From the IMG/VR virus record IMGVR_UViG_3300048780_000146, positions 1-31,549 of that record: a DNA stretch of 31,549 nucleotides, one strand, 5' to 3'. The stretch's first letter is position 1; every line of letters starts with the position of its first letter. Shown in pieces: positions 1-31,549 of this stretch. This DNA is from a virus. The notes under the pieces were generated by a model. The model saw only the letters and a list, made by a program, of their open reading frames with translations, was not told the DNA's origin and did no database searches. The position numbers were made by a program, and so were the translations under genes.

Positions 1-63
1 GTGCAGACCACCGCCCCCGCCCATCGGGTCGCCGAAAGCCTCGGCGCCATAGCCGCCGAGCAC
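1..63 (-). CDS. Partial CDS, baseplate-region protein of unknown function (5' end only)
   Basis: An open frame runs off the window edge. It can start at a GTG two bases after the stop of the preceding gene and reads VLGGYGAEAFGDPMGGGGG, a Gly-rich N-terminus. By position after the spike and collagen-like genes it should be another baseplate or tail-fibre gene, but only about 21 codons are visible, so no function can be read. The frame is also open upstream of the GTG, so the start is a guess based on spacing. Confidence 0.35.
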   Translation of the reverse strand, partial: MLGGYGAEAFGDPMGGGGGLH

Positions 64-65
64 GA

Positions 66-362
66 TTACTCGTCCACCAGGAATGGGCGCAGGACATGCG
101 CGTCTGTTTGCCGAAGCTGCCCTGTGAGGATGTCTTCCATCCTGAGCGGTTCTCCGGGGATTTCAATTTCGACTGCCATCAGTGCGGCCCAATCGTCCGC
201 GAACGCCTTTGCCTTTTCGGGATCTTGAAACGTCAACGAATTCTCGCTGCCGGGAGGCCCTGGAGGTCCTGGGATTCCTTGCTTACCTTTAGGGCCAAGT
301 TCGACGGTGGACGTCTTGATCTTCCCAAGCTCGCAGACTCGAACAGTAGGGATTTGATTCAT
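66..362 (-). CDS. Small baseplate-region protein with short collagen-like stretch
   Basis: This 98-residue protein has a Gly-X-Y run (GPKGKQGIPGPPGPPGS, about residues 24-40) followed by a short helical-looking region (DPEKAKAFADDWAALMAVE). Collagen-like segments in phage proteins usually form trimeric stalks in tail fibres or baseplate appendages; that role is inferred here from this motif and from the position after the spike gene. The start ATG overlaps the stop of the upstream gene by 4 bases (ATGA), indicating translational coupling. The repeat is only about five triplets, much shorter than in true collagen-like fibres. I do not recognise the rest of the protein. Confidence 0.7.
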   Translation of the reverse strand: MNQIPTVRVCELGKIKTSTVELGPKGKQGIPGPPGPPGSENSLTFQDPEKAKAFADDWAALMAVEIEIPGEPLRMEDILTGQLRQTDAHVLRPFLVDE

Positions 363-706
363 GGGCGCCCCCGCGGCGACACGCGCGCGACGCCGTTGAC
401 CATCCGGTAGACCCGCGTGGCGTCTAGTGGGTCGTAAAGCTCGACGAGGAAATTGTAGCTCTCGGTTTCCGAGAAGGTTTTGCCCGGAGCCGGGATGGCC
501 ATGGTCTGTTCTGCGGTGAGCTCGACGTCGATGCGCTCACCCATCGCCGTCGGGACCGTAACGGTCGGGGTGGCGACGGTCTGGCCGCTCAGGCAATGGC
601 GCAGCCACGATCGGCCGAGCAGGCCGGTGTAGTCCAAATCCGTTTCGATGCCCATCGCCCACGGGGCGCCCTGTTCGAGGTACGGATTGCAAACTGCGGC
701 TGGCAT
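359..706 (-). CDS. Baseplate/tail protein of unknown function
   Basis: A 115-residue protein with no motif I recognise. The N-terminus (MPAAVCNPYLEQGAPWAMG) is followed by a mostly beta-type, Thr/Val-rich sequence. The ATG has AGGA about 8 bases upstream, and a 36-base spacer separates it from the spike gene. The position between the gpV-like spike and the collagen-like gene suggests a baseplate component, for example in the place of gp25/gpW-type or spike-accessory proteins, but the sequence does not show which. Confidence 0.65.
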   Translation of the reverse strand: MPAAVCNPYLEQGAPWAMGIETDLDYTGLLGRSWLRHCLSGQTVATPTVTVPTAMGERIDVELTAEQTMAIPAPGKTFSETESYNFLVELYDPLDATRVYRMVNGVARVSPRGRP

Positions 707-742
707 CGGCTGAATCCTATCGCTTTCGGGTGGTATTTGTCA

Positions 743-1477
743 TCAAGTGGTCTTGACGTTTGCGGAAAGGTAAGCGGCGGAGATGAGCTTGGGGATGTCG
801 GTGCTGTTGAGCGCCGTAATGAGCTCCCCGCTGTCTGTCGCCACCGGCGCAACGGTCATCAGGGCGGCACCGAGCTTGGTCAGGAACGCATTGATCGCCG
901 ACTGCCAGCTATCGCCCTGCATGACCGGGTGGGCGGCGTTCTCCGCGCCGAGCTGCACCTGGTCCTGCTTCACCCACATGCTCGTCGGGCCCGCCGCGAT
1001 CGATGCCTTGCCGGCCACGCAGCGGATGTCGAGGTCGGTCGTCGCCTGGTAGATGAGCCGGCGTTTGTTGTCGAAGATCGGCACGCCCGCAGTCATGGGC
1101 TGCTTGGCTCCGCGGGAGTGCACGAGCGCGATGATAACCGGGCTCATGAGATCGCCGCCTGGGTTCTCGACCACGACCTGGTCGCCCGGCCGAATCGGGC
1201 TGATATCGCTGCATTCTGCGCTTCCCTTGCTCCACAGGGCCGTGACCATCTGTTCCAGCGGCTCCAGTTTGACGTCGCATTCGACGCCCTCTGGGCCGGT
1301 CCAAATGGCGTTCGGATCGGTCGCATCGAACGTCCCGTCGTCGCCCATGGTCCCCACGGTGCCGCGGCTGATCCAGTAGCGCGTGTCCATACCAGGGCTC
1401 GCCAGCCCCTCGCGCATGGCCGCGGTATCGAAACTCCCCACGTGGCGAGTACCAAAGCTGTGTCCGCCGTGCCTCAT
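743..1477 (-). CDS. Baseplate spike / central puncturing protein (gpV-like)
   Basis: 244 residues. The N-terminal half has an OB-fold-like arrangement typical of baseplate assembly protein V: Gly-rich strands around IRPGDQVVVENPGGDLMSP and VPIFDNKRRLIY. The C-terminal half (SMWVKQDQVQLGAENAAHPV) resembles the beta-helix and tip linker of phage spikes. In the P2 and T4 systems this protein sits at the tip of the tail tube and pierces the outer membrane. It directly follows the baseplate hub gene, the expected order, with an ATGA overlap. The assignment rests on order and general sequence character; a search of gpV and Gp5-OB profiles would settle it. Confidence 0.6.
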   Translation of the reverse strand: MRHGGHSFGTRHVGSFDTAAMREGLASPGMDTRYWISRGTVGTMGDDGTFDATDPNAIWTGPEGVECDVKLEPLEQMVTALWSKGSAECSDISPIRPGDQVVVENPGGDLMSPVIIALVHSRGAKQPMTAGVPIFDNKRRLIYQATTDLDIRCVAGKASIAAGPTSMWVKQDQVQLGAENAAHPVMQGDSWQSAINAFLTKLGAALMTVAPVATDSGELITALNSTDIPKLISAAYLSANVKTT

Positions 1478-3711
1478 CGCGCGCTCCCCATGAGGGTTTC
1501 GAGCTCCACGTCATCGACGATTTTCTGGGTGGCCTTGTCCTGCGCGGACTGCTTCACCGAGGCTTTGCCCTTCTTCTTGATCTTCCGGTCGTCGTTCATG
1601 GCCTTGGTGTCGTCGTCCATGAGGTTCGGATCGTTGTCCGGCATGTAGTTGACCAGCTCCATCGTCGCCTTGAAGCCGCTCGCCTCGGCGTCGGCGTTGC
1701 AATTGAGCTTGATGCTGCGAACGTAGAAAATGTCCGGCAGGCGAGCGGCATCGTATGCAGCCTGGATCCGCTGAGCCACCTGGTCGACGGCCTGGATGTT
1801 TTGCTGGCCATCGGCGTTCAGCCAGAGCGCCCACCGCTCGTTCTGCTTCTGGAGTAGGTCGGCGATGTTGGCGCCCTTGCTGCCGTAGAAGTCCGAGAGG
1901 CTGGAGATCACGAGATTGTCCTCGCCCTCGGACTGTGCTGCAACCGTTACCCGCACCGGCGTTCCCGCGCAGAGACGCATCAGGTCCGGATCGTCGTTCT
2001 CGCATTTCACGAGACTTTGCGCGCGGAGGCTTGCGTCCGGATCCATGTAGCTCGACAGCTCGTCCGTTTCGAGCTCGATCGAAAGCTCGGCACGGGTGAG
2101 CTGGTGGTAGATGCTGACCGCGGCCTGCTCGAGCGCGTGCTGGTCTCGGATGCCCTGGAGTAGGAACGTCCGGAAGACTTCGACTTTGCCGCCACCCTTG
2201 GCGGTCATCTTGGTCGCGCCCTTCTTTCCGGTCTTCACACCCGCGATGGCCTTGGCCTCGATGGTCCCCTTGGGCGGGAACCGAGCGGACATCACCCGCA
2301 GAGTGGCCGAGGCATCGGGGTTGTAGGCCCGCACCTCGACGCCCGTGGGCCGCGTTCGTCCCATCTTGCGGCTCATCTTCATCGACTTGACGTTGTGGCC
2401 CCAAACCATGAAACGGATGTCTGTGTCCCAGGCGCCGGCGTCATCCTGGAATGTCCGCTGGAAGCCGTCGCGCGAAGTCCCCGAGGTGGCGTTGCGGCTC
2501 GACGTGATGTTCTCGAGGAACGCTTGCGGTGGGGCAAGGATCAGGTAGTTCGCCGCCTGGACCATTTTGAACTGTGGCGTCACTACGCCCGCGACGGTCG
2601 TCACCTGGCCGGTGGCGAGCGGGAATGGTGGCAGGCTGGGCTGGTAGAGCGGCATGCAGCCGGCGAGCTCGCAGGCCTGCGTGATGAGATCCCAGATGCT
2701 CATCCCGTCCGGCGTGACGGACTTTCCTGGCATGCTCGCCTGGCCGCCGCTCGCGCTGTCTCCCGCGCCCGTGGGGTCTGGCTGGACCTCTGCCCCTTCG
2801 ATCTGAGGAGGCGGCTCTTGCCCCGGTTGGGCGCCATTGGCCAGGTTGCGGCTTTTCGCCGTCTGGAGCGAGCGCAGGAGGGTCTTGCGCCCGAGCTTCG
2901 GCTCTTTCGTGGGGTCGCCGTACCAGACGCAGCGGAATGGATCTCCACCGGCGTCGCCTGACGTGGGCGGGTACTGGGACAAGATCCGATTTACGTAGGC
3001 CGTGATCGGCTCGTCGTCCTTGCCCTGCTGCATCCGGTAGGCGGGCGCGTGGGGGTTGATCTTTCCGTCGATCAGCACGGCTTCAAAGCTGCGCGCCTTG
3101 ATGTGGATCTTCGAATCGCTGTCGTCGTGCTCCATCTCGGGCAGATCGATGTAGCCGTTGAAACGCAGCACACAGGTCTTGGAGAAATCGGCCGCGGGCT
3201 TGAGGTGCCAGTTGTCCGGCGTCCCGAAGTCGGCCGCGTTGACGGTGCCGAGCCATCCTTCCACGCGGCACTCGCGAATGATGCGCGGGTCAAGCGGCAT
3301 GTCGGCGAAGGGAAACGTCGCCGTGAGCTGCGCGGCCTCGCGGAACCCGCGATCTTCGATCTCCATTTCGCTCGGGACGGTCACGAACTGCACCGAGAAG
3401 GAATCGCCCGGCCCGGCCTTGTCGACCGCCGATCGCCCGGTCTGCTTGTTTTTTTGCGCCTCCAGCTTGGTGTTGGCAGCTCGCAGCCTCTCCGCCAGGG
3501 CGTGGCCGCGGGAGTTGCCGAGCACGGTCGCGACCTCTTCCTGGGCGATGGCGGTTTCATTAGCGTCGATCTGCGACTCGATCGCCTTGGTCTTGGTCGC
3601 GTAGGGCGCGGTGCTGGGCTGAGCGTCCGACGTGTCGGCGGTGCCGAAGTCCTCGAGGCGCACGAAGAGGCGGAGGAACCAGGCTGGTCTATAGAGGCGC
3701 GGTTCAGCCAC
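1474..3711 (-). CDS. Baseplate hub protein (gpD / gp27-like)
   Basis: A 745-residue protein starting with GTG; the start codon overlaps a 33-codon mini-ORF. Features seen: an early charged helical stretch (about 40-90); beta-rich segments such as FNGYIDLPEMEHDD and KIHIKARSFEAVLIDGKI, typical of hub domains that measure coordinates of the tail tube end; a Pro/Gly/Gln-rich linker (about 290-330); and a Lys-rich C-terminus. It sits between the LysM tail protein and the spike, where hub proteins (P2 gpD, Mu gp44, T4 gp27) are found, and would form the trimeric platform joining tube and spike. At 745 residues it is about twice the usual hub length, suggesting insertions. Family membership is inferred. 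Confidence 0.6.
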   Translation of the reverse strand: MAEPRLYRPAWFLRLFVRLEDFGTADTSDAQPSTAPYATKTKAIESQIDANETAIAQEEVATVLGNSRGHALAERLRAANTKLEAQKNKQTGRSAVDKAGPGDSFSVQFVTVPSEMEIEDRGFREAAQLTATFPFADMPLDPRIIRECRVEGWLGTVNAADFGTPDNWHLKPAADFSKTCVLRFNGYIDLPEMEHDDSDSKIHIKARSFEAVLIDGKINPHAPAYRMQQGKDDEPITAYVNRILSQYPPTSGDAGGDPFRCVWYGDPTKEPKLGRKTLLRSLQTAKSRNLANGAQPGQEPPPQIEGAEVQPDPTGAGDSASGGQASMPGKSVTPDGMSIWDLITQACELAGCMPLYQPSLPPFPLATGQVTTVAGVVTPQFKMVQAANYLILAPPQAFLENITSSRNATSGTSRDGFQRTFQDDAGAWDTDIRFMVWGHNVKSMKMSRKMGRTRPTGVEVRAYNPDASATLRVMSARFPPKGTIEAKAIAGVKTGKKGATKMTAKGGGKVEVFRTFLLQGIRDQHALEQAAVSIYHQLTRAELSIELETDELSSYMDPDASLRAQSLVKCENDDPDLMRLCAGTPVRVTVAAQSEGEDNLVISSLSDFYGSKGANIADLLQKQNERWALWLNADGQQNIQAVDQVAQRIQAAYDAARLPDIFYVRSIKLNCNADAEASGFKATMELVNYMPDNDPNLMDDDTKAMNDDRKIKKKGKASVKQSAQDKATQKIVDDVELETLMGSAR

Positions 3712-3805
3712 GGTTGCTGCACTCTCTGGACATAGCTACCCCTAAAGACCCCCGAGAAGTATCAGGGCATCTAGCGGGCCGTTCGACTTTCTGGGGTCCG
3801 ATCAT
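3704..3805 (-). CDS. Candidate 33-codon coupling ORF between tail genes
   Basis: The 93-base gap between the LysM-type tail gene and the hub gene is filled by a 33-codon frame. Its ATG shares one base with the stop of the upstream gene (TGATG), and its own TGA overlaps the GTG start of the hub gene by 8 bases. It would read MIGPQKVERPARC and onward. Codon use (AGA twice, TTA, GTA) is unlike the flanking genes, so a conserved protein is unlikely; its value may be in carrying ribosomes across to the hub start, which lacks a good Shine-Dalgarno sequence. Confidence 0.3.
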   Translation of the reverse strand: MIGPQKVERPARCPDTSRGSLGVAMSRECSNRG

Positions 3806-5082
3806 CAACCCCCTCCCTGCGATTGGTCGACCTGCGGCGCTCCCCAAAGCTGAGCGAGCATCACCGCATACGCGGTCTGGTCCGGGATCAAGATCGGCGG
3901 CGCGCCGAGATCGCTCGGTCCGGTGGGCGTCGTGGGAACTTCGCTGCTGTCGAGGTCGTTGAAGTCGGCGATGAGCACCCACAGATCGGCATTGCCGTAG
4001 TATTGGAGCGCCAGATCGCGCAGGTCGCTTCCCGCGGGCGGCCGCACTTCGGCTATCACGATCGGCGTCTGCTTGGCGGACAGCGCGGCCGACTCGATCG
4101 CCGCGGACTCGGCCATGGTGTCGAGGGCACTGATGAGATCGTACTGCTGGGACATCCCGTCGAGCTGGTCGAGTGGGTCGTCCGTCGGGAAAAGCGCCTG
4201 CTTGACCGTCTTGGCCTCGAGGCTCACGAACTCCGCGGCGTCGATCCAATCCTGACCCTTGAGCCCGCCCACCAGCGGCTGGAGGCCGCACACGTCGTCG
4301 ATGGCGGCTCGGACATTCTGGGCCGACGACACCACGCGGTCGCAGGCTCCGCGCACGCGGTCGACCACGTTTGACGGCAGTTGTGCGACGTCGTCCGCGA
4401 CAGCCGCCGCAGTGTCGAATACCGATATTGCATTCGAGAACGCACTCTGGGCGTCGTCGAGGGCATTATTGACCGTCAGGATAGCGCCAGTGCCGGCGCC
4501 GAGGATCCGAAATGCCGAGTGCCGCCAGCTCGACAAGGTCGCGAGCGTCCCGGTCAGTAGGTCCGACAGCGCGCTGAACTCTTCAGCCGGCGACTGCTGG
4601 CCCGACACGCCAGCGGCGAAGGTGGGCGGCTTCGTCTGGAGATCTTCGCCGCGCCACTCAAACTCTATCGTCCAAGGGATGATCTCCGTCAGGTCATACT
4701 TCGGATCGATGCTCTTGATGATTCCGCGACGGACCACCCCAACGTCGATTTCTGTTCCCGCGACGCCCGAGCCCCACTGGACCTCGACCGGTGTACCACG
4801 CTCGACGAGAAACTCGATCTGACGAACCAACGCGCGCGCGTTCCCGTCCCCCAGCGCGCCGTCGTACCAGACGCCGGAAACGGTGGTGTTTTCCTTCGTG
4901 GCCCCGAAGACCTGCTGGGACGCCACCGGGTTTCCCGGATAGTAGGTCGTCTTGACCCGCTGCTTGGTCGCGAAGCTGACGCCCTTGAAGGGCAGCATCG
5001 TCCCCACAAGGGCGATCTGCGTCCCGGCGAGGTCGCCTTCAAGAATGTCGATCGTGAAGGCGGTCGCGCTCGAATCAGCCAC
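3805..5082 (-). CDS. Tail/baseplate protein with C-terminal LysM-like domain
   Basis: 425 residues from a GTG at 5082, chosen because GGAGG lies 6 bases upstream; an upstream TTG at 5097 has no such support. The N-terminal part carries beta-rich tail-protein features (GTMLPFKGVSFATK, WTIEFEWRGEDL). The middle is Ala-rich and helical. The C-terminus has a LysM-like pattern, VRPPAGSDLRDLALQYYGN followed by LWVLIADFNDL and a PILIPD end, as in the Mu gp43/gp45-type and XkdP/gp53-like proteins that link the tape measure region to the baseplate. The gene overlaps the lytic transglycosylase by 8 bases. Confidence 0.65.
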   Translation of the reverse strand: MADSSATAFTIDILEGDLAGTQIALVGTMLPFKGVSFATKQRVKTTYYPGNPVASQQVFGATKENTTVSGVWYDGALGDGNARALVRQIEFLVERGTPVEVQWGSGVAGTEIDVGVVRRGIIKSIDPKYDLTEIIPWTIEFEWRGEDLQTKPPTFAAGVSGQQSPAEEFSALSDLLTGTLATLSSWRHSAFRILGAGTGAILTVNNALDDAQSAFSNAISVFDTAAAVADDVAQLPSNVVDRVRGACDRVVSSAQNVRAAIDDVCGLQPLVGGLKGQDWIDAAEFVSLEAKTVKQALFPTDDPLDQLDGMSQQYDLISALDTMAESAAIESAALSAKQTPIVIAEVRPPAGSDLRDLALQYYGNADLWVLIADFNDLDSSEVPTTPTGPSDLGAPPILIPDQTAYAVMLAQLWGAPQVDQSQGGG

Positions 5083-5584
5083 GGTTCGCCTCCGCAATCC
5101 ACCGCAGGGCGATTTGGAGCATGAGACAGACGCGCCTCACATGTGGATCATCTCGCCAGCCGCGGCAGCGCGCGTGCCCGTGATACACGTGGGTGGCAGG
5201 GCCGAGCGCGCCGCAGAGGACGAACAGGCTCGCCAGGTGTCGCGCGCCGAGGTCAAGATTGATGGCCGGGTCTTTCAGCGCTTCGATCGACAGATGCGTG
5301 GGATTCGCGCTGCCCTTGGGAAGGATTTGCAGTAGCCCCACAGCGCCGGTCCGGCGATTGACGGCCTTCGGATTGCACTGCGACTCGGCCGCCATGTTGG
5401 CCACCAGCCACTCGGCCCGCACGAAATGCCGACGCGCCGCCACATCCACGAATGGCGCCAAGTCCATGTGCCGTGGGCAGAGCGCTTCGAGCGCGTGCTC
5501 GGTGGTGCTGGCCTTCGCGTTCCCGCAGAATAGAAGCGCCGCCCAGGCCAGCGCGAGAATTTGCAGAACGGTTCGCGCTCGCAT
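5075..5584 (-). CDS. Tail-associated lytic transglycosylase (SLT family) with signal peptide
   Basis: 169 residues. Residues 1-25 form an n-h-c signal sequence (MRARTVLQILALAWAALLFC, then GNAKA). The soluble lysozyme-like transglycosylase fold follows: Ala-Ala-Glu-Ser at 65-68 with E67 as the likely catalytic acid, NPKAVN at 71-76, then GAVGLLQILPKG (80-91). Such enzymes cut the glycan MurNAc-GlcNAc bond. The gene is inside the tail operon (after the tape measure, before the LysM protein) with 1-base overlap, so local peptidoglycan opening during DNA entry is possible. A secretion signal is unusual for a virion part and would instead suit a role in lysis; the sequence does not decide. Confidence 0.82.
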   Translation of the reverse strand: MRARTVLQILALAWAALLFCGNAKASTTEHALEALCPRHMDLAPFVDVAARRHFVRAEWLVANMAAESQCNPKAVNRRTGAVGLLQILPKGSANPTHLSIEALKDPAINLDLGARHLASLFVLCGALGPATHVYHGHARCRGWRDDPHVRRVCLMLQIALRWIAEANRG

Positions 5585-7431
5585 CAGATGCCCGCCCGGT
5601 TGTTGAATCGGCTATTGCCGTGGCCGAGCGCCGCTATCTCGGTCGAAACCTTGTGGAAGACGCGGTCAGGGTCGGCTTCCTTGAAGTCCTGCGTGATCGT
5701 GAGGTTCTGGATGTTGATGTTGCCGTGGGGAACGTCTTTCTTTGTGTTGGGAGATCCAGCACCCCAACTCAACATGTTGTCTTTATTCGCCAGCACGCCT
5801 ATCCCTGCTGCCGAATCCTTTATCAGCGCCGCCGCCACGCTCTCGCCGAATGCCGTTGCTAGCCCTTCCGGACTAATGTCGCGGCGACTAAAAACGGCTG
5901 CCCCGCCTTGTCCACTCACCACCTCCTGCTGCATTTTGGATCCAAGTTTGTCGGCCCACTTGGTCCGCTGATCTGTGTCCATGGCCGAAAACATCCTGGC
6001 CACCGCCTTCGGATCGGCTCCGTACTTGTCTCCGAGCTCAGTCATCCGCAGGTAGTCAGCGAGAGCGGCGGCAGGGTGGTCTTCTCCTGTGCCTGTTCGT
6101 TTTGCACTGAGCTTGTCGTAGGTGTCGAGGTCCAGCTTCGCCGCTTCCATTTGGTTGGCCTCGTGCCTTGAGTTGGCCCAATCGGCGAATGCACTGGCGC
6201 CAATGTAGAGAGCCGTCAGAGCCGGCGCCGCGGAAAGCAGCTTGCCTGTGAACCCACCGAGACCTCCGCTCGCAGAGCGAAGCCTGTCGCCGAAGGTAGT
6301 CGAGTCGGTTATGAGCATGCCCATGCTCCCGCGCACTTTCTTGCCGTAGAGCAGCTCGCCAAGCCCCATCGCGGACGCGGCGCCACCCCCACCACCGTAC
6401 CCGAGCGCTGTGGCGAGGCCGCCGGAGGTGCCCGCGCCCATCAATCCAGCGAACTTCGACGTGGCGTAGAGGGCGAACAAAGACTTCCAGTGGTCGACGA
6501 TGAATGCCGTCGCCGACTTGAGCTTGTCGAAGTACCCGGCCAGCTTCTCGCCGTAGATCTGCATGATGGACTTGCCGTCTTCCTTGACCTCGCGAAGTTT
6601 CTTCACCCACTCGGAGAGGCTCTTCGTCTGTTCGCTGAATAATGGTCCCGTGAGGTCGACCAGCATCTCCTTGACCAAGTGCTCGGCCTCGAACAGTCCG
6701 CCCTCCATGTCCTTGCCGAGTTCCTTGGCGGCCGGGACCATGTCGCCGAGGCCCTTCTCCATCCGCTTCATCATCTCTTCGGGGCTGAGGTGCTCGCCCT
6801 TCTTCATGTGCAGGGCGGTGCGGAGGGTGTCGGCCAGGCCGGTCGTGTCACGTAAGCCGACGTGGCCTATGAGCAGTGCTCGGTTGACCTTCTCGATGGC
6901 CTCGGTTCCCGAGATGCCGTAGACCTTGGCCGCGGCAGTGATCTTCTCGGTCAGCTCAAGGACACCCTTCTGGGACATGCCGAGCCGGCCGAATCCGACC
7001 TGCGCAACCTGGTTGTACGTGGCGCCGAGGTCTTCGAGCGGGGCATGAAGACTCAACTCCATCTCGCGCAGCTTTTTGGTCACGCCGGACGCCTGCTCGG
7101 TCGAGTACTTCATCTTGTCGAGCTGGGACAAGCCGGGCTTCCAGCCCTGAAACGCGAACTGCGCGCCCGCAACGCTCTTCTTCACGCGGTCGATTTCGAG
7201 GTGGGCCTCCTTGGCCTTGCCATAGATTTCGTGCAGACCGAGCCCGAGTCCGACCGAGGCGAGGCCGCCCATGAGCGCGCTCTTGCCGAATTCGCTCAGC
7301 TTCTCGCGCGCCCGCTCCGTGACCTCGTGAAGCTTGTGGAACGAGTGCCCGATCTTGTCCGCGACGGCCGACGCATTGACGTCCGCGGCTCGAAAATCTA
7401 TGCCCTCAACTGTGGTGGTATTTTCATCCAA
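5584..7431 (-). CDS. Tail tape measure protein
   Basis: 615 residues, directly after the frameshifting chaperone genes, which is the near-invariant place for a tape measure gene. The N-terminus is helical with charged residues (TERAREKLSEFGK). The middle has a hydrophobic Gly/Ala-rich block (about 320-400, with GYGGGGGAASAMGLGELLYG), and more helices follow. Tape measures set tail length and are ejected with the DNA. At 615 residues the tail would be fairly short for a contractile phage. The start is a TTG three bases after the upstream stop; no in-frame ATG occurs for about 50 codons, so TTG is the best choice though the ribosome site is weak. Confidence 0.85.
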   Translation of the reverse strand: MDENTTTVEGIDFRAADVNASAVADKIGHSFHKLHEVTERAREKLSEFGKSALMGGLASVGLGLGLHEIYGKAKEAHLEIDRVKKSVAGAQFAFQGWKPGLSQLDKMKYSTEQASGVTKKLREMELSLHAPLEDLGATYNQVAQVGFGRLGMSQKGVLELTEKITAAAKVYGISGTEAIEKVNRALLIGHVGLRDTTGLADTLRTALHMKKGEHLSPEEMMKRMEKGLGDMVPAAKELGKDMEGGLFEAEHLVKEMLVDLTGPLFSEQTKSLSEWVKKLREVKEDGKSIMQIYGEKLAGYFDKLKSATAFIVDHWKSLFALYATSKFAGLMGAGTSGGLATALGYGGGGGAASAMGLGELLYGKKVRGSMGMLITDSTTFGDRLRSASGGLGGFTGKLLSAAPALTALYIGASAFADWANSRHEANQMEAAKLDLDTYDKLSAKRTGTGEDHPAAALADYLRMTELGDKYGADPKAVARMFSAMDTDQRTKWADKLGSKMQQEVVSGQGGAAVFSRRDISPEGLATAFGESVAAALIKDSAAGIGVLANKDNMLSWGAGSPNTKKDVPHGNINIQNLTITQDFKEADPDRVFHKVSTEIAALGHGNSRFNNRAGI

Positions 7432-7434
7432 GGG

Positions 7435-7605
7435 TTATTCCGCGTTCTCCTGTTGAATTAGCCTCTTAAGTGCCCGTGCGAACTTTTCTCCTTGAGACGA
7501 TGTGAGTTTGAAAATCTCAGAGAGTGGCTGGTGTCCGTAGCGGGCGATGTAGGCGATCGAGTCCCAAAGGTTCTGTTCAGCTAGACTTCGATGGTTTCGC
7601 TGGCT
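7435..7605 (-). CDS. Tail assembly chaperone T extension (made by -1 frameshift)
   Basis: This frame has no convincing start of its own. It is entered from the preceding chaperone gene by a -1 slip at T TTT TTA (7611-7605), giving ...ASDFL followed by SQRNHRSLAEQNLWDS and ending in RALKRLIQQENAE. The fused product would be about 192 residues (136 plus 56). In lambda (G/GT) and P2-like phages (E/E+E') such a rare long form binds the tape measure and recruits tail tube subunits. The T part is helical and charged, as in known examples. It lies immediately before the tape measure gene. Confidence 0.82.
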   Translation of the reverse strand, partial: SQRNHRSLAEQNLWDSIAYIARYGHQPLSEIFKLTSSQGEKFARALKRLIQQENAE

Positions 7606-8012
7606 AAAAAATCGGACGCCTCCTGCACGGTAGGGAGCGCCACCTGCGCGAAGGCACGGATGACCAGGTCCCGCACCTTGTTCGACAGACCAGAGAAGAA
7701 GGTCTCCTTCTCGTTGTTGGTCCACGTGACGGGCTTGCCGTCGGCCGCCACGATGGAGCGCAGCGCCCCCTCGTAGTTAAACGACGTCTTGCGGACGGAC
7801 GCGGCCTCGAATGCCTGCGTCTCCTCGGCGTAGGTGAGCTGGCGCAGCGTGATCGTGTGCGGGTCGGTCGCGAACTCGCGCACGCCCTTCGACACCAGCT
7901 TGCCTTCGCTGTCGCGCTTCTCGTCTGGGATCTTAAAGGTGTGTTTTGGGATCTGCGCCAGAAGCGCGGCTTCGATGCTGCCCGGTTGGGCCGGATTGAA
8001 TTGCTCCGCCAT
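7581..8012 (-). CDS. Tail assembly chaperone, short form (gpG/gpE-like)
   Basis: 143 residues in the zero frame, from an ATG preceded by AGGAGG at 5-base spacing. It is placed between tail tube and tape measure, as expected for the short tail chaperone. It stops at TAG (7583-7581), about 22 bases beyond the slippery site, so most ribosomes make this form and a few make the extended one. The protein contains the segment HTITLRQLTYAEETQAFEAA, in keeping with the small mixed alpha/beta chaperones of this class. No further family can be assigned by eye. Confidence 0.82.
   Translation of the reverse strand: MAEQFNPAQPGSIEAALLAQIPKHTFKIPDEKRDSEGKLVSKGVREFATDPHTITLRQLTYAEETQAFEAASVRKTSFNYEGALRSIVAADGKPVTWTNNEKETFFSGLSNKVRDLVIRAFAQVALPTVQEASDFLASETIEV
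7605..7611 (-). promoter_or_regulatory. Programmed -1 ribosomal frameshift site T TTT TTA
   Basis: The minus strand reads GAT TTT TTA GCC in the zero frame. The heptamer T TTT TTA fits the X XXY YYZ rule for simultaneous slippage and is in correct phase. The overlapping -1 frame is open from well before the site to 7435. Gene position (between tube and tape measure) matches the universal tail-chaperone frameshift. A downstream stimulatory structure was not worked out. Confidence 0.85.
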
Positions 8013-8021
8013 GAGATCCTC

Positions 8022-8462
8022 CTAGAAGCTCGGGATGTACTTGGTCGACTTCCACGCCCACGCCATGGACGCGAAGCTGTCGCGGCCCGCCTGGTTGAAG
8101 TCGCCGATGGTCTCGAAGTGCAGGTCCGGGAACGTCAGGCGGAAGATCGTTCCGCTCGGGAACGCCAGCCGCACGCCGAGGTTGATCTGCACGTCGGCCG
8201 CGCCCGCCTGCCTGGCCCGGCTGTAGATCTGCTGTTGCAGCGTGAAGGGGGCTTCGTTTTCGGGAACGATGTTGAACGTCCCCGAGCATTCCTCGAAGAT
8301 TTCACGGTGGCGGTTGGCCATCTCGCCGAGGTAGCCCTCGGAGAGTAGCTTGATGCCGATCTTGGCGGTCAGATCCTTGATCGTCGTGATCTCGGATAGG
8401 AGCGCGCCGTTGCTCGTGAGCCGGAGAGTGACTTCGTTACCTAATAGGCGAAAATCGGCCAT
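8022..8462 (-). CDS. Tail tube protein
   Basis: 146 residues, directly after the sheath gene and before the chaperone, the usual tube position in contractile phages. The sequence is a mix of strands with one helix: MADFRLLGNEVTLRLT, KLLSEGYLGEMANRHREIFE, and a strand-rich end around FPSGTIFRLTFPDLHFETIG, compatible with the tube beta-sandwich and its helix. The size matches small myoviral tubes (about 140-170 residues). The ATG has AAGGAG at 5-base spacing. The tube carries DNA and is driven through the envelope by sheath contraction. Confidence 0.85.
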   Translation of the reverse strand: MADFRLLGNEVTLRLTSNGALLSEITTIKDLTAKIGIKLLSEGYLGEMANRHREIFEECSGTFNIVPENEAPFTLQQQIYSRARQAGAADVQINLGVRLAFPSGTIFRLTFPDLHFETIGDFNQAGRDSFASMAWAWKSTKYIPSF

Positions 8463-8471
8463 GACTGCTCC

Positions 8472-10310
8472 TTACCCGACCTGGGTGATGACGACGTTGG
8501 TCCCGATCTGGGTGTTGATGACGATGCTCTTCTGCGAGCCGACCATATCGACCGAGACGGAGTAGAAGAAGATCCCCTGGGCGTTGAGCGTCTGGGTATT
8601 TCCCGCGGCGGCGCCGTCGAGAACCTGCTGCGCGAGCGCGCGCTGCTCGATGCCTGGCCCTGGATTGACGAGCTGGTCCGTGTACGCCTGCACGCTGCCC
8701 GCGAAGGCGTCTTGCCTGTCCGGCGTGCCCGGAAGCTTCGAGTAGTACGCCGCGAGACCGAAGATCACATCTTGGATCTCATCCGCGAAGCTTCGGCGGT
8801 TGTCATCCACCCGGTTGGCGAACGGCCCGGTCGGGTTGATGCCCGTTACGCCCGAGTAGAACCACCACCCGACGGTCCGGTCTTTCACCAGCCACGCCAC
8901 GCCCGCCGCCTTCATGGCGACGTATTCTGAGAACCCGAGCGGGTTGTCCTGCAAGGGCTGCGCGGCGAAAGCGGGCTCCTGAGCATCGATGCCCTGGATG
9001 CTGGTGTTGAATGGGCTGCCCACGGAGGTCAGGTACTGCGACTGGCCGGCGTTGAAAAGGTTCACCTTCATGGCGGCGCGGAACCCGCAAGCGCTGATGA
9101 CGATGTCCTGATTCAGCTCGGTCGAGAAGACCTGCTGGTAGGGGCCACATGCCCAGTAGCGGTCGGAATCCGGGTCGGTGACGGCGTCGGTCGTGTGTAC
9201 CAGCGCCAGGTAGGCGTTGAAGGCCGCAAGACGGTCAGTCGCGCTGGCCGACTTGGCCGGGAAGGACGTCACGCAGGCGATGCGGCCCCGGCCGCTCGCG
9301 CTTGCCACGACGGCATTGGCGGACCACAGAGCGGTCCGGATGGCCTTGGTGTTTGCATCGGAGCCCTTCCAGTTGCGGGCCGACCAGATCACAATGATGT
9401 CGTTGGTCGCGTCCGTGCCCGGCAGCGTGGCCGCGATCGCGTTGGGGTAGCAGAGCGCGATGCAGTCACCGAGCGTGCTGCCCTGGGAGCCGCCGCCGGC
9501 GGGCGCGAAGACGGGCACGTAGGTCGCCGGGCTGGCGACGCTGACGGTTTGGATCCCGCTGCTCGAGATGACCGTGCCGACGTTCACGCCCGGCAGAGCC
9601 GCATCGAAGATCGTACTGATCGGACCACTGGCGTCGCTCAGCCCGAGCACGAAGAATGCCGTCGCGCCCGTGGTCGCTCCTGAGCTGACGTAGGTCAAAA
9701 CGCCCGTCGCCGGATCTTGTGTGAACGAGATCGCCAGCGCCAGCGAGCCGCTGCACGTCGTGCCGGCCGGAATGACGATCGCCTGCGTGAGAGCCACGAT
9801 CGCGCTGGCACTACCAAGCGCCGCGTTTCCGAAGCGCGTGCCCGCGGGGATGTTGATGTCCTTGTTGGTCACGCCCGACGTGATGTCCGCCGCATTCACC
9901 GTCACGGTGAACGATACGAATGCCTTGGTGGTACTGGGGTTGCCCACCACCATGTCGGTGTCGACACGCTGGATAACCAGACCCGTGAGCGTCTTGCCCT
10001 TGAGCTCGGCCCAGCCGTTGCCGTCGAAAGCGATGCCGGCGCCGTTCTGGTCGTCGGCGGCCCGGTCGAAGCTCCCCTGGCTGATGAGGGTGAACTTGTT
10101 CGGGTCGTTCATGTAGAGCGTGTTGATGTCCCCAGGATTGTGGATGACCTGCGGGGAGAACGGCCCCTGTACGAATTCTCCGACCAGGCAGGCATTGGCC
10201 GCCGAGGCCGACACCGGCACGTTATTGCCGGCGCCATCGACAACGATGATTCGCTCGAGCTCCAGAATTTTCTGGACGCTCGGCATGGTGGCTGTTCTGT
10301 AGAAAAACAT
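8472..10310 (-). CDS. Contractile tail sheath protein
   Basis: 612 residues, the hallmark gene showing this is a contractile-tailed phage. The N-terminal region has the sheath-type opening (PSVQKILELERIIVVDGAG, GEFVQGPFSPQVIHN). A variable insertion of strands follows. The conserved C-terminal core is SEYVAMKAAGVAWLVKDRTV, then ISPTG-like INPTGPFANRVDDNRR and FADEIQDVIFGLAAYYS, which forms the handshake with neighbouring subunits. It is longer than many sheaths (about 370-500), with the extra length in the middle (about residues 130-300), probably a surface domain. The start ATG has AGGAG 5 bases upstream, which supports MFFYR over the later in-frame Met. Confidence 0.9.
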   Translation of the reverse strand: MFFYRTATMPSVQKILELERIIVVDGAGNNVPVSASAANACLVGEFVQGPFSPQVIHNPGDINTLYMNDPNKFTLISQGSFDRAADDQNGAGIAFDGNGWAELKGKTLTGLVIQRVDTDMVVGNPSTTKAFVSFTVTVNAADITSGVTNKDINIPAGTRFGNAALGSASAIVALTQAIVIPAGTTCSGSLALAISFTQDPATGVLTYVSSGATTGATAFFVLGLSDASGPISTIFDAALPGVNVGTVISSSGIQTVSVASPATYVPVFAPAGGGSQGSTLGDCIALCYPNAIAATLPGTDATNDIIVIWSARNWKGSDANTKAIRTALWSANAVVASASGRGRIACVTSFPAKSASATDRLAAFNAYLALVHTTDAVTDPDSDRYWACGPYQQVFSTELNQDIVISACGFRAAMKVNLFNAGQSQYLTSVGSPFNTSIQGIDAQEPAFAAQPLQDNPLGFSEYVAMKAAGVAWLVKDRTVGWWFYSGVTGINPTGPFANRVDDNRRSFADEIQDVIFGLAAYYSKLPGTPDRQDAFAGSVQAYTDQLVNPGPGIEQRALAQQVLDGAAAGNTQTLNAQGIFFYSVSVDMVGSQKSIVINTQIGTNVVITQVG

Positions 10311-10318
10311 GATGGCTC

Positions 10319-10954
10319 CTAGCTGATGGTCAGTGGGTTCGTGTCCACGGAAACTTTCTTAATGGTCAAGGACATCGGGAAAACCGGCCTCAAAACGACC
10401 TTGTCGGCCTGGGCCGAGATGGTCATGACGGCGTCGCGCTGCTCGCGTATCGCCTGATCTTCTGAGTCGATCACGCGCGCGCTGAGGAGAGAGTAGCGAG
10501 CGTCAAGGCCGTAATAGTCGGGCAAGGGCAGTACAACCCGGTTCGCCTCCTGCGAGGTCGACTGGAAAGCGTCCTCGATCCCAAGGATCAGCTTTCCGCG
10601 TTCGACAGCCGACGTCGTCCGAAACGAGAGCTCGAACTCGACTTCCGCCTCGGCCGTCTTCCACAATCCCCACCCTGGCTCGCCCTTGGGCTCCCAGGTG
10701 TCCTCGATGAGCACCGGCGTCAGCACGGCCGCGCCGTACTTCCACGAGCTGGGCAAAACGCACCCGCTCGGCGGAACCGCACGATCTAGGTAGCTCGGCC
10801 ACTCGTCGAACACCTCGGCGAACTGCAAGTCAGGACCACCATCGAGCGTATCGAACTTCAGACCTGCGATGTACCGAGCCAGCGTCGCCGCCATGGCGCC
10901 CCGCACGTCCATCGTGGCGGTGCGGCTGAATTCGTCTTTGGCCATGGCCCTCAT
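10319..10954 (-). CDS. Neck / tail-completion protein of unknown family
   Basis: 211 residues. It lies between an HK97-gp10-like gene and the sheath, where tail terminator or tail completion proteins sit. Visible features are an N-terminal helix (GAMAATLARYIAGLKF) and a strand-rich body including VLIEDTWEPKGEPGWG and VEFELSFRTTS. I do not recognise the family. A role in closing the head-distal tail end is inferred from position only. The start overlaps the previous stop (ATGA); a second ATG three codons later is an equal candidate. Confidence 0.65.
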   Translation of the reverse strand: MRAMAKDEFSRTATMDVRGAMAATLARYIAGLKFDTLDGGPDLQFAEVFDEWPSYLDRAVPPSGCVLPSSWKYGAAVLTPVLIEDTWEPKGEPGWGLWKTAEAEVEFELSFRTTSAVERGKLILGIEDAFQSTSQEANRVVLPLPDYYGLDARYSLLSARVIDSEDQAIREQRDAVMTISAQADKVVLRPVFPMSLTIKKVSVDTNPLTIS

Positions 10955-11436
10955 TGGGCGCCTCCCGCGATGGCCGCGTGGTACGCCTTGCGGACTTCGG
11001 CGGCCAGAAGCTTCGACGCGCGCTCGAGCACGAGCTTGGCAGGCTGGCCTTCTTTCTTGATCTTGGCCGCGATGGCGAAGGCCGCGCTTAGCGGGTTATC
11101 CATCCCGTGACGACGTGCCCAGCCTTGCAATGCCTGGATGCCCGCGCGGCTAACGCCGAATCCAGGCCGACGGCCACGCTCGATGACAGAAGCGTAAGGG
11201 CTCGACGAGTAGAGCCGCGCACCATCCGGCAGCGGGACGACCTTCCACGAATTCTGGTAGGTCCCGCGGTCGAATGGCCTGCGCGGCGTGGTGGTCTGGA
11301 TCGCCGTCGCGATGAAGGGCCGCCCGCGCTCGCGCACAGTTTGCTGAATGGCCTTGACGCCAGCCTTGTGCCGGTCGCGCGTGAGTCCGGAGACAAACGC
11401 GCCGAGCTCGCCGATTTTCACCACTCGGCTGGCCAT
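10951..11436 (-). CDS. HK97 gp10-like tail/neck protein
   Basis: About 161 residues from the ATG at 11436, which overlaps the upstream stop as TGATG; a longer frame to 11508 exists but would overlap the previous gene by 73 bases. The sequence has the pattern of HK97 gp10/Mu-type proteins: an early basic helix, the segment RRPFDRGTYQNSWKVVPLPDG, then the typical YSSSPYASVIERGRRPG and a C-terminal basic helix. These proteins act at the head-tail joint or in tail completion. Placement just before the sheath cluster supports this. Confidence 0.8.
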   Translation of the reverse strand: MASRVVKIGELGAFVSGLTRDRHKAGVKAIQQTVRERGRPFIATAIQTTTPRRPFDRGTYQNSWKVVPLPDGARLYSSSPYASVIERGRRPGFGVSRAGIQALQGWARRHGMDNPLSAAFAIAAKIKKEGQPAKLVLERASKLLAAEVRKAYHAAIAGGAQ

Positions 11437-12032
11437 CAGGCGCTCGTCCGGTTGAAGGTTTGGCCGCGGGCTCGGTCGCCCGTCTGCTTCGTGAGCGTAA
11501 TCCGCCACCCCGAGCTGCCCCTCATCGGGACGTCTGCCGGCACGTACCGCCTGGGGATCGGCGCCGGGCCCGTGGGACGTGCCTCCACGACTTCCCAGAA
11601 AAACTCGGCGTTGCGCAGCCCGGTCCGGCGGATCTCAGGATCGATGAGATCTTGCGTCTTCCCCATCAAGTCGTCTTCGGTGAAGCGCAAGCTGATCTGA
11701 CTCACCGTCAGCCCGCCGGCCTCGGTGAGCCCCATGGCCTGCAAAACCTGCGTGGTGGCGGCCATGTCCTGCACCTTGGGCGTCGGCAAGATCTCGATGC
11801 GCGCGATCTCGGTCGGTTGGCCCTCGCCACGCCGGGCGCCGGTCCACTGCACGTGGATCATGAATACCCGGTACGGCCGAACTCCGAGGTCAGTCGCGAT
11901 TTGGCGAATCACATCGATCGAAGGCGCGATCGAATAGACGAGATTCCGCGCAGGCTGGCGCTCCGTGTGCACGGCGCCACTCGCCTGGTCTTTCTCCAGG
12001 GCCGGATCTACCTGGGTGCGCTCGTCTGGCAT
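11436..12032 (-). CDS. Neck-region protein of unknown function
   Basis: 198 residues, coupled to its neighbours at both ends by TGATG overlaps. Segments such as RVFMIHVQWTGARRGEG and PTEIARIEILPTPKVQDM suggest strands, and the C-terminus ends in a basic tail. Position between the paralogous pair and the gp10-like gene places it among connector or tail-terminator genes. I cannot assign a family; a structural prediction compared with tail terminator proteins would be informative. Confidence 0.65.
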   Translation of the reverse strand: MPDERTQVDPALEKDQASGAVHTERQPARNLVYSIAPSIDVIRQIATDLGVRPYRVFMIHVQWTGARRGEGQPTEIARIEILPTPKVQDMAATTQVLQAMGLTEAGGLTVSQISLRFTEDDLMGKTQDLIDPEIRRTGLRNAEFFWEVVEARPTGPAPIPRRYVPADVPMRGSSGWRITLTKQTGDRARGQTFNRTSA

Positions 12033-12436
12033 CAGGACACGTCACCCGCGATGAAATAGCTCACCGTCGCCGGGCCGGTCCCCGCGACCGCGATGGCCGT
12101 GAACTCGTCGCCGACGCCCGGGTTGTGGAACAGGAAGATCCCGCCGTCACTCATTGGGATTGCCTGGCTTGCTCCAGCGGCGCTCGTGAGCAGCAGCGTG
12201 CAAGGCGCGCCGGTGGCCTGGAATATCCCCACCCGTACCCTCGTGATGTTCTCGAACGGAAGCGAAAGCGGCGCGCCCACGAGCACGTTCAGGACGCCGT
12301 CCTGGGCCTGCTTCTGGGCCGCGTAGGTGGCGTGAAAGCTCGTGTTGATGGGGCCGCCGCTCAGGGTCCAGAAGCACGACGACTGCGATTCGGCTATCAG
12401 CGAGCCGGTGTGTTTGATGCGCGCTGGGACCGACAT
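12032..12436 (-). CDS. Connector-region protein, paralogue B of a tandem pair
   Basis: 134 residues starting at MSVPARIKHTG (ATG at 12436), which shares bases with the stop of the upstream paralogue (TAATG). It is clearly homologous to that upstream gene: CTLLLTSAAGAS against VTLLLTSADGVQ, GVGDEFTAIAVAG against NVGDEITEIDVAG, and TVSYFIAGDVS against TVSYYVAGDVA. All-beta look. Tandem paralogues here could form a decorated or heteromeric ring at the neck, or one may be a surface decoration; neither is shown by the sequence. A longer frame upstream is an artefact of reading through the paralogue in another frame. Confidence 0.75.
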   Translation of the reverse strand: MSVPARIKHTGSLIAESQSSCFWTLSGGPINTSFHATYAAQKQAQDGVLNVLVGAPLSLPFENITRVRVGIFQATGAPCTLLLTSAAGASQAIPMSDGGIFLFHNPGVGDEFTAIAVAGTGPATVSYFIAGDVS

Positions 12437-12831
12437 TACGCAACGTCTCCCGCGACGTAGTAGCTGACGGTCGAGCCATCTCCCGCGACATCGATCTCGG
12501 TGATCTCGTCGCCGACGTTTGGCAGAAACAACAGCGCGAGCCCGCCCCCGCTGAGCGGAAGCTTCTGCTGGACACCGTCCGCGCTGGTGAGCAGCAGGGT
12601 AACGCTGTTTCCGACAACCCTGGCGATCAGCACGCGCACGCTCGCGACGTTCCCCAGCTCGAGCACCACGGGCGGATTGGCGCCCACCGCGCCCACGATG
12701 TCCTGCTGGTTCTGGCACTGCGCCGAGTAGTACGCCGTGAAGTTCGTGTCCATGGGCCCGGAGCCGAAGCTGTCCAGGCAGGCCTTGGACGTGGCCACGC
12801 CGACGTGCTCGACGACGACTGGCAAGCTCAT
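12436..12831 (-). CDS. Connector-region protein, paralogue A of a tandem pair
   Basis: 131 residues starting MSLPVVVEHVGVATSK. The ATG at 12831 overlaps the stop of the preceding gene (ATGA). It shares with the next gene a conserved beta-rich C-terminal half ending in a SYxxAGDV tail. The divergence shows the duplication is old, not a recent copy. Function unknown; the genes are between a head-tail adaptor-like gene and neck genes. Both copies keep the start and end motifs, so both are probably expressed. Confidence 0.75.
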   Translation of the reverse strand: MSLPVVVEHVGVATSKACLDSFGSGPMDTNFTAYYSAQCQNQQDIVGAVGANPPVVLELGNVASVRVLIARVVGNSVTLLLTSADGVQQKLPLSGGGLALLFLPNVGDEITEIDVAGDGSTVSYYVAGDVA

Positions 12832-13241
12832 CGGGTCACCCTGATGTTGCCCACGTTGTTCACGCTGGCAGACGGCCGGAACGCCGCCCGATCCGAGAAC
12901 GGATTGATGCAGACGCCGAGGTCGTCCTCGAGCCGCCCCACCCACCGCATATACGCGATCTCGCGCTGGGTGAGCTCGTCGGGGCGCAGGTCGATGTCCG
13001 AGACCTTGCTGGCCGCGAGTCGCACCTGGGCGTCGCGTAGCTCGTTCTCCGATTCATCGCACCGCTGCAGGTCGGCCCTGATGATGGGCTCGGCATCGGT
13101 GAGCACAAGATCCATCGCCAATTCGAGACGAGTCAAAAGAGGCGTCGGCAACGGAACGCCGGCCGAAATGGTCGGGTTCATCGCCAACAACGGCATCCCG
13201 AAGTGATGCCGGATCCTCATTTTCTCCGCGGCAGATAGCAC
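12828..13241 (-). CDS. Head-tail adaptor-like protein
   Basis: 137 residues, mostly helical. The central helices (LTRLELAMDLVLTDAEPI and ENELRDAQVRLAASKV) and the position after capsid and before neck genes fit the small helical adaptor proteins (HK97 gp6 / SPP1 gp15 type) that extend the portal. The family call is inference from order and secondary structure impression. The start is a GTG with AGGGG 4-5 bases upstream; an ATG at 13220 with GGAG nearby is an alternative. Confidence 0.6.
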   Translation of the reverse strand: MLSAAEKMRIRHHFGMPLLAMNPTISAGVPLPTPLLTRLELAMDLVLTDAEPIIRADLQRCDESENELRDAQVRLAASKVSDIDLRPDELTQREIAYMRWVGRLEDDLGVCINPFSDRAAFRPSASVNNVGNIRVTR

Positions 13242-13242
13242 G

Positions 13243-13563
13243 TTACCCCTTGACGGGCTCCGTCTTTACCTGAGCGAGAATTTCGCGAAATGCCTCTGGC
13301 ATGTAGTGGGTAGCGTTCAGGACCTGGCCAGCCTCGAAGCGCGCCATCACGGTCCCCATGCGGAACTTCTTCGCTTCGAGAACTCGGTAGAGGCAAGACG
13401 TGTCGGCCACCTTGGGAGGCTGTGCGGTCGGCTTTTCCGGCGGAGGCGGCTCGGGCGCGCGCTTGGATGCCGCGAATTCCTCCGGCGTCATCTTCGCGTC
13501 GTCGACGTCGAGCTTGGGCTGATCGGGCGCCCGCTTCTGGTTCTTGTCGCTCCACTGGCTCAT
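13243..13563 (-). CDS. Small head protein with Pro-rich linker, unknown function
   Basis: 106 residues from ATG 13563 (MSQWSDKNQKRAPDQ), preceded by AAGGAC. The first half is charged and disordered-looking with a Pro run (APEPPPPEKPTAQPPK). The second half (SCLYRVLEAKKFRMGTVM, then EAFREILAQ) looks folded. In phage operons this place, just after the major capsid, often holds a small head completion or capsid-associated protein. No family is recognised. The frame extends upstream but without support. Confidence 0.65.
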   Translation of the reverse strand: MSQWSDKNQKRAPDQPKLDVDDAKMTPEEFAASKRAPEPPPPEKPTAQPPKVADTSCLYRVLEAKKFRMGTVMARFEAGQVLNATHYMPEAFREILAQVKTEPVKG

Positions 13564-13993
13564 GGGTCCGTCCTTTGGGTGGTCGAGAAAAGAGCGGTGG
13601 GGCGTCGGAATCCAGTATTTGCAGTTACGTCCTTTTTCCCAGGACGATGGGGTCTGCACAGACTCGAAGCCGACGTCATGGCCGAAGCCACCTGCGGATC
13701 ACTAGTATCCGAGCCACCAAAGAGCGCGCGATCCGAAGATCGCGTGCTCACCAAACCGCACAACAAATTGGACACGGCCGAAGCCAGTCCAACTTCGCCA
13801 TCTAAAGGCTGGCATGAAGACCCACCGACCAAGCGGGCACAGCACGTATCAGCAACCGTCAGGCGACCAGTGCGGCGTACCGGCCTGTTCGTATGGGCAA
13901 GCACCGAAATGCCGCCACCAAGCCGGCGGACCAGACCACAGCGACACGACCGCGTGTGGTTACGGCTGCCAGAAGCAAGCCCAGGTCCATTTA

Positions 13994-14009
13994 TTGCCCC
14001 GAAGGGCAA
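13994..14009 (-). terminator. Hairpin with UUCG tetraloop, likely attenuator
   Basis: On the minus strand the sequence is TTGCCC-TTCG-GGGCAA, a perfect 6-bp stem with a UUCG tetraloop, about 88 bases after the capsid stop. It is not followed by a run of T, so it is better seen as a partial terminator, processing site or mRNA-stabilising element than as a full intrinsic terminator. Confidence 0.45.
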
Positions 14010-14032
14010 ATCAAACGCAGAGCAGCCCGCCA

Positions 14033-14044
14033 GCCCCGAAGGGC
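14033..14044 (-). terminator. Second UUCG-loop hairpin after the capsid gene
   Basis: The minus strand reads GCCC-TTCG-GGGC, a 4-bp GC stem with the same UUCG loop as the hairpin about 24 bases further on. It starts about 53 bases after the capsid stop. The tandem arrangement is its main support; alone it would be weak. No T-run follows. Confidence 0.35.
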
Positions 14045-14096
14045 CGTCCGTGTGCGAGCTGCTCCGCTGAGGTTCCATCGTGGGGACGTTCTGCGA

Positions 14097-15518
14097 TTAG
14101 ACGTGTTCCACCACGACCGTTCTTTTGTGGCGCGCGGCATCACCAGTCGTGGCGTCGGTGCGGGTCGGCCAGTCCATGATGGACCGCCAGATGCTCGTCA
14201 CGATGTCGCCCTTCACGTTCACGGGCGCTCGGATGTAGACCTGCACGCGGTCCACGTTCACCTCGACGCCGTTGTTGGTGAGCTGCGCGGGCTGGTACTC
14301 GCCGACCACGCCGCATACACCCGCCTCGGTGATGAGGCCCGAGAGGTCGTTGTAGTATTCGTACACCGCCTCGGCGCCCAAGAAGATCGGGCGCTGGATT
14401 TCCAGGCCGGTCGCGTTCATGGTCTCGCCGGCGAACATTTCGCCGTTCTCTCCGCCGACGTAGGTGTTCGTTAGGCCACCCACCACGGTGCTCTTGCGCG
14501 GACAGTCCGTGTCGTTGAAGATCAGTCCGCCCAGGACCTCGCCCAGCGTATACCGCTTGAACCAATAATGGTCAGGCAAGCTCGTGAGCAACTGGCGCTG
14601 CTCTTCGCTGCCGAACAGTTGCCCCTTCGAGTAGCTGTTCATATGCACGTGATAGTAGCCGTCGGCATACTTGGGCACGTTCATGTCTTCGAGACGGCCG
14701 ATCGCCTGGCGATACAGGTCGTAGGTGAAGCCGTTCGTGCTCGTGCTCGTGAGAGCGTCGATGCTGTTGGCGCCAGCGGCCGCGCGCACCACGAAGCTCG
14801 CGTCGCTCGCGAAGATCGGGTCACGTGCCGTCAGCGTCACGGTCTCGAGCACCGTGAGGGTGCCGGGCCCGACATCGTCTCCCGCGGTTGTCGGCGTGTA
14901 TCCAACAACCGTCGCGGTGTACGTGGTCGCGGAGTGGACGTAGCTGATCGAGAGCGGGTTGGTGCTGCTGACCGCCTGGAATGCAACGGGGCTGCCGTTG
15001 GCCAGATCGGGACGGCGCGCGGTGGTGAACCCCTTCAGTCGGGTCACCGGAATCGTGCTCGCGCCACCCACGTTTGCGCTCGCCACGGTCCAGCCGCTCA
15101 TCCCGGCGTTGTAGAGCTTGTCGCGAACCGCGCGATTGAGCGTCTGGCCTGCGTTCAACCCGAGAGCCTTCAGGTTCTCGTTGAGCAGGTTGACGATGGC
15201 CACGATCGATGTCGGCATGTGGGTGTCCGGACATCGGTCGTAGTATTCGTGGAGCTGCATGCTCCACTGCTCTTTTTGGTAGTCCTTCGCCACGGGCTCG
15301 TGCTGAGGATTGCGTGGGTTCGGGTTCGGCGTCATCAGGCCCGCGCCAGTGAAGTAGAAGAAGTCGCCTGCGTTGCCCGGCTGATGGACAGGCATCGCTT
15401 CGCCTCGGAACAGATTGCGCGGCAACAGGGGGTCGCGGAATTGGCGGACAAGCGAGTTGTCCTGCACGAGGGCTCGAATCGTTGGATCTTGCTGGATGAC
15501 GGAAAAATTCAGTGCCAT
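14097..15518 (-). CDS. Major capsid protein (HK97 fold, possibly N4 gp56-type)
   Basis: 473 residues, directly after the scaffold gene, with GAGGAAG before the ATG. The N-terminal part (SLVRQFRDPLLPRNLFRGEA) resembles the extended arm, followed by a helix like the spine helix (PTSIVAIVNLLNENLKALGLN). A Thr/Val-rich inserted domain lies at about 150-245. The core ends with VDRVQVYIRAPVNVKGDIV and a basic tail. These features resemble the N4-gp56 family of major capsid proteins, but this is by eye. No N-terminal protease-cleaved delta domain is apparent; the separate scaffold gene supplies that role. Confidence 0.8.
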   Translation of the reverse strand: MALNFSVIQQDPTIRALVQDNSLVRQFRDPLLPRNLFRGEAMPVHQPGNAGDFFYFTGAGLMTPNPNPRNPQHEPVAKDYQKEQWSMQLHEYYDRCPDTHMPTSIVAIVNLLNENLKALGLNAGQTLNRAVRDKLYNAGMSGWTVASANVGGASTIPVTRLKGFTTARRPDLANGSPVAFQAVSSTNPLSISYVHSATTYTATVVGYTPTTAGDDVGPGTLTVLETVTLTARDPIFASDASFVVRAAAGANSIDALTSTSTNGFTYDLYRQAIGRLEDMNVPKYADGYYHVHMNSYSKGQLFGSEEQRQLLTSLPDHYWFKRYTLGEVLGGLIFNDTDCPRKSTVVGGLTNTYVGGENGEMFAGETMNATGLEIQRPIFLGAEAVYEYYNDLSGLITEAGVCGVVGEYQPAQLTNNGVEVNVDRVQVYIRAPVNVKGDIVTSIWRSIMDWPTRTDATTGDAARHKRTVVVEHV

Positions 15519-15561
15519 GACTTCCTCTTTTGTTTGTGTTTCGTGTCCCCGTGCCTATCGC

Positions 15562-16452
15562 TCAGCCCAATCCCATGGGGACCGTTCGGATCCCTCGCTG
15601 ACGCTGGCGGAGGGCGAATTCCTGCTCGGTCATGTTCATGACGTCGACATCGTTCGCACTTCCGGCGGCGGTCGAGGTTTCGGCCGGCCTCGGAGGAGTT
15701 CGCGACCCAGGCGGCGCGCTGGTCGTGCCCGTCGTGGCTGGGATCACTGCTTCCCCGAAAAGATAAGAATCGGTTTGACGAAGCCCTTCGAAGAATTTTG
15801 CCTCGTCGACTTTCTCCAGCTCTTCCACCGTCTTGCCCTGCTGGGCTTGCTCGAAAAGATAGATGGCCTGCCCGATGCGCTTGACACCGCAGCCGGCAGC
15901 AATGCGCTCCAGGTTCGCGCGGGCCTCGGATGCTGCGGCCTTGCGCTCCGCTTTCTTGCGCCGGTTGGACTCTTCCGTCAGCTGCTTCTGGAGCTGCTGG
16001 CGGTCGCGGTCCCAGATTCGCCTGTCCTGCTCGTACTTCTGCCAGGCTTTGCGGTCCTGGCCGTTTTTGGGCGGGGTCGGCGGTGCAGATGGTTCCGGCT
16101 GCGACGACTGGATGGTCACCGGGGCCGGCTGCCTGGCCTGTTGATTTCCCGACGGGCGCGGAGCGGCCTGCTGGCCTTTCCTCGCACGCAGGATCTCCAT
16201 CATCGCGGCGTGGTTGGCATACCCCAACGCTTGCGCCTCCCTGTCGAGTTCGCTCGTGAGCTCACGGCGTCCCGACTGCTTGGCGGCTTGTACGCGCTCC
16301 TTGAATGCGGCCTGCGGTAGCATGATGTTCTTGCCCGACGATTCGGGCGCTGTGACTTGCGGTGGCGGTGAACTGGTTTGGGTGACGTTCGGAATGGGAT
16401 CTGCGGCTGACTGTTGTCCGGGGTTCGGGACTTGTACGTTCTCGTTCGGCAT
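15562..16452 (-). CDS. Capsid scaffolding protein
   Basis: 296 residues, immediately before the major capsid gene, with AAGGAG 6 bases before the ATG. Pro/Gln/Ser-rich, disordered N-terminus (first ~45 residues and 95-135), then a long charged coiled-coil (EQDRRIWDRDRQQLQKQLTE onward, about 140-190), then a short C-terminal region (EQEFALRQRQRG, near residue 280) that could bind the capsid. This composition and position are standard for phage internal scaffolds, which guide procapsid assembly and then leave. No protease motif is seen. Confidence 0.82.
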   Translation of the reverse strand: MPNENVQVPNPGQQSAADPIPNVTQTSSPPPQVTAPESSGKNIMLPQAAFKERVQAAKQSGRRELTSELDREAQALGYANHAAMMEILRARKGQQAAPRPSGNQQARQPAPVTIQSSQPEPSAPPTPPKNGQDRKAWQKYEQDRRIWDRDRQQLQKQLTEESNRRKKAERKAAASEARANLERIAAGCGVKRIGQAIYLFEQAQQGKTVEELEKVDEAKFFEGLRQTDSYLFGEAVIPATTGTTSAPPGSRTPPRPAETSTAAGSANDVDVMNMTEQEFALRQRQRGIRTVPMGLG

Positions 16453-16470
16453 GACTCGCTCCTTGTGGGG

Positions 16471-16575
16471 CTACTCGTTTTCGTCGCGGTCTACCGGCTG
16501 TATCGTCGCCGTCGTCACGAATGACGACTTCAACGGGCTGGCACTCGCAAGTGTCCGAGTCACGTTTCGCGCCAC
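16471..16575 (-). CDS. Candidate 34-residue protein before the scaffold gene
   Basis: The 193-base gap between the decoration-like gene and scaffold holds a short frame. It can start at GTG 16575, which has AAGGA 7 bases upstream, and reads VARNVTRTLASASPLKSSF and on to an acidic end (DRDENE). Third codon positions are GC-rich, like neighbours. An ATG at 16626 in the same frame would give 51 residues but has a poor ribosome site. Small proteins opening with a MARxVTRT-like start occur in some phage head operons; function unknown. Confidence 0.4.
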   Translation of the reverse strand: MARNVTRTLASASPLKSSFVTTATIQPVDRDENE

Positions 16576-16645
16576 AGGGGCTTCCTTGGGACATCCGAGG
16601 CTGCATGTGGAGCTGGTGAAAAACATTGGGGTTTGATCGCCTCTG

Positions 16646-17335
16646 CTACGGCGATACGGTTTGCAACAGCGATGAGACCTTTTGGCTCAAGTCGCCCTTG
16701 GCGTAGATGAGGTCGCACGAGCTGACGGCATCGATGGCCGCGAAGGTCAGATTCACTCCGCCATCCCAGTAGACTTGACCGGTCACGAGGGTCGCCGTGG
16801 GATCCATGACCAATTGCTTGACGCCCTTGGTGGTGCCGCCGGTCGCGTTGACCTGAAACAGACCATTCGGCGTCGGCGCCTGCGCGAGCACCGCCTTGTT
16901 GCTCGTGACGGTGACGCTCGTCTCGGTCGCACCGCCGAGCGTTCCGGCCAGAGCCGCCGCTGCCGCTGCCCGCAGAGCGAGATCGTCGACCCGCAAAGCA
17001 TTGACCTGCGCCACCAGGGCGGCTACGTCCGCGATCGTCTTGTTGTAGTCGACCTTGAGGGCATTCGCCAACGTGGCAATGCTCTGAACGTCGGCCTGGA
17101 CGTAGCTCGACGTCTGAGTAGCCGCGCTCGCCGTCGCCACAGTGGCACCGGTCTGGCTGACCGCGGCCCCCACGGTGGTGGCCGGAACAGTCGTCGAAGG
17201 ATTGCTCACATCGAGCAGGATCGCCAGCGCATCGCCCACGGGAGCCTGTGCCAAGGCGTCGGCGAACTTCCCGAGACTTGGCTCGTTCAGCTTGTCCCGC
17301 AGCGTGACCGGTTGGGTAGTCGTACTGGATGCCAT
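16646..17335 (-). CDS. Head decoration/fibre-like protein, long paralogue
   Basis: 229 residues; AAGGAG 5 bases before the ATG. It is a paralogue of the preceding gene (17345-17761). Both share the N-terminal part (DKLNEPSLGKFADALAQAPV) and the C-terminal domain (APTPNGLFQVNAT, GQVYWDGGVNLTFAA, SSLLQTVSP). This copy has about 90 extra residues in the middle, including a helical run (IADVAALVAQVNALRVDDLA) that could be a trimeric coiled coil. A surface fibre or decoration role is inferred from the position just before scaffold and capsid and from the stalk-like insertion; no known family was recognised. Confidence 0.7.
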   Translation of the reverse strand: MASSTTTQPVTLRDKLNEPSLGKFADALAQAPVGDALAILLDVSNPSTTVPATTVGAAVSQTGATVATASAATQTSSYVQADVQSIATLANALKVDYNKTIADVAALVAQVNALRVDDLALRAAAAAALAGTLGGATETSVTVTSNKAVLAQAPTPNGLFQVNATGGTTKGVKQLVMDPTATLVTGQVYWDGGVNLTFAAIDAVSSCDLIYAKGDLSQKVSSLLQTVSP

Positions 17336-17344
17336 GTCGTCTCC

Positions 17345-17761
17345 TTACGGCGATACGATCTGCAACAGCGACGAGACCTTCACCGACCCGTCGCCCTTGC
17401 AGTACAAGGCGGAGAACGCCGTCACGCCGTCGACGGCCGCGAAGGTCAGGTTGACCCCACCGTCCCAGTAGACCTGGCCGGTGATCAGGGTTGCGGTCGG
17501 ATCGGTTACGATCTGCTTCACGCCTGCGTGGGTCGCCGTGGTCGCGTTGACCTGAAACAGACCGTTCGGCGTCGGCGCCTGGCCGAGCGCACCCTTGTTG
17601 CCCGACGCTGAAAGGCCCGTCTCGGTCGCGGTCGCGGCCGCAAGTAGAACGGCGAGAATGTCGCCAACTGGGGCGAGCGCGAGTGCATCGGCGAACTTCC
17701 CGAGCGCGGGGCTGTTGAGCTTGTCTTGGAGAGCAGTCGTTTGCGTAGTGCTGCTGGACAT
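17345..17761 (-). CDS. Head decoration-like protein, short paralogue
   Basis: 138 residues, with AAAGGA before the ATG. It shares both ends with the 229-residue gene that follows 9 bases later, but lacks the long helical insertion. The shared C-terminal domain is compact and strand-rich (GQVYWDGGVNLTFAA). A short and a long version of one protein could assemble as alternative or mixed decorations on the capsid. The neighbourhood (before scaffold and capsid) supports a head role. Exact function unknown. Confidence 0.7.
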   Translation of the reverse strand: MSSSTTQTTALQDKLNSPALGKFADALALAPVGDILAVLLAAATATETGLSASGNKGALGQAPTPNGLFQVNATTATHAGVKQIVTDPTATLITGQVYWDGGVNLTFAAVDGVTAFSALYCKGDGSVKVSSLLQIVSP

Positions 17762-17799
17762 CGGAAATTCCTTTCAGAAAATGGGTTGCGACGACCGTC

Positions 17800-17955
17800 C
17801 TACTTGGACTCGCCGCCCGCCATGTGCTTGATCGGGTACGGCTTGTTGTGAATCGGCGCCGCGGCCGGGCCGGTGTCGTTCTCGGACATCTCTTCGCCCT
17901 TGGGCGTGCCGTGCTTCTCGTCGTATTCCTGGATGGGGTCTCGCTCTTCGATCAT
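17800..17955 (-). CDS. Small charged protein, 51 residues, unknown
   Basis: Starts MIEERDPIQEYDEKHG with AAGGA 7 bases before the ATG, and ends in PIKHMAGGESK. It is hydrophilic with no visible fold. It is one of three short genes in a row between the acidic protein and the decoration genes, probably translated from the same message. The longer frame upstream of this ATG runs through the next gene out of frame and is not real. Confidence 0.6.
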   Translation of the reverse strand: MIEERDPIQEYDEKHGTPKGEEMSENDTGPAAAPIHNKPYPIKHMAGGESK

Positions 17956-17972
17956 GACTGGATCCTTTCGCC

Positions 17973-18194
17973 TTACTTTTTCGAGACGGGGAACGGTCGC
18001 GATGCCTTCGGCGTCGTTTCGTTTCCGCCCGGCGACAGCGGAGCAGGGAGCTTCGCCGCCAATTCCTCTGCGGCACCAGGGCCGGCCGGATGGCCGTCGG
18101 GCGCCATGTACTTCTGGTCGGGTTCGATCTTGCCGCCCGAAATCTCGAGCGCGCGGGCTCGGCCAGGCGAAATGGTTTTGCCGATCTCGCTCAT
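17973..18194 (-). CDS. Small hydrophilic protein, 73 residues, unknown
   Basis: Reads MSEIGKTISPGRARALEISG at the start, with GGAAGG 8 bases before the ATG, and a Pro/Gly/Lys-rich C-terminus. The ATG overlaps the stop of the previous gene by 4 bases. No family recognised. It probably belongs to the head gene group, by location. Confidence 0.65.
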   Translation of the reverse strand: MSEIGKTISPGRARALEISGGKIEPDQKYMAPDGHPAGPGAAEELAAKLPAPLSPGGNETTPKASRPFPVSKK

Positions 18195-18463
18195 CGTCGC
18201 TTCCTTCCGTGGATCGTGAGTGGAAATGGCTGCTGCGGCGCCGGTGGCACCGTCTCGGCCAGCTCCGCTTGGTGGCGGACTGCAATCTTCGCTTCGGTCG
18301 ATGGGCCCGTGATGGTGATGCCGCTTGCGGCGTCCGGTGGGTATTCTGCCGGCTCACCAGAGAATCGCGGATCTACCGGCGGCTCGGTCTGCGTGAGATC
18401 GGTGTTGACCGTGCCCGCCGCGGGGACCGAGAACCGGCGCAAGCTGTTCTTTCGCAAGTCCAT
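18191..18463 (-). CDS. Small protein, 90 residues, unknown
   Basis: Begins MDLRKNSLRRFSVPAAGTVN and ends in a basic GRKRR tail. It follows the acidic gene by two bases. A strand-like segment with Thr and Val (AASGITITGPSTEAKIAV) could be a small beta domain. Function not recognised. The gene is translationally linked to both neighbours. Confidence 0.65.
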   Translation of the reverse strand: MDLRKNSLRRFSVPAAGTVNTDLTQTEPPVDPRFSGEPAEYPPDAASGITITGPSTEAKIAVRHQAELAETVPPAPQQPFPLTIHGRKRR

Positions 18464-18465
18464 CG

Positions 18466-19014
18466 CTACCCGTTGGCCTCTTCATCGCCGCTGGATTCGT
18501 CGGCATCTTCGTCCGACTCGTCTCCGGTCTCTTCGCCTTCGTCGCCACCCTCGTCGTCTCCGCCACTGCTGTCCTCGCCTTCGCCCGAGGCCTCCAGCTT
18601 GTGGACGGCCCGGCACCAGCCGACAAAGCCGTCGACGTCCTCGAGGTCAAGGGACTCGCCGAGCTTCCGGAAGTCCTTCTTCCCGACGTCGTCGGTCCAA
18701 GCGCAGAAGTCGTGCACCGTCTCGGCGTCGACGTCTTCTTCGAGCTGCTCCAATCCCGCCTTGGGCTGCGCGTCGCTGCCCGTGCGGAACTCGTCGATGA
18801 TCTCATTGATGGTCGCGACGGCCGGCTTGAACGCCTTCGCCAGCGATTCGACCGTCATTTCCTCGCCGTCACCACCCTCGTCTTCACCCTCGTCGTCGTA
18901 TTCATCGGCGTCGGCGGCGCCATCCTTGTCCTCCCCGTCCTCTTCCGGCTCCGGAATGACAGCCTGGGAGTCTTGGATCATCGCCTTGAGTTTGCGCGGG
19001 TCAGTATGCGACAT
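18466..19014 (-). CDS. Highly acidic head-operon protein with a folded core
   Basis: 182 residues from ATG 19014 (MSHTDPRKLKAMIQD), chosen over a longer start at 19095 because AAGGAC lies 8-9 bases upstream. Asp/Glu-rich tracts at about 25-55 and in the last 45 residues flank a core (EEMTVESLAKAFKPAVATIN, then FCAWTDDVGKKDFRKLGESL). The two acidic arms give a very negative protein, which could mimic nucleic acid, chaperone capsid parts or bind basic proteins. It is the first phage gene after the inserted RM block, so it has lost its original upstream neighbour and needs its own or read-through transcription. Confidence 0.7.
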   Translation of the reverse strand: MSHTDPRKLKAMIQDSQAVIPEPEEDGEDKDGAADADEYDDEGEDEGGDGEEMTVESLAKAFKPAVATINEIIDEFRTGSDAQPKAGLEQLEEDVDAETVHDFCAWTDDVGKKDFRKLGESLDLEDVDGFVGWCRAVHKLEASGEGEDSSGGDDEGGDEGEETGDESDEDADESSGDEEANG

Positions 19015-19116
19015 GGTCGAGCGTCCTTGGTCGTGTGCTTTCAGGGCACCACAACGCGCTCGCCGTCGCAATGTACGCTTGACCTCTGAGGCCATTTCGG
19101 TGTTGACTGATTACCG

Positions 19117-19329
19117 ATGATCAACTACCAGCCGATCCCCGAAGCTCACCAGAAACGCATCGCCGCCATCATTGCCGCCAAGAATGGCAAGTCGCAGGCC
19201 GCGCGAATATTCGGATGCTCGCGCCAGACCATCAAGGCCGCCGCGGGAGGATTGCCGGTGCATCCCTGGTCAGCTAAAGAGCTGGCCGAGAAGATCGCCG
19301 CGCGGGACGCGGCGGGGAAGAATCCATGA
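19117..19329 (+). CDS. Small helix-turn-helix protein on the opposite strand
   Basis: 70 residues. Residues about 22-45 (NGKSQAARIFGCSRQTIKAA) read as a helix-turn-helix, with the turn Gly between two helices. It is the only supported plus-strand gene in the window and is divergent from the acidic gene (102 bases between the starts) and convergent with the RM gene. No clear Shine-Dalgarno is seen before the ATG. It may regulate the RM block or be a phage regulator exposed by the insertion. It could also belong to the mobile block; the boundary is not resolved. Confidence 0.6.
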   Translation: MINYQPIPEAHQKRIAAIIAAKNGKSQAARIFGCSRQTIKAAAGGLPVHPWSAKELAEKIAARDAAGKNP

Positions 19330-19333
19330 TCGA

Positions 19334-19445
19334 GCGTGGATACGCTGAGTCGACCTCAAAACCAACGGGAATTATATACTTGACTCCCTCGTGATGTAGG
19401 ATAGCGCGCAAGCCCAAAAACTCTCTTGGCCTAATCAGGCGGTCA
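19334..19445 (-). pseudogene. Possible fragment of a DUF1353-like phage gene
   Basis: Just after the RM gene stop, the minus strand has about 37 codons of protein-like sequence, with EFLGLRAILHHEGVKYIIPV and GFEVDSAYPRS. The pattern (aromatic-I-x-P-x-GF-x-x-D-x-A-x-PR) resembles the conserved core of DUF1353, a small phage protein family. It lacks a normal start and the expected rest of the domain, so at most it is a remnant. The block also is AT-richer than its surroundings. Weak call; a profile search would decide. Confidence 0.25.
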
Positions 19446-22097
19446 TCATTTTGGCGGCTTGGCGCGGGCGAGTTGGTCCCGCGCAACCTCTCCGTCCAGA
19501 TCGAGCGGGGCCAAACCAAGCGCGGCCTGCTCCATCGCTGCGTTGCTTTCCTCAGCGAGCGCCGCCGCCTTCCGGTAGAGCCCGCCAATCGCCCGCTGCT
19601 TGGCGATGGGGAGCATCGGTATCCGCTGCTCCTTGAGCATTTTCCACTCCACTCGATGCCGACCGACCCCCGTAGAGGCGGATAACCATTCCGCAATCAC
19701 GGCAGAGGAGCGAAGCACCGACCACAAGTAGACCTCATCGACCTCAGCCTCACGCTCCTTCTTGACCCGCAGGACGGTGAACTCTGGCGTCACCAAGCAA
19801 TGCTCCCGCGTCTTCGGCAGGACGCAGATCGCTTTGTATACGGCGCTAATGTTGCTGACGATGATGTCCCCCACCTTTCCGTGACCGACCTTCCCAGCGT
19901 AAGAGACTTCCTTGCCAAGTCGCCTCTCTCCATCCTCCGCGAAGCCGAGATACGAGATCCGCAGGAACGTGTAGTGGCTGTCGGGGCTGAGCTGGACCAA
20001 GTCCTCAATCGGGTCCACCAGCTCGCCAAGCTTTTCGGTGGTTGCGCCAACTTTGCTCCATGTGCGCGACAGCTTCTCGACAGACCACGGATTGAGGTTC
20101 TTCGCGTCGAGGCGTCCTTGAAGTCGGTCGGGCTCCACTAGCCACGGTCCGGCCTGTCCGTTCCGGTACTCGTAGTAAGCAGCCGCTACCGCTTCGATTT
20201 CTTCCAACGCCTTCTTGCGCGCCTCTTCGGCCACGCTAGGGGGTGTGCGCCCAGGCACGTCGTCCAACCCCACGTAGCGCGTCTCATAGACGAACGCTGA
20301 TGGTTGCTGCTCGTCCTCACTAGACTTTTTCGTCAGGCAGAGCACCGAGGTTTTGACCCGCGCTCCGGCCCTCTGGAAGGCGTCGCCGTGCAAGCTGATG
20401 ATGCCGTTGATGATGAACTTCGAGCGGATGTAGTCGCGCACAAAGTCCATCTTCTTACTGCACAGGACACCATCATCAATGACGGTGAGGAGCCGTCCGC
20501 CGGGCTTCAGTAGGTGGTAGTACCGCTCGATAAACATGACAGCGGATCGCAGCGTGGCACGATCTTTGTCCCCTCCGGTTCTCAGCTCGTAGTCCTTTAA
20601 GACTTCCCACTCGTCCGGAGCATCGCGGGTGTAGTCCATTGAGAAGGGTGGGTTGGTTAGCACCAAGTCAAAGCGCAGCGGATCATCCCCAGTGAGCAGC
20701 TTGCGAAGCTCCTGCACATCCTGCTTGGCCTCCGGCGTGTCCGTGTCCGCCGGAGCGGGTATCGCGCGCAGAGCATCCGTCATGTAGACGCGACTGCCCC
20801 CATCGCCGTGCAGGTACATATTGATGCGCGCAATCTTGCCGAGAGGTGGATCCTGTGCGGCATCGATCCCGAAGATCGCCTCGTTGGCGACTTGATCGAG
20901 CATCGCGGTTCGCTTCGCGCTACTCAGCGACTTGTTCTCGTATACTTGGCGGCGCATCTCAGTAAGTAGCTCGATCAAGAAACCGCCCGTACCGCAGCAG
21001 CCGTCCAGTGCGCGTTCTATCTTCGCTGGGCTCGCCACGGGAGCGCCCAACCTCGTGACCAGTTTCACGATGCTGCGCGGGGTGAAGTACTGCCCAAGAT
21101 CGTCGCCCCGCATCGAAGCGACAAGGAACGCCTCGAACATCCGGCCGTTCAGATCCTCATCAATGCCGAAGAGGTACTGATGCTCCAGCTCTGCCACAAC
21201 CAGCTTGACGGTGCCCGGCTGGACACCGAGACGGGCCGAAGGGTCGAAGATGCGCTTGCGCTTCTTCGCTTGGATCTCCTGCTCCAGCGACTCGACCAAG
21301 TCCCGAAACAGGATTCTGTCTATCGGGTTCTCAGTGTTGTCCTCCTGCTGCTTGATCCATCGCGTTGAGAAGCGCACGGCATCAGCGGGCAGCGGGTCGC
21401 CTCGCCCAATGGTAGAGAGGTGTTCGGCGGTGTCGCGCAACCGGCGGTCCTCCCACAGCTTCACGAACAGGATTTTTGCAAACCGCTCGAACGCACCCTG
21501 TGGTCCAACCTTATCGGCCTTCCAGATGATCCGATGGCACCGGAGGAATGTCTTCTTGGCCTCCTCCATGCTCGGGCGGTGAATCTCGTGTGGCACGGCC
21601 ACCGGCCCGGCATCAGACCAACCCGTCCGCGCGGCGTCAACGCCTAACAGCTTCCGCAGGGCTTCGTACTTGGTGTTTCCATCGGCGAAGTCACCGAAGC
21701 GCAATGACAGAACTGGCTCGGCCGAGTCCCATGGATAGACTCGGGTCAAGAATCCATTTGTGAGCATGAAGTAGTGGACTGGGTTATCCTCGGTCTTCTG
21801 ATTGACAGCGAAGCAGTAACCGCCCCCTTGATCCACAAAAGCGTCAGGATTCTCAGTCGGAGATTTCGCATCAACAATCCAACGCGGTTTCTTATTACAA
21901 ACGAGTATATAGTCAGGCTTCCAAGGTTCCTTCTTGCGGCCCTTGCCAATCTGCAACTCGTTAATGGCGGTCTTGGGCTTGATCTCCCGATCTTTATAGC
22001 CAAGAGATGACAGAAGCCGATTGACGAAGAACTGTTCAACGCTCGCCTCGTTGGACAGATCGTCGGAACGACAGAACTTGTTCTTGGCGCCTTTCAC
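19446..22097 (-). CDS. Single-chain restriction-modification protein: nuclease, N6-adenine methylase, specificity (type IIG/I-like)
   Basis: 883 residues from a GTG that overlaps the previous stop (GTGA). Residues 1-130 resemble the HsdR N-terminal nuclease: PDYILV at 61-66 and DAK at 76-78 form a PD-(D/E)xK-type site. Residues 180-620 are a HsdM-like N6-adenine methylase with GQYFTPR (335-341), SAM motif DGCCGTGGF (365-373) and catalytic NPPF (482-485). The C-terminus (from about 660) looks like a target recognition domain with coupling helices (KAAALAEESNAAMEQAAL). One polypeptide could thus cut and methylate, as in type IIG/IIL enzymes. Codon use is less GC-biased than in the phage genes, a sign of transfer. 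If active, it could protect the phage genome or attack rivals. Confidence 0.85.
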   Translation of the reverse strand: MKGAKNKFCRSDDLSNEASVEQFFVNRLLSSLGYKDREIKPKTAINELQIGKGRKKEPWKPDYILVCNKKPRWIVDAKSPTENPDAFVDQGGGYCFAVNQKTEDNPVHYFMLTNGFLTRVYPWDSAEPVLSLRFGDFADGNTKYEALRKLLGVDAARTGWSDAGPVAVPHEIHRPSMEEAKKTFLRCHRIIWKADKVGPQGAFERFAKILFVKLWEDRRLRDTAEHLSTIGRGDPLPADAVRFSTRWIKQQEDNTENPIDRILFRDLVESLEQEIQAKKRKRIFDPSARLGVQPGTVKLVVAELEHQYLFGIDEDLNGRMFEAFLVASMRGDDLGQYFTPRSIVKLVTRLGAPVASPAKIERALDGCCGTGGFLIELLTEMRRQVYENKSLSSAKRTAMLDQVANEAIFGIDAAQDPPLGKIARINMYLHGDGGSRVYMTDALRAIPAPADTDTPEAKQDVQELRKLLTGDDPLRFDLVLTNPPFSMDYTRDAPDEWEVLKDYELRTGGDKDRATLRSAVMFIERYYHLLKPGGRLLTVIDDGVLCSKKMDFVRDYIRSKFIINGIISLHGDAFQRAGARVKTSVLCLTKKSSEDEQQPSAFVYETRYVGLDDVPGRTPPSVAEEARKKALEEIEAVAAAYYEYRNGQAGPWLVEPDRLQGRLDAKNLNPWSVEKLSRTWSKVGATTEKLGELVDPIEDLVQLSPDSHYTFLRISYLGFAEDGERRLGKEVSYAGKVGHGKVGDIIVSNISAVYKAICVLPKTREHCLVTPEFTVLRVKKEREAEVDEVYLWSVLRSSAVIAEWLSASTGVGRHRVEWKMLKEQRIPMLPIAKQRAIGGLYRKAAALAEESNAAMEQAALGLAPLDLDGEVARDQLARAKPPK

Positions 22098-22229
22098 GCT
22101 GCCTTGACCTTCTTAGCTTTACGCTTTCTTCTCTTACTAGCTTTGGAAATTGGCTTGGGCTTGTAGCGCAGCACCATGTCCACCATAGCCTCAAGAGCCT
22201 TTGGGACTTCGTTGGTTGTCTCAGGCATT
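22094..22229 (-). CDS. 44-residue protein with very basic C-terminus, between transposase and RM genes
   Basis: The start ATG lies inside the end of the transposase gene (9-base overlap) with GGAGG 9 bases upstream, and the TGA overlaps the GTG start of the RM gene (GTGA). It reads MPETTNEVPKALEAMVDMVL and then a Lys/Arg-rich tail (SKRRKRKAKKVKAA). The tail suggests nucleic acid binding; it might help control or fold the RM protein, or simply couple its translation. Too short for gene finders and probably often missed. Confidence 0.7.
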
Positions 22230-22817
22230 TGTCAGTGCCTCCAAAGTGAGTCGCTTGCCAGCCGAGCGACGGATAAGACTGTCAAGCCGTTGTGTGGTGT
22301 GGTTGCGGACATTGCCTTCGTTCAATCGGAATGAAAACTCGTTGACGTAGCGTGGGAGGTGCTTCGGAGTGACGTGATGGTACACGCCAAGAATGCCACG
22401 CTTCAACAGGGCGTTGAAACTTTCGATGCCGTTGGTGGTCACGTCGCCGCGTGCGAATTCGTGGGCGCTGTGGTTGATGCTCTCGTGTTTGAAGGCAGGT
22501 TCCAACCCGTTGTAGACCACGGCTTCGTCAGTGTGAAGCGTGGATCCCGCTTCAACATGTGCGCGGATCTCAGCGTGAATCGTTGCGCTGTCCACTGAGG
22601 CCACGGGGAATCCAACCGTGCGACCGCTTTCTCCGCGTTCACGCAGGGCCAGGACGGCGATCTTGCCTACTGCACCCCGGCCCTCGTGCGCGCGCTGAGA
22701 TAGGCCGCGGTCAAGACCGGCGTGGTGAGCCTGGATCGGACCGTTGCAGGCTCCGCTCGGCGCGCCGCACGGTCGCGTGCGGACCCAAGAAACGTACTCG
22801 CGATCTTCGCCGGACAT
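22221..22817 (-). pseudogene. Chimeric ORF: phage zinc/HNH-like N-terminus fused to C-terminal half of an ISXO2-type transposase
   Basis: 198 residues from the ATG at 22817, which overlaps the stop of the Mu F-like gene (TGATG), the true phage start. Residues 1-45 (EYVSWVRTRPCG, GPIQAHHAGLDRGLSQRAHE) match the opening of small phage HNH/DUF968-like proteins. From residue about 46 (GRGAVGKIAVLALRERG) it is an IS1595-family transposase with HTDE (D97), TTNGIESF (N129) and LLKRG (K139), the last three members of the D-D-N-K catalytic set. The first Asp domain and the DNA-binding part are missing, so it cannot transpose by itself. The rest of the phage gene is lost too. The frame remains open and coupled, so a fusion protein may be made. 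Confidence 0.8.
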
Positions 22818-23752
22818 CAGGCTGGAACTCGTCTCCCGCCGCGATAGCGCCAGCCAGGCGTTCCCCATTCCTTGCGCCAGGGCATCAGCGTCTCTCTTCC
22901 GTTGGGTCTCGCTGGTGGCACGGTCCACGTCTTTCCGACGAGCGAAGGAGAAACGTCGGTCTTTCCATCTGCACCGGGAAACGGTGCTGTCGCTGGCATG
23001 GTGAATTCCCCGCCTGGGTCTGCTACCTGGGAGTGCATCGCAATAGAATCAGTTCCGACCCGGTTGTCGAGTGGCTTGCCATCGGGCGCGCAGAACTCCA
23101 CCCACTGTGAATAGAGGTCGGGGTGTTCCTTCGCGATCTCCACAATGCCATCGCTGTGCGTTTTATTTACGCAGTACGACGTTTCAGTTCTGGCCACTCT
23201 CTCGGCCCTCCAGAATTCCCCCTTGTAGATGCCGTGCACGCGGTTGATGGCACCATCAAGCGTCTCGCCGCCCGCCATCGACAGCGCCATCTGGTCCTCG
23301 AACTGCCCGATCATTTGGACGCCGTACCGCTTGATGCTGGTCTGGTGCTGGCGCAGAAGCGTGGGCCGGCTCTTGTCGATCACGCGCGCGAACCTGGCGG
23401 CCTCCTCGATGGGCAGCACGAAGGACTGGCCGGTGAAGTGCTTCTCCAGCTTCGAGTAGCTGCGGATGAGCGTGTGCAAGGATTCGATCTGAGCTTCGCG
23501 GCTGGCGGCGGAAAGCTCGCCGAGCATCTGATCGTCGATATAGAGCTGGCCAGCCCGCAGTTGCGCGAGGGTCATGCGCAGGTGCTGGGCGGTGAACGTC
23601 GCCGAGCCCGTGCCGAGACGTTCGAGCTTGGCCAGCACCTCGGCGGATGCCTTCATGTAGACGGACCGCAGCCTCTCCACGGAGCCGCGTTCGACCACGC
23701 GGTCGAGCGTCTTGCGGTGACTGGCGATCACCTGTTCGTAGAGCGATGGCAT
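22817..23752 (-). CDS. Minor head protein, Mu gpF-like
   Basis: 311 residues. The N-terminal two thirds are helical. The family-typical block is FWRAERVARTETSYCVNKTH (about 180-200), followed by VEFCAPDGKPLDNRVGTDS and a Cys/His-containing end region. Mu F-like proteins (SPP1 gp7 relatives) attach to the portal and enter the capsid in a few copies, in some phages carrying effector domains. It lies downstream of portal and HNH genes, as usual. No good ribosome site precedes the ATG; it overlaps the end of the AP2-like gene by 25 bases, so coupling is likely. The C-terminus appears intact: its stop overlaps the next phage start. Confidence 0.8.
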   Translation of the reverse strand: MPSLYEQVIASHRKTLDRVVERGSVERLRSVYMKASAEVLAKLERLGTGSATFTAQHLRMTLAQLRAGQLYIDDQMLGELSAASREAQIESLHTLIRSYSKLEKHFTGQSFVLPIEEAARFARVIDKSRPTLLRQHQTSIKRYGVQMIGQFEDQMALSMAGGETLDGAINRVHGIYKGEFWRAERVARTETSYCVNKTHSDGIVEIAKEHPDLYSQWVEFCAPDGKPLDNRVGTDSIAMHSQVADPGGEFTMPATAPFPGADGKTDVSPSLVGKTWTVPPARPNGRETLMPWRKEWGTPGWRYRGGRRVPA

Positions 23753-23880
23753 CGCGAGGTGTGGAAGTTATGACAGATCTGTGCCTGCCATTTATTGTCG
23801 TGTCTCTTCCAATACACTCCGTACGGACGCTTCGGGGCTTCGGCGAGAACGATCCATCTCCCGAAGCGCTGCCCGATCAA
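23728..23880 (-). CDS. Tiny AP2-like / homing-endonuclease-type DNA-binding protein, probably truncated
   Basis: About 50 residues from a TTG at 23880, which overlaps the HNH gene stop (TTGA) and has GAGG 6 bases upstream. It opens with IGQRFGRWIVLAEAPKRP, like the start of many phage HNH/NUMOD4 endonucleases, and continues YGVYWKRHDNKWQAQI, the conserved GVxWxxxxxKWxAxI core of AP2 DNA-binding domains. It ends 15 residues later, so the second half of AP2 is absent. Probably a decayed or minimal DNA-binding unit left from a homing endonuclease. A longer ORF from an upstream Met would overlap the HNH gene and lacks support. Confidence 0.5.
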   Translation of the reverse strand: MIGQRFGRWIVLAEAPKRPYGVYWKRHDNKWQAQICHNFHTSRCHRSTNR

Positions 23881-24335
23881 TTTCCACCTCGCATCGGCTC
23901 TGGTTTTTCTCCATCGTCGATCTCCCTCTCCCGTTGGTGGCACACGTCGTGACATCGCTTGCACAGCACGTGGAGCGCATCGATCTTACTGACGTGGCCG
24001 AGCTTGATCGCGCGCTTCAGATCTTTCCGCTTGCGAGCCCTCGGATCTGCGGCGATCTCCTTGGCGTGCCCACTCACATGATCGAGATCTAAATCCTTCT
24101 TCGGCGTCGGGCAGTCCTCGTTGGAACATTTCCACCCCCCCTTTCTGAATACCCCCAACGCGAGCGACGGTCGCAGCCCGCCCTCGCCGTCGCTCTTCAG
24201 CGTCGCGCCCGCAGCCTTCGCTTCGCGCCGAATCTTCTTCAGTGCCAGCCTTTCCTGCGCGTTCCACTTGGGCTTGTCGTGATCCTGCTGTGGCTTCTGT
24301 TTGGTCTGGGCGTAGTCGACTGCGGTTTTGGACAT
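23877..24335 (-). CDS. HNH endonuclease
   Basis: 152 residues. A basic, helical N-terminus (about 1-60) is followed by a zinc-bound HNH module: C70 and C75 (WKCSNEDC), the DLDLDHVSGH strand with catalytic D85-H86, then C125 and C128 (LHVLCKRCHDVCH). Phages often have such a nuclease near portal and terminase, where it can assist packaging cleavage; free-standing homing activity is the alternative. It starts 9 bases after the CxxC protein gene and couples to the AP2-like gene. Confidence 0.8.
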   Translation of the reverse strand: MSKTAVDYAQTKQKPQQDHDKPKWNAQERLALKKIRREAKAAGATLKSDGEGGLRPSLALGVFRKGGWKCSNEDCPTPKKDLDLDHVSGHAKEIAADPRARKRKDLKRAIKLGHVSKIDALHVLCKRCHDVCHQREREIDDGEKPEPMRGGN

Positions 24336-24344
24336 GACGGCAGT

Positions 24345-24776
24345 CTACTCCGTGGTGACGATTCCCGGAACCTGCCCGAACGGCCGTCTTTCGTCCGGTC
24401 CCATCCGCACTTCGGTCACGACTTTGCTCGGCGCATCCGCGGCCCATTCCTCCATGGTCTTCCGGCAGTACACGCAGAAAAACATCACCGGCATCGGCAC
24501 GTACTTCTTGGGCTCGCCGCAGACATTGAACTCGACGTAGGGGATGCTTCCCTGGTGCTGGAGCGCCATCCTCACCGCGAGAGCCGGCTGGTCGTGCTCG
24601 AGTTCATCGGCCGGCCAAAACATGTTGAGCGTGCCGATCGCATGGCTGGTCTGGCAGTGCGTGCAGAGCCGGCCGCCCAGCACCTGCTCGCGCCAGACGT
24701 CGCGGGCGGTACGCAACCCGCCCCATGCTTTCTTGGTGAATCCGGGGGCTACCTTCGAGCGTGATGCGCGTCCCAT
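24345..24776 (-). CDS. CxxC-containing (zinc-binding) protein, unknown function
   Basis: 143 residues. A pair of knuckles, CTHC (about 38-41) and CVYC (about 101-104), could bind one zinc. The N-terminal 30 residues are basic (GRASRSKVAPGFTKKAWGGL). Between the knuckles are strand-like segments. ATG with AGGA 9 bases upstream. The position between a membrane protein and an HNH gene gives no specific role. No family recognised. Confidence 0.65.
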   Translation of the reverse strand: MGRASRSKVAPGFTKKAWGGLRTARDVWREQVLGGRLCTHCQTSHAIGTLNMFWPADELEHDQPALAVRMALQHQGSIPYVEFNVCGEPKKYVPMPVMFFCVYCRKTMEEWAADAPSKVVTEVRMGPDERRPFGQVPGIVTTE

Positions 24777-24785
24777 GGTGACTTC

Positions 24786-25067
24786 CTACTCTCCCTTGTC
24801 GGCCAAGTCTTTGAGGCAAAGCGCGTGCGCTTCTTCCAGGCAGTCGCGAGGAGGACGTCCTTGCGTTACGCAGGATTTTATGTGGACGTGAGCCGCTACG
24901 GTCGACAAGCAGTTTTCTGCTGTGGACGGGCCTTGGTAGCGCGTGGTTATGATGTTCGACAATAAAAAATACGTCCCGACTGTTATGCTCGTCCACGCCA
25001 GGATCCACAACGGACCGATCAGATTGCTAATGACCTTCGTCATGCGGTCGGCTCTTTCGTTGTCCAC
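24786..25067 (-). CDS. Single-pass membrane protein with Cys-rich C-terminal part
   Basis: 93 residues from a GTG with GAGGAG at 6-base spacing; an ATG at 25043 is a less supported alternative. One membrane helix (LIGPLWILAWTSITVGTYF, about 16-36) follows a short charged N-terminus. The rest has four Cys (ENCLSTVAAHVHIKSC, then DCLEEAHALC), probably two disulfides, so that part would sit in the periplasm. The size would allow a spanin- or holin-like role, or superinfection exclusion at the membrane; the sequence does not choose. Confidence 0.65.
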   Translation of the reverse strand: MDNERADRMTKVISNLIGPLWILAWTSITVGTYFLLSNIITTRYQGPSTAENCLSTVAAHVHIKSCVTQGRPPRDCLEEAHALCLKDLADKGE

Positions 25068-25069
25068 GC

Positions 25070-26326
25070 TTAGCTCCTCTCGGCAAGCGATTCGGCATCC
25101 ACCCTGGATATCCTAGAGATAATATCTGGCACGTCAATGGGGATTCCCAGCGCCTGCCGGACAAGTTGCCCCGAGTACGCTTCACGCCACTCCTTCGGGA
25201 CTCCGACCTCGTAATTGGTTGGCCACCCGGTGAGCACCTCGCGCGCGATGCGGTCGACGTACTCAAGCTTGCGGCGGGCGCCGGCGCGCAGGCCCGAGAC
25301 GTCGAACTCCGTATCGAGCCACGCCGCGAAGGCCTCCGCCCACGACTCATCTGCGTGCTTCATAGCGTAGTGCGGCCCGCTGTCCTGCACGTACTCGACA
25401 AAGTCTTCCGCGGGCAGGATGGGCCACGACCCGGTCGTCTTCGGGTATGGTTGCTCGAAGTCGCCAAACGTCGCGGTCCAGTCTGGACGCTTCCAGAGCT
25501 CGAAGCTGTAGTTGACCGCGTGGCCGACCTCGTGCCGGACCCCGCGCGCGACGTCTTCCCACCGCATCGGGTAGCGCGCCTGCGCTAGCTCGTATAACTC
25601 GGGCGTCGCGAGAAACCAGGGCAGATTGATCGTGATCGCCCGGTCGGCGCACCAGAAGCCGGAGTCCCCCAGCGCGAAGATGGGCTCGTAGTGCACGATC
25701 CCGTCGGCGCGCAGCTCGCCCCGAACCTTGTCGAGTATTCCCTTGAGCTGGCCGGTCGGAACGAGATTGAGGCGCGCCACTGGCGTGTCGAGCAGTGCCG
25801 GCAGGGGGTCGTCGAACAGCGGCTCGGTCTCGCCGTACTGCCTGGCAATCCTCGCCCAGGTCGCAGGGCCGCGCATGGTGGCGCCGCGATCATCAACGAA
25901 CAAATCGCACGCGGGCTTGCCGCCAAGGCCGTCGTCGATGGCATCGAACACGCTCGGCAGCTCGCGGTTGACGAACTCCACCATCTGTTCGTAGCGCGCG
26001 CGGTGCAGATGACGAGAGGTCAACCACTCTTTCCGGTTGCTGGGCACGGCGCCTGCGCGGACAAGCGGATCTAAGTCAGGGTCGTACAGCAAGGAACGGC
26101 TCGATCGTCCCGACCACAAGATCAGAAGATGGCCAGCTCTGCGGAGGGATACCAGCGCTTCCTTCGCCCCGTCGACGAACTCCAACGGCGTGACGACGTC
26201 CTCATAGGGTCGGTCTTGCTTGACGATGGTGCCGTCAAAATCAACACAGATTCGCACTGACGCCCTTGGTGGTGCCGCCGGTCGCGCCTGCTCTTCCGAG
26301 ATATGCGTGCACCCTTTGAGCTTCAT
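25070..26326 (-). CDS. Fusion of HAD phosphatase-like domain and HExxH metallopeptidase-like domain
   Basis: 418 residues. N-terminal HAD-type domain: RICVDFDGTIV with DFDGT at 29-33 (nucleophile D29 and D31), LILWSGRSS at 68-76, and DLFVDDRG at 141-148 as the acidic loop. C-terminal domain: VRHEVGHAVNYSFELW with the zinc motif HEVGH at 265-269, and ADESWAEAFAAWLDTEF at about 326-341, whose E331 may be the third ligand, as in gluzincin-like peptidases. Known HAD enzymes of this type dephosphorylate nucleotides or polynucleotide ends. The gene follows the portal by 12 bases, where head maturation proteases often lie, so the zincin half might process head proteins. The combination is not one I know. 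The ribosome site is weak. Confidence 0.7.
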   Translation of the reverse strand: MKLKGCTHISEEQARPAAPPRASVRICVDFDGTIVKQDRPYEDVVTPLEFVDGAKEALVSLRRAGHLLILWSGRSSRSLLYDPDLDPLVRAGAVPSNRKEWLTSRHLHRARYEQMVEFVNRELPSVFDAIDDGLGGKPACDLFVDDRGATMRGPATWARIARQYGETEPLFDDPLPALLDTPVARLNLVPTGQLKGILDKVRGELRADGIVHYEPIFALGDSGFWCADRAITINLPWFLATPELYELAQARYPMRWEDVARGVRHEVGHAVNYSFELWKRPDWTATFGDFEQPYPKTTGSWPILPAEDFVEYVQDSGPHYAMKHADESWAEAFAAWLDTEFDVSGLRAGARRKLEYVDRIAREVLTGWPTNYEVGVPKEWREAYSGQLVRQALGIPIDVPDIISRISRVDAESLAERS

Positions 26327-26338
26327 CCCGGCGCATGA

Positions 26339-28024
26339 TTACCTGCCCTCATTTAGCTCGGTAAGCGACTTCGCCGCCAGGTCATCTTCCGGCGCGGGCT
26401 CTTTCTTCAACTCCTCGACTTCTTTCTGCGGGTTCTCGATCGAAAAGTCCGCCGCGAGATTGCGGACGCCCGTGTCCAGCGTGATCAGCCGCCCTGCGCG
26501 CGCCTGCACGGTGGCCGTGACTTTCTGGCCGGTCTCCTGCGGAGTCGGTCGCGAGAACGGCGGCCACACCAGCTTCAGTTGAGCGCCCTTGACGTTGGCC
26601 AGCTTGTGCTCGACCAGCTTATCACCCTGCACCTTGGGCGGTACGAAGATGGACTCACGTACGTTCGTGCCGGGCAAGATCGGGTTTCCGCCCTCGTCGG
26701 TTTCGCCGGGCACCGCCGGCCGCCCACGGTCGAGCTTGTGCGCGACTCGCAGGAGCATCTCCATGAGCAGCACCACCCCGCGCTGTCCGTACTGCGTGCG
26801 CAACATGGACGCCTTTGCGAACATCGATGACGTGCGCTTCGTGATCTCGGTGGCGGTCATGGGAGCGCCGTCGGTCGACCGCTGGTCTGCCAGCACGCAC
26901 TCGCAGATCTGCAGCGCCTTGTCTTCGAGTCGATCTGATTCTTTGGCCGCGGCTTCCGTGGCCGCGCCGCTGGTTTCCGCGAAAACCAGCGTTCCGCCCT
27001 TCTCGAGCTTGATCGCGGACTTGCTCCCCATTCCGACCTTCGTCAGGCTCGCGTCGCTCGAGATTACCGGCGTCGGGTCGGCATTCCGGAACGCGCCCCC
27101 GTGGATCGCGCTGTCCAGCTCGCCGATGCGGTCGAAATAGTCGTAGGCCCCGAGACAATCGGGGTCGCCGTCCAAGTCGTCCGAGACCTCGATATTTGGG
27201 ATCCACCGGTACGGCACCTCTCCGAAGTTGTGCTCGCGCATCTCTTCGACTGTCTCCGGGTCGTCCCACTTGGGCTCGCTGCTGCCGTCGCCTACCGGCT
27301 GGGGCTTCCACACGCAGTCGGTCGTGGTATCGATGATCCGCAAATACCAGTAGTTCTCTTCCTTCCACTGGCCGGTGTCGGCGTCCCGAACTTCCTTTGG
27401 GTACATGTAGCGGATTTCAAGCTTGATCAACTCGCTCGGGTTCGTTGGGTCGAACGTGGGGAAGCACCATCGCCGGTCGAGCGATTCGAACACGACCTTT
27501 CCGCCGATCAGTTTGAAGCCGCCCACCGCAGTCCCCATGGCTCCGCCCATGTTGCGCGCGAGCAGCATCGCGGACCACAACCCATATGCGTCCGTTACCG
27601 CCTGCACCCAACCCTCAGTGTCGGGGTCGCCCGGAACTTTCCAGGTCGGCGACGCCTGCTCGCCGAACAGCAGTCCGGTGAAGCGCGATACCACCAGGTG
27701 ACACAGGTGACAGGGCACGCTCGGGCGGCGGTACCGCATCGGCAGCGCTTCGAGCTCGCCGAATGTGTCCTGGTATCCCGGCGGGAGAGCGGCCGACGAG
27801 ACGATACTCGCACGCGTGACGTTATCTGCGTTCTGGCTCCCGTCCCAGTTCGTCGCGCAGTCATCGTGCTGCGCGGTCCGGAAATAGCTGTAGAGGCGGT
27901 TCAGCTCGAGCTGGCGCGGGCTGAGCCCGAGCCGACGGATCTTATCTGAGACCAGGTTCGAGTCGGCCGCTGCTCCGACGACTTGAGGGCCGGCGTTGAT
28001 GTCGCGAGAAATTCCGCTGCTCAT
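26339..28024 (-). CDS. Portal protein
   Basis: 561 residues, directly after the large terminase. Portal-like features: an N-terminal helix-rich entry (LGLSPRQLELNRLYSYFRT), a domain with strands (GAMGTAVGGFKLIGGKVVFE, RRWCFPTFDPTNP), the EVPYRWIPNIEVSDDLDGDP segment followed by YDYFDRIGELDSAIHG that fits the clip/stem region, and a C-terminal helical region (QKEVEELKKEPAPED). A dodecamer would form the vertex channel for DNA packaging. Length is usual for portals of contractile phages. Position after TerL is the main support, joined to the helical patterns. Confidence 0.82.
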   Translation of the reverse strand: MSSGISRDINAGPQVVGAAADSNLVSDKIRRLGLSPRQLELNRLYSYFRTAQHDDCATNWDGSQNADNVTRASIVSSAALPPGYQDTFGELEALPMRYRRPSVPCHLCHLVVSRFTGLLFGEQASPTWKVPGDPDTEGWVQAVTDAYGLWSAMLLARNMGGAMGTAVGGFKLIGGKVVFESLDRRWCFPTFDPTNPSELIKLEIRYMYPKEVRDADTGQWKEENYWYLRIIDTTTDCVWKPQPVGDGSSEPKWDDPETVEEMREHNFGEVPYRWIPNIEVSDDLDGDPDCLGAYDYFDRIGELDSAIHGGAFRNADPTPVISSDASLTKVGMGSKSAIKLEKGGTLVFAETSGAATEAAAKESDRLEDKALQICECVLADQRSTDGAPMTATEITKRTSSMFAKASMLRTQYGQRGVVLLMEMLLRVAHKLDRGRPAVPGETDEGGNPILPGTNVRESIFVPPKVQGDKLVEHKLANVKGAQLKLVWPPFSRPTPQETGQKVTATVQARAGRLITLDTGVRNLAADFSIENPQKEVEELKKEPAPEDDLAAKSLTELNEGR

Positions 28025-28035
28025 GGGGGGCCATC

Positions 28036-29526
28036 CTACCAGTTAGAGAGGTTGAGGTATACCGAGCCGACTTCCGGCTTGGGTTCGACTCTGCCGAGAC
28101 GCTCGCCTTCCTTGGCGAACCACGAGGCCATGAGGCGATCTCCGGCGTGCGCGTCGGGGTGATAGCTCAGCATCTCGCCCACCCACTCCTCGATCTCGGG
28201 ATGCGAGCGCCCGCCCTGGCTCGGGATGATCCACTTGGGCGGCCGGCACGCCATCTCAATCCCCATGGCCTCGACTCCGAACGAGGCGTCAGCCTTGTTT
28301 TTGCCGGTGGTGAATGGGACGATGGGGATTGAGGTGTTGTTCTGGAGAATCTGAACCAGAAATTGCTGGGCAGCCACGTTCTCGATCGCGAACACGCAGT
28401 GGAACCGCTCGTACAGGTCCACGACCTTGGCCATGATGTCGGTGGCGACCCAGCGACCCGACTCGACCCATAGCACTTCGCGGTCGCCGTTCGGGTGGAC
28501 GAAGATCACGAAGAAGACCGTCAGGTCGTTGTTTGCCTTCAGCCCCACGCCGAGGTCGACGCCACAGTAGACCTTGCACCCAGTCGGGACCGCCCGCAGC
28601 GCGTACACCATGCTTTTGCCTTCGCCGCGGGCTTTGCATGCGTCGAGCCATTCGCGCTTGAATCGAGAAGTCGAGTCGTCGGTGGCCTGGCACATGAGCT
28701 GAGACTGAAACTCGATGGGTCCGATCTCCTGGCGTCGTTTCTCGATGCGCGCGAGAGACCACACCTCGGGCCAAGCGCTCTGACCGTCCTTCGACAAGAT
28801 CGGGTACTTGAACGCGTGCCATCGCGGGTTGCGAGCCATCGTGTGTAGCAGGTCTTGCGGGTGAAATGCGTTCCCGATCGCGAGAATGCGCCCGCGCGCG
28901 GTCATACGGCCGGGAATCGTCTTGAGATACCAGTCGAGCACGCCGGCCCGCATGTATTCGGTGCGGGTGTTCTCTCGGTTTAGAATGTCGTCCAAGATCG
29001 CCTCGTCGATGCGCGCGCCCTGCGTGTTGGACCCGACGCCCAGCGTGTTGACCGACGGATCTTTCGACATCGTCGATCGCTGGACCGTAAGCTGCTCGCT
29101 GTTCCACGGCATCGACGGGTCTGGCACTAAATCGGGAAACACCTCGTGCAAAGCTTCGCTCGACTCGATATAGCGGCCGATCAGGTTGGCGATCTTGGTC
29201 GCCATGGTCGACGTGTTGCTGACGATCGCGAACCGCAGCGTCGGGTCGCGCCCCAGCTTGTAGAGCGTTCGGGCCACGCTGAGGCTCAGGGTCTTTCCCG
29301 ACTCAACGAACGCCCACAGCACCAGCCGATCGTAGTTCTCCGCAATCTGAAACCAGCGATAATGCAGGGGTGCCAGGTCGATGGTTCTACCGGTCTCCTC
29401 GTTTCGCATCACGTACTGGACGAACGCGCGGAAGTCCGAGCGGGCCGCCGCGCACAACTTGGCTTCGGTGTGGCGCCGGGTGAAGTCCAGGACCTCGAGG
29501 TCTTTGCGTTCGACGGCGGCGGACAT
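28036..29526 (-). CDS. Terminase large subunit
   Basis: 496 residues from the ATG at 29526, overlapping the small subunit stop (TGATG). ATPase domain: Walker A-like WAFVESGKTLS (71-81), a deviant P-loop typical of terminases; Walker B-like EAILDDI (175-181). Nuclease domain: YCGVDLGVGLKANND with D324 as a likely metal ligand, then the FAIENVAAQQF region. The protein pumps DNA into the procapsid and cuts the concatemer. Portal follows 11 bases later. Confidence 0.9.
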   Translation of the reverse strand: MSAAVERKDLEVLDFTRRHTEAKLCAAARSDFRAFVQYVMRNEETGRTIDLAPLHYRWFQIAENYDRLVLWAFVESGKTLSLSVARTLYKLGRDPTLRFAIVSNTSTMATKIANLIGRYIESSEALHEVFPDLVPDPSMPWNSEQLTVQRSTMSKDPSVNTLGVGSNTQGARIDEAILDDILNRENTRTEYMRAGVLDWYLKTIPGRMTARGRILAIGNAFHPQDLLHTMARNPRWHAFKYPILSKDGQSAWPEVWSLARIEKRRQEIGPIEFQSQLMCQATDDSTSRFKREWLDACKARGEGKSMVYALRAVPTGCKVYCGVDLGVGLKANNDLTVFFVIFVHPNGDREVLWVESGRWVATDIMAKVVDLYERFHCVFAIENVAAQQFLVQILQNNTSIPIVPFTTGKNKADASFGVEAMGIEMACRPPKWIIPSQGGRSHPEIEEWVGEMLSYHPDAHAGDRLMASWFAKEGERLGRVEPKPEVGSVYLNLSNW

Positions 29527-30176
29527 CAAGAGCCTCGTCGAATCATCCCCGCATTGGGTCCCGTTGTAGTCGGCGCGCCTGGCTGTGGTGTCGGCGCCTG
29601 CCCGACAGACAGCGCCCCCATTGAGGCACCGTGGGGAGTCGGAGCCTCTGATGTGCTTGGCTCGGGCAATTCCTGAGCGCTCACATCGATCTCGCTAAAC
29701 GCCTGCGGAGCCGTAGATAGAGCTGCATCGTGATCGAGGATCTGTTTCGCTATTCGAGCGGCTCTCAGGAATCGCTGGGCCATCTCCTCAGCCGATAGCG
29801 TCTCCTGGCGGGTCACGGTCGTCAGAGGTCCGCCGCCTTCTCCCATCACTTCGAGCTGCACGCGCGCCTTGCCCGCGTACTGCTCGATCAGCGTCTTGCG
29901 TGCCAAGTCGCTCTTGCCCATGCCGGCCAGCCACTCACGGTGGAGTAGCCCGCGGATGCGCGTACCACCGGAGCATCCGACCTTCGCGAGCAGCGCCTTG
30001 CCCATGTCGGTGTCGTCTGTCTCTTCGAGGAACTTCGCCACCGTCTCGGCGCGCGTGCGGCCGTTGAACCCGGTCTTGTTTTTGCCAGGTTCACCCGCGC
30101 GAGCCGGGCGCAGATTCGCCAGGCTATTTGGGTGGGTCCCGCGCTTGCTGGGCGGGAAGGGGGAGTCGTCAGCCAT
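29526..30176 (-). CDS. Terminase small subunit / DUF5681-like DNA-binding protein
   Basis: 216 residues just before the large terminase. The opening has the pattern seen in many phage terminase small or DUF5681 proteins: GTHPNSLANLRPARAGEPGK then NKTGFNGRTRAETVAKFL. A helical central part (MGKSDLARKTLIEQYAGKAR, about 86-105) fits oligomerisation or DNA binding. The C-terminal 60 residues are Pro/Ala/Ser-rich and disordered. It would recognise the phage packaging site. It overlaps the radical SAM gene by 8 bases. The call relies on position as well as sequence. Confidence 0.72.
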   Translation of the reverse strand: MADDSPFPPSKRGTHPNSLANLRPARAGEPGKNKTGFNGRTRAETVAKFLEETDDTDMGKALLAKVGCSGGTRIRGLLHREWLAGMGKSDLARKTLIEQYAGKARVQLEVMGEGGGPLTTVTRQETLSAEEMAQRFLRAARIAKQILDHDAALSTAPQAFSEIDVSAQELPEPSTSEAPTPHGASMGALSVGQAPTPQPGAPTTTGPNAGMIRRGS

Positions 30177-31467
30177 CGGCGCGCCTTCTCATATCTCGCG
30201 CGATCTCTCTCAATCTCGCGCGCGGCGTGAAACTCGTCAGGAAGTCAGCCGGGTGCGGTTCGTCGATGTCGTATTTCCGCAAGTACGGCGCCAAGTCGAA
30301 GTGTGTGGAAACTCTGCGCACCTTATCCGCCGATGGGTTGGATTGAAGCTTGGGAGCAAAGCATATCGCTTCCCATAGTTTGTCCGTGCCAGGCGTCGCT
30401 CGCTCGGCGACTACGGTCACCAGGTGCGACCAAGGCCCTTCGTTGCTGAAACTGTGCATGGCTCGCAGGTTTGGACGGTCAACAATTACCTGCGCAGAAA
30501 GCTCAGACATCGACGGCATGAGCCGCACTGGCTCCCATTGCATTGGGGTCAAATTGGATGGCCTGAATGGTGTTGATTGCAGGACCACGATGACCCTCCC
30601 GCGCGGTTGAGCTGAAGCGAACGTGCCATACAGCTCATCCTTGTCCGCTTGGTTTTCAGTCGGCATGTTGCTGATGTTGTAGGCGAGCACCGTGCTTGTG
30701 CCGCCGAAGCTGCCCACTCTCTCAAGGCCTTCCACAACGTCATGACCTGTGATGTTTTTGCCGTAGCATCGGCGTAGTCGAGCCGAGAACCCATCAAGGG
30801 CAGTGCGAATTCTCCCGTGTTTGTGGTCAATGCCACGCAACCTGTCCCATGTGATCTCGGGGGACGATGTGGAGACCGACGTCTGCACGTAGTCCCCAGC
30901 TGGCCCTCTGTACTGGCGTGCCCATGAGTAGTGGCAAAACTTGCACTTACGCTTGCACCCCATGAATCCCTCAGCACGGCCATTTATGGCATGTGGGTAC
31001 AGCTCCGACTGTCCAAGCGTAACGGGTGTGATATCGGGAAGGTTCATCACGGACGGATGAACGAAGGGTTGACGGTCAAGCGCCGCTTGCACGAGGTCCA
31101 CAGCGAAAAATTCAGATCTCCCAAACGCCGCATAGTCCACAAGATGGCGCACAACTGTCGGATTCTGCATCCCGGCGCCGCCGGCGACTACGCGGAAAGG
31201 ACGCCTTTCGGCTTTCCATGACGGCATCCTGCCCACCGCCTGTGTGAGCGCCAGCAAGTCATAGGTTGAGGTCATCGACACCAGCACCACCTGATGCTCG
31301 CGCGCAGACTCTGGCGAGCAGTACCCGACCTCGATTCCAGAACGGCGAAGGACATCGGCGATCACCTCGACGCCAAGGTTGCCAAGCCCGTCAAACGACT
31401 CATCTTCGCTACGTTTCTTGGCGGCCTGATAGACGAGAATGGCGACCTCTGGGCTATTTGTCGACAT
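30169..31467 (-). CDS. Radical SAM protein with cobalamin-binding-like N-terminal domain
   Basis: 432 residues from ATG 31467; a GTG at 31479 is also possible. Residues about 1-135 look like a B12-binding-type Rossmann domain (VVLVSMTSTYDLLAL, FRVVAGGAGMQNPTVVRHLV, then DYAAFGRSE), as in B12-binding radical SAM enzymes, but no DxHxxG cobalamin-ligand motif was seen. The radical SAM site is GFMGCKRKCKFCHYSW with C171-x3-C175-x2-C178 binding a 4Fe-4S cluster. The rest is the barrel. Such enzymes perform methylations, methylthiolations and rearrangements. It overlaps the terminase small gene by 8 bases and so is co-translated with packaging genes; a role in modifying phage DNA, RNA or protein is inference. 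Confidence 0.82.
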   Translation of the reverse strand: MSTNSPEVAILVYQAAKKRSEDESFDGLGNLGVEVIADVLRRSGIEVGYCSPESAREHQVVLVSMTSTYDLLALTQAVGRMPSWKAERRPFRVVAGGAGMQNPTVVRHLVDYAAFGRSEFFAVDLVQAALDRQPFVHPSVMNLPDITPVTLGQSELYPHAINGRAEGFMGCKRKCKFCHYSWARQYRGPAGDYVQTSVSTSSPEITWDRLRGIDHKHGRIRTALDGFSARLRRCYGKNITGHDVVEGLERVGSFGGTSTVLAYNISNMPTENQADKDELYGTFASAQPRGRVIVVLQSTPFRPSNLTPMQWEPVRLMPSMSELSAQVIVDRPNLRAMHSFSNEGPWSHLVTVVAERATPGTDKLWEAICFAPKLQSNPSADKVRRVSTHFDLAPYLRKYDIDEPHPADFLTSFTPRARLREIARDMRRRADG

Positions 31468-31549
31468 AGCGAAACCCACACTTCGGGCACGTTGACAGCT
31501 CGTTGGATGTCGAATCCTCGCCGGTCAGCTTGCCAAGCTCATCGTCATT
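31454..31549 (-). CDS. Partial CDS ending in a zinc-ribbon-like motif
   Basis: The 3' end of a gene entering from the right edge. The last 31 codons include TCPKCGFRYVDK, half of a zinc ribbon (CxxC), after an acidic stretch. It overlaps the start of the radical SAM gene by 14 bases, so both are in one operon. Its function cannot be told from this piece. Confidence 0.6.
   Translation of the reverse strand, partial: NDDELGKLTGEDSTSNELSTCPKCGFRYVDK

Follow-up and report, generated by a model that had tools for sequence, protein, structure and literature searches.

A probable DNA-modification cassette of a radical SAM protein and a ParB-domain protein ahead of phage terminase genes

We analyzed a complete virus record of the IMG/VR type (31,549 bp, hereafter the window) in which a gene for a radical SAM protein (rSAM) lies between a ParB-domain gene and the genes for DNA packaging (Table 1). 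We conclude that rSAM probably supplies the enzyme of a DNA-modification cassette of two genes, in which the ParB-domain protein is the other component; the cassette stands just before the packaging genes and would serve in anti-restriction. We observed the structure of the gene, its ParB partner, its packaging position, its family, its predicted fold, and the exchange of the cassette within one phage. The slot itself is a standard one for modification; what is new is the class of enzyme in it.

Table 1. Features of the window at and around the radical SAM gene, in order of position
Feature	Position	Strand	Details
Portal protein	26339..28024	-	PF13264 5.3e-6; phrog_145 1.1e-10
TerL	28036..29529	-	phrog_38 3e-66; NF033889 6.6e-30
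Putative TerS	29526..30176	-	called by position; 51% identical counterpart in L002
Radical SAM protein (rSAM), probably B12-binding type	30169..31467	-	432 aa; ATG 31467 to TGA 30169; alternative start GTG 31479
Exchange point	30354..30355		beyond it, L004-L006 have ATPase-GNAT and ASCH genes replacing most of rSAM
3' end of ParB-domain gene	31454..31549	-	ends in ...STCPKCGFRYVDK and stop; N-terminus beyond contig end; full-length homologue L002:901-1473

On the minus strand, the genes run in the order ParB-domain gene, rSAM, putative TerS, TerL, portal. An initial annotation had placed the rSAM open reading frame at 30169-31467, and these coordinates are exact, with the open-reading-frame listing extending the frame to GTG 31479. 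The CxxxCxxC motif that it reported is present as GCKRKCKFC, with native cysteines at 171, 175, and 178 (170/174/177 in alignment numbering); residue numbers in this text, such as S63 and R231, follow a 431-residue translation without Met1, and native numbers are higher by one. The protein consists of a Rossmann-type N-domain, the CxxxCxxC motif, an rSAM barrel, and a C-terminal domain, in that order. The stop of rSAM overlaps the start of putative TerS (ATG 30176) by 8 nt (ATGGCTGA), again as first annotated, and the end of the ParB-domain gene overlaps the start of rSAM by 14 nt; overlaps of these lengths are as expected for translational coupling. Putative TerS had no match in Pfam, PHROG, or NCBIfam and is identified by its position and its L002 counterpart, and the identity of TerL is confirmed by phrog_38. 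The rSAM frame is not a chance one, since the protein is 80% identical over its full length to that of an independent phage (L002) and has homologues in 88 loci.

Searched alone, the window protein matched Radical_SAM (PF04055, 5.5e-4), B12-binding (Pfam, 0.011), and TIGR03960 (5.3e-6) weakly, in each case below the curated cut-off, and matched nothing in PHROGs. We collected homologues by searching viral contigs and GTDB genomes with a CxxKCxFCxYxW DNA pattern, followed by profile iteration. Counted among the 88 loci are the window itself and two duplicates, L001 and L078; five loci hold close relatives of the window protein. The invariance of C..KC.FC.Y.W in this set is largely by construction, because the DNA pattern required those residues; the invariance of GG, R231, P268, T306, P307, and R355 in the family is not. 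The best family member matches PF04055 at 6.1e-16, CxxxCxxC lies on the first loop of an rSAM barrel, and the fold matches are rSAM enzymes, all of which place the family in the radical SAM superfamily. Among 61 members, 57 match TIGR03960, 34 match TIGR04013, and 15 match TIGR04014, all of them B12-binding rSAM families, and five match the MiaB/RimO model. The window protein fails the curated equivalog cut-offs of TIGR03960 (25.2 versus 462.3 bits) and TIGR04014 (13.4 versus 360 bits), and because family scores all lie below such cut-offs, chemistry cannot be transferred. TIGR03960, the best NCBIfam family for those 57 members, comprises B12-binding radical SAM proteins that, to our knowledge, have no known function and that, unlike rSAM, occur outside a phage context.

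Among the records searched, the rSAM family is virus-borne and absent from cultured phages. Neither the window protein nor two further rSAM queries matched any of 50,697 phage records, and one rSAM query matched none of 72,556 plasmid records. In about 1,090 sampled genomes from three phyla, matches at E<=1e-25 occurred only in the three MAGs that had served as starting points, whose other matches were mostly distant, partial paralogs; the distant partial matches in cellular ORFs of 500-900 aa in these MAGs are probably TIGR03960-type proteins. One annotated relative in a viral structure library, from Siphoviridae sp. ctdcr45 (fold match 1.5e-22), is described only as an "Fe-S oxidoreductase."

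The initial annotation had claimed a B12-binding-type N-terminus, which is weak when judged from the single sequence and strong at the level of the family, where profiles, fold, and motifs agree. Using an AlphaFold2 model built with 61 sequences (pLDDT 92.1, pTM 0.91), we found that the top Foldseek match among solved structures was MgmA (9ccb, E 1.2e-9), followed by MiaB, OxsB, and RimO; the TM-scores of these matches, 0.28-0.46, indicate a common architecture and not close similarity. The family profile (A2) also finds MgmA by sequence (3.5e-8), across both the cobalamin domain and the barrel, and PF02310 (B12-binding) is matched by 19 of the 61 members at E<=0.01. The A2 profile, the Foldseek matches to MgmA and OxsB, and PF02310 together mark the N-terminal Rossmann domain as homologous to known cobalamin domains. 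A known motif of cobalamin Rossmann domains is S-x-L ... G-G, and the SxT and GG of the rSAM family sit at these positions (S63 in 55/61, T65 in 50/61, G95-G96 in 61/61), with 25-32 residues between SxT and GG, the spacing of cobalamin domains. DxHxxG was present in none of the 61 members; its absence is usual in B12-type rSAM proteins, and the prediction of cobalamin binding therefore draws on the fold and on SxT/GG. MgmA itself is without a lower axial ligand in place (PMC11796369). By profile, predicted fold, and motifs, the window protein is probably a B12-binding-type radical SAM protein.

MgmA (methyl-coenzyme M reductase glutamine C-methyltransferase, TIGR04014) resembles rSAM in joining a Rossmann B12 domain to an rSAM barrel and a C-terminal domain, and it is the best sequence-profile and fold match to the family; however, the two are only about 15% identical, with a TM-score of 0.46, and MgmA acts on a protein in methanogens. 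We also considered a methylthiotransferase of the MiaB/RimO type and rejected it, as the three auxiliary-cluster cysteines of the N-domain are missing. The family alignment contains no conserved cysteines outside CxxxCxxC, and the conservation of only three cluster cysteines argues against a methylthiotransferase or any other auxiliary cluster.

Of the 64 loci with at least 450 nt of upstream sequence, 55 have a ParB-domain gene directly upstream of rSAM and in the same orientation; the nine loci without one comprise the remnant L003 and those with the most divergent rSAMs. Because the ParB search was seeded with a single sequence (from L002), this association is not built in. The window holds only the last 31 codons and the stop (31454) of its ParB-domain gene, with the C-terminus CPKCGFRYVDK, and what had been described as a zinc ribbon end and possible partner is the C-terminus of this conserved upstream protein. 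The partner proteins match PF02195 (2.3e-9 in L022) and, also by fold, ParB/Noc CTPase-domain structures (7.9e-15), and they end in a CPKCGFEF-like tail. A ParB_N-domain protein adjoins the effector in these loci, the window itself having the ParB C-terminus only. The identity matrices of ParB and rSAM are correlated across 43 pairs (Mantel r 0.77, against at most 0.31 in 2000 permutations), a correlation that partly reflects shared ancestry of whole loci. A fused ParB-rSAM protein, which would be a direct link, was not found. We rejected the CPKCG tail as a hallmark of rSAM partners; it also occurs on ParB proteins adjoining C5 methylases.

Among the 57 rSAM loci with enough downstream sequence, large genes within 2.6 kb encode terminases of several unrelated families, at least four in number: by Pfam, GpA nuclease in 20 loci, HK97-type TerL nuclease in eight, Terminase_3 in five, and Terminase_6N in five (38/57 if mutually exclusive). 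Further terminases, the window's own TerL among them, were recognized by PHROG. The frequency may be inflated, because virus-contig collections favor terminase-bearing contigs, but the fixed position is not so explained. The gene recurs at this position in unrelated phages, contrary to the chance insertion that the initial annotation had named as an outcome against its proposal. Between the window and L002, rSAM is 80% and TerS 51% identical, with TerL and portal unrelated, so that the cassette must have been transferred together with TerS. In L003, a short ORF (L003:1308-1772) before TerS encodes only the C-terminal ~140 rSAM residues (84% identical); it may be left over from a further cassette exchange, or the C-terminal domain may be used on its own.

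An exchange of the cassette is visible within the same phage. Locus L004 matches the window at 100.000% identity across 8,183 bp (22172-30354); for L005 and L006 the identity is 99.9%, across 3.7 and 6.6 kb, respectively. Upstream of the switch at 30354, all three carry a ParB-like gene that lacks the CPKCG tail, a gene fusing an ABC ATPase to GNAT, and a gene with an ASCH domain (Pfam ASCH 0.0025), and they retain the last 61 rSAM codons as a relic. The window is not the chimera, because its rSAM is 80% identical to that of L002 across the junction. The swap leaves TerS, TerL, and portal unchanged, and in L004 TerS and TerL are unchanged to the base. Selection by host restriction would be expected to lead to such a replacement of one modification-type cassette by another in one phage. 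Similarly, a report on a Mu-like cryoconite phage describes methylases and an acetyltransferase exchanged in the packaging module: in a variable 2-kb island, DNA methylases are inserted, deleted, or swapped for an acetyltransferase between near-identical phages, and the passages on this island mention no radical SAM gene (PMC7468147). Upstream of the ATPase-GNAT/ASCH cassette, a TnpB-like ORF was recognized by eye in L005 (2368-3567, minus strand) and in L006 (133-1332, minus strand).

To identify the other occupants of this slot, we fetched 80 ParB loci by the ParB profile alone, regardless of radical SAM. Their 72 fused or adjacent effectors include 29 N6/N4 DNA methylases, nine TET-associated glycosyltransferases (TAGT), eight C5 DNA methylases, five Mom proteins, six DUF4417 proteins, and two ABC ATPases, so that DNA methylases, TET-associated glycosyltransferases, or Mom make up 51 of 72. 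Given the dominance of DNA modifiers, a ParB gene and an effector just before the terminase are a good sign of DNA modification. Cultured phages show the same arrangement, with ParB-methylase-TerS-TerL in EJ-1 and ParB-glycosyltransferase (annotated as a glucosyltransferase)-TerS-TerL in phi jlb1. The premise that a location in the packaging operon is odd for such an enzyme was therefore mistaken, ParB with a DNA-modifying enzyme before the terminase being common in cultured phages.

The ParB domain of EJ-1 ORF37 is about 50% identical to that of an rSAM partner (L022 query) and stands at the same place before TerS/TerL; the effector, however, is a fused N6/N4-type methylase rather than a separate radical SAM protein, and the fused ORFs examined are without the CP.CG motif. 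In phage PaBG, a ParB protein with a CPKC tail is followed by a cytosine methylase, an annotated tRNA methyltransferase, and an asparagine synthase, a gene set that fits CmoX-CmoA-CmoY of the 5-carboxymethylcytosine pathway, whose authors noted ParB neighbors of unknown role (PMC12783734). In both the Cmo system and PaBG, a ParB gene adjoins a DNA-modifying enzyme as in the rSAM loci, whereas the effector there is homologous to C5-cytosine methylases and uses carboxy-SAM, and no terminase lies beside the PaBG locus within the stretch read. We found no ParB and radical SAM DNA-modification system in the open-access literature searched, although a mention in a 2013 NAR survey or in a thymidine-hypermodification paper is possible.

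Under the explanation we favor, the ParB-domain protein would bind phage DNA, possibly by acting as a CTP-dependent clamp, and recruit the enzyme, and rSAM, with a [4Fe-4S] cluster and cobalamin, would add a group to a base or sugar of the replicated phage DNA, most likely a methyl group on an unreactive carbon. Co-expression with TerS/TerL would allow the DNA to be marked shortly before packaging, and the injected genome would thereby escape restriction in the next host. The earlier proposal of DNA modification or restriction protection tied to the packaging operon is thus upheld in part: the ParB partner, the DNA-modifying slot mates, and the swap within one phage speak for it, and its argument from an anomalous position falls away. 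The companion idea that the terminase recognizes a modified base fares poorly, given the unrelated terminase families beside the gene and the TerS and TerL left intact by the swap. That DNA is the substrate, with other radical chemistry included, is guilt by association from the slot mates and the swap, and we consider it very likely; for methyl transfer by B12 chemistry, the case for and against is evenly balanced.

A sub-case of this explanation in which the chemistry differs is possible, though we hold it only tentatively: the enzyme may be directed at DNA without being a C-methylase and may catalyze a rearrangement, a dehydrogenation, or the conversion of an already modified base. Phage thymidine hypermodification uses a radical SAM step, and some rSAM loci have a further DNA methylase within 2.6 kb (N6/N4, C5, and MT-A70, one each). 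However, in most loci the stretch examined contains no further modification gene, and the fold and profile neighbors are mainly B12-type proteins.

Against the DNA reading, the substrates of MgmA and of many B12-type rSAM enzymes are proteins or small molecules. The enzyme might instead modify a phage protein (TerS, TerL, portal, or capsid), its operon position reflecting its target, and MgmA, the nearest solved relative, is a protein C-methyltransferase; moreover, rSAM and TerS overlap and are inherited together between the window and L002. We nevertheless judge this unlikely, because the terminases adjoining the family are unrelated, the swap spares TerS, TerL, and portal, and the constant partner is a ParB-domain protein common to DNA-modifying enzymes. 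Modification of a head protein, also suggested earlier, is possible but favored by none of our findings.

It is more improbable still that the enzyme modifies tRNA or rRNA and derives from host TIGR03960/MiaB-like enzymes. Members do match TIGR03960, five match the MiaB/RimO model, and MiaB is among the fold matches; yet the family lacks the conserved cysteines of a methylthiotransferase auxiliary cluster, the ParB/packaging context is recurrent, and no ortholog was found in the roughly 1,090 genomes. Orthology to host tRNA-modification enzymes, which the initial annotation had named as the outcome that would overturn its proposal, was rejected, the homologues being phage genes. Least credible is a chance passenger (moron) with no tie to packaging or DNA: rSAM is replaceable within the same phage, but the order ParB-rSAM-(TerS)-TerL is kept across unrelated phages and the divergence of ParB and rSAM is correlated.

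If the DNA-modification explanation is true, B12/radical chemistry acts directly on phage DNA and marks carbons beyond the reach of ordinary methylases, leaving marks that nobody has looked for. The slot of a ParB gene and then an effector before terminases would also be a device for finding new DNA-modifying enzymes, for example DUF4417 and unassigned families, and it poses a question open to testing, namely the role of the ParB domain in this slot.

Several occupants of the slot bear on that search. The slot may accommodate more than a single kind of radical SAM enzyme: at L219:5553-6569 and L231:5138-5923 (Dulem virus 36), ParB genes are followed by other radical SAM proteins, which lack a B12-type N-domain and have their CxxxCxxC close to the N-terminus; one is annotated as PA0069 family, and one sits one gene away from ParB. 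A ParB domain is fused to DUF4417 at L197:4995-6023, and five other ParB loci also have DUF4417, which is a candidate DNA-modifying enzyme. Effectors of 250-310 aa follow ParB genes at L169:5423-6202, L182:5612-6391, L204:5465-6388, L149:5522-6280, L161:5534-6301, and L206:1533-2444; several are 25-47% identical to the L169 member, those tested have no Pfam match, and the group is a candidate for new modification enzymes. In L177, L178, L188, L212, and L170, a CPKCG-tailed ParB gene, a ~340-aa gene, and a second CPKCG-tailed ParB-like gene occur together; the middle gene of L177 is a C5 methylase, which is thus flanked by two ParB copies. Elsewhere in the window, a perfect 29-bp direct repeat lies at 16819-16847 and 26258-26286, in two different structural-region ORFs.
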